A DNA stretch of 52,766 nucleotides from the NCBI GenBank assembly GCA_021817785.1, contig JAKAFY010000010.1, forward strand, positions 1 through 52,766. Direction: 5' to 3'. This DNA comes from a bacterium (GTDB taxonomy: Bacteria > Patescibacteriota > Microgenomatia > UBA10105 > UBA927). Both the position numbers and the translations under genes were made by a program. The notes under the pieces were generated by a model. The model searched no databases, was not told where the DNA came from, and saw nothing but the letters and a program-made list of their open reading frames with translations. Positions 1 through 52,766 of this stretch are shown one piece after another (positions within the stretch are counted from its first letter, which is position 1; the number at the start of each line of letters is the position of its first letter).

Positions 1-1919
<1,919 letters not shown>

Positions 1920-1955
1920 CTATACAATCATTGTACAAAAGCAAACCCGCCTTGT

Positions 1956-2651
1956 CTAGATCGCAGTCGTAAGAAATATATGTTCCAGCAACTGGTACGG
2001 GTTGACGTTGTTTGCGGCACTCCGTTTTGCGTCCAGAAGCGCATGAATCCGCTCGGTGATGTGTGGAGTGTTGGGTCGGGCCACAAGCGTATCTCTGCTT
2101 GCTGCGATCGCACAGTCAATCCACCGCTTGGCCTCTTCGCGGGTTTTTCCGATGGACTGGATATGGGCTATGCGGTGGCCGGCAGACGTGCTGACTATGG
2201 CGTCCAGAAGGGTTGCTGCGGACGCAATTTCTTCCGGAGTAAATAGCCCGTCTCGGGTAGCGCAGCGGATTATTTGGCAGCGGGATACGATCGTTGGCAG
2301 CAGCTGCGTCTCGGATGCGGCCGCAATATACAACCGCACGGATCCGGGAGGCTCCTCGATCGTTTTTAAAAGCGCCTGCTGTGCTTCGGCGGTGAGCGCT
2401 TCGGCATCCGGAATAATGCCAGCCGAACCCTGCCTGCCCTGTGAAGTCAGGGACAGATGCTGGATAAATGCGCGTACGTGAGCCACGCCGATAGACAAAG
2501 TGTCGCCCGGCACGAGAACGGTACAGTCATACGGGGCGACACCGAGTGCCGTATAGTGCGCGGTGATCGCATCACTTCTCGATTGTACCGTCCCGCCGGT
2601 AAAAAGAAACGCATGCATAAGCTCTTGCATTATAAACGATTGATGTCTCAT
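1956..2651 (-). CDS. holB: DNA polymerase III delta-prime-like subunit (clamp loader)
   Basis: 231 aa; 'AEALTAEAQQALLKTIEEPPGSVRLYIAAASETQLLPTIVSRCQIIR' is the clamp-loader sensor-1/SRC region. Confidence 0.8.
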   Translation of the reverse strand: MRHQSFIMQELMHAFLFTGGTVQSRSDAITAHYTALGVAPYDCTVLVPGDTLSIGVAHVRAFIQHLSLTSQGRQGSAGIIPDAEALTAEAQQALLKTIEEPPGSVRLYIAAASETQLLPTIVSRCQIIRCATRDGLFTPEEIASAATLLDAIVSTSAGHRIAHIQSIGKTREEAKRWIDCAIAASRDTLVARPNTPHITERIHALLDAKRSAANNVNPYQLLEHIFLTTAI

Positions 2652-2652
2652 A

Positions 2653-4386
2653 ATGAATCATAGTATGGTCTCTACTGCCCAAGATATCCTCGAGGCGCTG
2701 GTGTCGGCAAATACATTGCCGGCAGACGCCGCTGAACGCATCCGCACCGAGTCGTTAAATACCGGTGAATCCGTGGAGGCATTGCTCCAAAAAAAACATC
2801 TCGTATCCGATGAGGATTATGCCCGTGCCCGTGCGAGTACGCTGGGCATTCCGTTTATTACCCTATCGGGCCAGGCCATAAGCCCCGATGTCGTTAATTT
2901 TATCCCCGAGCCCGTTGCCCGTCGGTATACCCTGGTGCCGTTTCAGATAGACGGCGGAGAAAAAGGCGCTTTATCCATTGCGATGGTAGATCCCCTGGAT
3001 TTTCAGGTGATCGAATTTCTGGAAAAAAAGTCCGGTCGTGCCGTCAAGCCGTTTATGGCGATGAAGGACGACATCACGGGAGCCATCGAGGAATTGTATA
3101 CACAGAATTTGGGCGCGGACGTAAGTGCGGCGCTCGAGGAAAGCGCCCCGGCCATCAAAACGTACGAAGCCGGCAGGTTGGGGGAAGTCATACGGGAGGC
3201 TCCCATCGCCCAGATCGTGTCTGCCATATTGGAACAGGCCATACGGCTGCGCGCATCCGACGTTCATATCGAGCCGCTTATCGGCGAGACACGCGTGCGA
3301 TACCGAGTCGACGGCATATTGCAGGAGCGGTTGATGCTCCCCCACCGCTTGCAGGATGCCGTGGTGTCGCGGATCAAAATACTGGCGGACATGAAAATAG
3401 ATGAAAAGCGTATCCCCCAGGACGGACGGTTTAATTTCAAAATGGGAGAATCGGAAGTAGACCTTCGTGTCTCCACACTTCCGACCGTACACGGGGAAAA
3501 GGTCGTCATGCGGTTGCTCAAAAAATCCGGAGGGATTCCGACGCTGCCCGAACTGGGACTTCGCGGATTGGCATTAAAGCACCTGCAAACGGCCATCCTC
3601 AGGCCGCATGGCATCATATTGGTTACCGGCCCTACCGGAAGCGGAAAAACGACGACGCTGTATGCTGTTTTGGCCATCCTCAATAACGCAAAAGTGAATA
3701 TCATGACGCTGGAAGACCCGGTCGAATACGAGATGCCGGGGATAAACCAGGTGCAGATAAACCCCGCAGCAGGACTGACGTTTTCTACCGGGTTACGGTC
3801 GTTTCTGCGGCAGGACCCCAATATCATCCTGGTCGGAGAAATCCGGGATACTGAAACGACGGAGCTGGCTATTCAGGCGGCGCTGACCGGGCACTTGGTA
3901 TTTTCCACGCTGCACACCAACAATGCAGCAGGCGCAATCCCGCGTCTTATAGATTTGGGAGCGGAGCCATTTTTGGTCGCATCGGCGCTTAATGCCATGG
4001 TGGGTCAGCGTATCGCGCGCAGACTCTGTCCCACGTGCAAGGAAGAATACACGCCGACGCCGGAAGTACTTACTGATATGAAATCCGTCGTCGGTGAGTT
4101 ATGGCCGGCGGATAAACCGATGGTACTCTATAAAGGGAAAGGGACAGTGAACGGCGCTCCGTGTGAATCCTGCGGAGGAAGCGGATATCTCGGACGTCTG
4201 GGCGTGTTTGAAGTGTTTCCCATAACGGACGAAATCAGCAAGCTGACGCTTACCCGTGCGCCGATGAAAGACATAGAGCGGCAGGCCGTAAAAGAAGGCA
4301 TGATTACCATGAAACAGGATGGATATCTGAAAGCGCTGGAGGGGGCAACAACGATAGAAGAAGTATTGCGCGTCGCACAGGATTAA
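2653..4386 (+). CDS. pilB: Type IV pilus assembly ATPase PilB/GspE family
   Basis: 577 aa; Walker A GPTGSGKTTTLYAVL, Walker B/Asp-box, CPTCKEEY...CESCGGSGYLGRLGVFEVF zinc motif, MshEN-like N-terminus. Confidence 0.95.
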   Translation: MNHSMVSTAQDILEALVSANTLPADAAERIRTESLNTGESVEALLQKKHLVSDEDYARARASTLGIPFITLSGQAISPDVVNFIPEPVARRYTLVPFQIDGGEKGALSIAMVDPLDFQVIEFLEKKSGRAVKPFMAMKDDITGAIEELYTQNLGADVSAALEESAPAIKTYEAGRLGEVIREAPIAQIVSAILEQAIRLRASDVHIEPLIGETRVRYRVDGILQERLMLPHRLQDAVVSRIKILADMKIDEKRIPQDGRFNFKMGESEVDLRVSTLPTVHGEKVVMRLLKKSGGIPTLPELGLRGLALKHLQTAILRPHGIILVTGPTGSGKTTTLYAVLAILNNAKVNIMTLEDPVEYEMPGINQVQINPAAGLTFSTGLRSFLRQDPNIILVGEIRDTETTELAIQAALTGHLVFSTLHTNNAAGAIPRLIDLGAEPFLVASALNAMVGQRIARRLCPTCKEEYTPTPEVLTDMKSVVGELWPADKPMVLYKGKGTVNGAPCESCGGSGYLGRLGVFEVFPITDEISKLTLTRAPMKDIERQAVKEGMITMKQDGYLKALEGATTIEEVLRVAQD

Positions 4387-4458
4387 CGGGACACGGGGAA
4401 CCAACGCGTGCGGTGTTTGGCATTCGTTATGTTCGCTGTGCTCGTGTATAGTTATATT

Positions 4459-5520
4459 ATGATGGATATACAACATCTCTTTGCTGAGGCATCGCGGAAA
4501 GAAGCATCGGATCTGCATCTTATATCCGCGTTTCCGCCGATGCTGCGGTTGGCCGGCATGCTGGTACCTGTGGAAGGCACGGTTGCGTTAACCAGTGACG
4601 AGACACAGACGCTTATAGACAGTACGCTGAGTCCCGAGCAAAAAGAAATATTTTCGACCAACAAGGAAATAGACTATTCGCTCGCCACGCCGGTTGGGAG
4701 ATTCCGGGTAAATGCCTATGTGCAAAAAGGATCCGCCGCCGCAGCATTTCGTTTGATACCGGAACGCATCAAAACGCTCGAAGAGTTGGGTCTACCGGCC
4801 ATATGCGGGGAATTTGTCAAGTTACGGCAGGGCCTGATATTAGTTACCGGCCCTACGGGGCACGGAAAATCAACGACGTTGGCGTCGATGATCAACATCA
4901 TCAATCAGGGAAAAAATGTCCACATCGTAACCATTGAAGACCCGATCGAATACGTCTACCCCGTCGGCCGGGCGATGGTATCGCAGCGGGAAATGCATGG
5001 AGACACGCACTCGTGGAATGTCGCCCTGCGCAGTGTTCTCCGGGAGGACCCTGACGTCGTGCTCGTCGGAGAAATGCGGGATTTCGAAACCATACAATCG
5101 GCGATAACCATTGCTGAAACCGGACACTTGGTGTTTGCCACGCTGCATACAAATTCCGCAGCACAGTCGATAGACCGTATCGTAGACGTGTTTCCGGAAA
5201 ACCAGCAAATACAGATCCGTTTGCAATTGTCCAATGTACTGGAGGGCATCCTCTCACAGCGCCTGGTGCCGGCCCTATCCGGCGGACGCATACCCGCCAC
5301 CGAAATATTGACGGCAACGCCGGCAATCCGGACGCTGGTCCGGGAGGGAAAAACGCACCAGATTGACAATATCATCCAGACTTCTGCGGAATTCGGCATG
5401 ATGACGTTGGAAACGTCGCTCGCCGCTGCGGTAAAGGCAGGGACGATCGGGTTGGATGTCGCGGTATCGTTTGCGCTTCGGCCGGAAGAACTGGGCCGGC
5501 TTCTGAAAACGACGGTGTAA
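4459..5520 (+). CDS. pilT: Type IV pilus retraction ATPase PilT
   Basis: ORF 4408..5520; likely start MMDIQHLFAEASRKEASDLHL; GPTGHGKSTTLASMI, AIRTLVREGKTHQIDNIIQTSAEFGMMTLE. Confidence 0.93.
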   Translation: MMDIQHLFAEASRKEASDLHLISAFPPMLRLAGMLVPVEGTVALTSDETQTLIDSTLSPEQKEIFSTNKEIDYSLATPVGRFRVNAYVQKGSAAAAFRLIPERIKTLEELGLPAICGEFVKLRQGLILVTGPTGHGKSTTLASMINIINQGKNVHIVTIEDPIEYVYPVGRAMVSQREMHGDTHSWNVALRSVLREDPDVVLVGEMRDFETIQSAITIAETGHLVFATLHTNSAAQSIDRIVDVFPENQQIQIRLQLSNVLEGILSQRLVPALSGGRIPATEILTATPAIRTLVREGKTHQIDNIIQTSAEFGMMTLETSLAAAVKAGTIGLDVAVSFALRPEELGRLLKTTV

Positions 5521-5532
5521 GCATGGATTCAT

Positions 5533-6741
5533 ATGGCATTTTTTTCATACAAGGCACGGGAAAAAACGGGAAAAACGGTGACGGGTCTTGTAGAGTCACC
5601 GAGTAAGATCGCAGCCGCGCGACTACTGCACGACAAGCAGCTTTTTGTCGTATCCATCAACGAATCCCGGGGAAAATTTGATCCTGCCAACGTCGTACGG
5701 TTCCAGCGCGTGCCGTTTGGGGAAATCGTTAACTTCACCCGCCAGATAGCTACGATGGTAGTAGCCGGTCTGTCTCTTCCCGAAGCGCTGGCGATACTCC
5801 GGGCACAGACGACCAATCAGGTATTTGCCAGCGCCATCATGGATATCGAGCATTCGATCGTCAGCGGGGGAAATTTCGGCGACGCACTCGCCCGCTACCC
5901 CCAGTATTTTACGCCCATTTATATCGCGCTTGTCCGCGCCGGAGAGTCTTCGGGGCAGATGGATCAGGTGCTCATGCGTCTGGCGGATAGTCTGGAGGGA
6001 GAACGCGACTTCAGAAGCAAGGTGGGGGGAGCGATGATATACCCCGTGATCATCCTGACCGGTATGGCTATCGTCATCGGCATCATGATGACGGTCGTGA
6101 TCCCGAAACTCACCGAACTGTATAAGGATTTTGGCGTGGAATTGCCATATTCGACCCAGCTGCTTATCGGCATGTCCACGTTTATGGTGAACTGGTGGTG
6201 GCTGGTCATTATCGTTATCGTCGGAGGCATATACGGATTCGGCAGGTGGAGAAAGACCACGACGGGTGAATTGGTCGTGGATACCATCATTTTACACATC
6301 CCGCTGTTCGGGGAATTACAGAAAAAGATTATCCTGGTGGATTTTACCCGCACGCTCTCCATGCTTATCACGTCCGGCATACGATTGCTGGACGCACTGC
6401 AGATTCTGAAGGGCGCGTTAGGAAACGTACTGTTCCGGAACGCGATCGTCGAAATATCCAAAAAAGTAGAACGCGGATTTCCGCTGGGAGACACCTTTGC
6501 TCAGTATCCCGTATTCCCTCCGATCGTTTCCCAAATGATGAAAGTGGGAGAAGAAACCGGAAAACTGGATGACACGCTGCTCAAACTTTCCCGATATTTC
6601 CAGTCCGAGTCCGAAAATCTGGTCAAAGGGTTAACCACAGCCATAGAGCCGATCATCATGGTGGTATTGGGCGTCGGAGTAGGATTTATCGTGATATCCG
6701 TCATCACGCCGATTTACAATCTGACGAATCAGTTCAAGTAA
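5533..6741 (+). CDS. pilC: Type IV pilus inner-membrane platform protein PilC/GspF
   Basis: 402 aa; two GspF-type domains, FTRQIATMVVAGLSLPEAL / FTRTLSMLITSGIRLLDAL, C-terminal TM. Confidence 0.93.
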   Translation: MAFFSYKAREKTGKTVTGLVESPSKIAAARLLHDKQLFVVSINESRGKFDPANVVRFQRVPFGEIVNFTRQIATMVVAGLSLPEALAILRAQTTNQVFASAIMDIEHSIVSGGNFGDALARYPQYFTPIYIALVRAGESSGQMDQVLMRLADSLEGERDFRSKVGGAMIYPVIILTGMAIVIGIMMTVVIPKLTELYKDFGVELPYSTQLLIGMSTFMVNWWWLVIIVIVGGIYGFGRWRKTTTGELVVDTIILHIPLFGELQKKIILVDFTRTLSMLITSGIRLLDALQILKGALGNVLFRNAIVEISKKVERGFPLGDTFAQYPVFPPIVSQMMKVGEETGKLDDTLLKLSRYFQSESENLVKGLTTAIEPIIMVVLGVGVGFIVISVITPIYNLTNQFK

Positions 6742-6745
6742 GTGC

Positions 6746-6774
6746 TTGACAATACTTTTTGCAACATGATACAC
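6746..6774 (+). promoter_or_regulatory. Candidate sigma70-type promoter for the pilin gene
   Basis: Perfect -35 TTGACA at 6746 with an AT-containing weak -10 (region GATACAC) about 16-17 nt downstream, very close to ATG 6784. Confidence 0.4.
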
Positions 6775-6783
6775 CATATATAT

Positions 6784-7317
6784 ATGAGAAATAATTCTGC
6801 CACTTCACGCCGGGGATTTACGCTTATCGAACTACTTATCGTTATCGCACTGTTGGGCGCATTGGCAGTAGGACTGCTCGCCACAATCGATCCGTTTGAA
6901 CAGCTGAAAAAAGGACGCGATACCTCACAGAGAAATACGGTATCGGAACTCTATAACGCCTTGCTGCGGTACTATTCCAATAAAGGCTACTTCCCGTGGA
7001 ATACGGCTACCACCACCAATATTGTGGCCGGACCTGTGTGGACGTCATTTAGTTCCACCATTGATGAACTGGTCAATGTGGGAGAACTGAAAAACCGTTT
7101 TTCGGACTTAGCGGGCACCGGGAATTTGGGCAAAATCTATATCTACTCGCCGACGTCCGAGTCTGCGGCCGTCTGTTTCAAACCGGAATCCAAAGGGTTC
7201 CAGGCTGATGCGAATACGATTTATGACCAAAGCGGACAAACATCCGCAGGGTACGGAACGTCCGGTTGCAAGGGCGGCTCCGGAACGTCGACAAATTGTT
7301 ACTACTGCATCCAGTAA
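6784..7317 (+). CDS. Type IV pilin / prepilin (candidate major pilin)
   Basis: ORF 6742..7317; RRGFTLIELLIVIALLGALAVGLLATIDPFEQ class III signal and N-terminal helix. Confidence 0.9.
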   Translation: MRNNSATSRRGFTLIELLIVIALLGALAVGLLATIDPFEQLKKGRDTSQRNTVSELYNALLRYYSNKGYFPWNTATTTNIVAGPVWTSFSSTIDELVNVGELKNRFSDLAGTGNLGKIYIYSPTSESAAVCFKPESKGFQADANTIYDQSGQTSAGYGTSGCKGGSGTSTNCYYCIQ

Positions 7318-7356
7318 ATTGCCTATACGCAGTGTCTGCTCCGATAGTATATCCTC

Positions 7357-9372
7357 ATGGGAATGATCATTGATCTGGTTTTGATGACGTTTGGCAGCCT
7401 GCTGTGGTATGGATTCCATGCAGCACAGGGGATATATCCCGGTGATGCCGGTGACCTGGTGACTGCAGCAGTAACGCATGGCGTGCCCCACCCCCCCGGA
7501 TATCCGTTGTACACACTGGCCGGCTGGCTCATACACGTGATGCCGGTGGGCACCCCCGCCTGGCGCATGGCATGGCTGTCGATCGTGCCGCATGTCATAA
7601 CGATTCTCTGCGTGTATCTTTTGACGTACCGGCTCGTAAAAAGCCGGATGGCCGCGCTGTTTGCCTCTTTGGTTCTTGTTGGGAATTATCTGTTTATCCT
7701 CTACAGCATCACACCGGAAGTATTTGCCCTGCTGGATATGTTTGTGGCGGTGTTGCTTCTTTTTGCCGTCGTGCTTCATACACGGTTTCGGTTCGGAGTA
7801 TTTGTCGCGGCGTGTTTTGTGTTGGGATTGTCTCTTGCGCATCATCCGCTGATCATTGCACTGGTTCCGTCACTGGTGTTCCTCATACGGCCCGGGTACG
7901 TACGGGCGCGCGCAACATGGCGACATGGTTTAGCTGCGATCGCTGCGGCTGGCGCCGGTCTGCTGCCGTATCTGTATGTTTTCGGGACCACAGGAGGAAC
8001 ATCAATGATCGTCTGGGACCGGCCCACGACGCTTTTGCGCTTTATCCGGCTGATCACGCGTGCGGATTACGGATCGTTTATGTCCGGCGGAGTAGTTGGG
8101 CACACCTTGTACGAACGCCTGTTAAACGTCAAAGCATATTTTACCTTTTTGATCGTTGATTATACCTGGGTAGGGGTAGCGCTTGCGGTCGCAGGATGCA
8201 TATGGCTTTGGCGGCATCACCGCCCGGTCTTTTTTGCGTTTCTTTCGGCATTTATCCTGTTGGGGCCGGGATTCAGTTTTTATGCGAGCTTTCTTATCGT
8301 CAACCGGTTTGTCCTGGGGACCGTGGAACGGTTTGCACTGCCAAGCTATGTCGTGGTAGCACCGCTTATCGGCATCGGTATGATGACGGTGAGTACGGGG
8401 ATTGCTGCGTTGATGCCATTTGCACGGTCGGCTCGCGAGAAACAGCGGCAACTGGCGTTTCTATTTGCTGTCGTATTTTTTCTGTTTCCGCTGGTAAACA
8501 TCGGCATGAATGCCTGGCGTTTTCGCGGCTTTTCTGCGGACCGGACGACGGACCGGTATATACAGGATCTGTTTGCCAGTGCCCCTAAACATGCCATCAT
8601 ATTGTTATTCCGCGATACGCCGCTGTTTGGTGCGCAATACATGCGGTATGCCGTAGGATACCGGCGCGATACCATCGTTCTTCATGCGGCCCGGATGACC
8701 GTTACCGATTACCACGAGGTGATTCATCACGTGTTCCCCGGAGTGAACATGCCGTCGGAATCTGTCGCGCCGGACGCATATATCGCGGCATTTATCGCCG
8801 CAAACCGGACATATCGGCCGATTGCCAGCAACATGGTCATCCCCGTCGGTGATGATTGGGTGTGGGTGCCTCACGGCCTGCTTTATGTCCTGACGCCGAA
8901 AAAATCTGCTCCGTCGCAGACAGCAATACGTGCGGAAAACGACGCGCTTTGGCATGCGTTTTCCCACCCATTGACCGGTGTATTGTCCCGGTACCGTCAT
9001 TTATTCCTGACGAACGTCCTGGATGAATATGCGATTGTATCCAATGAGTACGGGAAGTATTTGTTGCGGGAAGGCGAAACCATAGATGCCAAACGGCAAT
9101 TTGAGCAATCGGTAGCGTATGCCAGTGACACACAGACGCCGACGGCGTGGATGTATCTCGGACTGGCCGATTCGATACTCAACGATTGCTCTGGCGCCTT
9201 TGCCGCGTACCAACACGCACAGGATCCCGGCGTATCCCCCAACCCCATACTCCTCTACTATACCGCGGTTACCTATCGGGATTGCGTGAAGGACGCATCA
9301 ACATCCGCCGAGTTTTTTGCACGGTATCAGGCAGCAAGCCAAACGGATCAACCATTAGACACGCCACTATAA
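7357..9372 (+). CDS. DUF2723/TMEM260-like multi-pass membrane protein (putative O-mannosyltransferase-type GT) with TPR-like C-terminus
   Basis: 671 aa; GDAGDLVTAAVTHGVPHPPGYPLYTLAGWL motif typical of DUF2723, many TM segments. Confidence 0.78.
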   Translation: MGMIIDLVLMTFGSLLWYGFHAAQGIYPGDAGDLVTAAVTHGVPHPPGYPLYTLAGWLIHVMPVGTPAWRMAWLSIVPHVITILCVYLLTYRLVKSRMAALFASLVLVGNYLFILYSITPEVFALLDMFVAVLLLFAVVLHTRFRFGVFVAACFVLGLSLAHHPLIIALVPSLVFLIRPGYVRARATWRHGLAAIAAAGAGLLPYLYVFGTTGGTSMIVWDRPTTLLRFIRLITRADYGSFMSGGVVGHTLYERLLNVKAYFTFLIVDYTWVGVALAVAGCIWLWRHHRPVFFAFLSAFILLGPGFSFYASFLIVNRFVLGTVERFALPSYVVVAPLIGIGMMTVSTGIAALMPFARSAREKQRQLAFLFAVVFFLFPLVNIGMNAWRFRGFSADRTTDRYIQDLFASAPKHAIILLFRDTPLFGAQYMRYAVGYRRDTIVLHAARMTVTDYHEVIHHVFPGVNMPSESVAPDAYIAAFIAANRTYRPIASNMVIPVGDDWVWVPHGLLYVLTPKKSAPSQTAIRAENDALWHAFSHPLTGVLSRYRHLFLTNVLDEYAIVSNEYGKYLLREGETIDAKRQFEQSVAYASDTQTPTAWMYLGLADSILNDCSGAFAAYQHAQDPGVSPNPILLYYTAVTYRDCVKDASTSAEFFARYQAASQTDQPLDTPL

Positions 9373-11494
9373 GCTCCGTAAGGATAGTGATGGTCAGTCC
9401 CAGGGAGACGCTATGGGGCTGATACACAAACTGCACCGTATGATACCCTGCCGGGACTGCAATAGCCCGCTGTTTGATATTTACCGGGTAAATCGGAGTT
9501 TCCGAGCCGTCTATGCGGGCAACCCATCCCGGATAATAAGTGTCGGTAAGGATAAGGAGTGCGGGATACCCTCCTGCGTTGACCGAAAGGGACAGCGTCG
9601 TATCCGTGTCATGGGTGATTGTGACGGAGCCGGATGTGTTTGATGCGATCGTGCCGTCGGCAAACGGAAGAAGACGCGCATTACCGGCAACATCCTTAGT
9701 TTCCAGGAGGGCGCTTCGTCCCACGACAAACGACCGGTCGTCCAGCCTGGTGAGCGCTTCATTGATGCTCGCTGCCGTGGTGGCTTCGCGCACAAGATAC
9801 GCCCGGGGAACCGCGTGGGGGTTGTCGTATATGCGCCGTGTGATGGCGCTTACTGTTTTGGTATCTTTCAGGATAAGCGTCGGAGAATCAACCGGCAGGT
9901 AAGAAATAACATGGTTTATGCCCAGAAGATTGAGCATAAGATCTGAGGAAACGGTCGCGGATTGGGTGTCAAACGGCATAAGGCTGGAAAGCACGGAGTC
10001 TGCAATCATCGACCGATAGAGAAACCGTCCTGCGTATACGTCATGCTGGTCTTCATGGTAGAGAATATTAGCGTCCGGCGATCCGCTTTCTTTATACAGC
10101 AGTATAAATGGCGCAGCCTGTTGCGACCCATGAGTAATATAGACGGCGTTGTGCGCTCCGGATGCGCCGACCGTATAGAGTTTCCCGGAAGGCAGCGTTT
10201 CCTGATGGGTGAGCGTCAGCATGGCGTTGGCAGGAAGAAGCAGATGATAATTCCACCATGACTGGGTCAGCTGAAGAAATGCAAGAAACATGCTCAGCCA
10301 AAGAAGCGCCTGCAGGCCGATGCCTTTTTTCATCCGCACGACTACATCGCTTCCGAAGGCTGCAAGCATACTCAGAGAAAATGCGGCAAGCCAGAGGAAT
10401 CGAGACGGCACGCGAAACAGATTAAACGGCCAGAGAGTAAAGATAATATATGCCGGGGAATATCTCCCCCACGCCAGCAGCAGACTGGTCAGCAGCACCA
10501 CCGTATAAAACACGACCTCCGGAACCTTTCTTCTCCGCAGCCAGGTTACGCAGATGAAACACAACGGGATAAGTCCTATATATGCCGTATTTTCCCAGAA
10601 TATACTGCCGCCAAACGCATAAAACGGCGGATATGTCCCCCACCGCGGATTCCCCAACGCATACGGATTGATAAACGTAAGGAGGTGAATAAGCGGCATG
10701 GAATATTGTGTGGCGCGTAGAAAATCAAAACCGGACGGATTGGTACTCATGCGTAAGAATTCCCAGGATGGCAGAATTTGTGCGGCAGCTCCGATAAGTC
10801 CCAGCGCCGAAGCGATACAAAAGGCAATAAAGGCACCGTATTTTCTATCGGTATAGGTTTTCCAGCATGCGTATGCCCCGGCAAGCAGCATGGTAAGAAA
10901 CGTCGCCTGCGGGAATCCGGCAAAAAACTGCTGGGTGATCGTCAGGGATAGGAGCGCCATCCAGGGAAATGCCCCGTTTCTGAACAGGAGAATGGTAAGC
11001 GCGATGATGAGGGGAAGCAGACTCATACCCTGAAGGAGCGTAATATGCGTCAACTGGAGAATCGGCAGACCGGAATAGGAAAATACAATGGCGGAAAGCA
11101 GGGAGGAAGGCCATGAGTGTCCGTGCAGTCGTGCAGCCAGATAGGTGCCGAGCGCAATCGTCAGTATGGCAAGCGCCAATGCCAGGTTATATGCCGTCAC
11201 CGGAGGAAGCTGGGAAAACAACAGAAGATTCGGCAGGAAATAGGTGCCGGTTTGTCCTTCCGCAAGCAGCGGAAATCCGTCTCCTATGTCAGGGCGCCAG
11301 AGCGGGAGGGAACCCGTATGCAGAGCTTGCGAAAGCGCATATTTGGTCGCAAAACTGAAATGCCACGCATCGCTTCGTCCGAAATCCGGAGTGAGGATAA
11401 GGTGCGGTGTAGGATAAAACAAACGGAAAAAAAATATTCCGACGGTAAGGAATAGAATGAGAATTGCTGCTATATCGGGATATCGCCTGCGCAT
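9269..11494 (-). CDS. YfhO-family large membrane protein
   Basis: 741 aa; LTPDFGRSDAWHFSFATKYALSQALHTGSLPLWRPDIGDGFPLLAEGQTGTYFLPNLLLF and C-terminal 'LLILTDTYYPGWVARIDG' typical of YfhO. Confidence 0.78.
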   Translation of the reverse strand: MRRRYPDIAAILILFLTVGIFFFRLFYPTPHLILTPDFGRSDAWHFSFATKYALSQALHTGSLPLWRPDIGDGFPLLAEGQTGTYFLPNLLLFSQLPPVTAYNLALALAILTIALGTYLAARLHGHSWPSSLLSAIVFSYSGLPILQLTHITLLQGMSLLPLIIALTILLFRNGAFPWMALLSLTITQQFFAGFPQATFLTMLLAGAYACWKTYTDRKYGAFIAFCIASALGLIGAAAQILPSWEFLRMSTNPSGFDFLRATQYSMPLIHLLTFINPYALGNPRWGTYPPFYAFGGSIFWENTAYIGLIPLCFICVTWLRRRKVPEVVFYTVVLLTSLLLAWGRYSPAYIIFTLWPFNLFRVPSRFLWLAAFSLSMLAAFGSDVVVRMKKGIGLQALLWLSMFLAFLQLTQSWWNYHLLLPANAMLTLTHQETLPSGKLYTVGASGAHNAVYITHGSQQAAPFILLYKESGSPDANILYHEDQHDVYAGRFLYRSMIADSVLSSLMPFDTQSATVSSDLMLNLLGINHVISYLPVDSPTLILKDTKTVSAITRRIYDNPHAVPRAYLVREATTAASINEALTRLDDRSFVVGRSALLETKDVAGNARLLPFADGTIASNTSGSVTITHDTDTTLSLSVNAGGYPALLILTDTYYPGWVARIDGSETPIYPVNIKQRAIAVPAGYHTVQFVYQPHSVSLGLTITILTELIVACLMVDPFGLLPDTVQKTRRMLMRPSRNPDR

Positions 11495-11614
11495 GTGGTG
11501 TACCGTAATTTGGGCAGGATATACTCTATCATACCATAGCGCGGCGACACTGCTATTGCCATGTTTTCCCGTCCGTTGACAAGCAGACAGCGCCCTGTGA
11601 GACTATAGAGTGGT

Positions 11615-12385
11615 ATGTGGGATACGGTGTTATTTTTGTTTGGTCTGGCAATCGGTTCGTTTTTAAATGTCGTTATCGACCGTATCCCCCGTGGGGAAAG
11701 CATAGTATTTGGCAGGTCCCGATGCGATTATTGTAAAAAAACACTCCGGTGGTTTGAACTCATACCCGTGCTGTCCTATCTGATACAGGGCGGCCGTTGC
11801 GTGCGGTGTCACAAACGGCTCTCTGTCCAATATCCGCTGGTTGAGCTTTTCACCGGGGCCGTATTCGTCGCGTTACCCCATATGCAGGCGGCGTATGGCC
11901 CGGCAGCTGATGCGTTGTATGGATACCATCTTGCGGCACTTTGCAGTATCGCTTCGGCAGGCATTGTCATACTGGTAACCGATCTCAAATATCAAATCAT
12001 TCCGGACCGTATGCTGATAGTTCTCGTATTGGCGGCAGGCGCCCTGCTCTATCCCTCTCCCCTTCCGACAGCAGTACAAAAACTAGGGGTTGGTGCTGTG
12101 TCCGGATCCTTTTTCTATCTGCTGTGGCTGGGTACCCGCGGTCGCGGTATGGGGTTTGGTGATGTCAAGCTTTCCGCAGTTTTGGGATTGCTGCTGGGAT
12201 TTCCGCAGGCGATTATAGCCTTCTATACCGCATTCTTGACCGGGGCGGGTTACGGTGTCATACTGATAATACAAAGGAAAGCCGGTATGAAAAGCCGGGT
12301 GCCGTTCGGGCCGTTTCTTTTACTTGGGGCGGTGGTGTCGGTGGTCTGGACTGCGCCAGTACTCCATTGGGCCGGGTTTATATGA
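11615..12385 (+). CDS. pilD: Prepilin peptidase / leader peptidase PilD
   Basis: 256 aa; CDYCKKTLRWFELIPVLSYLIQGGRCVRCHKRLSVQYPLVE, GMGFGDVKLSAVLGLLLG. Confidence 0.93.
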   Translation: MWDTVLFLFGLAIGSFLNVVIDRIPRGESIVFGRSRCDYCKKTLRWFELIPVLSYLIQGGRCVRCHKRLSVQYPLVELFTGAVFVALPHMQAAYGPAADALYGYHLAALCSIASAGIVILVTDLKYQIIPDRMLIVLVLAAGALLYPSPLPTAVQKLGVGAVSGSFFYLLWLGTRGRGMGFGDVKLSAVLGLLLGFPQAIIAFYTAFLTGAGYGVILIIQRKAGMKSRVPFGPFLLLGAVVSVVWTAPVLHWAGFI

Positions 12386-12837
12386 ATACCATACGACATA
12401 AAGGATTCACCCTCGTAGAACTGCTTATTTCCGTATCAATCATCGCTATTTTGATAGCCATCGGTATCGCATCGTATTCGACGATAAATAAACAGTCACG
12501 GGATACAAAACGAAAAAGCGATATCGAACAAGTGCGGTCGGCGCTTGAAATGTATCGGGCTGAAAACGGATTTTACCCCAGTGCCGGCAGCGGTTCCTGG
12601 GTCAACGCATCCGATGCCACACTCGGACTGGCCAGCTATCTTTCTCCGACGTATATTTCCGCGATTCCCAAGGATACAAAAAATGTTTCCCCATATATTT
12701 ACGAGTACAAAGCGACCGGCTTGTCTAACGGAAAGTATTACGGATATTGCATCGGAGCGACCCTGGAGTCCTCGGTTCCCACGACCAATACCTGCACACC
12801 GGATACCGGTTTTAATTACGGTGTGAAAAATCCATGA
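12367..12837 (+). CDS. Prepilin-like protein
   Basis: KGFTLVELLISVSIIAILIAIGIASYSTINKQSRDTKRKSDIEQVRSALEMYRAENGFYPS. Confidence 0.88.
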   Translation: MGRVYMNTIRHKGFTLVELLISVSIIAILIAIGIASYSTINKQSRDTKRKSDIEQVRSALEMYRAENGFYPSAGSGSWVNASDATLGLASYLSPTYISAIPKDTKNVSPYIYEYKATGLSNGKYYGYCIGATLESSVPTTNTCTPDTGFNYGVKNP

Positions 12838-13337
12838 ACACGCGCCGCCTGAATTTGCACGCACCTCGGGATACCCGCGGCTTCACGCTTCTAGAATTAC
12901 TGGTCGTCGTAAGCATCCTGGTCATGATATTCGGGGTGGCCATTGCAAGCTTTAATTCGTTTAACCGACGGTCACGTCTGCAGCAGGCGGCACTAAATTT
13001 TAAGTCGGCGCTGCGGTTTGCGCAAACGCGGGCAATATCTGCGGAAAAGCCTTCCGGGGGCTGTACGACGTTCGTCGGCATGCGTGTCGCATTTCCCGGT
13101 GCGGGAAGTTATACCATAGATCACGAATGTACAGAGGGAACAGTAGGAACGGTGGAGACGACGACCCTTCCCTCCGGGATTACCTTTGTGTCGATTCCTA
13201 CGGCATTTACGTTTCAGACGCTTCCGCGGCTGACCACGCTTGTATCTGATCAGACCATACGCATGACCAATACGGTAGAAACATATGCCATACGCATTGC
13301 GACGAACGGAGATATCACAGATATGGGGTTTCAATAA
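12834..13337 (+). CDS. Prepilin-like protein (GspH/FimT-like)
   Basis: RGFTLLELLVVVSILVMIFGVAIASFNSFNRRSRLQQAALNFKSALRFAQTRAI. Confidence 0.85.
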   Translation: MNTRRLNLHAPRDTRGFTLLELLVVVSILVMIFGVAIASFNSFNRRSRLQQAALNFKSALRFAQTRAISAEKPSGGCTTFVGMRVAFPGAGSYTIDHECTEGTVGTVETTTLPSGITFVSIPTAFTFQTLPRLTTLVSDQTIRMTNTVETYAIRIATNGDITDMGFQ

Positions 13338-13344
13338 ATACCAT

Positions 13345-13785
13345 ATGAACGCATCACAACAGGGTCAAACATTGTTGGAGCTGGTCATAGCCATAGGCGT
13401 TGTGGCCATTATCATCACGGGTCTTGTTATAGCGGCAACATCTTCGCTGCGGTACGGCCAGGAGAGCAGATTGCGCAGTACCGCCGTAAAATATGCGCAG
13501 GAAGGTCTGGAACTGGCACGCCAGATACGTGATACACAGTCATCGGACACGTTTTTGTCGTATAGCGGGATAGGAACGCAGGTTTGGTGTCTGGACCATG
13601 CGGCAACCTGGACCAAGGATACCGGAACCGGCTGCCCCCCTATTGCAACAGGAAGTCCGTTTGTACGCAGCGTCACCTTCACCTGGAATAATCCGATAAT
13701 GTCCGTAACATCAAAGGTGAGCTGGTCTTTGGGAGACACGCAAACGTCAACGCAATTACAAACCTATTTGACCCAGTGGCGATAA
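13345..13785 (+). CDS. Prepilin-like protein (PilV/GspI-like)
   Basis: ORF 13285..13785; MNASQQGQTLLELVIAIGVVAIIITGLVIAATSSLRYGQESRLRSTAVKYAQEGLE. Confidence 0.8.
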   Translation: MNASQQGQTLLELVIAIGVVAIIITGLVIAATSSLRYGQESRLRSTAVKYAQEGLELARQIRDTQSSDTFLSYSGIGTQVWCLDHAATWTKDTGTGCPPIATGSPFVRSVTFTWNNPIMSVTSKVSWSLGDTQTSTQLQTYLTQWR

Positions 13786-13789
13786 TCGT

Positions 13790-14317
13790 ATGCGTACCCG
13801 GAACATACAGGACGGATTTACCTTACTGGAAATGCTTGTGTCCGTGGCTATCATTGCCATGATCAGCGTTGTGTTAAGTCAGGTATTTATTTCCACCATA
13901 CGCACCAACGCAAAAACGGAAATTCTGAAAGAAGTGAAACAAAACGGTGATTTAGCCGTGGATACATTGACGCGTATGGTACAAAATGCAACGTCGGTGA
14001 CATGCCCGACCACGAAATCGCTTGCCATCGTCAATCCTGACGGGAACACAACGACAATAGGATGCGCTTTGGACGGCACGGTGACGCGGTTAGCGAGTGC
14101 GAGTGCAACGACCGTGTATTTATCGTCCGGCGACGTAACGCTTGGCGGCACGGATTGCGCCTCCAGTACGCTGCAGTTTACCTGTACTGCAGTGGCAGGT
14201 CTGCCAAGCCAGGTGACGCTGTCGTTTAGTCTGGCGCAGAAAGGGACGCCGGGCGACCAGTTTGAACGGGCAAGCGAAACGTTTCAGACGAGTGTTTCGA
14301 TGCGTAATGACCAATGA
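13790..14317 (+). CDS. Prepilin-like protein (PilW/GspJ-like)
   Basis: QDGFTLLEMLVSVAIIAMISVVLSQVFISTIRTNAKTEILKEVKQNGDLAVDTLTRMVQ. Confidence 0.82.
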   Translation: MRTRNIQDGFTLLEMLVSVAIIAMISVVLSQVFISTIRTNAKTEILKEVKQNGDLAVDTLTRMVQNATSVTCPTTKSLAIVNPDGNTTTIGCALDGTVTRLASASATTVYLSSGDVTLGGTDCASSTLQFTCTAVAGLPSQVTLSFSLAQKGTPGDQFERASETFQTSVSMRNDQ

Positions 14318-14365
14318 CCGGGGTAGACTTGTCAATCGTGGGCAAATATATCACAATAACATAGT

Positions 14366-15229
14366 ATGAACCGCAACGAACATCGGAAACATGTCATCCT
14401 GCAACGCGGCCAAATGCTGCTGATTACCATCTTGGTGCTTACGGTCGCTACAACTATAGCTCTTTCCCTCATCGGACGCGCGACCCAGGATATTTCCATG
14501 AGTAACCAATTGGAAGAATCCACACGCGCCTTTGATGCCGCGGAAGCAGGTATCGAGTCGGCGCTAAAAACCGGGGCAAGTGCTTCCAATGTGGCAGTGG
14601 GTACCGGTGCCAACTATTCCGTGACCGTCAACTCTATAGGAGGTGCAGCCGGAGTATTTCAGTCCGCGCAGAAAACTCCGCAGGGAACGACCGAAACCAT
14701 ATGGCTTGTCAACCACACGGCGGCAGGCGCGGTTGATGAAACGCCGGTATATACTGCAACGACACTTCCGGTGTGCTGGAGCCAGCCCAGTGCCGGAGGG
14801 GTCAAAGCGGCTCTGGTCATCGGCGTGTTATATAAAAAGGGTACGGATGGGACGTATCGCATGGCCCGGGTAGCGGCGGATCCCGATGCCGCGTCACGGA
14901 GTAACAACTTCGATGCTGCGGTGGGGGTAGGAGGATGCGGATTGGGAGACTTTCAGACGACGCTTAATTTTACGACCCTGGGACTGACGCTTAGCGGCGC
15001 ATCAGCGGATACGCTCCTGGCTCTGAGGATACGGCCTGAATACGCAGACACGACGCTGGCGATCGACGGCGGCGTAACGGGTATACCATCACAGGGAAAC
15101 GTCATAGAATCTACCGGTACGACCGGGACCGGGGTGTCCCGCAAGGTGCTCGTCTACCAGCAATACCGTGCAGCAGCGGGAATATTTGATTCCGTTATTT
15201 ACAGTCAGACAAATTTTGGTCACAATTGA
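14366..15229 (+). CDS. PilX/GspK-like pilus assembly protein
   Basis: RGQMLLITILVLTVATTIALSLIGRATQDISMSNQLEESTRAFDAAEAGIESAL. Confidence 0.75.
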   Translation: MNRNEHRKHVILQRGQMLLITILVLTVATTIALSLIGRATQDISMSNQLEESTRAFDAAEAGIESALKTGASASNVAVGTGANYSVTVNSIGGAAGVFQSAQKTPQGTTETIWLVNHTAAGAVDETPVYTATTLPVCWSQPSAGGVKAALVIGVLYKKGTDGTYRMARVAADPDAASRSNNFDAAVGVGGCGLGDFQTTLNFTTLGLTLSGASADTLLALRIRPEYADTTLAIDGGVTGIPSQGNVIESTGTTGTGVSRKVLVYQQYRAAAGIFDSVIYSQTNFGHN

Positions 15230-16278
15230 TATTGGTTCGTACTGCCCATATGAAATCCATATTAGGTCTCGACATAGGATCGCATAGCATCAAGCTTATT
15301 GAGATCGGTCAGTCCGGAAATTCCCGGACTCTGCTTGCGGCCGGAAGCATCCCGACGCCCCCCAAAGCATTGCAGTCCACGCTGGATGCCGATCATCAGG
15401 CGGTGGCCGCCGCGATAAAACAGCTCATCAAGGAAACCGGTGCGAAAGCAAATTCCGTGGCCATCGCATTGCCTGAATCCCAGGTGTTTACCAGGGTGAT
15501 CGAGGTGCCGGCATTGTCCGCGCATGAGCTTTCGTCCGCCATAAGTTGGGAGGCGGAGCAATACGTTCCCCTGCCGCTTGACCAGGTCAACATGGATTAC
15601 TCGATACTGAGGGACGCAAAAGCTACCGGTACGGATAAAATGGACGTATTATTGGTGGCATGCCCCAAGACACTGCTTGAAAAATATCTCGGGATTATCG
15701 AAATGGCAGAGCTTATTCCGGTCGCCGCCGAAACGGAAATCATCGCCACTTCCCGTGCATTAGTCCAGTCGGTAGCCAACATAAAAACCGCCGTACTTTT
15801 GGTGTCGCTGGGTGCGCAGACAACGGATTTGGCGATCTTAAGAAACGGCGTATTGGCATTTACCCGCTCAATCGCGGCCGGAGGCGAAGCATTGTCCCGT
15901 GCGCTTATTTCTGGCCTGGATTTCAATATCAACCAGGCAGAAGAATTTAAACGGACATACGGACTGGAGCAGGACAAATTGCAGGGGAAAATCGTCGCCG
16001 CGGTCAAGCCGATTATGGACACGATCGTCGGCGAAATGAAGCGCGCACTCGCGTTTTATGCCGAGAAACACAAAGATGAGCGCGTAGAAACGATTCTGTT
16101 GTCCGGAGGCACGGCCAAATTGCCGGGCATGGTGGTATATATCGCACAAAACGTCGGCATAGAAGCGCAGCTTGCAAATCCGTGGGTAGGGATTACCCGC
16201 GATGCGAGATTCCGCGTTCTGGACGGGGAAGGTCCGACATTTACGGTATCCGTAGGATTATCCCTGCGGGATTTCTGA
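15226..16278 (+). CDS. pilM: Type IV pilus assembly protein PilM (actin-like ATPase)
   Basis: 350 aa; LGLDIGSHSIKLIEI, AIALPESQVFTRVIEVP, LLSGGTAKLPGMVVYI. Start likely at internal ATG 15250. Confidence 0.93.
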   Translation: MILVRTAHMKSILGLDIGSHSIKLIEIGQSGNSRTLLAAGSIPTPPKALQSTLDADHQAVAAAIKQLIKETGAKANSVAIALPESQVFTRVIEVPALSAHELSSAISWEAEQYVPLPLDQVNMDYSILRDAKATGTDKMDVLLVACPKTLLEKYLGIIEMAELIPVAAETEIIATSRALVQSVANIKTAVLLVSLGAQTTDLAILRNGVLAFTRSIAAGGEALSRALISGLDFNINQAEEFKRTYGLEQDKLQGKIVAAVKPIMDTIVGEMKRALAFYAEKHKDERVETILLSGGTAKLPGMVVYIAQNVGIEAQLANPWVGITRDARFRVLDGEGPTFTVSVGLSLRDF

Positions 16279-16318
16279 GCACACAGATCATACGGAACCC
16301 ATCCAGAGAGACTTCTAT

Positions 16319-16861
16319 ATGAGCACGTCTGAGATAAATTTACTAAAGCGTAGCGGAAATACACTTCGCACACTTACGGATCTTGAGGATAAACTGCGGG
16401 TGATTGCCTGGTGGAGTCTGGTGGCGCTTCTTGCCGCAGGAATTATTCTGGGAACGGCGTTTTTTTACCTTTCTTCACGGTCTGACCAGCTTCAGTCACA
16501 AAGTGCGCAGCTCGGCCGCCAGATAGATGCACAGCTGGTCAAGGAAGGTATATTGACGTCCCTGAAACAGCGGGCGGATGTGGCTAAGAATGCGCTTGAT
16601 GCCGCCCGGCCGTGGGGCAATTTATTCCCGATATTGTCCATGATCGCGCTGCCTACCCAACTTAAATCCATCTCTATAGATGAATCCGCGCATGTACGTC
16701 TCACCATGATCCTTGGGTCGGTAGATGACGCGGTGACAGTCGTGACCAATATGATTGCACTTTCCGGTCAGCACACCATCCGGGCCCCCCAGCTTATATC
16801 GTTTGTCATAAAAGCAGACGGTACCGTACAGATGGGCGTGTCGTTCATTCCGACGTTATAA
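16319..16861 (+). CDS. pilN: PilN-like fimbrial assembly protein
   Basis: 180 aa, N-terminal TM, INLLKRS start motif, position after pilM. Confidence 0.75.
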   Translation: MSTSEINLLKRSGNTLRTLTDLEDKLRVIAWWSLVALLAAGIILGTAFFYLSSRSDQLQSQSAQLGRQIDAQLVKEGILTSLKQRADVAKNALDAARPWGNLFPILSMIALPTQLKSISIDESAHVRLTMILGSVDDAVTVVTNMIALSGQHTIRAPQLISFVIKADGTVQMGVSFIPTL

Positions 16862-16864
16862 CCT

Positions 16865-17605
16865 ATGCCGAACATCAATACATTGTGGAGGACCTACCAA
16901 AATCTGATTATATCGGCAGCCATCCTGCTGTTTTGCGCGATCGGGTTTATCACGGCGGTGTTTCCGGCCGTCGAAAAAATCCAATCGTTACTGTCCGATA
17001 CGCAGCAGCTGACCGATGACACCAAGGCATTGACTGCGAAGCTGACCGTTTTAAACGCATTGGATGAATCCAGTCTCCGGCAACAGCTAAGTGCCGTCAT
17101 CTCTGCGGTCCCGACCGATAAATCATTGCCCACGGTATTTTCTACCATAGAAGGGTTAGCAGCGCAGTCCGGCGTATCGGTTGTTTCGGTCGATATAGAA
17201 GGAGATACTGCGCTTGCCACTGCCTCGGCCGCAAAACAGACTCCGGAAGAAAAAATGCTCGGGACGCGTACCATACCGTTTTCGGCAACGATCGAAGGGA
17301 CGCTTGATGCTATACAGCACTTTATAGCGCTTGCTCCGCAGGTGAGGAGATTATTGCGGATACGCACGTTTGCCATCACATTTCCGTCCGACGCCAAACC
17401 CGTACGCATATCACTGGAAATGGATGCGTTTTATCAGCCGTCGCCGACGTCGCTGGGGAAAACGGGGGCTGCGATTGTGACGCTTTCCGATGCAGAACAG
17501 TCCGTCATTTCAAAGGTATCTCAGCTGCCGCAGGTTTCCGGCGCAGATATGTCCCTTCCACCCCCTCTTATGGGTCAGATGAAACCAAATCCGTTTGCTC
17601 CGTAA
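16865..17605 (+). CDS. pilO: PilO-like pilus assembly protein
   Basis: 246 aa; single N-terminal TM, coiled coil, position after pilN. Confidence 0.72.
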   Translation: MPNINTLWRTYQNLIISAAILLFCAIGFITAVFPAVEKIQSLLSDTQQLTDDTKALTAKLTVLNALDESSLRQQLSAVISAVPTDKSLPTVFSTIEGLAAQSGVSVVSVDIEGDTALATASAAKQTPEEKMLGTRTIPFSATIEGTLDAIQHFIALAPQVRRLLRIRTFAITFPSDAKPVRISLEMDAFYQPSPTSLGKTGAAIVTLSDAEQSVISKVSQLPQVSGADMSLPPPLMGQMKPNPFAP

Positions 17606-18275
17606 GAAGATCCGGCCGGCGCGATTTTGTGCGCAGATAACGCTGGCGTTTGCGCCAGGCGGCGATGTTGGCATGATTTCCGGAAAGGAGCACGTCCGGA
17701 ACGGTTTGCTGTTTGTAGGTGATAGGACGCGTATATTGCGGATATTCCAATCCCCCTTCGCCAAATGATTCCAGCGTTGTGGCGTCTTCTTTGGAAAGGA
17801 CCGACGGCAGCAGGCGGACAATGCTGTCGACTACCACCATGGCGGGCAGTTCCCCACCCGTGAGCACGTAATCGCCGATGGACAACTCTTCGTCGACGAG
17901 TGAACGGATACGTTCATCGAAGCCTTCGTAATGGCCGCAGACCAAAATCAGATGACCGACGGCCGATAGTCTCCGGGCGTCGTGTTGGCGGTACGTTTTT
18001 CCCGGAGGGTCAAGAAGGACGGTGTGAGGAACCGCATCGGGAATACTATGTTTCGCATAGGTGAGCGCCCGATCCATGACGTCTACACGCAGGATCATCC
18101 CCGTGCCCCCGCCGTATGGATGGTCGTCCACGGATTTGTATGCATCGTCACTGAAATCCCGGAGGTTAATACAGTGTATCGTAACCGCATTCTTTTTCTG
18201 TGCACGTCCGACAATAGAGACGTCAAATACCCCCGTGAACATGTCGGGAAACAGCGTCACAATGGAGATATGCAT
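17568..18275 (-). CDS. trmD: tRNA (guanine-N1)-methyltransferase TrmD
   Basis: MHISIVTLFPDMFTGVFDVSIVGRAQKK..., YGGGTGMILRVDVMDRAL, GHYEGFDERIRSLVDEELSIGDYVLTGGELPAMVVVDSIVRLLPSVL. Confidence 0.97.
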   Translation of the reverse strand: MHISIVTLFPDMFTGVFDVSIVGRAQKKNAVTIHCINLRDFSDDAYKSVDDHPYGGGTGMILRVDVMDRALTYAKHSIPDAVPHTVLLDPPGKTYRQHDARRLSAVGHLILVCGHYEGFDERIRSLVDEELSIGDYVLTGGELPAMVVVDSIVRLLPSVLSKEDATTLESFGEGGLEYPQYTRPITYKQQTVPDVLLSGNHANIAAWRKRQRYLRTKSRRPDLLTEQTDLVSSDP

Positions 18276-18277
18276 AG

Positions 18278-18529
18278 TTAGGCAGCAGCCTGCGGGGTTT
18301 CCTCGAAGAGCTCAACGTCTACGAACTGATTGCGCTTGGCGGCAATGACTTTCATAAGATCCCGGACCGCCCGGATGATGCGTCCGCTTTTGCCGATCAC
18401 CCGCCCCATATCTTCTGCATGGACATGGACGATGAATATGGTGGCATCCTGATCCTGGCGTTCTTCGATTTCCACCGCTTCCGGGTGTTCGACGATGGTT
18501 GTGATGAGAAAATGCAGGGTATCTTTCAT
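18278..18529 (-). CDS. khpA: KH-domain RNA-binding protein (KhpA/YlqC family)
   Basis: MKDTLHFLITTIVEHPEAVEIEERQ...DMGRVIGKSGRIIRAVRDLMKVIAAKRNQFVDVEL; GKSG KH motif; 4-nt ATGA overlap with rpsP. Confidence 0.88.
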   Translation of the reverse strand: MKDTLHFLITTIVEHPEAVEIEERQDQDATIFIVHVHAEDMGRVIGKSGRIIRAVRDLMKVIAAKRNQFVDVELFEETPQAAA

Positions 18530-18759
18530 GACTTGTTCGAAAGAAGTTTGGTGACGCCCACGGTCACAACTGCTCCCAGTTTTTTCCAATAGGAAAGCCG
18601 TTCCAGGTCAAGTTTTAATTCTGCGGGTTTGACGAGCGGGTTATAAAAGCCCAGTACTTCGACCGGCCGTCCGTTTCTCCGTTTGCCTTCTTCTATGGCA
18701 ACGATACGGAATGTCCGTCGATTTTTCGATCCGTGCTGTGCGAGGCGAATTTTTAGCAT
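18526..18759 (-). CDS. rpsP: 30S ribosomal protein S16
   Basis: MLKIRLAQHGSKNRRTFRIVAIEEGKRRNGRPVEVLGFYNPL. Confidence 0.95.
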   Translation of the reverse strand: MLKIRLAQHGSKNRRTFRIVAIEEGKRRNGRPVEVLGFYNPLVKPAELKLDLERLSYWKKLGAVVTVGVTKLLSNKS

Positions 18760-18760
18760 A

Positions 18761-18906
18761 CCAGGTAGTAGTTCTGCGCTGCATCTTTTTAAGATGCAAA
18801 CGTATCGCTTTGTTCTTTCTGCACAATACTTATGTGCATTAACATGTACTTATTTTATATTATCTCTGTCAGGCAGGTTTGCATCTTGCGTAGAATCACT
18901 ACCTGG
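18761..18906 (-). repeat. Large nested inverted repeat in the rnc-rpsP intergenic leader
   Basis: Outer arms CCAGGTAGTAGTTCTGCGC (18761-18779) / GCGTAGAATCACTACCTGG (18888-18906); inner perfect 11-bp arms AAGATGCAAAC (18791-18801) / GTTTGCATCTT (18877-18887). Confidence 0.85.
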
Positions 18907-18924
18907 CATAAGAATCACATTTTA

Positions 18925-19611
18925 TCATGGTTTCGGATACTTCTCAAGCGCTGATGCTGCGGCCTGCTGTTCCGCATCCTGCTTGGATTTGCCCTGTCCC
19001 TGTCCTAAGACCGTTTCCCCGGTCAACACTTCTACCCAAAATATTTTATTGTGGTCCGGCCCTTCGCTTTTGACGACGCGGTAGGTCGGCGAGACCTTTG
19101 TTTGCTCCTGGACTAATTCCTGAAGCAGGCTTTTATAGTCAACGTAACTTTTTGTCCGGACGACTTCGGCGGCTTTGGGAAGCAACACCTGGAGAAGAAA
19201 CGTGCGGGCGACATCCATACCCTGGTCCAGAAATATGGCACCCAACAGCGCTTCAAAACAGTCCGCCAGCAGTGATTCGTTCTGCCTGCCCCCCGAAGAT
19301 TCTTCTCCGCGGCTGAGCATGAGCAGGGTCCCGAGGTGAAGCTCGACGGCGGTGTCGGCTAGGCTTTTGGTTTTCACGAGCGTCGAGCGGATATTGGTAA
19401 GCGTGCCTTCGGGAAATTGCGGATAGGTAAGGAACAGATACTGGCTCGTGACACAGGAAAGCACGGCATCCCCAAGAAACTCCAGCCGTTCGTTGGATTG
19501 GCGGAATTCCGTAGATTCGTTGAGGAACGATCGGTGAACGAATGCCTGTTTGAGCAGCAACTGATCCGTAAAGGTGATATGTATCGCCTCCTGCAATTCG
19601 GTAAGTGTCAT
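18925..19611 (-). CDS. rnc: Ribonuclease III
   Basis: 228 aa; NERLEFLGDAVLS, ESLLADCFEALLGAIFLDQG, C-terminal dsRBD. Confidence 0.96.
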   Translation of the reverse strand: MTLTELQEAIHITFTDQLLLKQAFVHRSFLNESTEFRQSNERLEFLGDAVLSCVTSQYLFLTYPQFPEGTLTNIRSTLVKTKSLADTAVELHLGTLLMLSRGEESSGGRQNESLLADCFEALLGAIFLDQGMDVARTFLLQVLLPKAAEVVRTKSYVDYKSLLQELVQEQTKVSPTYRVVKSEGPDHNKIFWVEVLTGETVLGQGQGKSKQDAEQQAAASALEKYPKP

Positions 19612-19973
19612 GTGTTTCCTCCTTTGTCCAAAGACATGATGGCGCCCAAGGCGCCGTTTATAAATTTTGCGCTGTGTTCGTTGCCGTAGGATTTTGCCAA
19701 CTCCACCGCTTCGTCGATAATGACTTTGGGCGGCTCGGTGTGCTCATAATGCAGCTCCCATACCGCAAGGCGCAGTATCGCAAGGTCTATTTTGGCGATT
19801 TTGGAAAGCGGCCATTCGGGGGCCGCATGCTGGATTTCGGCATCTACTGCAGGAAGTTTTTCGATAATGGGTGCTATGGCTTCATTCGGGCGCGCTTCAT
19901 CGAAACTGAAACTGAACAACTGTTGCATTCTGGTGATTCGGTGTTGGTGTCGGGGGTCTTGCGCGGTCTTCAT
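19608..19973 (-). CDS. nusB: Transcription antitermination protein NusB
   Basis: 121 aa; KIDLAILRLAVWELHYEHTEPPKVIIDEAVELAKSYGNEHSAKFINGALGAI. Confidence 0.92.
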   Translation of the reverse strand: MKTAQDPRHQHRITRMQQLFSFSFDEARPNEAIAPIIEKLPAVDAEIQHAAPEWPLSKIAKIDLAILRLAVWELHYEHTEPPKVIIDEAVELAKSYGNEHSAKFINGALGAIMSLDKGGNT

Positions 19974-20036
19974 GTCGTCTCGTATCGGGTGTCAGGTATC
20001 ATGATTTGAACGCATGACACATGACACACGACACGG

Positions 20037-20243
20037 TTATTTTTTGGCTTCTTTCTTGGCCTTTGACTTTACCGGTACTGCCTGTTTGCCGTTATAAAAG
20101 CCGCAATATTCGCATGCACGGTGCGGAAGCCGGAAACTGCCGCAGTTCGGGCATTTCAAAAGCTGTGGGAGGACGAGCGAAATACTCGCCCGGCGTTTGC
20201 CCTGTCTTCGTGTCGAATGTCTTCGTTTCGGTAATGGAGTCAT
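20037..20243 (-). CDS. rpmF: 50S ribosomal protein L32
   Basis: MTPLPKRRHSTRRQGKRRASISLVLPQLLKCPNCGSFRLPHRACEYCGFYNGKQ. Confidence 0.94.
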   Translation of the reverse strand: MTPLPKRRHSTRRQGKRRASISLVLPQLLKCPNCGSFRLPHRACEYCGFYNGKQAVPVKSKAKKEAKK

Positions 20244-20280
20244 AAAATAAAAAACCCACCAGGCATATACCTATGCCCAG

Positions 20281-22401
20281 TTAATCTTTGATAGTGTCTA
20301 TTTTACTCTGATTTATGTGTTCTCTCAAGTGGGGAAACGCGGCAAGATCCGGATCGCGACCCGTGATGAGCGTAACCGAGCGTCTGGCGCGGGCCACCAT
20401 GGCAATATCGGTAAGGCGTGCGAGCGTAAGACCCGGGAGGCCGTGCTGGCGGGTGCCAAAGAGTTCTCCGGGACCGCGGAGGGTCAAGTCCAGTTCAGCG
20501 AGTGTGGGTCCGTCATGCGTCGTCTCTAACGCTTTCAGGCGGGTACGTACCTCCGGATCCTCTCCTTCCGTAAACAACAGACAATAGGACGGTTTGTCAC
20601 TCCGGCCGACGCGCCCCCGCAGCTGGTGCAATTGTGAAAGCCCGAACCGTTCCGCGGCTTCGATGACGATAATGGTCGCGTCGGGAATATCGATGCCGAC
20701 TTCTACCACGGGTGTGGCAACCAATATGTCATACTTTTTTTGACGGAAATCGCTGAGCACTGCCGTTTTTTCGTCAGATTTCATGCGTCCGTGCAGGAGT
20801 CCGATGGCTCGCTTAGGAAATACGTCCCGTTTGAGACGGTCATATTCACTGCGTACCGCTTTGACCGTAAGCAGTGACTCGGACTCATCGATCAGCGGAC
20901 ACACGATGAATGCCTGGGAGCGGGTATCGTGCAATGCTTTGTCTATCCAGGCGTACGCGGCCGCCCGTTTTTCCTGCGGCACGACCCAGGTTTTTACCGG
21001 TGTTCGTCCGCTGGGCGAGTTGCGTAACACCGAAATATCCAGATTGCCGAATACGGTTTGAGCGAGCGTTCTGGGGATAGGAGTGGCCGTCATCGTCAGC
21101 TGATGCGGGGTAAACGCCGTCTGCGTCAGTTTCCGCAGCTCGGCACGCTGATTGACGCCGAAGCGCTGCTGCTCATCGACTACGATAAGCCCGATTTTTT
21201 TCGGAAGGTCTTTGGCGGTAAGCAACGCGTGGGTGCCCACGAGAATACGCGGCGTTGCCTGTCGGGCACTGCGTTTTGTATCAGGGTGTACCTGTTTTGA
21301 TTCATGCGTTTTCATGCCTCCCAGGACAAGCTCCACCGAAATGCCATGCTGCTCCATAATCAACGAAAGCGTTTCATAATGCTGCTGGGCCAGTATTTGC
21401 GTCGGTGCCAGAAGAATGGCACTGGTTTGGCTTTCGTATGCGGCCAGCATGGCCGCTGCCGCGACCACGGTCTTGCCGCTGCCTACATCCCCTTCCAGGA
21501 GACGGTTCATGGGAATTGGCCGCGCAAGATCAGCAAAGATTTCCGCGATTGCGGTTTGCTGGTCGGCGGTCAAGGTAAACGGAAGAAGCTTCTTAAACCG
21601 GTCAAATATGGCGACGGATATAGTAAGCGGGCGGGATTTGAGCGTCGTGTCCCAGACGCGTTTTTGCTCGTAAGACCGTAACAAAAGAACAAATAATTCC
21701 TGGAATGACAGCCGTTCCCTGGCACGATTCGCGTCTTCCTGAGAGTTGGGAAAATGCACCGTTTGAATGGCTTCGCGTATATCCATAAGGCGCTCGCTCC
21801 GGATAATTTCATCCGGTACGTAATCTACGACGCTGGAAAGGCAGTGCTCCAACACATAATCAATGCGTCCACGGAGCCATTTGGAGGAAAGTCCGGCAGT
21901 TTCCGCATAGACCGGTACCAGCCGACCCGTATGCAGGCTCCCCTTTCCCTCCGATTCCTTCTGAATAACTTCGTAGACCGGTGAAGAAAACACGAGCTTC
22001 GGACCAAACCAGTTCACTTTACCCGAAACGCTCAGCGTGTCTCCGGCAGACAACACTTTTACCAAATATTGCTGATTGAACCATATGATATCAATGCTGC
22101 CCGATGCGTCCGTCAGCCGCGCGGTAACGAGACGTTTGCCGTTTTTGGTGATGAACGTTTTTATAGATGCCAGCGTTCCGACGACCGTGACCGTTTCTCC
22201 CGGCTGCACGCGGGCTATGGGAGATAGAAGGGAATAATCGTCATACCGGAACGGGATATATGTCAGAAGATCATACACGGTGCGGATGCCCAGATTGCGG
22301 AGCTTGCCGGCCATGGATGGTCCCACACGGGGGACGTATTGTACCGGGGACTCAAGCGTCAGATTCATGTCCTTATTATAATGCTTCGCGCTTTTGCACA
22401 C
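20281..22401 (-). CDS. recG: ATP-dependent DNA helicase RecG
   Basis: 706 aa; LLEGDVGSGKTVVAAAAML, VDEQQRFGVNQRAEL, TMTATPIPRTLA, ERFGLSQLHQLRGRVGRSDKPSYCLL. Confidence 0.96.
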   Translation of the reverse strand: MCKSAKHYNKDMNLTLESPVQYVPRVGPSMAGKLRNLGIRTVYDLLTYIPFRYDDYSLLSPIARVQPGETVTVVGTLASIKTFITKNGKRLVTARLTDASGSIDIIWFNQQYLVKVLSAGDTLSVSGKVNWFGPKLVFSSPVYEVIQKESEGKGSLHTGRLVPVYAETAGLSSKWLRGRIDYVLEHCLSSVVDYVPDEIIRSERLMDIREAIQTVHFPNSQEDANRARERLSFQELFVLLLRSYEQKRVWDTTLKSRPLTISVAIFDRFKKLLPFTLTADQQTAIAEIFADLARPIPMNRLLEGDVGSGKTVVAAAAMLAAYESQTSAILLAPTQILAQQHYETLSLIMEQHGISVELVLGGMKTHESKQVHPDTKRSARQATPRILVGTHALLTAKDLPKKIGLIVVDEQQRFGVNQRAELRKLTQTAFTPHQLTMTATPIPRTLAQTVFGNLDISVLRNSPSGRTPVKTWVVPQEKRAAAYAWIDKALHDTRSQAFIVCPLIDESESLLTVKAVRSEYDRLKRDVFPKRAIGLLHGRMKSDEKTAVLSDFRQKKYDILVATPVVEVGIDIPDATIIVIEAAERFGLSQLHQLRGRVGRSDKPSYCLLFTEGEDPEVRTRLKALETTHDGPTLAELDLTLRGPGELFGTRQHGLPGLTLARLTDIAMVARARRSVTLITGRDPDLAAFPHLREHINQSKIDTIKD

Positions 22402-22416
22402 TATTTTATGTTCTTT

Positions 22417-22442
22417 GTTCTGATGTTTTAAAACATCAAAAC
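22417..22442. repeat. Palindromic repeat copy 1
   Basis: GTTCTGATGTTTTAAAACATCAAAAC; second copy at 26229-26254. Confidence 0.75.
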
Positions 22443-22485
22443 AATAGCTGAGCTAAAAAAGCATAGGTACTTTGGGAGCGGTCTA

Positions 22486-22596
22486 TCAGTGCAGGCCGCC
22501 GGCAATAAGCGGGATGAACGATGTGGCAATCAGTGCCACAGAAGAAATCACCACTACTACTTTCCAAAATTTTTCATGTTTCCGAAAAAAATTCAT
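22486..22596 (-). CDS. Possible 36-aa single-TM small protein
   Basis: MNFFRKHEKFWKVVVVISSVALIATSFIPLIAGGLH*; basic N-terminus plus hydrophobic helix; below ORF-track cutoff; no clear SD. Confidence 0.4.
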   Translation of the reverse strand: MNFFRKHEKFWKVVVVISSVALIATSFIPLIAGGLH

Positions 22597-22607
22597 ATAC
22601 GTATATT

Positions 22608-22673
22608 GTCATTCCCGCGACCGCGGGAATCCAGAGTATTATACACTGGATCTCGGATCAAGTCCGGGATGAC
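22608..22673. repeat. Intergenic three-hairpin (cloverleaf) repeat element, copy A
   Basis: GTCATTCCCG...CGGGATGAC outer arms enclosing ATTCCCGCG/CGCGGGAAT, CCAG...CTGG and ATCtCGGA/TCCGgGAT hairpins. Confidence 0.75.
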
Positions 22674-22677
22674 GTTA

Positions 22678-23871
22678 TTATTTAATTATTTTAACAGCTT
22701 TTCTGCCGAGTTCAACTGTGTCGCCAGCATGCAATGTGTCTTTGTATGTTTGCACGAGTTTCCCGTTTATTTTAACTGCGTGCTGTTCCACTTGACGTTT
22801 GGCTTCGGAACGGCTGGAAACTATGCCGGCCCCGACGAGCACTTCAACGATTGTTGCACTTGTTTTGAGGTTGTGCAGTGATAATTGCGGAAGCGTGGAC
22901 GCATCCAGATCCTTTTTTTGGAATCTAGTTTCGAATTCTTTTTGTGCTTCTTTTGCATCTTTTTCAGTATTAAATTGTTTGGTAAGTTCAAATGCTAAAA
23001 GTTTTTTAAACGCCATGGGGTTCTCCCCTACCTCCATCGCAGTTTTCATAGTGGTGATTTCATCATCCGGTAGATCGGTTAACAAGGTAAAACATGGAAT
23101 AATCGCGTCATCCCCGAGTGACATGATTTTTCCGAAGAAATCAGACGGTGCATCGGTAAGGCCGATGGCATTCCCTTCAGTTTTGCCGATTTTGACGCCC
23201 TTGGCATCCGCAAGTAGCGGCACGGTCATAACGAATTTTTCCCTTCCCTGCATTGCGGAAACCAGTTGCCGGCCTGCGAGCATGTTAAATGCCTGATCAG
23301 TGCCTCCCATTTCCACATCAACATTCATAGCAACGGAGTCGTAGCCCTGAAGCAGCGGATACATAAACTCCCGGAGATTAATGGTTTCTCCCCGCTTCAT
23401 GCGCTCCTGATACATGTCCCGTTCGATAAGCTGCTGAACGGAAAAATTCTGCGCGATGTTTAATATATCAACTAACGTGAGTTTGTTCAGCCAGTCGCTG
23501 TTGTAGAGAATTTCGACCGGATTATCCCCGTCAAACCGTACGATTTTACCTGCCTGCTTTACATAATCAACCGCGTTTGCGCGTAATTCTTCGCGGCTCA
23601 TAAATTTCCCGCGCGCTTTCATTTTGCCGGACGGATCGCCTGCCTGCCCGGTGCCGTCACCGATAAGAAATATCACGTGATGTCCAAGATCCTGCCATTC
23701 CCGGAGTTTCCGCATGGCCACAGCGTGTCCTATGTGAAGCTGTGTGCCTGTCGGGTCAAAGCCCTGGTACAGGCGCAACTTTTTTCCACTACGGAGCACT
23801 TTCTCCAATGCTTCTCGTGAGGGATAAATCGTATCCACTCCCCTCGTCAGTAAATGTGTAATGCTATCCAT
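22678..23871 (-). CDS. tyrS: Tyrosyl-tRNA synthetase
   Basis: 397 aa; YQGFDPTGTQLHIGHAVAMRKL (HIGH), VGKTEGNAIGL region, C-terminal S4 domain. Confidence 0.96.
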   Translation of the reverse strand: MDSITHLLTRGVDTIYPSREALEKVLRSGKKLRLYQGFDPTGTQLHIGHAVAMRKLREWQDLGHHVIFLIGDGTGQAGDPSGKMKARGKFMSREELRANAVDYVKQAGKIVRFDGDNPVEILYNSDWLNKLTLVDILNIAQNFSVQQLIERDMYQERMKRGETINLREFMYPLLQGYDSVAMNVDVEMGGTDQAFNMLAGRQLVSAMQGREKFVMTVPLLADAKGVKIGKTEGNAIGLTDAPSDFFGKIMSLGDDAIIPCFTLLTDLPDDEITTMKTAMEVGENPMAFKKLLAFELTKQFNTEKDAKEAQKEFETRFQKKDLDASTLPQLSLHNLKTSATIVEVLVGAGIVSSRSEAKRQVEQHAVKINGKLVQTYKDTLHAGDTVELGRKAVKIIK

Positions 23872-23895
23872 ATGACCTCCTTTACTATACCATAT

Positions 23896-25002
23896 TTAGC
23901 CTGCGCCATGCTCTATTGCTTGCCTGAGATCCCTAATGATATCTTGTACATGATCCAGGCCGATTGATAAACGAAATAGGTGATCGGTTGGTCGTTGTAA
24001 TACAGGTACGATGGAATTATCCATCATTGTTGATGGCTGTTGTATAAGTGTTTCTGTTCCTCCGAACGAGTGTGCAATATGAATGAAACGTAATGCTGTT
24101 ATAAAGCGATGAGGGTCTATATTTTTATGAAGGATAAATGATACTAATACGCCTTTTCCACACATTTGCGATTTACGTATGTGTTCTTCTATATTGTTAA
24201 ATGATCCAGGTGTCATAACCGAGGATATATGTGGATTATGAAGAAGCCATTTTGATACCCGCATGGCATTTTGTTGTTGTGCATGTATCCGTAAAGCGGC
24301 TGTTTTTAATCCGCGCAGGATTAGGGAACATTCCCATGGGCTTAAAACAGGACCTATTGTTTGTATAATTGATCGAAGTTGCTTTTCTATTGACGCATTA
24401 TCCGTTCCAATAAAACCACCAAGTGCGTCACTATGACCGTTCAGTGCTTTTGTAAGGCTTTCAACCACGATATCAGCACCCAATGATATCGGTTGTTGCA
24501 CTATACCCGAGCACATTGTCGTGTCTACAACAACGATTGATTTTCGAGTGTGCGCGGCTTGAGCTATGTTTTTGATGTCGATGACGCGCAAGCTTGGATT
24601 TGTAGGTGTTTCGATCCATATCATAGTTGGGGAATTGTTTCGGAGTTCGCGCAGCACGTCCGCGCGATTGTTAAAGTCACAGCTAATACTACGGATCCCG
24701 AACTTTGACAGAAGGGAATGGAATATTCGTCTCGTCCCATCATATAGTTCTGTATGATGTACTATCGTCGATCCTGCTGAGAGTAGAAGGCAAATAGACA
24801 CAATGGCAGATGACCCAGAAGATGTGACAAATCCAGCGTTTGTTTTATGCACTCGTGCGAGTTCTTCCTCTAGCGCTTGCCGTGTTCTATTTCCAATTCT
24901 TCCGTACTGAAGTCCGCTATCAGTTGAAGGCGTATTCATGGAAAAAATAACGGATGTGTGAATTGGTATGGTTAGATCGCCGTCCGGGCTTATTGGTTTC
25001 AT
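23896..25002 (-). CDS. Cys/Met-metabolism PLP-dependent enzyme (MetB/MetC/MGL-type fold)
   Basis: ORF 23896..25044; likely start MKPISPDGDLTIPIHTSVIF; PLP lysine motif VESLTKALNGHSDALGG; ETPTNPSLRVIDI. Confidence 0.88.
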   Translation of the reverse strand: MKPISPDGDLTIPIHTSVIFSMNTPSTDSGLQYGRIGNRTRQALEEELARVHKTNAGFVTSSGSSAIVSICLLLSAGSTIVHHTELYDGTRRIFHSLLSKFGIRSISCDFNNRADVLRELRNNSPTMIWIETPTNPSLRVIDIKNIAQAAHTRKSIVVVDTTMCSGIVQQPISLGADIVVESLTKALNGHSDALGGFIGTDNASIEKQLRSIIQTIGPVLSPWECSLILRGLKTAALRIHAQQQNAMRVSKWLLHNPHISSVMTPGSFNNIEEHIRKSQMCGKGVLVSFILHKNIDPHRFITALRFIHIAHSFGGTETLIQQPSTMMDNSIVPVLQRPTDHLFRLSIGLDHVQDIIRDLRQAIEHGAG

Positions 25003-25934
25003 GACTCCTCCCTTTTGGTCAGAACAATATTGTGCCGGAAGCATAGTAATGGTGGTATATGGCTATCAGCACCAAACCTGCTTTTCATATCACTAATAGA
25101 AAAACCAAGGGAGTTCCAATGATGGATATGATCTCCTAGTCTTCTAAACCACTCGCCATGGCCATTTCCATCTTCGCCAAATACAACGAATCCGTCTGGT
25201 TGTTCTATTTCAAGCAGATTTCCGCGATGAATTTCCATGCGATCGCCGAACTCGCGTTTAAATTGAGCAAGGTCATAAATTCTTGAACGTAATGCATCCG
25301 TTACTGGACCAAGACGATTTATTCTGTGTCCAGTCATTGGTGTAATAATCCGGTTTGGTGACGTCTGAAGTAATTCACTGGTTGAGATGTTTACAATAGA
25401 CGCGCCTCCAGGTTTAAGGATGCGAGACGTCTCTTTGTCTATTTCTCGATCTATGGCCGGGGGACAACAGTTCCCTGTGTGATCTCGGATAACGAGGTCG
25501 ATTGATGCATCGGGCAACTGGGTGTGTCTGGCATCAAGTAAGTGGGGTATAACATGTCCCCATGACCGTTCTTGTTTTAGCTTTGATACACTAGCGATAA
25601 TATCAGGATCAATGTCAACGATATGAAACGTTTTAAAAATAGTTTTTAGGGCACTTGATATAAATCTATGCGTGTCCTCTGCACCGTCTATGTTCGCAAG
25701 ACCCAACATAGCAACATTAATAGGATGGCCATTGATCCGCTCAGCGAGCGCATGAATACCGGGCATTTCTGATAATAATTTCAAATTTACCCCAACGGGA
25801 GGCGTTTTATTTAGGATCTCATGGGATAACCCCTCCTTTTCCATTTGCGCTCTTGTTTCTTCGTACTTGCTCGTTCCTCGTAAGCCTCTGCCGAATTCTT
25901 GACCCAAAGCGTCAGAAATTTCATTATTTTTCAT
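24999..25934 (-). CDS. SAM-dependent class I methyltransferase-like protein
   Basis: 311 aa; INVAMLGLANIDG..., FHIVDIDPDII, PDASIDLVIRDHTG, SRILKPGGASIVNIS; 4-nt overlap with the PLP enzyme start. Confidence 0.7.
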   Translation of the reverse strand: MKNNEISDALGQEFGRGLRGTSKYEETRAQMEKEGLSHEILNKTPPVGVNLKLLSEMPGIHALAERINGHPINVAMLGLANIDGAEDTHRFISSALKTIFKTFHIVDIDPDIIASVSKLKQERSWGHVIPHLLDARHTQLPDASIDLVIRDHTGNCCPPAIDREIDKETSRILKPGGASIVNISTSELLQTSPNRIITPMTGHRINRLGPVTDALRSRIYDLAQFKREFGDRMEIHRGNLLEIEQPDGFVVFGEDGNGHGEWFRRLGDHIHHWNSLGFSISDMKSRFGADSHIPPLLCFRHNIVLTKREES

Positions 25935-25972
25935 AAATATACCTCCTCTCCGCGTTAACAGTAAAACACGGG

Positions 25973-26057
25973 TGCTAAGGGGAGGATTCGAACCTCCGTA
26001 GCCCTGTAGGGCAGCTGTTTTACAGACAGCCGCAGTTGACCTCTTTGCTACCTCAGC
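25973..26057 (-). tRNA. tRNA-Tyr (GTA), class II long variable arm
   Basis: GCTGAGG...CTGTCTGTAAAACAG (anticodon GTA)...CTACGGAGGTTCGAATCCTCCCCTTAGCA; acceptor pairs GCTGAGG/CCTTAGC, discriminator A. Confidence 0.95.
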
Positions 26058-26138
26058 AAACTCCGCCTTCGCTAAAGCTTCGGCGGATTGATGGTTGGTA
26101 AACTCCTGAATATGAATTCATTCGTTAACCAACACATC

Positions 26139-26193
26139 AAAAAAACACCCTTGCACGCCTCCCAGAATTATCTGAGAAACATACAAGGGTGTT
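26139..26193 (-). terminator. Regulated intrinsic terminator of the Tyr T-box leader
   Basis: Minus strand AACACCCTTG...CAAGGGTGTT followed by a T-run; overlaps the 3' arm of the antiterminator. Confidence 0.9.
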
Positions 26194-26530
26194 TCAAAAC
26201 ACGGTACCACCTTGTTTTGCTAAAATTTGTTCTGATGTTTTAAAACATCAGAACATTGTTAATGGAACATTTTCTCCATTAAAAATCCCGCCGGGGCGGG
26301 ATAATCGTAGCCTCGTTTGTGAGCTCTGCTACCTGCGACACTCACATTCTGCTATTACGGGCTTACCCGGATTGGTTTACTAGCGTTTCAACCGTTCTGC
26401 TTGGGAGGGTATTTCAAAAAAGAAAATTCGGCAAGTCTTGCATCAAACGCTTGCTTTCTTTGTGTCACTTTTCTCTTTTTACTTCGTCTCCGTCACTGCA
26501 TTTCCTATTCACTTGTTGACGGTTACTATA
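26184..26530 (-). promoter_or_regulatory. T-box riboswitch (tyrosine-specific by context)
   Basis: Minus strand antiterminator CAAGG-[TGGTACC]-GTGTTT-TG-AAACAC-CCTTG (26214-26184), mutually exclusive terminator, AGTA/GAA specifier-loop elements and candidate UAC specifier at 26411-26409. Confidence 0.93.
26229..26254. repeat. Palindromic repeat copy 2 (inside T-box leader)
   Basis: GTTCTGATGTTTTAAAACATCAGAAC, perfect palindrome. Confidence 0.75.
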
Positions 26531-26553
26531 TCATAATTTGTCAAAAACGTCAA
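26525..26553 (-). promoter_or_regulatory. Promoter of the Tyr T-box operon
   Basis: Minus strand TTGACG - 17 nt - TATAGT. Confidence 0.7.
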
Positions 26554-26575
26554 TCGAGGCTACAATGATACATAC

Positions 26576-29151
26576 ATGCAAATGTTTGATTTCTACTCGG
26601 ATCGGCAGCGGCGAAAGCTCTTTGGCACCAAAGCCGCACGCATGACGCTCCTCAGCCGGTTGGTGTTCGGCGGATTCATCGCACTCATCGTCGGGATCAT
26701 TTTTGTCATCGGGTTGTTTGCGTGGTATTCGCGCGATCTCCCCCGCCCCGACAAGGTACAGCGGACCAGCGGACTGTCTACCGTGGTGCTGGATAGAAAC
26801 GGCGTAAAGCTGTATGACATTTTTCAGGAAGCCGACCGCATTCCGGCAACGTGGGACGAAGTGCCCAAATATTTAAAAGACGGCACAGTGGCCGTCGAAG
26901 ATAAGAATTTTTATTCCCATCAGGGTCTGTCGATTACCGGTATCGCCCGCGCACTGCTCAGTAATATCTTTTCGAGCGGCGGCCTCCAGGGAGGGTCGAC
27001 GCTTACGCAGCAATTGGTAAAAACCGTCTTGCTTTCCCAGGAGCGGACGGTGCCCCGCAAGATAAAAGAAGCGATTCTGGCCATACAGATCGAGCGCAAA
27101 TACAGTAAAAACGACATCCTGCTTATGTACCTGAATGAAGCGCCCTACGGAGGAACTGCCGCAGGGGTGAAAGCAGCGGCGCAGGATTATTTTTCCAAGG
27201 ATGTCAAAGATTTAAATCTCGTCCAATGTGCGTTTTTGGCGGGACTGCCGCAATCGCCGAACTATTATTCCCCGTTTATCGGGGAGCCGAAAGCATATAT
27301 TCCCCGCGCACAACACGTATTGCAGCGCATGCGGGAAGACGGATATATCACCCCTGCTCAGGAAGTGCAGGCGGATAACGCGTTGCCTACATTGCAGTTT
27401 TCCGCTCCGGGATCGGAATTGAGAGCGCCGCATTTTGTAGCGTACGTCAAACAATTATTGACGGATCAGCTTGGGGACAAAGTCGTCAATGCCGGAGGAC
27501 TCACCGTAACGACGACCCTCGACTGGACCCTGCAGCAGGCGGCACAGACGGCAGTGAAAGAAGAAGTGGATAAAGCAAAAGCGCTCAAAGTGTCAAACGG
27601 AGCAGCCCTTGTGCTGGATCCGAAAACCGGCGAAATCCTGGCTATGGTCGGAAGCAAAGATTACAGTGCAACCGACAGCTCCGGCTTAAAATACAATGTC
27701 GCTATCCAAGCCGAACGTCAACCGGGTTCATCTTTGAAACCCATTATCTACGCGGAAGCGCTGGCCAAAGGATATACGGCGGCAACCATGCTCATGGACG
27801 CGGACACCAAATACCCGTCCGGCGACCCGACGAAACCGGAATACGAGCCAAAAAATTATGATCTGAAATTCCGGGGACCCATGCTACTTCGGTATGCGCT
27901 CGGCAATTCCATAAACACCATCGCAGTAAAACTTACGGCCCTGGTGGGGATAAAAGACATTCTGAAGTTGGGGTATGATATGGGGCTGACGACCTGGGAG
28001 CCGACCGACGCCATGCTCAAGCGCGTGGGATTGTCATTGCCACTCGGGGGAGCCGAAGTCCATATGATTGACGAAGCCGTGGCCTACAGCGTACTGGCTA
28101 CGGGCGGGTATCGTACAGACCCCGTGGCTATCCTCAAAGTGACCAATGCTCAGGGCAAAACATTGTATGAGTACAAACCGGCAACCCCCCGCAGGGTGCT
28201 GGATGCATCGATCGCGTTTATTATCTCCTCCATGCTGTCTGATAACGATGCACGGAAAGATGAATTCGGGCCGAATTCCTATCTGGTCATCCCGGGACAC
28301 ACGGTGGCAGCCAAGACGGGAACGACCGACGACAAACGTGATAACTGGACGTCCGGCTACACCAAAGACCGGGTCGTGGTGACCTGGGTGGGAAACAACG
28401 ACAACTCTCCGATGAACCAGGCGCTGGCGTCCGGTATCACCGGTGCGGCTCCGATCTGGAACCGGATTATGAAAGCCGCCCTCAAGGATTTCCGGATACG
28501 CCGTTTGACCAACCGAGCAATGTCATCCAGATGGATATCGACGGTTATGGCGGCGGTCTGCCGGTAGACGGGGAGCCGAAGCGCAAGGAATATTTTATCA
28601 AAGGCACGGAACCGACGGGGCCGTCGGCAATCTATCAGAAACTGAAAATTTCCCATCATGATTCCACGAAGCTTGCCAACGCCGTGGAAGTGGCAACGGG
28701 AGATTATGATGAAAAACAGTATATTGTCTTCAAAGAAGACGACCCGGTATCCAACGACGGCAAAAACCGGTGGCAGGACGGCATCAACGCCTGGATAGAC
28801 AGCCAACCGGATAATGCAAAATTCAAACCGCCGACGGATACCTATAATGGCACGAACCAGGTGGTCATCAATATAAAATCCCCTTCCGACCAAAGCCAGG
28901 TGAATGATAACAATGTCACGGTATCCGGAGAAGTCATTTCGACGGCAGATATAGACAGCGTACAGGTGTCGCTCGGCGGGTCGACAAAATCCTCATCCGG
29001 CAAGGACTTTTCGCAGACGTTTAGTGTACCCAACGGGCAATATGACATCCATGTGCACGCCGTCGATAAACGGGGAACTTCGTCTGATCGGGATATCCAT
29101 ATCGGGGTAAACCAGCCCTACCAAACACCGACCCCGAACCCTACCCCTTAA
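26576..29151 (+). CDS. Penicillin-binding protein 1A-like, bifunctional transglycosylase/transpeptidase, interrupted by an apparent -1 nt frameshift near 28489
   Basis: ORF 26576..28567 (GT51: EDKNFYSHQGLSITGIARALL; TP: ERQPGSSLKPIIYAEAL, KTGTTDDKRDNWTSGYT) continues in another frame as ORF 28531..29151; inserting one T at 28489-28491 restores KDFPDTPFDQPSNVIQMDIDGYGGG. Confidence 0.88.
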
Positions 29152-31154
29152 CCGGTTTTTAAAGAAACGCCGAACTTTTGGCGGGCGACGGTCAGTAATT
29201 TTTCGCGGACCGGCAGAATTTCCTCGCTGGTCAATGTTTTTTGAGGGTTAAGATATACAATATGTAGCGTCCTGGTATTGTCGTGAACATCGAGAAGTGA
29301 TACACCCGAAACAAATGGATGTGCTTGTTTGAGAGCCGATATCAATGGTCCGACCGAAAATTTTTCTGGTACAATGAATGCTAAATCTTCAACGGATGCC
29401 GGATGATTTGGAACAGGGACGTACGAATGGTGAGGACGAGCTGCGTGAACCATTTTTGTAATATTTATATACAATCGTGTAATAGGGGTGTTGGTGCCAA
29501 GTGCGTGCAAAAAATCTGGTCGCAATAGGCCGAGAGATGCAAAGTCACCAAGGATGAGGTGTTTTTCGGTATATCGTGTAGCGACAGGCGCTGAATTCTT
29601 TTCGAGCACCTGTTGAAAATCCACACCCATAAGCAGAAATATACTTTCGGCCAGTCCTTTTGCCTCCAAAAAATGTTCACCGGTCCAGAGGACATTGAGT
29701 ACCGCCTGCTCCTCGGGAAGATCGCCGTTTTGGCACACATAGGACATGGAAAGCTCAAACATTTTTAAATCTTGTTTTGTGTTTATATTCTGAATAAATG
29801 CCGGTAACACGGATGCAATGCCGTGGGGGCGCATATACACCCAGTCGTTGGATAGCGGGTTTATGATTTTGTATGCGCTCGCTGTATCGAATCCGAATAG
29901 GTCCATTTGTTCTGCCGAAATCATGGAATAGCTGATCATCTCGGTAAATCCCCAGTCGCGTAAGCGGATTTTTATTTCCGCTTCCCATGTGAGTTCGGGA
30001 TCCGGTATAACGATCGGGAGTTGTCCGTCCGGCAAACGGTCTGCGATACGGTGATAGCCGTATATGCGGGCAATTTCTTCGATGATGTCAACGTCTATTT
30101 CTATATCCCTCCGAAAACTCGGGACGCGGACTGAGATTTCGGATTTTGTAAGTTTCGGCGCAAAGCCCAATGACGAAAGGATCGACGAAATTTCTTTGTC
30201 CGGCAGTGCGACGCCGATATAGCTATCTGCTTTTTTCCGGGCGGTGCGTACCGTATACGGCACAAAGGGCTTGGGATACAGGTCATAAATGGCGCTTGCG
30301 ACTGTCCCCCCGGCGATGTCGGTAAGGAGTGTGACGCCTTCCAAAAGTGCCGGCAATACCAGTTCGCTGTCGACTCCTTTTTCAAACAACGACGCCGCCT
30401 CTGTCCTGTGGGCTAATTTCATAGAGGTTTTCCGGATGTGTGTGGGATCATACGTTTGCAAAAAGAGGACAACTGTCGTGGTATCGGCATGAATACTGGA
30501 ACTTTCTCCGCCCATGATCCCGCACAGATCAATAAGGTTCTTTGATCCGTCCTCGATCACGATGTCGTCTCCGGGTAAAGAGTGTGTTTTGCCGTCCAGC
30601 GTCGTCAGCTTTTCCCCTTTTTTGGACGCTCTGAGTTTCATGGTGTGATTTACAATCCGGTCGTAGTCGAATGCATGGGCTGGCTGCCCGTATGCGCGCA
30701 TCAGATAGTTCGTAACGTCGACAATCGTGTTAATCGGCCGGATGCCTGTTTTGGTAAGCCAATCGGCAAGCCATACGGGTGATGGCTTTACCCCGACGTT
30801 TTCGATGACCACACTCGCCCATCGCGGGTTTAAGATGGGATCGGTGGAAACCATAAGTTTTTTGCCATTTTTGACAGCCGGTAATTTACGAGTCATTTTA
30901 TATGGATCATTGAGGAGTGTCGCCGCTATGCCGAACCTCGGCAGGATGACCGCCGCCTCCCGGGCGATACCAAACACCGACATCGCGTCCGGCCGGTTCG
31001 TCGTAATTTCTATGTCGTACACCGGCTCTCCGGAGTCGGTATAAATGCGTTCGACGGACGGGCCGCAGAGCGACAGATATTTCTGCAGCTCCTCGGGTGT
31101 TGCTTTTGTTTTTAAAAATGTTCGTAACCAGCTATCAGGAACGAGTATGTTCAT
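29148..31154 (-). CDS. pheT: Phenylalanyl-tRNA synthetase beta subunit (no N-terminal EMAPII/OB domain)
   Basis: 668 aa; VYDIEITTNRPDAMSVFGIAREAA, TGIRPINTIVDVTNYLMRAYGQPAHAFDYD, FRRDIEIDVDIIEEIARIYGY. Confidence 0.94.
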   Translation of the reverse strand: MNILVPDSWLRTFLKTKATPEELQKYLSLCGPSVERIYTDSGEPVYDIEITTNRPDAMSVFGIAREAAVILPRFGIAATLLNDPYKMTRKLPAVKNGKKLMVSTDPILNPRWASVVIENVGVKPSPVWLADWLTKTGIRPINTIVDVTNYLMRAYGQPAHAFDYDRIVNHTMKLRASKKGEKLTTLDGKTHSLPGDDIVIEDGSKNLIDLCGIMGGESSSIHADTTTVVLFLQTYDPTHIRKTSMKLAHRTEAASLFEKGVDSELVLPALLEGVTLLTDIAGGTVASAIYDLYPKPFVPYTVRTARKKADSYIGVALPDKEISSILSSLGFAPKLTKSEISVRVPSFRRDIEIDVDIIEEIARIYGYHRIADRLPDGQLPIVIPDPELTWEAEIKIRLRDWGFTEMISYSMISAEQMDLFGFDTASAYKIINPLSNDWVYMRPHGIASVLPAFIQNINTKQDLKMFELSMSYVCQNGDLPEEQAVLNVLWTGEHFLEAKGLAESIFLLMGVDFQQVLEKNSAPVATRYTEKHLILGDFASLGLLRPDFLHALGTNTPITRLYINITKMVHAARPHHSYVPVPNHPASVEDLAFIVPEKFSVGPLISALKQAHPFVSGVSLLDVHDNTRTLHIVYLNPQKTLTSEEILPVREKLLTVARQKFGVSLKTG

Positions 31155-31163
31155 ATATTTTTT

Positions 31164-31253
31164 GTCATCCCCGACCTGACCCGCTTCGTCGAATCGAGGC
31201 GAGTCGGGGATCCAGTGTATACTACGCTGAATTTCCGCGTTCGCGGGAATGAC
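31164..31253. repeat. Intergenic three-hairpin repeat element, copy B (opposite orientation to copy A)
   Basis: GTCATCCCCGAC...GTCGGGGATCCAG...CTGAATTTCCGCGTTCGCGGGAATGAC. Confidence 0.75.
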
Positions 31254-31259
31254 AATGTG

Positions 31260-33113
31260 TTAAAACTGTTCTAAAAATCTCACGTCATTACTATAGAGCA
31301 ATCGTATATCGTCAAGTTGGGTTCCGGATTTCATCATGTACGTGCGCTCCACTCCCCAGCCGAACGCAAATCCTGAGTGGGTATCGGGGTTGACGCCGCC
31401 GTAGCGCAATACGTTGGGGTGCACCATGCCAGCGCCTCCAAGTTCCAGCCATCCGGCCTTGCACAGTCTGCAGGGGTCTCCGTTTGCCAGTTTGCCGGTA
31501 CCGTTACATATGCCGCAGGAAATATCGACCTCAAACGACGGTTCGGTAAATTGAAAGTGAAATGGGCGCAATCGAGTTTTCCGCTCCGGGCCAAAGAACT
31601 GTTGGGCGAAATAATCCAATACGCCTTTCAGATGCGCGATAGAAACGTCGGTATCGACATATAATCCTTCAAACTGATGAAACATCGGCGTGTGGGATAC
31701 GTCGATTTGGCGCCTGTAGCATTTGGCGATGTTGATCATGCGGATGGGTAATTTCCCTTTTTCCATTTCGCGCACCTGGCCGTTACTGGTATGCGGGGTC
31801 AGCACCATCTTACCCCTGGCAACCCCTGGGGTTGCGCGCGCTGGTTTCCCCGGGTATTCGATGAAAAACGTTTCCCATTCATCCCGTGCCGGGTGACTTG
31901 CTGGCATGTTTAATGCTTCGAAGGCGTAATAATCCCAATCCACTTCCGGGTGGCGCACACGGGTAAATCCGATGGTCGCAAATATTTTGGAAATTTCCGT
32001 AATTGCCTGGGTGACGATATGGAGATGTCCTTCCGGCGGGCGGATGCCCGGCATGGTCACATCAAACCAAGAATCGTTTGTCGAGCGTCGAGCATCGAGA
32101 TCCGAGGAAGATGCGGAAAGTGCTGACTCTATGGATTGCTTCACTTCAGTCACCACAATTCCTACCGCTTGTCTATCTTGGGGCGGGACAAGGCGGATTT
32201 TTTTGGTGAGTTCGGCCAACGCGTTTTTTGATTCCAGCGGAGTGATCGCATGCGATATCGTGTCGTTTTGTACGTCCAGGAGCATCCCGGTCAGCTGGGC
32301 CGCGGTAAGCGTTTGTGCAGGCGATGTATCTGCAGCGGGAGCTCCCTGCGCTGCCTGTTCGATCGTGTAGTACACCCGCACATGATCATCTGCATTTTCG
32401 ATTTTGGTGATATGGATCTCCCCTGTTTCACCGGTGGTACGTACCTGGGTGCCGCCGTCCGGAATGGGAAGCAATGTCCCGATGGTGAGGATGCGGAGCG
32501 GCTTATGTTTGGGCAAGTGCTCCGGGGCCCAGGGCGTCCGCTTTTGCAGCTCTTCCATGGAAACCAGTTCGGTGGTAAGCGGCACGTTTTGTTCGACGAG
32601 CGCATTGGATTCCTTTTCGATACGGTACTGGGTATCTATAGGCAGACTGCCGATATATTCTATATACGCGTCGTCATGGTGGTAGCCTTTGGTCGGCGTG
32701 AGGTTCGGGGCAACCAGTCTCACTGCTTCATGGACGATGTGCCCGGCGCTGTGGAGGCGCATGTTGGTATATCGCACCTGCCAGTCTATGGTGCCGCGCA
32801 CCTCGTCGTCCGGCGAGAGTTTGCCTTCCAGCGTGCACTCGTGGATAACAAGATCCCCTTTCATGCGGACATGTTTGACGTGGGCTTTACCATTTTTTCC
32901 GGTAATTGTCCCCCGGTCGGACGGTTGCCCGCCGCCTTCAGGATAGAAAATAGTAGCGGTCAAAACCACTTCCCACAGGTTTCCGTGTTTTTCTATAGAA
33001 ACCACAGTGGTCGTTAGTTCCTTTTGATAGCTATCGGTTAAATAAATAAGTTCGGTCATAGCAATATATTCATTGTACGGTTTCATCTCTACCATTTCAA
33101 TTTGCTGATCCAT
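31260..33113 (-). CDS. pheS: Phenylalanyl-tRNA synthetase alpha subunit with N-terminal AlaX/AlaRS-editing-like domain fusion
   Basis: 617 aa; N-term ATIFYPEGGGQPSDRGTI, RLHSAGHIVHEAV, PDGGTQVRTTGETGEI (AlaX-like); C-term GHLHIVTQAITEISKIFATIGF, FHQFEGLYVD, FTEPSFEVDI, GGAGMVHPNVLRYGGV, GFAFGWGVERTYMM (PheS). Confidence 0.93.
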   Translation of the reverse strand: MDQQIEMVEMKPYNEYIAMTELIYLTDSYQKELTTTVVSIEKHGNLWEVVLTATIFYPEGGGQPSDRGTITGKNGKAHVKHVRMKGDLVIHECTLEGKLSPDDEVRGTIDWQVRYTNMRLHSAGHIVHEAVRLVAPNLTPTKGYHHDDAYIEYIGSLPIDTQYRIEKESNALVEQNVPLTTELVSMEELQKRTPWAPEHLPKHKPLRILTIGTLLPIPDGGTQVRTTGETGEIHITKIENADDHVRVYYTIEQAAQGAPAADTSPAQTLTAAQLTGMLLDVQNDTISHAITPLESKNALAELTKKIRLVPPQDRQAVGIVVTEVKQSIESALSASSSDLDARRSTNDSWFDVTMPGIRPPEGHLHIVTQAITEISKIFATIGFTRVRHPEVDWDYYAFEALNMPASHPARDEWETFFIEYPGKPARATPGVARGKMVLTPHTSNGQVREMEKGKLPIRMINIAKCYRRQIDVSHTPMFHQFEGLYVDTDVSIAHLKGVLDYFAQQFFGPERKTRLRPFHFQFTEPSFEVDISCGICNGTGKLANGDPCRLCKAGWLELGGAGMVHPNVLRYGGVNPDTHSGFAFGWGVERTYMMKSGTQLDDIRLLYSNDVRFLEQF

Positions 33114-33319
33114 TCAGCAAACGGATTTGTTGTCCGCCGGATCATATTTTTTTGCTCAATAATTGCCTCCTGCATGGCCCCTTGACCCCACTTTCTTCCT
33201 GGCCTTCCTGCATTTTTCTCATATATTCGTCGTGCCGCACGACTCACACCGCCGACCGTGTTTTCCTGTCGTACGCGTATGACGTTTTCATCGCTTTCCG
33301 ATTTCCACCCACCAGGCAT
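33089..33319 (-). CDS. Small hypothetical protein (about 76 aa)
   Basis: MPGGWKSESDENVIRVRQENTVGG...; GGAGGA Shine-Dalgarno about 7 nt before ATG 33319; overlaps pheS start. Confidence 0.5.
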   Translation of the reverse strand: MPGGWKSESDENVIRVRQENTVGGVSRAARRIYEKNAGRPGRKWGQGAMQEAIIEQKNMIRRTTNPFAEWISKLKW

Positions 33320-33359
33320 AGCGTCCTCCAATATCACTAGTCCCGATTAAGCGGCTGCA

Positions 33360-33383
33360 TAAAAAATCCCGCTTTCGCGGGAT
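33360..33383 (-). terminator. Intrinsic terminator after rplT
   Basis: Minus strand ATCCCGC-GAAA-GCGGGAT-TTTTTT. Confidence 0.8.
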
Positions 33384-33486
33384 CTTGGGTTCTTATATTT
33401 CTTTTTTTGTTTACACACCCAAAAACTCCCGCGTATGCGAGGTAAAAAAGAAAAACGTAAAGTATGTTTGGGTGATCATATGCATA

Positions 33487-33837
33487 TTAGTTTACGGATT
33501 TGACATGCTCGAAGAGTGCGTCAAACACGTCCGGATCTTCAACGACCAGGTTTGCCATGGTTTTGCGGTCCAGCGTGATGTTTGCTTCCTTGAGCTTGTG
33601 GACAAACGAGCTATAGGAAAGGCCGCGGGTTTTGACGGCTTCGGAAATTCTGGTGATCCAGAGCTCTCGGAAATCGCGTTTGCGGTTTTTGCGTCCTGCG
33701 TAGGCGTATTCTCCCGCATGGAGATATGCTTCGGTAGCTGCTGACGTGAGCCTGCGTTTGGTCATCCGATAGCCTTTATTGGCCCGGAATAATTTATTGT
33801 GTTTGGCTCGTGATGTCGTACCCCGTTTAACTCTCAT
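33487..33837 (-). CDS. rplT: 50S ribosomal protein L20
   Basis: MRVKRGTTSRAKHNKLFRANKGYRMTKRRLTSAATEAYLHAGEYAYAGRKNRKRDFRELWITRI. Confidence 0.96.
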   Translation of the reverse strand: MRVKRGTTSRAKHNKLFRANKGYRMTKRRLTSAATEAYLHAGEYAYAGRKNRKRDFRELWITRISEAVKTRGLSYSSFVHKLKEANITLDRKTMANLVVEDPDVFDALFEHVKSVN

Positions 33838-33915
33838 ATATGTAGTGTTTTATGTGTCAGGTATCAAGTGTCGAGAAAGGCTATTATACATGACACGTGA
33901 CCCAAGATACAAATA

Positions 33916-34110
33916 TCAGGTATGTATATACGCTTTGACGTGTTTGGTCATGGCCGGCTCTAATGCGACCTGACGGTCCTGTCGGCGCTGCTGGCGCTTG
34001 CTTTTGCGGCTCCGGAGATGACGTGCGCCCTGGACGCGATGCACGACTTTCCCAGTGCTGGTAATTTTGAACCGCTTGACTGCTATTTTCCTCGTTTTTA
34101 TTTTTGGCAT
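33916..34110 (-). CDS. rpmI: 50S ribosomal protein L35
   Basis: MPKIKTRKIAVKRFKITSTGKVVHRVQGARHLRSRKSKRQQRR. Confidence 0.93.
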   Translation of the reverse strand: MPKIKTRKIAVKRFKITSTGKVVHRVQGARHLRSRKSKRQQRRQDRQVALEPAMTKHVKAYIHT

Positions 34111-34147
34111 ATATTCAATAAAGTAACAACGTGACTATGAACTGGTC

Positions 34148-34696
34148 TTACTGCGCTTCTATTTTATCTTTCTCCCCTTTTTTGTCCGGTACTGCCATGG
34201 TGGCGAGTGTGCGTCCTTCCATCCTGGGCTCCCGCACTACCTTGGCGCCTTTTAAGCTTGCGATAAAACGGTTCATGACTTCAAATCCGAACTGTTTTCT
34301 CCCAAGCTCGCGTCCTTTAAACATGACGCTTATTTTGACCTGGTTGCCGTCTTCAATAAATTCCTGGGCCCGCTTAAGCCGTGTGTCAAAGTCGTGCTGC
34401 TCGATAAACGGCCGCAATCGGACTTCTTTCACCCCAACGTTTTTCACGTTTTTCCTGCTCTCGCGCTCTTTTTTTGACTCCTGGTACTTGAACTTCTTGT
34501 AGTCAATAAGTTTCGCTACCGGCGGTTTCGCATTTCCCGCGATTTCTACCACATCAAGGTTCAGTTCTTTTGCTTTTTGCAGGGCCTCTATCTTTGAGAC
34601 CACGCCGATCTGATTGCCTTTTTCATCCAAGAGCCGTATGGTGGGGCTTTGGATTTGGTAATTGATCCGGTAAAACTTAGTGAGCTTTCTGTTCAA
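34148..34696 (-). CDS. infC: Translation initiation factor IF-3
   Basis: 182 aa; YRINYQIQSPTIRLLDEKGNQIGVVSKIEALQKAKELNLDVVEIAGNAKPPVAKLIDYKKFKYQ. Confidence 0.95.
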   Translation of the reverse strand: MNRKLTKFYRINYQIQSPTIRLLDEKGNQIGVVSKIEALQKAKELNLDVVEIAGNAKPPVAKLIDYKKFKYQESKKERESRKNVKNVGVKEVRLRPFIEQHDFDTRLKRAQEFIEDGNQVKISVMFKGRELGRKQFGFEVMNRFIASLKGAKVVREPRMEGRTLATMAVPDKKGEKDKIEAQ

Positions 34697-36437
34697 TCTC
34701 GTGTACTAATTGGGCGATGAACTCGCTTACGCTCATCGCGGTAAGCTTATCCCCGCCCCGTTTTCGAACGGAAATCGTTTTATGTTCGATTTCTCTATCT
34801 CCGATTATAGCCAGAAACGGCACTTTTTGCAACACATGATCTCGTACTTTTGCCTGCATCGGTTCACTTCTGTGGTCTGACTCGACGCGGATCCCGTGAT
34901 TGCGAAGCTCGGCAACGACCGTCTGGGCGGCGTCGTTATGCCGCTCGGCTATCGGGATGACGACTACCTGGATGGGCGCAAGCCACAACGGGAATGCCCC
35001 GCCATAATGCTCGATCAGAAACGCCATCGTGCGTTCCAGCGCACCCATGCTGGCCCGATGGATGACGACCGGCTGTTTTTCCGTGCCGTCGGCGTCGATA
35101 TACCGAAGATCGAATCGTTTGGGCATGACGAAATCATACTGTACGGTAAATGCAGTCTCTTCCTTGCCCGACACATTTTTCATCTGCACATCAATTTTCG
35201 GGCCGTAAAACGCCGCCTCGTTGGCAGCTTCAAAAAATGGTGCGTTGCTTTCGACCAACACATCCCGGAGTATGCCCTCGGCTTTGTCCCAGGCGGCATC
35301 GTCTTTGTAGTATTTTTTGTTGTCCCCGCGGTCACCAAGCGACAGACGATACCGGTAGTCCTTGCCTTTGACCAGCCCAAACGACGTGTTGACGTAGTCG
35401 ATAAGGTCGAGAACTCCCAGCACTTCTTTTTTGGCGTGTTCCGGAGCGGTTACGATATGGGCGTCCGTCAGGGTAAACATGCGTACCCGCATAAGGCCCG
35501 TCAATTCCCCGCTTTTTTCATACCGGAACTGCGGCGATATTTCCGCAAGCCTGAGCGGCAAATCCCGGTAACTCCTGGGCTGTGACTTGTACATCATAAA
35601 ATGATGCGGGCACGTCATGGGGCGCAATATGAGTTCGTCGTCATCTACTTTCATCGGCGGATACATCGTATCTTTGTAGTACGGGTAGTGTCCGCTGGTG
35701 CGGTAGAGATCGACTTTCGCGAGCGGAGGGGTGACCACGTGTTGGTATCCGCGCCTAAGCTCTTCGTCCACGATAAACCGTTCAAGCGTCCGGCGGATGG
35801 TGGCACCTTTCGCCGTAAGCATCGGCAGTCCCTGACCGACCAAATCGGAAAACACGAAAAGCCCTAATTCTTTGCCGAGTTTTCTGTGATCCCGTTTTTT
35901 TGCTTCCTCGAGATTGTGCAGATGTTCTTCTAATTCCTTGGCTTTCGGGAAACACGTGCCATAGATCCTCGTGAGCATTTTGTTTTTCTCGCTTCCGCGC
36001 CAATAGGCGCCCGCGATCGAGAGCAACTTAAAGTGTTTGAGGTCGTTATTGGGATGCGGACAATGCCCGCCACGACACAGATCGCTATACATACCTGACT
36101 GATAAAACGTCAGATTTTGACCTTCGGACGCAAATTCTTCGATAAGTTCCTGTTTGTATGGGTTGTCCTGGTAGGCAAAGAGTGCTTCTTTTTTGGATAC
36201 TTCATGCCGCTCAAAACCTTTCCATGTCTTTACGAGTTCGTGCATTTTCGCTTCGATCGCGGGGAAATCCGATTCGGATACTTTCGTGTCGCCGAAATCG
36301 AAGTCATAATAAAATCCGTCTTCGATGGCCGGCCCGATCGTCCGTTTGGCATGGGGCCAAAGCTCCATCACGGCCGCGGCAAGCAAATGCGCGCAGGAAT
36401 GGCGTAAATTATCCAAGTGAACATGTTCTGTATCCAT
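34677..36437 (-). CDS. thrS: Threonyl-tRNA synthetase
   Basis: 586 aa; MRVRMFTLTDAHI, RPMTCPHHFMMYKSQPRSYRDLPLRLAE, IHRASMGALERTMAFLIEHYGGAFPLWLAPIQ. Confidence 0.95.
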   Translation of the reverse strand: MDTEHVHLDNLRHSCAHLLAAAVMELWPHAKRTIGPAIEDGFYYDFDFGDTKVSESDFPAIEAKMHELVKTWKGFERHEVSKKEALFAYQDNPYKQELIEEFASEGQNLTFYQSGMYSDLCRGGHCPHPNNDLKHFKLLSIAGAYWRGSEKNKMLTRIYGTCFPKAKELEEHLHNLEEAKKRDHRKLGKELGLFVFSDLVGQGLPMLTAKGATIRRTLERFIVDEELRRGYQHVVTPPLAKVDLYRTSGHYPYYKDTMYPPMKVDDDELILRPMTCPHHFMMYKSQPRSYRDLPLRLAEISPQFRYEKSGELTGLMRVRMFTLTDAHIVTAPEHAKKEVLGVLDLIDYVNTSFGLVKGKDYRYRLSLGDRGDNKKYYKDDAAWDKAEGILRDVLVESNAPFFEAANEAAFYGPKIDVQMKNVSGKEETAFTVQYDFVMPKRFDLRYIDADGTEKQPVVIHRASMGALERTMAFLIEHYGGAFPLWLAPIQVVVIPIAERHNDAAQTVVAELRNHGIRVESDHRSEPMQAKVRDHVLQKVPFLAIIGDREIEHKTISVRKRGGDKLTAMSVSEFIAQLVHEIEQKAH

Positions 36438-36501
36438 ATATATACTCCCTTCCGCCGTAAGGACTGTCCTTCGGAAGGACTGTCCCTGAGGCTAAGCCAA
36501 C

Positions 36502-36659
36502 AAAAAAGTCACCTTCTGTTGGAGCCCGCTTTTCGGCGGACGGTTCCATCCAACTACAGTGACTTCATTTCTCTCGTTACACGGAGAGTCGCGCTTCTCT
36601 TTGAGGTTGGTTAGATCTCATGCCTGGCCACTCATTGTAGCCAATCGAGGAGTATATGT
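36502..36659 (-). promoter_or_regulatory. T-box-like leader upstream of thrS
   Basis: Minus strand GTTGGA-[TGGAACC]-GTCCGC-CGAAAA-GCGGGC-TCCAAC (36554-36518) fits the T-box antiterminator; followed by GTGACTTTTTT. No canonical long Stem I seen. Confidence 0.65.
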
Positions 36660-36687
36660 ATTCTATCTTTTTTAGTAGCATTGTCAA
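36660..36687 (-). promoter_or_regulatory. Promoter of the thrS leader
   Basis: Minus strand TTGACA - 16 nt - TAGAAT. Confidence 0.65.
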
Positions 36688-36689
36688 CC

Positions 36690-36911
36690 CTAGTGTAATG
36701 CTCTGATAAAATCATCAATTCGAATTTCGGCGCGTTTGATTTGAGCTTTTAGAAGAAACGGTGCTACCTCTTTGTGGAGAGGTATAGACAGAGTCGGTGC
36801 TCCAGGTTTTTGTAGAATCGCGTGGTCACCCGATGTATGAACATGTGTGTATCCGAATTTTATAAATACGTTAACAGCTTTCTTACCGGAGATATTGGTA
36901 AGTTTAGGCAT
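36690..36911 (-). CDS. hicA: HicA-family mRNA interferase toxin
   Basis: 73 aa; VNVFIKFGYTHVHTSGDHAILQKPGAPTLSIPLHKEVAPFLLKAQIKRAEI. Confidence 0.82.
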   Translation of the reverse strand: MPKLTNISGKKAVNVFIKFGYTHVHTSGDHAILQKPGAPTLSIPLHKEVAPFLLKAQIKRAEIRIDDFIRALH

Positions 36912-37143
36912 ATGCCAACGGCATGGGAGATTCTACGCTTCGTCGGAAGAAATCAGAATTTTTATCCGGTTTAACGATAGCCTTCATGTATGCCTTTATA
37001 GCTTTATCCGCGTTTGTCAGTGCTTCCTCTTTCGTTTTGCCCTGCGACATGCAGCCATACAAATTCACCACGTCAGCAACATATCCCTTGTAGGATTTGT
37101 CGTAGGTTAATTCGATGAGGTAATCCAATTTGCGTACTTTCAT
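36904..37143 (-). CDS. hicB: HicB-family antitoxin
   Basis: 79 aa; YDKSYKGYVADVVNLYGCMSQGKTKEEALTNADKAIKAYMKA; overlaps hicA by 8 nt. Confidence 0.82.
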   Translation of the reverse strand: MKVRKLDYLIELTYDKSYKGYVADVVNLYGCMSQGKTKEEALTNADKAIKAYMKAIVKPDKNSDFFRRSVESPMPLAYA

Positions 37144-37166
37144 ACCTCTATTGTAACATACGCAGT

Positions 37167-37985
37167 CTAGCTGAATTTCATGATCATGCCGCTTTTTTGG
37201 GCCTTACGGTAACTATAGGAAAAGAATTTCATACCCAGTATGAGATATAATATATCGAGTCCGAACGCGATGCCGAGACCCGCAAAGTCGAGGTGATGAG
37301 ATTGGATGCCCAGGCGCATACCCTCAAAAATATAACTCGTCGGTAATGCCCTGGAGACTGTCTGCATCCAGGTGGGCAATGCACTTACCGGATAGTAAAC
37401 GGCTGAAAATGGCATAATCGCAAGCGTCAGCGTCCAAGCAAACACCTGTACCCGGTACCCAAACTGCATAATAAGGCCATTGATGATAAATCCCAGGCTC
37501 CATCCCGCCATCATGAGTACTATCGCAAAGGGAATAAGTATCCAGCCAAACGAAAATATATTAAAGCTAAATATAAGCCACGCAAGCAAAAACATCCAAA
37601 TAAACGATAATAATAACTTGATAGATGCCAAACATATGGTCGCGACACTGAATTCCCATATCGTCAGCGGGGCGGTAAACATGTTCAGGATATTCCGGTC
37701 CCAGGCTTCCTGAAGCAGGGTGATGCCCATATCTTCCTGTGAACGCACGACAAGTGTCCAAAGGAGCAGTCCTCCAAGAAACATGTTTACAAAAAATGTA
37801 CTGCCTCCCATACGCGATTGCAGATACACAGTGACAAATCCCCAGATAAGGAGATTTATTGTGGGCCACCAAAACGCATCCGCCAGCCGCTCCAAGCTCC
37901 TGGGCCAGGACATAAGATGCCGGGCGATGAGTGCATTGACTCTATGAATATTAATGATCACGGGCCTCCTCGATAAAATAATCAT
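37167..37985 (-). CDS. ABC-2 type transporter permease
   Basis: 272 aa, six TM-type hydrophobic segments, downstream of and overlapping the ATPase gene. Confidence 0.85.
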   Translation of the reverse strand: MIILSRRPVIINIHRVNALIARHLMSWPRSLERLADAFWWPTINLLIWGFVTVYLQSRMGGSTFFVNMFLGGLLLWTLVVRSQEDMGITLLQEAWDRNILNMFTAPLTIWEFSVATICLASIKLLLSFIWMFLLAWLIFSFNIFSFGWILIPFAIVLMMAGWSLGFIINGLIMQFGYRVQVFAWTLTLAIMPFSAVYYPVSALPTWMQTVSRALPTSYIFEGMRLGIQSHHLDFAGLGIAFGLDILYLILGMKFFSYSYRKAQKSGMIMKFS

Positions 37986-38865
37986 TGAGTGTAGGTTTTT
38001 CTATGGATATTTCGGTATATTCCGCGCCGATGTCAGATAGCTCTGTCAGTAATTTCGCGACGTCATGTTCTTTAACCTCAATAATGACAAACCGGTCATT
38101 GGCGGACACGGGGAGTTTATGCGTTGTACAGTACGCGATGGTCCGCTTCTGCCCGTCTTTCATCATGAGGTGTACCTTGGTAGACTTCAGTTTCTTTGTG
38201 AGTCCCTCGGGGGTATCTTCGGCAATTATACTGCCATGATTCATAAATATAACGCGGTCACAGAGTTCTTCAATCTCCGCCATGTTGTGGGAAGTCAGAA
38301 GCATCGTGGTTTGGTATTCTTTGCGCGATGATTTAATAAATTGCCGCACGCGATCCGCTATATCCGGATCCAGTGAACTCGTCGGTTCGTCGAGAAGCGC
38401 TAGTTTCGGCTGATTGATAAACGCCTTCGCAAGATTCAGACGTGCGACATTTCCCGATGATAAATCTCCCGCAAGCATGTTACGTATATCGGTGAGCTGA
38501 AATGTTTCAAGCATTTCTTCAACTTTCTTTTTTGCATCAGGCACTTCATACATGAGTGCAAATACATAGAGATGTTCCCACGCAGTTAAACGCCAGGGAG
38601 CCCGTACGTAGGCAGAAGAATAATTAATTTGTGTAAGTATGTCCTCCCGGTGCTTGGCAAAATCCATGTCAAACATGCGGATAGTGCCGGATGTCGGGGT
38701 GATGATGCCGAGCATCATGGCGAGCGTCGTCGTTTTGCCGGCGCCGTTGGGACCCAACAACCCGACGATCTCCCCCTCCCGTATGGAAAAGGAAATGCCG
38801 TTCACTGCGGAAAACGCGCCGAAGGTCTTGGTAAGATTTCGGACGTCTACAATCGTCTGTGTCAT
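37951..38865 (-). CDS. ABC transporter ATP-binding protein
   Basis: ORF 37951..38952; start MTQTIVDVRNLTKTFG; GLLGPNGAGKTTTLAMMLG, LSSGNVARLNLAKAFINQPKLALLDEPTSSLDPD. Confidence 0.93.
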   Translation of the reverse strand: MTQTIVDVRNLTKTFGAFSAVNGISFSIREGEIVGLLGPNGAGKTTTLAMMLGIITPTSGTIRMFDMDFAKHREDILTQINYSSAYVRAPWRLTAWEHLYVFALMYEVPDAKKKVEEMLETFQLTDIRNMLAGDLSSGNVARLNLAKAFINQPKLALLDEPTSSLDPDIADRVRQFIKSSRKEYQTTMLLTSHNMAEIEELCDRVIFMNHGSIIAEDTPEGLTKKLKSTKVHLMMKDGQKRTIAYCTTHKLPVSANDRFVIIEVKEHDVAKLLTELSDIGAEYTEISIEKPTLNDYFIEEARDH

Positions 38866-38911
38866 GGATAACTCAGTATACCGCGTTTTCTTTGGGGCGA
38901 GAAGATTGCGT

Positions 38912-39436
38912 TTAGGACACCAGAAAGGTGTAAATGTGGTGTCTGGAATCACTGCGGACCGCTTTCCAGTTCGGAAAAATAAAACTATTGGATACGACCA
39001 GGGAGCCTGGTTTCAGTTCCTTGCCGAGTTTATGCGAAAATTCCTCCATACGCCACGGGATAAGGTACACAAATACGAGGTTGGCGGCCGATACGTCGGC
39101 GCGCCAGAGATCCCCCCACACGACCGTGATCTTGCCCCGGTAGGGCGAAAAGAATGCGCGGATCCTGGTATACCATACCAAATACGGATTAATCTCTATT
39201 CCCACTGCCCTGGCGCCTTTTGCCGCTGCCGCAAACAGTACCCTACCGTCTCCTGAACCCACGTCATAGACGGTCATGCCGGGTTTGATGCACGCTTCCT
39301 TGATCATGGCATCGACTGCCGTAGTCGATGACGGTACAAACGGCCCGCCGGTAAAAAACGCGATGCATAAAAATATGATAAATGCACCAAACAGAAGTTC
39401 GAGCAATGTAATCAGGATAAAGAGAAGAAGCGGCAT
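38912..39436 (-). CDS. Membrane-anchored SAM-dependent methyltransferase-like protein
   Basis: 174 aa; N-terminal TM then KPGMTVYDVGSGDGRVLFAAAAKGARAVGIEINPYLVWYTR. Confidence 0.75.
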   Translation of the reverse strand: MPLLLFILITLLELLFGAFIIFLCIAFFTGGPFVPSSTTAVDAMIKEACIKPGMTVYDVGSGDGRVLFAAAAKGARAVGIEINPYLVWYTRIRAFFSPYRGKITVVWGDLWRADVSAANLVFVYLIPWRMEEFSHKLGKELKPGSLVVSNSFIFPNWKAVRSDSRHHIYTFLVS

Positions 39437-39445
39437 ACCAAAATT

Positions 39446-40081
39446 TTATTTGATGCGCTCGGCAATAACAAGCAGCCGTTCATAACTGGTGCCCGGCGGC
39501 CAGCACGTCATCAGGGTGACGGTTTCTTCACCAACATTATTTTCCGTAAGGAAGCGGACGTCCGTCGGTTTTACCGTATACGTGGCGGTCACGGCATACA
39601 GATATCGCTCATTGTGATAATACACGATGATGCGGTCGTCTTTTTCCATCTTGGTTAAGAGGTAAAAAACCGAATTATACCGGGATGCCTCATAGAAATT
39701 TACCGATGAATGGGAAAACAAAAATATATTGCCTCCCTTGCCCGGTATGCCGGTGCCGCGGGCTTGGGCGACTCCTTTGGTCAGGGCGCGCTGATACGCG
39801 ATCGGATCAAACGGGTTTACATCGGCTATAACGTGCGCATTTGCGCCGATTTTCGGGATGACGATGCCGTACGTGCGGTCAACAGGCTCGATCGGACGCT
39901 GCTTTGTACTGTTGTTTGGGACGATATGTTTCAGATCGTAGCCCAGTTCGACCAAAAGAACGGGCCAAAATGTAGATGCCGCAATGTACACGCCGATAGC
40001 CATGAAGACAAGTCCGATGGCGGCAATGGGAGACGTTGTATTACGCTTCGGTTTGGTTTTTGCGGCGCGTCCAGATGGCAT
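39446..40081 (-). CDS. Sortase (class D/E-like)
   Basis: ORF 39446..40114, start MPSGRAAKTKPKRN; GIVIPKIGANAHVI, GGNIFLFSHSS, TLMTCWPPGTSYERLLVIAER. Confidence 0.88.
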   Translation of the reverse strand: MPSGRAAKTKPKRNTTSPIAAIGLVFMAIGVYIAASTFWPVLLVELGYDLKHIVPNNSTKQRPIEPVDRTYGIVIPKIGANAHVIADVNPFDPIAYQRALTKGVAQARGTGIPGKGGNIFLFSHSSVNFYEASRYNSVFYLLTKMEKDDRIIVYYHNERYLYAVTATYTVKPTDVRFLTENNVGEETVTLMTCWPPGTSYERLLVIAERIK

Positions 40082-40995
40082 AGAGAAGAGCTCCCACGAG
40101 AAGTATACCACCACCGATAAGCATATTGCGCACGGTTGTGCCGGGTTTAACCGTAGGTTTTACCGTGACCGTCTCCGCGCTGGGAGACGATAATCCTTCT
40201 ACCTGTCCGCCTTCTCCCGAAGATCCCGTAGAGCCGTTCGTTGCGCCCAGGACATTGCCGTTGGTGGAAGAAACGGGGATGGCTCCTTGCGCCGGTTGGC
40301 CGGTCGGATTGATGACCGTGAGTGAGTTTACGTCGTCCCCAATAAGGGCGGAACCGTTTCCTGCATTATCGAAGGCGCGGACCGCATAATAATATGTTTT
40401 GTTGCAGTCGGGAGCGGTGTCGGTGACGTCGTGGATTTCATTGCTTCCTGCAAATACTGTTTGGGTGCGGGATCCGCTGTCGGCGGTAAACGGCACGCTG
40501 TCCGAACGGTATATTTCCACTTTCACGGTCTTGCCGCTGTCGTCTGCGGTTTTGAAATGTATGCCGTATTGGCAGCTGCCGATACGCGTTTTGTTGTAGT
40601 CCCGCACGTCTCCCGGACCACTGGTGTTGTAGGTTACAGTAACGGTTTCCTCCGCATGATCGCCTCCGGCATCTGCCGTGACTTTAAACGCGTATGTCCC
40701 GTTGGTAGTTACGATACTCGAACCCGTAGAACACACGCCGCTGTTGCCGCCGTCTGCGAGCGTCTGATCGGTTCCCATTTGGGTAAATGAGCCTTCTCCT
40801 GGCGCTTGTTTCAAGCATTTTACAGTGATCGTGCGCCCCAACAGATCCAGGGAAACGAAATGAATCGGGAAATCATTCTGGTTTGTAGGGGTTTTCGGCT
40901 GTTCCACCCGTACGCTCACATTGGCCGCATATACCGGCGCGCTGAATGCAAGTGCCGCGAATATACTGATAATAAATGTCGCTAATTTACGCATG
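40041..40995 (-). CDS. Secreted, TM-anchored protein with fibronectin-III-like region
   Basis: ORF 40041..41180; start MRKLATFIISIFAALAFSAPVYAANVSVRVEQ; C-terminal TM + RRKNQTEA; start overlaps adhesin stop by 9 nt. Confidence 0.75.
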
Positions 40996-43900
40996 GTACC
41001 TCCGTCCGATGAAAACACATCCCAGTCCTGTGATAAAGAGAAGTCCGGCAAGAGCCAGCCACAGTTCATTGGCTCCCGTCGCTGGAAGTTCTGTCGACGC
41101 ACCCAATACTTCTCCTTCATGTTTGTTGAGTGTGCCGCCGTTTTGCTGTTCTTTGACGACATTGACGCTCGTGCCTGCATACGTGTCGCTTACGAAGCCG
41201 GGCTCTACGGCATTTGCCGTGACGCTCATGGCATCGCCGCTGGTGCAGGATGCTTCGGACTTACATCCATACGCTAACGCCAGATCTTTGTACAGGCCCG
41301 GTTTCTGATCCGCACTGATGTCGGCAATATACGTAAGCGTGACCGTTTCTCCGATAGCCATGGTTCCCAAGCTCCAGATGCCCGGAGAGGCGTAGATGTG
41401 GGTGAGTGCTCCGGCAAGGGCGCCTCGCACCGAAGAGACCGCGGAAGCGGATCCTGCGCGGTAGGTGAACCCTTTGGACGGCAGATCCACGACCTGCACG
41501 TTATATGCAGCGCTTTGGGTGGCCGTCACGGTCAAAGTAAACGTCACATTGCCGCCCGGAGACTGGTCACCTACGGCATTGTTTGTCTTCGTGATGGTCA
41601 GGATCGGGTTTTGTATTTTGTTGCATAGCGTAATTTCCGTCGTTTCGCCGTAGCTTACGTCCAGATTGGTCGGAAGGGTTGTGTATTCCGGATCGTTGCA
41701 GCTGAAATCACTTCCCTCGTAGTCGGGATTTCCGTAAAACCAGCCGGTAAAGGTATAGCCGTCTTTATGGCTTTCGTACACGTTGTAGCTGCCGGTTCCG
41801 AGTGTCTGCCCCTCGCCCATCGTGTACGGCACTGTCTCGCCGTCGGTTCCCCAGGTAAAGTCCGTAGAGTCAAAGGTGCTGTAGTCTCCGGTTCCCGTCG
41901 TATCCTGCAGCTTGTGTACCGTAAGGACTCCGGTGTCACGCGCGTTACACAGGGTGTAGTCTGATGCCCCATCCGGTCCGACGTTTACGGAAATCGGCAA
42001 CGTACTATATTGCTCACCCTTGGGAAGATTGGTGCAGCTATACTGCTCATCCGAATTTGTGGGATACCAGCCGACGAAATGATATCCGGACGGACTGTTT
42101 TCGGAAACGCTATGCTGGCCAGGAACTACGCTACTGTCGGTAGAGCCCATCGCATAGGAGCCATTTCCATCCAGAGTCCAGGTAAATGCACCCGGATCTG
42201 CGGATACAAATGTTCCGTTTCCGGTAAGGTCGACGCTTTTGTGTACCGTAATGGAACCGAAGTGCTGACTATTGGTACACGTTACATTGAGCGTTTCGCC
42301 GCTTGCTACCGATACCGTGGCTCCGGAGAACGTATCTCCTGCCGTGCCGGCATCACATCCTATGAAGTCATAGTGATCGTTTGTGGTTTCCGAAATGCTG
42401 TGTACACCGGGGGTGACTTCATAATCATGTGATTGCCCGTCCGTAAGGGATGCGCTATCCGTGCTGCCGCTGACGCTAAACGAAAACGACGTAGAGGTGT
42501 CGGTGGTCGGTTCCCCATACGGGTCAACGACGTCTTTGGTGACCACGATGTGTGCATTTTTATAGTTACCGATATAACAATTAATCGTGGATCCGGCCGT
42601 AACGTCTACAAGATACCCGTTTCCATCGTAGCCGACTTGAGTATCTCCGTTATAGCAGCGGATGTTGGATTGGATCCATCCGGTTTTAAGCTGTTCGGAC
42701 AATGAATATTCATCCGGTACCACGTTGGTAAACGTGGTGGTGCCATCGGTACCCGTCGTCTGCGTGGTAACCCCCAAGGTTATATCCCACCCGCTTAATC
42801 CGGTCTCCGCGTAATTCATGCCGCCGTCGGCATTGGAATCTTCGTATTTTGTGACGATGACGGTGGCAAGCTTTGTGTTATCAAAGGTACACGTCACGGT
42901 ACTGCCGTAGGTCACATGTATGGCAGATGGCGTATTATCCCCGGTGCACGTTGCGCCGGTGAGGTCCCATCCATTGAGCGCCGTTTCGGATACGCTGTAG
43001 GTGCCGGTAGGTACATCATCAAATTGCTGTGAGCCTGTGTTTTCTGATGTCGTGATCGCAAAACTGGCAGGTACCGTGCCACCCCCCGTTGTGGTGAAGT
43101 CAAACGTAGCGTCGCCTCCGGTAGTATGTTTCACAATTTTGAGTGTTCCGGTGTCCCGCGTATTGGTAAACGTGCAGGATTGTCCTGCCGTCGTGACGGT
43201 AACATCTGAGGGGTTTGCATCGCTACAATCGCCAGTTGCGGACGTCCAGTGATAGTCGGTAGGTACGGTTTCGGAAACCGAGTAGCTACCGGTCGGAAGA
43301 TTCGTAAACGTAACGTCACCTTTTGCATCCGTAGATCCGCTGGCAGTGCTGGTGCCGGAAATACCAAATGCCACGTTGCTCATCGGATTGCCGAGCTGGT
43401 CTACCTTATGGATCGTGAGGCTGCCCACATTGCGGTGATTCGTAAAGGTACAGGTGGTTCCCACTGATCCGTTAGGGATGGTGACTGATCCGGAGCTGCC
43501 ATCGGTATTATCCGTACAGTCCGTGCCGGTAACGCTATACAGGGTATAGTTGGATCCGTGAATACCACTTTCGGTAATGGTATGGGCAACATTGGTCGTG
43601 ACTTGTCCAAAATCTACGTTGCCATTGACGTCCGCCGCAACAGCATCGGCCCCATCCAAACTGAAACTCCAGTCAGTTAACGGCGACTTATCATCGACCA
43701 CCTTCACCACGTTCAGGTCCGCCGTATTTCTCGTGTTTGTTATGGTGCAGGTGCCTCCCTGCTTGGTGACTGTAAGTGCGACAACATCATTGGTTAATGA
43801 ACAGGCTCCAGATGCGGATGTAAGTGTGTAATTATCCGGTCCGGACTCGGTAACGGTATAGCTTCCTGTATCATACGTTTTGGTATCACCGCTGACAGCA

Positions 43901-46263
43901 GTTCCGTTTCCGGAAATCGTAAATGTCCAGTCACCCGGAACGGATGTTCCTCCGCGTACATTTTTAAGAAACGCTATATCCCCCTGATCTCTGGTGTTGG
44001 TTATCGTACAGGATGCACTGTCTCCATTATTTGTTATAGTCATTGCAGTATCACACGTTGTGTTTGTCTGTGTATAGTTTGTGGCAGTGGCCGTTTCACT
44101 TGCTGTATATGAACCCATTGGTACGCTCGTAAATACAGCGTCACCATTGGTATTCGCACATACTTGTCCATTGCCGGGATCAGGTGAAAGCGTAAAACAG
44201 AAATTTGAGAACGCAACTGACGTACCTACAATTGTTTTATGTACGGTAATCGTCCCCGATATCGGAGAATCAGTGATTGTACAGTTTGTCGTTTGCCCTG
44301 CGCTTACGGATACATCAGTACATGTCGAAGCTGACTGATAATATCCGGATGGTTCGGTAGCGACAGCAGTATATTGATCGGGCGAAAGGTTAGAAAATGT
44401 CGCATCGCCACTGCTATTCGTAGTTTGAACAAGATTGCCTGGGGTTACGGTAATAGTAATGTTGTTATTGGAATGTTGATCGGTAAATGTTTTGTGAACA
44501 ACGAGCGTGCCCGTTGTAGGAAGCAGTTTATTTCCAAAGTTTTGATTTGTGGATGTTGGTGTCGTAGCGCTAATTACTAATGGACCCTGGGTTAAACCAG
44601 TCGGATACGTTTTTGTCCAGCCTGACTGCTGTACCTCTCCGACGTAATACGTTCCAGGAGTAACACTAAAGGAATAGTTTCCACTTGCGTCAGTGGTGGT
44701 TGTTTGCAGAACGCTTGAGCAAGATGAATCGCTGCAGAGATTTATGGTCCAACCGCTCAATTTAGGTTCGTTGTCATACGACCCGTTTCCATTCGTATCA
44801 TTCCATTTATATCCGGATATTACTCCTGCTATCACTCCGCTTGGGTTAATTTGTAATGTTCCTCCCCCACCTAAATCAATCGCGCTAGAAATATTTGGGC
44901 TATCATCTACATTCGTTTGCAAGGATGCTCCAGGCCAGGAATGGGCGCCCAAACAACTGCTGATAGCCCCCGGAACTGACATGTGAAGTCCCCAATAAAA
45001 TACTGCGGTCGTAGCGGTGGCGGTGAATTTCACCTGAACGTATCGTCTATTGCCGCTCGTCACAGGCGCATTAACGTTCGTAACGTTAGCTCCTACTGTA
45101 TAAAAATTTCCATGACCCTCCGGAAATGCGTTATCTGCGGTTGGAGAGCCGGATATAAAAGTGGGTGACCTGCTGGTGTTATATTGTGCCAAGTAATCAA
45201 AACCGCAGTAGTTGTGACCACTCTGTGACATAAAGTAGTCATAGTAAATATTAAATCCATACGTTCCTCCAGAGGTTAGGTTTTGAATTGTCCAATAATG
45301 AGGAACAACCTCGCCTTCAAAATATTGTGAATTAGAACTTTGAAGTGCGCCATTTTGCCAATTTGCAGGTGATTTATCAGACCAATGCTCATAGTCGGCA
45401 TGACTCGGGTCACCTGAGCCATCCGTAAACGTCGTAGTTGCGATGACGGTGTCTCCGTCTTTGACGGCGACTTGGTAGTTTGGGCGGTAATTGCCGTCTA
45501 ATTGGTATGCGTAGATAAACGTACCGTTTTCATCGGTTTTTATTTCCGTTTCAAAATCAACAGCAGGTGTATCGGACGACGTGATGATTAGTTTATACGC
45601 GTGATGCGCTATAAATCCATTTCCGGTAATAAGTGCCGTATCGGTTGGGGCATAGTCTGCTTTGTTTGTGGTAAGTGTGGCGCTTGAGGTATTTACGGAA
45701 GTTAAATCGAGAGTGGCTGCCTGCGCATTGTTTACTATAGATGTTTCCAAATGGCCCTGACTAGTAGGTTGAACCGGAGTAGCGGTAGGAGTGGGAGTTG
45801 CGGATACGCCGTCCAGAATTTGTCCCTGCTGTTGCTCTTGGGTAGTGGGAGGAGCGGGAGGTCCAGTCGGCTGATTGGCAGTAGGATTCGGCGTACTGGT
45901 GACCGTGATGTCCGGTGTGGCGGTCTGTGTAGCAATGTCCGTAGGAGTCGGCATAAGCGTCACGCTTGGGGTAGCTGCCGATGTGTCTGTGGCTGTAGGT
46001 GTGGCGATCACATCCGGTGTTGGGCTAAGCGTTGTCGTATCCGTGGGTGCCGGACTGGCAGACGGTGTAGACATTTCCGTAGGTGTCGGTGTAGCGGTAT
46101 CTGCGGGAGTGGGAGCTACGGTATCCGTCGGTGTCGGGGTTGCTGTCGGGGTTGCTTCTTGTGCAAAGACGTGAGGGGTCACCGTTTGAAGGGCCGGAAT
46201 AAGCGGTTGAACAAACATCACTATACTCGAGAGTATAGATAACAATACACGAGCCCGTTTCAT
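40987..46263 (-). CDS. Giant surface adhesin with SpaA/Cna-B-type repeats and LPXTG anchor
   Basis: ORF 40987..46338; signal peptide MKRARVLLSILSSIVMFVQPLIPALQTVTPHVFA, P/T-rich region, many CTITNTRDxGxLxVxK repeats, C-term ELPATGANELWLALAGLLFITGLGCVFIGRRYHA. Confidence 0.92.
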   Translation of the reverse strand: MKRARVLLSILSSIVMFVQPLIPALQTVTPHVFAQEATPTATPTPTDTVAPTPADTATPTPTEMSTPSASPAPTDTTTLSPTPDVIATPTATDTSAATPSVTLMPTPTDIATQTATPDITVTSTPNPTANQPTGPPAPPTTQEQQQGQILDGVSATPTPTATPVQPTSQGHLETSIVNNAQAATLDLTSVNTSSATLTTNKADYAPTDTALITGNGFIAHHAYKLIITSSDTPAVDFETEIKTDENGTFIYAYQLDGNYRPNYQVAVKDGDTVIATTTFTDGSGDPSHADYEHWSDKSPANWQNGALQSSNSQYFEGEVVPHYWTIQNLTSGGTYGFNIYYDYFMSQSGHNYCGFDYLAQYNTSRSPTFISGSPTADNAFPEGHGNFYTVGANVTNVNAPVTSGNRRYVQVKFTATATTAVFYWGLHMSVPGAISSCLGAHSWPGASLQTNVDDSPNISSAIDLGGGGTLQINPSGVIAGVISGYKWNDTNGNGSYDNEPKLSGWTINLCSDSSCSSVLQTTTTDASGNYSFSVTPGTYYVGEVQQSGWTKTYPTGLTQGPLVISATTPTSTNQNFGNKLLPTTGTLVVHKTFTDQHSNNNITITVTPGNLVQTTNSSGDATFSNLSPDQYTAVATEPSGYYQSASTCTDVSVSAGQTTNCTITDSPISGTITVHKTIVGTSVAFSNFCFTLSPDPGNGQVCANTNGDAVFTSVPMGSYTASETATATNYTQTNTTCDTAMTITNNGDSASCTITNTRDQGDIAFLKNVRGGTSVPGDWTFTISGNGTAVSGDTKTYDTGSYTVTESGPDNYTLTSASGACSLTNDVVALTVTKQGGTCTITNTRNTADLNVVKVVDDKSPLTDWSFSLDGADAVAADVNGNVDFGQVTTNVAHTITESGIHGSNYTLYSVTGTDCTDNTDGSSGSVTIPNGSVGTTCTFTNHRNVGSLTIHKVDQLGNPMSNVAFGISGTSTASGSTDAKGDVTFTNLPTGSYSVSETVPTDYHWTSATGDCSDANPSDVTVTTAGQSCTFTNTRDTGTLKIVKHTTGGDATFDFTTTGGGTVPASFAITTSENTGSQQFDDVPTGTYSVSETALNGWDLTGATCTGDNTPSAIHVTYGSTVTCTFDNTKLATVIVTKYEDSNADGGMNYAETGLSGWDITLGVTTQTTGTDGTTTFTNVVPDEYSLSEQLKTGWIQSNIRCYNGDTQVGYDGNGYLVDVTAGSTINCYIGNYKNAHIVVTKDVVDPYGEPTTDTSTSFSFSVSGSTDSASLTDGQSHDYEVTPGVHSISETTNDHYDFIGCDAGTAGDTFSGATVSVASGETLNVTCTNSQHFGSITVHKSVDLTGNGTFVSADPGAFTWTLDGNGSYAMGSTDSSVVPGQHSVSENSPSGYHFVGWYPTNSDEQYSCTNLPKGEQYSTLPISVNVGPDGASDYTLCNARDTGVLTVHKLQDTTGTGDYSTFDSTDFTWGTDGETVPYTMGEGQTLGTGSYNVYESHKDGYTFTGWFYGNPDYEGSDFSCNDPEYTTLPTNLDVSYGETTEITLCNKIQNPILTITKTNNAVGDQSPGGNVTFTLTVTATQSAAYNVQVVDLPSKGFTYRAGSASAVSSVRGALAGALTHIYASPGIWSLGTMAIGETVTLTYIADISADQKPGLYKDLALAYGCKSEASCTSGDAMSVTANAVEPGFVSDTYAGTSVNVVKEQQNGGTLNKHEGEVLGASTELPATGANELWLALAGLLFITGLGCVFIGRRYHA

Positions 46264-46414
46264 AAATATAACCAAAAATAATTTCAACGAGTTGGGCAGC
46301 TCCGTATGGATTGTATGCCCTAAATCCCATAATGTCAAACACGAGATCTCTAGTGTATTGCAATTGTAATGTGTATCACTTTATCTGCCTGGAGACTGGT
46401 ATGACGACGCCATC

Positions 46415-46443
46415 AAAAAGCCCTCCATGTTGGAGGGCTTTTT
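46415..46443. terminator. Intrinsic terminator (bidirectional-looking)
   Basis: AAAAAGCCCTCCATGTTGGAGGGCTTTTT. Confidence 0.85.
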
Positions 46444-46466
46444 GTGTATATATGCGTATAACGATA

Positions 46467-46901
46467 TTACCAATCGCGTCCGCCGCGGTCATCCCCGCCG
46501 CCGCCGAAATCCCGGCCGCCACGATGTCCACCTCCACCGCCTCGGTGACCGCCACCTCCGCCGCCTCGGTTATACCCGCCTCCACCTCCACCGCCTCGGT
46601 AGCCACCGCCACCACCACCGAAGGACCGTCCGCCACCACCGCCCGTGCGGGGTTCCATGGGACGCGCTTCGTTGACGACGATCGCACGACCGTCCAGCGT
46701 TTTACCGTTTAATTCGGCAATCGCTTTCTGGGCTTCCTCATCTGAGGACATTTCTACGAACCCGAATCCGCGGGATTTACCCGTGAATTTATCGGTGAGC
46801 ACTGTCGCCGATACAACCGTTCCTGCGGTTGCGAAAAAATCCTTTAAACTGTCATTCGTAGTATCCCACGAAAGACTCCCGACAAATAGTTTAGCTGCCA
46901 T
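46467..46901 (-). CDS. RRM RNA-binding protein with glycine-rich tail
   Basis: MAAKLFVGSLSWDTTNDSLKDFF...SRGFGFVEMSSDEEAQKAI + GGGGGYRGGGG tail. Confidence 0.93.
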   Translation of the reverse strand: MAAKLFVGSLSWDTTNDSLKDFFATAGTVVSATVLTDKFTGKSRGFGFVEMSSDEEAQKAIAELNGKTLDGRAIVVNEARPMEPRTGGGGGRSFGGGGGGYRGGGGGGGYNRGGGGGGHRGGGGGHRGGRDFGGGGDDRGGRDW

Positions 46902-46957
46902 AGTGGCTAGCCTCCCTTCACAAAATATTTTATACCTGTATGGTAGGTGTCGAACTG

Positions 46958-47031
46958 TGGGCGTACAGGGATTCGAACCCCGGACCTTTGCAATGTGAAT
47001 GCAACGCTCTAACCAACTGAGCTATGCGCCC
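46958..47031 (-). tRNA. tRNA-Val (CAC)
   Basis: GGGCGCATAGCTCAGTTGGTTAGAGCGTTGCATTCACATTGCAAAGGTCCGGGGTTCGAATCCCTGTACGCCCA. Confidence 0.93.
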
Positions 47032-47226
47032 CCTATTTTTTTTTGGACATTCCTCCTGGAAGAATATCCCAGCGATTTTTCCTATATGTGCCGCGAACTA
47101 TTTACCCCAACACGTTACATTCGCGACAATAGTAATTGTCCCATGTGCACTACCCGACTGCACCGATACCCCTGAGGCAGTCTTCATTATTATATAGGAA
47201 ATACTTCTGAGGGAAAACGGCATACA

Positions 47227-47823
47227 TTACCCAGCTGCAGTAGCAATCGACCGTTCGTTGGAGAGCCCGAAGGTGGTCCCGTGTTTTTTATACATACCCC
47301 AATAGCCCATTTTCTTTTTGCGTGCGTGAAACGTACTCAACCAGCTTCTGCTGTCTTCGATCTGTTGGCGAAGCACGGCGATAAATGACCGCAGCTGCTC
47401 ATAAAAGTTCATGTGGTAGATACCCGGATTGACCGGTTCCTCGCTGATGGCGGCCTGGACGTCCGTGTGCAGATTCTTCAGGGATTTTGCAAGTTCTTTG
47501 AGTTCCTTGCGGATAGCATCGATCTGCTGGCGCGTTTGTGCTTCCAACTCAGTCACGTTGGGTCGGGGCGCTACTTCGATGCGCGGACGTGCGACGGCTG
47601 CAGGCTGTGCTTCTGGCTGTGGGGTACCAAATTCGATAACCTGGTTCGGTTCCAGATCGCCGGATTTCGGAGCGCCTCCCAACAGAGACGTCAGGATGTC
47701 CGAGCCTATTTTGGCGACTTCGTGCGTGGTTTGCGTGCCTATACCGGACGGGATGGACCCCAGAGCCTCGAGGAGGTTGTCATTTTTGTACGAACCGATT
47801 TGTTTCTTTGCTCCCTGTGTCAT
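47227..47823 (-). CDS. Hypothetical protein (possibly DUF5660-type)
   Basis: 198 aa; central coiled coil and C-terminal 'SWLSTFHARKKKMGYWGMYKKHGTTFGLSNERSIATAAG'; family recalled, not verified. Confidence 0.6.
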   Translation of the reverse strand: MTQGAKKQIGSYKNDNLLEALGSIPSGIGTQTTHEVAKIGSDILTSLLGGAPKSGDLEPNQVIEFGTPQPEAQPAAVARPRIEVAPRPNVTELEAQTRQQIDAIRKELKELAKSLKNLHTDVQAAISEEPVNPGIYHMNFYEQLRSFIAVLRQQIEDSRSWLSTFHARKKKMGYWGMYKKHGTTFGLSNERSIATAAG

Positions 47824-47869
47824 GGTGGCCGGATTATACTACAGGTCAGGCTAAATTACAAAATACACC

Positions 47870-48718
47870 TTAGCCGGCAAGCGCGTCAAGCGTCTTTTGT
47901 CTGCGGATCAGCGAGGTCAGGTAATACCGCTGATTCTCCAGATTTTGGCGTTCTTCCGGGGTTTTGGCACTTTCTATCACCTTGGCAATCTCGGCATCGG
48001 TGACCTCTACATGCTCCTGATCGGCAATTGCTTCCAAGGCAAACTCCAGGCTCAGGTTCTTTTTGGCGATGTCGGCGTATTCCGCACGTACGGAATCGGC
48101 AGTTTTGTTCGTGGAGGCCAGGTACTGCTCGACCGTCAGGCCTAATTTTTTCGTCTGGTCTACTAACTGGGACAACTGATGCGTAACTTCGTGCTCGACA
48201 AGGAGTGCCGGGATGGTCACGGTGACGGCGGACAGGATAGCAGTCAGCACCTCGTCGACGGTGGGGCCTTTGGCATCTGCTTCCTTCGGCTCGTCTTTAC
48301 CCGGTATAAACAGCTTTTTGGTTTTTGTGGCTTTCAGGTCATTGACCGCTTTTTTGTAGTCACCCAGGGTGACCGGCGGCTTTTCGCAGGTTTTGGCGAT
48401 AATCACCCAGTCTTTGCCTTCTTCGGCACTTTTCAGATCGATCTGCGGCATCATGATCGGGGTAATGTTGTGTTCCGTGACGGCATCGGTATATGCTTTC
48501 GGGACGAGGCGTTTGATGGTTTCTTCGTAGACTTTATTTTTATCGATATTTTCCTCGACCATCTTTTTCGGCGCTTTGCCTTTCCTAAATCCTGCTATTT
48601 CGGCGTTTGCGGCCGTTTCATCGACCACGACCTGGTACGTCGTCTGGATATCGGTCCAGGGAATAGAAATTTCGAATTCCAACGAGCCGTCAGCAGTGCG
48701 GTTGATAGTACTTTTCAT
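47870..48718 (-). CDS. tig: Trigger factor-like chaperone lacking an evident PPIase domain
   Basis: ORF 47870..48754; IPWTDIQTTYQVVVDETAANAEIAGFRKGKAPKKMVEE (ribosome-binding motif) joined to the C-terminal helical domain. Confidence 0.82.
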   Translation of the reverse strand: MKSTINRTADGSLEFEISIPWTDIQTTYQVVVDETAANAEIAGFRKGKAPKKMVEENIDKNKVYEETIKRLVPKAYTDAVTEHNITPIMMPQIDLKSAEEGKDWVIIAKTCEKPPVTLGDYKKAVNDLKATKTKKLFIPGKDEPKEADAKGPTVDEVLTAILSAVTVTIPALLVEHEVTHQLSQLVDQTKKLGLTVEQYLASTNKTADSVRAEYADIAKKNLSLEFALEAIADQEHVEVTDAEIAKVIESAKTPEERQNLENQRYYLTSLIRRQKTLDALAG

Positions 48719-48762
48719 GTGCTTAAGTGTACCATACGGCCATCCCTGCTGCAAAAGGCAAA

Positions 48763-49188
48763 TTAGGGAGACAGGCCAAGGTCTGTGTTGAGTATGGGCG
48801 GGGTAAACGACGGATCATTGATGTTGAGAATCTGCAGGCCCGCCGAAAGAGAACTGACGGCGGATTGGAATGACATAAACGCACTCGTTGAGGCAAGGCG
48901 TGACGGTGTACGTATGGGCGTAGGCGTCGGTGGCGGTGCCTCGATAGGTGTCGGTGTGACTGCTATGGGCGTCTGCTGAAGAGAGCGTACGTAAAACACG
49001 GCGGTGATAAGAATGGCCATCAGAAAAATACCCGCCACGACCAGTATGTGGTTGGGCAACCTCCTTTTGCCCTGAGGTGCCGCGGGAGCCGTGGGGGTCA
49101 CAGGATCTGAGGCGATATCCGCTGTAACCGTAGCAGTCGATCCCGGATCGGGTGAGTTTGGAGCTATTGGTACGTTTATATCATTCAT
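48763..49188 (-). CDS. Hypothetical single-TM protein
   Basis: MNDINVPIAPNSPDPG... TM ILVVAGIFLMAILITAVFYV, P/T-rich linker. Confidence 0.5.
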   Translation of the reverse strand: MNDINVPIAPNSPDPGSTATVTADIASDPVTPTAPAAPQGKRRLPNHILVVAGIFLMAILITAVFYVRSLQQTPIAVTPTPIEAPPPTPTPIRTPSRLASTSAFMSFQSAVSSLSAGLQILNINDPSFTPPILNTDLGLSP

Positions 49189-49981
49189 AGTGTAATGCAT
49201 CCTGCAGTTCACCTAGGTAGGATGCTCCCTCTATGAGGTCCTGCCTGGCGGCAAGCATGGTTTTTTGGATAGTTGCAAGCTGCCGATCCTGTTCCTGTAC
49301 GTCGCCTTTAATGCCCGGCAGGGCTTTTTGGATGAGTACGATTTTCTCGGTAAATAAACTGTGTTGGTTGGATAAATTGAGCATCCACCGATCCATGGTC
49401 GCCTGTTTTTCCGGTGACGAGTCACCACGGCTTGCGGCGATGAGGGTCTGGGCGGAGGCTGCTGCCGCGTCGAATTTTGAACCGAAGTATTGGAGATACC
49501 CGAGGTTGATGCCCACGATGGTCTGGCGGTATGCGGCCTGCATCGCGTTATAATTTTTGATAAATGCGGTCGAGACGGTGGCCGCATCGGCAAGCGTGCC
49601 GATCGTCTGTGACTGCACTGTATTCTGGTCAAGCAGCCCGATCTGGTTGGTGATTGCCGTGCGGTATCCTGCGGTATCCGCGGACCCCAAGCCCGGATTT
49701 TCGTTGAGTTTCTCGTTCAAAAACAGGAAGTATGTTTTGGCAACCATATTCCGCTGGGCGAGCAGCGCTTTTACTTTATCCAAGGCGTCCTGTTGGGCAG
49801 TCAATGAATTAAACTGTTTGTATTGGGTATATGCCGCCTGGAAATCCGACAGTTTCTGACGGTATTGGTCGAACTGATAGTTAAAGTCCTGATAGGCCTG
49901 CGGGGAGGATGCCTGTACGGGAGTCCGCCACAACGAAATACCCGCAACAAGTAAAATGACCAGGGGCAGAAAGCGCCTCAT
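49181..49981 (-). CDS. Hypothetical secreted coiled-coil protein
   Basis: Start MRRFLPLVILLVAGISLWRTPVQA (signal peptide) then helical. Confidence 0.6.
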   Translation of the reverse strand: MRRFLPLVILLVAGISLWRTPVQASSPQAYQDFNYQFDQYRQKLSDFQAAYTQYKQFNSLTAQQDALDKVKALLAQRNMVAKTYFLFLNEKLNENPGLGSADTAGYRTAITNQIGLLDQNTVQSQTIGTLADAATVSTAFIKNYNAMQAAYRQTIVGINLGYLQYFGSKFDAAAASAQTLIAASRGDSSPEKQATMDRWMLNLSNQHSLFTEKIVLIQKALPGIKGDVQEQDRQLATIQKTMLAARQDLIEGASYLGELQDALHYE

Positions 49982-50020
49982 GTGTTCATGGTAGCATTGA
50001 TTCAGCAACAGGGCAATGCG

Positions 50021-50085
50021 TGCCGGGAAGAGGACTCGGACCTCTAAACCTTACGGTATCCCGCTTAGCGGGACGCATCCCCGGG
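50021..50085 (-). pseudogene. tRNA-Leu(UAA)-like element lacking the D-arm
   Basis: CCCGGGGATGC-GTCCC-GCTAAGC-GGGAT-ACCGTAAGGTTT-AGAGG-TCCGAGT-CCTCT-TCCCGGCA; acceptor, anticodon arm, variable arm and T-arm present, no D-arm; C33 and C55. Confidence 0.7.
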
Positions 50086-50166
50086 TGCCGCTGAGAGGAC
50101 TTGAACCTCTACGCCTTACGGCATACGCTCCTAAAGCGTACGTGTATACCATTTCACCACAGCGGC
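50086..50166 (-). tRNA. tRNA-Leu (TAG)
   Basis: GCCGCTGTGGTGAAATGGTATACACGTACGCTTTAGGAGCGTATGCCGTAAGGCGTAGAGGTTCAAGTCCTCTCAGCGGCA. Confidence 0.95.
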
Positions 50167-50188
50167 AACACGGCTATTATACCCTGCT

Positions 50189-50755
50189 TTAGATGGTGAC
50201 GGCTAGGGCTTTCGGAGACGTCGGACGGAACGCTTCGATGTCCGAGATAAACCATTTGACTTTATACGCCCAGGCAGGAGAAGCGGCATAGATGCGTCCG
50301 ATTTCATCGACCGTTTTGGCGCCTTTATCCATATAGTTATACCGCAATCCTTCGGATACTTTGGTCACGCCGTCTTTCCAGTCCGTAAAGTGTATGCCGT
50401 CGTTGGCTCCGGTAAACACGCCCCATCCCCACGCATTGTACGAGCCGGTCGGGATATGCTGGCCAAATGTGGATTCCACACCGGAGATAGCAGCCACCAG
50501 TTTCCAATCCAGGTGTAAGCGGTCCGCTTCGTGAATAAAATATGCGGCATCATCCGCAAACGGCGCATGACGTGATTCCAAATAGGCTTTCAGAAACGCA
50601 GGCCGGGGATCCGGATCGGCTACGGGGACATTCGGTTTGGCAGACGGATCGGACATCGGCGCATCCTGTGCATAGACAGGCGTTCCGGTCGTTGCCGGCA
50701 TGGCCAGAAATCCCAAGAGCGTAATACATGCGATGATGTATAGTATTTTGTTCAT
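50189..50755 (-). CDS. Secreted lysozyme/glucosaminidase-like protein
   Basis: ORF 50189..50788; MNKILYIIACITLLGFLAMPATTGTPVYAQ; LVAAISGVESTFGQHIPTGSYNAWGWGVF. Confidence 0.75.
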   Translation of the reverse strand: MNKILYIIACITLLGFLAMPATTGTPVYAQDAPMSDPSAKPNVPVADPDPRPAFLKAYLESRHAPFADDAAYFIHEADRLHLDWKLVAAISGVESTFGQHIPTGSYNAWGWGVFTGANDGIHFTDWKDGVTKVSEGLRYNYMDKGAKTVDEIGRIYAASPAWAYKVKWFISDIEAFRPTSPKALAVTI

Positions 50756-50969
50756 ACGTCTTACCTCTTCTCGAGTCCCGATACACAATCGGCATTCAAG
50801 ACGGGGTAAGAGGGATCGTGTATAGCGGGTTACCTGGGGAACGGAGGCTATTTAGCCTCGACTGCGGATGTTTTTAATAGACACTCAAGGGCAGAGGATA
50901 TTTGAGTATCTATTAAAAACCCTAAAGCAAGTCATGGATTAGATAACTAACCTTAGGATCTAAGGAGGA

Positions 50970-50998
50970 AGTATAGCCTATAATAGCTATCTTGTCAA
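50970..50998 (-). promoter_or_regulatory. Strong sigma70-type promoter
   Basis: Minus strand TTGACA - 17 nt - TATACT, about 210 nt upstream of ATG 50755. Confidence 0.75.
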
Positions 50999-51078
50999 GT
51001 TTATGGGATATGATCTAATGAAGTTGCAACGCTCCATAGTAGAATAAATGAGGTAAATCGAGGCTATTATAGGGTATA

Positions 51079-51705
51079 TCAGCGGATCTCATCCATGAAG
51101 TAATTGACGCAATTTGCCCAGGAGTTTCCGCTGTTGACCGACGGCGGCGCCCATACCGGGCCCATGGTAAGCGGCGTGGTCATGCCTTTGTCCATATATT
51201 TTTCCTTGATATAGCGGGAAACCCAATCAATGGCATACAGCCAGTTGGGAAATTTGGCTCCGGACGTGGTACCCGTCATGACGGCCACTCCCCACGCGTT
51301 ATACGAATCATGCGACGGGATGTGCTTGCCTACTCCGCTTTCACACATGGCTATCGCCGGTACCAGGCGGTAATCAATGCCATAATGATCGGCCCGGTCT
51401 AATATGTAATCTGCATACTCCGTAATCGGCGAGTTATTGGATTTGAGGAACTTGGTAAGTAGCAGCGACCGTGCGTCCCCTGCTACGATACTTGCGCCCA
51501 ATACCTGCTCCGTGCCATAGGATGATGCGGTGATATGAATGGTCGGCACGGGTGCGCGTGCTGCAAGAGCCGCCGTACGCTGAAGATTGGCAAGCAATAA
51601 CAGGTTAAGCGTTAACAACCCTATGGTGACCGGAAACCAGCACAATGCAATAATGACTTTTCGCACCATATATAAATACTGCCATAGTGTCACACCGGCT
51701 GTCAA
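51079..51705 (-). CDS. Exported lysozyme/glucosaminidase-like protein (paralog of 50189..50755)
   Basis: DYRLVPAIAMCESGVGKHIPSHDSYNAWGVAVMTG...EKYMDKGMTT; start probably at internal MVRKVIIALCWFPV. Confidence 0.75.
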   Translation of the reverse strand: MTAGVTLWQYLYMVRKVIIALCWFPVTIGLLTLNLLLLANLQRTAALAARAPVPTIHITASSYGTEQVLGASIVAGDARSLLLTKFLKSNNSPITEYADYILDRADHYGIDYRLVPAIAMCESGVGKHIPSHDSYNAWGVAVMTGTTSGAKFPNWLYAIDWVSRYIKEKYMDKGMTTPLTMGPVWAPPSVNSGNSWANCVNYFMDEIR

Positions 51706-51726
51706 CGAAGGCTGGGAACCGGCGCG

Positions 51727-52461
51727 TCAGACCCGGAAAAATAATCCGACGGTGTAGGCGGCAGAAGCGGCAATACCGCCGATGAATACCGTTTCCAAAA
51801 TGGCGCGCATCGGGCGTTCCTGGCTGACGATTCCGCGAAGGCCACCCAACAAGGTAAGCGCCAGAATGGTGGCACTGACGGAATAGCCGAACGTTTCATG
51901 CGTAAAGTGAAATAAGTACGGCAACAGCGGAATGACCCCGAAGCCGACGAAGGAAAGGAACGTGGACACGGCGACAAATACCGGATGCTCGTTCTCCGGA
52001 CTTTGCATTTCCAGCTCGTCTTTCATCATAAATTCCGTCCAGTACGCCGGATTCTTGCGATAGAGCGCGGTGATAGTCGTGGCGTCTTTTTTATTAAATC
52101 CTTTGGCCATCAGGATCGTTTGCGTCTCCTCTGCCTCTTTGTCCGGTTCATGCAAAATTTCCCGGTGTTCCCTATTTTTTTCGCTTTTGTATACGTCCTG
52201 GTCCGCACGAAGCGAAATAAAACTTCCGAGACTCATGGAAAGTCCGTCGGAAAATAAATTGGCGATACCAAAAAGCAGCACGGTGATAACCGGAATGGCA
52301 GACGCTGCCGGATCTTTGGATGCGCCGGCAAATCCTGCAACCACCGCGAATGTGGTGACGATGCCGTCGTTGCCGCCATAGACGATTTCGCGGAGATACT
52401 GAGAAAACGGCGTGCGTTTGTGCTCACGGGCCAAATGTTCGGAGAGGTTAAAGCTCGTCAT
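51727..52461 (-). CDS. VIT1/CCC1-family transporter
   Basis: 244 aa; REIVYGGNDGIVTTFAVVAGFAGA, LFSDGLSMSLGSFISLRADQDVYKSEKNRE. Confidence 0.88.
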   Translation of the reverse strand: MTSFNLSEHLAREHKRTPFSQYLREIVYGGNDGIVTTFAVVAGFAGASKDPAASAIPVITVLLFGIANLFSDGLSMSLGSFISLRADQDVYKSEKNREHREILHEPDKEAEETQTILMAKGFNKKDATTITALYRKNPAYWTEFMMKDELEMQSPENEHPVFVAVSTFLSFVGFGVIPLLPYLFHFTHETFGYSVSATILALTLLGGLRGIVSQERPMRAILETVFIGGIAASAAYTVGLFFRV

Positions 52462-52526
52462 TACCCGTAGTGTACCACGCAGGACAAATAGATTCAGCCA
52501 GGATAAATTGATATAATGAGCTTCAT

Positions 52527-52600
52527 GCGCCTGTAGCTCAGCGGATTAGAGCATCTGTCTTCGGAACAGAGGGTCGGGGGTTCAATTCCCTCCAGGCGCG
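52527..52600 (+). tRNA. tRNA-Arg (TCG)
   Basis: GCGCCTGTAGCTCAGCGGATTAGAGCATCTGTCTTCGGAACAGAGGGTCGGGGGTTCAATTCCCTCCAGGCGCG. Confidence 0.94.
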
Positions 52601-52625
52601 CAGGCACAACTGAGCCTATGTATAT

Positions 52626-52697
52626 GGGCGCGTAGCTCAACGGTAGAGCAATTGCCTCTTAAGCAATTGGTTCTGGGTTCGAATCCCGGCGCGCTCA
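52626..52697 (+). tRNA. tRNA-Lys (CTT)
   Basis: GGGCGCGTAGCTCAACGGTAGAGCAATTGCCTCTTAAGCAATTGGTTCTGGGTTCGAATCCCGGCGCGCTCA. Confidence 0.94.
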
Positions 52698-52766
52698 CAG
52701 TAGCGGTATTTATATCGCCTGACTCATCGATTAGCTCGAAATAAGGCGCTAATCGTGCGGTTAGAT

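Follow-up and report, generated by a model that had tools for sequence, protein, structure and literature searches.

A tyrosine-poor gene pair encoding a methyltransferase-like protein and a PLP enzyme, located between tRNA-Tyr and tyrS behind a probable T-box in a Patescibacteria genome

The stretch of DNA analysed here (the window, 52,766 nucleotides) was contig 35 of a 1.28 Mb assembly. An operon was identified on its minus strand, in the order tyrosine T-box, terminator, tRNA-Tyr, methyltransferase-like (MTase) gene, PLP gene and tyrS, with the following features:

26525..26553, minus strand: candidate promoter TTGACG - 17 - TATAGT with TG before the -10 (consensus scan only, 10/12 matches)
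26182..26505, minus strand: T-box leader, specifier UAC (GAAA-UAC-CCUCC), core AAGGUGGUACCGUG (RF00230, 79.4 bits, E 1.6e-17)
26146..26191, minus strand: intrinsic terminator of the T-box, 5' arm ACCCUUGU (terminator scan, folding)
25970..26058, minus strand: tRNA-Tyr (GTA) with long variable arm and discriminator A (ARAGORN; RF00005, 57.1 bits)
24999..25934, minus strand: MTase gene, 311 aa, 2 Tyr in all (ORF, Pfam profile)
23896..25002, minus strand: Cys/Met-metabolism-type PLP gene, 368 aa, 2 Tyr in all (ORF, Pfam profile)
22678..23871, minus strand: tyrS, bacterial type (KIGKT) (profile match), the sole TyrRS found in the genome

The original prediction, made from the window's letters, had placed two ORFs between tRNA-Tyr and tyrS and had them translationally coupled through an ATGA overlap; ORFs, location and coupling all held. 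The likely start ATG of the PLP gene (25002-25000), preceded by a GGAGGAG Shine-Dalgarno read from the sequence, overlaps the stop TGA of the MTase gene (25001-24999) as ATGA. The 382-aa PLP ORF from 25044 is 14 codons too long, and the likely protein has 368 aa. An internal terminator separating the pair would have refuted the prediction; terminator-like sites were searched on the operon strand from the tRNA to tyrS and none was found. Promoter-like sites in the region did not exceed the count in shuffles by consensus scan.

A single tyrosine T-box over the operon had also been proposed, and this is supported by sequence. The window leader falls below the Rfam gathering cut-off for RF00230 (93 bits), while the orthologous leaders of G005 and G001 scored 94.7 and 93.8 bits. 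Its T-box features were present, namely the UAC at the specifier position (GAAAUACCCUCC), the core AAGGUGGUACC and a strong terminator with a folding energy of -47 kcal/mol (z -10), and the terminator 5' arm could alternatively pair with the antiterminator ACAAGG, a pairing read from the sequence. The UGGU core of the leader matches the ACCA end of tRNA-Tyr, whose gene ends at the discriminator A, CCA being assumed to be added. A UAC specifier was seen in 18/19 examined leaders preceding tyrosine operons of the class. T-box regulation of the operon is thus likely and well supported by sequence, while T-box function, the response to uncharged tRNA-Tyr and expression in starvation are inferred. 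As a separate observation, the tRNA behind the tyrosine T-box of G002 (L019:4305-4462) has the anticodon loop CGGTTAG, read as Asn GTT with U33 lost, together with a tandem copy of the 5' half, giving a hint of a decayed gene or an assembly error.

The MTase matched Methyltransf_11 in Pfam with 27.8 bits (E 4e-6; cut-off 21.2 bits), and seven of eight MTase members matched Methyltransf_25 at E <= 0.1. The acidic residue following strand 2 is retained, the conserved motifs are RDHxxNCCPP, GHGEWFR and DSHxPPLxCxRH, and the Cys, His and Asp motifs are invariant. The GxGxG criterion for a SAM loop was not met, the window protein having LGLANIDG and the alignment only the first and last Gly invariant. 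The name methyltransferase, as originally given, is therefore refined to a fold-level label: the profile match was met, while the glycine-rich SAM loop is degenerate. A PDB profile search with the MTase gave methyltransferase matches, weak ones (E 0.017), and a structure prediction from a three-sequence alignment only reached pLDDT 36. tRNA modification by the MTase is possible and cannot be excluded, yet it would leave the PLP enzyme unexplained.

The PLP enzyme matched Cys_Met_Meta_PP (PF01053) with 330.8 bits (E 1e-98; cut-off 27). It resembles the cystathionine gamma-lyase and methionine gamma-lyase family in fold, catalytic Lys, both active-site Tyr and carboxylate Arg; the Asp is conserved too, and the two Tyr of the window enzyme are both active-site residues. 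It differs in that the PLP enzymes of the pair form a separate clade, diverge at the specificity position and reach no NCBIfam subfamily cut-off; among the equivalogs for cystathionine gamma-lyase, gamma-synthase, beta-lyase and methionine gamma-lyase the best score was 265.5 bits against 549.7 bits required. At the specificity position the pair has His or Gln (His in the window) and homologues have Glu or Val/Ile, so an unusual substrate is likely, as judged from sequence alone. Some PLP lyases with cystathionine beta-lyase activity, such as MalY, racemise many amino acids (PMC5845896); by analogy, conversion of D-Tyr to L-Tyr by the PLP enzyme is conceivable, though no more than a possibility. 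Tyrosine phenol-lyase was considered and rejected, Beta_elim_lyase being absent from the Pfam matches at E <= 0.1.

The pair was found in eight of 374 genomes of the class, belonging to three families, every time in the order MTase-PLP-TyrRS (the trio), with gaps of -41 to +47 nt. It adjoins three TyrRS types (KIGKT, KMSKS and archaeal-type), and a T-box is present at four of the eight loci. In the window's genus it occurs in the window and in the congeners G002 and G005, which are the public Gottesmanbacteria MAGs JACRMP01 and JAHFKN01. A class-wide profile search with the MTase revealed it in G258 (family f9), with a T-box and a KMSKS TyrRS, and in four genomes of family f7 (G279, G120, G290 and G147), where it lacks a T-box and stands by an archaeal-type TyrRS in a different neighbourhood; G087 has a distant MTase relative standing alone. 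The original prediction was to be refuted by pairs occurring elsewhere without tyrS or T-box and without co-regulation: the pair does occur without the T-box, in f7, and it was never found away from a TyrRS gene in the 374 class genomes.

The PLP profile search matched 34 genomes, the eight trio members with 532-569 bits and the others with at most 410, and the trio PLPs form one clade (support 100/99). The MTase tree, with the distant G087 as outgroup, is long-branched, and its congruence with the PLP tree could be checked only for the f7 clade; the eight pair sequences share ancestry. Sampling 380 genomes across the phylum yielded no further pairs. Among 84,980 species genomes, the MTase matched none and the PLP alignment only the two Gottesmanbacteria JAHFKN01 and JACRMP01. 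Archaeal-type TyrRS is already known in Microgenomates (PMC5370408), and its link to the MTase-PLP pair was not found in the literature searched. In each examined trio genome the operon holds the single TyrRS-like gene, and one further class I W/Y synthetase lies at another locus; the window's genome has two such further genes, both TrpRS-type, the TrpRS identity having been checked for this genome alone. Since the trio's TyrRS appears to be the sole copy, a genetic-code expansion of the pylTSBCD kind was set aside, and for anti-phage defence PADLOC gave no match.

The place occupied by the pair is itself variable, and this slot with alternative cargos, a refinement of the original prediction, counts as a finding as much as the pair does. 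Across the genus, the slot keeps PBP on one side and tyrS followed by recG on the other. PBP identity between G001 and G004 is 97% and TyrRS identity 72%, and G001 has a T-box, tRNA-Tyr and two cargo genes in the slot while G004 has none of these, so the locus is clearly a hotspot. Both KIGKT and KMSKS TyrRS types occur in the genus (48% vs 67-78% identity), the type has been swapped within it, and the pair was found with both. The window's genome groups with G006 in PBP and recG (86% and 78%), its TyrRS is closest to that of G001 (78% vs 67%), and its cargo groups with G002 and G005. On visual comparison, the window's TyrRS resembles the KMSKS-type G002/G005 enzymes and that of G006 in its C-terminal S4 region (22678-22930) but comes nearest to G001 in its catalytic domain, which makes recombination inside tyrS possible. 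A survey of 24 genomes of the window's family gave these slot contents:

MTase and PLP enzyme: window, G002, G005
Another SAM methyltransferase and a MetE-like protein: G001
Asp/Glu-racemase-family proteins: G018, G016, G023, with a seemingly frameshifted copy in G014
HisC-like aminotransferases: G017, G008, G012
Orphan family: G009, G011 (twice), G023, G022, probably G017
Nothing recognisable: G004, G006, G013, G019, G021; short ORFs only in G020

The orphan family also stands behind tyrosine T-boxes in further families, and it is homologous to ORF1 of the tRNA-Trp/TrpRS-A operon (hhalign E 2e-7). Evidence that this ORF1-like cargo resembles TyrRS fell short, the Pfam match reaching E 0.025 and a profile comparison with TyrRS giving no significant score.

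Several other tyrosine operons are worth recording. In G011 (L074:1201-5348) two ORF1-like proteins flank tRNA-Tyr on both sides in the same operon as a full tyrS, together with a truncated TyrRS paralogue without the S4 domain. In G127 (L122:2596-3108) an aminoacyl-tRNA editing-domain protein (PF04073) behind a tyrosine T-box sits between an ORF1-like gene and an archaeal-type TyrRS. The operon at G017 L072 has the aminotransferase, a nucleotidyltransferase/HEPN-like gene pair and a type-B tyrS, with a 26-codon remnant of a type-A tyrS as trace of synthetase replacement. The tyrosine T-box operon of G064 (L120:116-7742) has tRNA-Tyr, a 605-aa unknown, a GH10-like protein, an ORF1-like protein and a B3/4-TyrRS fusion, and both the 605-aa unknown and the GH10-like protein have about 0.6% Tyr.

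The original impression by eye that the pair is more AT-rich than its surroundings held: its GC is 42.9% vs 51.1% for the window, it is the AT-richest stretch there, and just 0.4% of equal-length windows are this low. GC at codon position 3 is 34-38% in the pair, 49% in tyrS and 60-63% in the flanking recG and PBP. The pair of G002 and G005 has 48-50% GC, near that of its flanks, so the originally suggested acquisition is supported as plausible for the window's lineage, though it is inferred from composition.

The proteins in the slot were found to be purged of tyrosine. Tyr content is 0.64% in the MTases, 0.67% in the PLPs, 1.0% in the orphan family, 0.15% in the racemases and about 1% in the aminotransferases, while Phe content of the cargo is normal; Tyr is the most depleted residue in 5/5 cargo classes, and enrichment is seen for His and Cys, whose codons differ from those of Tyr by a single base. 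For a background of 132 proteins (>= 250 aa) the mean is 3.01% Tyr and the 5th percentile 1.42%. Only two of the 132 are as Tyr-low as the cargo, both from the G064 tyrosine T-box operon, and the next-lowest is the MetE-like cargo of G001. Nucleotide composition fails to explain the low content, about 15 Tyr being expected in the pair and 4 seen. The 21 PLP homologues at other loci of the same class have 2.1-5.2% Tyr with no overlap with the trio (p 2e-5, uncorrected for phylogeny). At three alignment columns 86-100% of these homologues carry Tyr and almost every trio member carries another residue, whereas both active-site Tyr are invariant throughout. The MTase relative in G087, outside tyrosine operons, has 2.7% Tyr. 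Formal p values overstate the evidence because the sequences are related, yet five different protein families share the trend.

Biosynthetic enzymes are known for a low cognate bias (PMC4209129), and this could be calibrated on genes under other T-boxes, assigned by reading their sequences. At G009 L054 a T-box precedes proBA, and this ProB has no proline (0.0%) in 214 residues; ProA has 1.8% Pro vs 4.7%. ArgH, under other T-boxes of the same family, has 2.4-3.3% Arg vs 5.1%, and a phosphatase-like gene before serS has 2.6-4.2% Ser vs 6.1%. The Ile, Val, Gly, Asp and Pro synthetases under T-boxes show little cognate avoidance. SerRS in a serine T-box operon is serine-poor (3-4% vs 6.1%), so the avoidance extends beyond biosynthetic enzymes. 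The GH10-like protein of G064 is Tyr-poor and hardly Tyr-making; purging may therefore mark any starvation-expressed gene.

Since T-box regulation, TyrRS linkage and tyrosine purging coincide, it is very probable that the cell makes the pair for tyrosine starvation and uses it then, with the expression itself inferred. The anatomy, the leader, the exclusive TyrRS linkage and the purging are shown; tyrosine as the product is inferred, and the substrate and reaction are unidentified. On balance, the explanation that fits best is a tyrosine-starvation module whose most likely task would be tyrosine supply, and it is favoured by a modest margin. Under this supply reading, uncharged tRNA-Tyr would bind the T-box via UAC and its ACCA end, the antiterminator would form, and a single transcript would then give tRNA-Tyr, MTase-like protein, PLP enzyme and TyrRS. 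The two enzymes, translatable with almost no tyrosine, would generate or free L-tyrosine from a scavenged precursor, the PLP enzyme performing the step that forms or releases the amino acid, on a substrate prepared by the MTase-like protein. Supply is the simplest reading because tyrosine T-boxes elsewhere drive Tyr-making enzymes and the slot-mates include aminotransferases and racemases. Against it stand the facts that no cargo is an established tyrosine-making enzyme, that no reaction is known and that the f7 copies have no T-box. The original suggestion of amino acid synthesis or modification by the pair upon a drop in charged tRNA-Tyr is supported by sequence, its chemistry being unproven. 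A bolder reading takes the pair as an undescribed L-tyrosine route, one of several interchangeable "tyrosine rescue" cassettes moving through a single T-box slot in Patescibacteria; the balance leans slightly against it.

It remains possible that the pair answers starvation without supplying tyrosine, through sparing or degradation of a metabolite, protection or adjustment of TyrRS or tRNA-Tyr, or Cys/Met/SAM remodelling. Linkage and purging would be equally expected in this case, both enzyme families nominally belong to sulfur amino acid and SAM metabolism, the counterpart pair in G001 is a SAM methyltransferase with a MetE-like protein, and a GH10-like protein is among the Tyr-poor cargo. 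On the other side, known biosynthetic T-box genes of these genomes likewise avoid their cognate residue, and aminotransferase and racemase cargo suits amino acid supply.

The two remaining explanations are weaker. The pair might make a Tyr-derived or TyrRS-inhibiting compound in specialised metabolism, the TyrRS types being resistance variants. The gene content resembles that of indolmycin-type clusters, in which a methyltransferase, a PLP enzyme and a synthetase are found together, and the swapping of TyrRS type within the genus would fit. It is unlikely, however, for the single TyrRS-like gene in the examined trio genomes leaves no housekeeping TyrRS, no transporter or further biosynthetic gene is there, and no reason for tyrosine purging is given. 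The originally raised option of hitchhiking, in which a recombination hotspot between tRNA-Tyr and tyrS would have taken up genes with no connection to the operon, gains from the hotspot seen in the slot difference of G001 and G004, but it is contradicted by the linkage to three TyrRS types and by purging, and is very unlikely: the pair stays by TyrRS in three families with differing neighbourhoods, the slot cargo is mostly amino-acid-related, and Tyr was purged although AT-richness favours Tyr codons.

The locus can be described as an amino-acid operon of the T-box kind in which the enzyme pair is undescribed and its function inferred. Firmicutes T-box operons, such as tyrS and those of the B. 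cereus group, where tyrosine T-boxes drive tyrosine synthesis including Phe hydroxylase (PMC2494555), likewise put a synthetase and amino-acid enzymes under antitermination by uncharged tRNA-Tyr; here, in contrast, the tRNA-Tyr gene lies inside the operon, the host is a member of the Patescibacteria, and an MTase-like protein and Cys/Met-type PLP enzyme replace known tyrosine enzymes. The Enterococcus durans tyramine cluster (PMC3315439) also has a UAC T-box tyrS adjoining a tyrosine-metabolising PLP enzyme, but its T-box covers tyrS only and the decarboxylase is induced by tyrosine, whereas here the enzymes are downstream of the T-box.

The locus bears on the open question of how Patescibacteria, with their tiny size and poor biosynthetic capacity, manage when amino acids are lacking, and it contributes a defined gene pair for which regulation, linkage and residue composition alike indicate tyrosine shortage. 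Unknown genes can be linked to a particular amino acid by their avoidance of that residue, and a single operon slot was seen to be filled anew with cassettes unrelated to one another, among them relatives of the ORF1 family so far described from tryptophan operons. The Microgenomates operon of ORF1, TrpRS-A and tRNA-Trp(A73) (Mukai et al. 2017, PMC5370408) is alike in joining a tRNA, an orphan protein devoid of the cognate amino acid and a synthetase, and the ORF1 family has tyrosine relatives in the slot; the present locus differs in its T-box, in tyrosine as the cognate amino acid, and in having an MTase and a PLP enzyme that show no relation to ORF1. The window's genome itself has, on contig 27 (L128:5122-6063 and 3995-5125), an apparent cluster of ORF1, TrpRS-A and TrpRS as described by Mukai et al. 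(2017), and its ORF1 and TrpRS-A have zero tryptophan.
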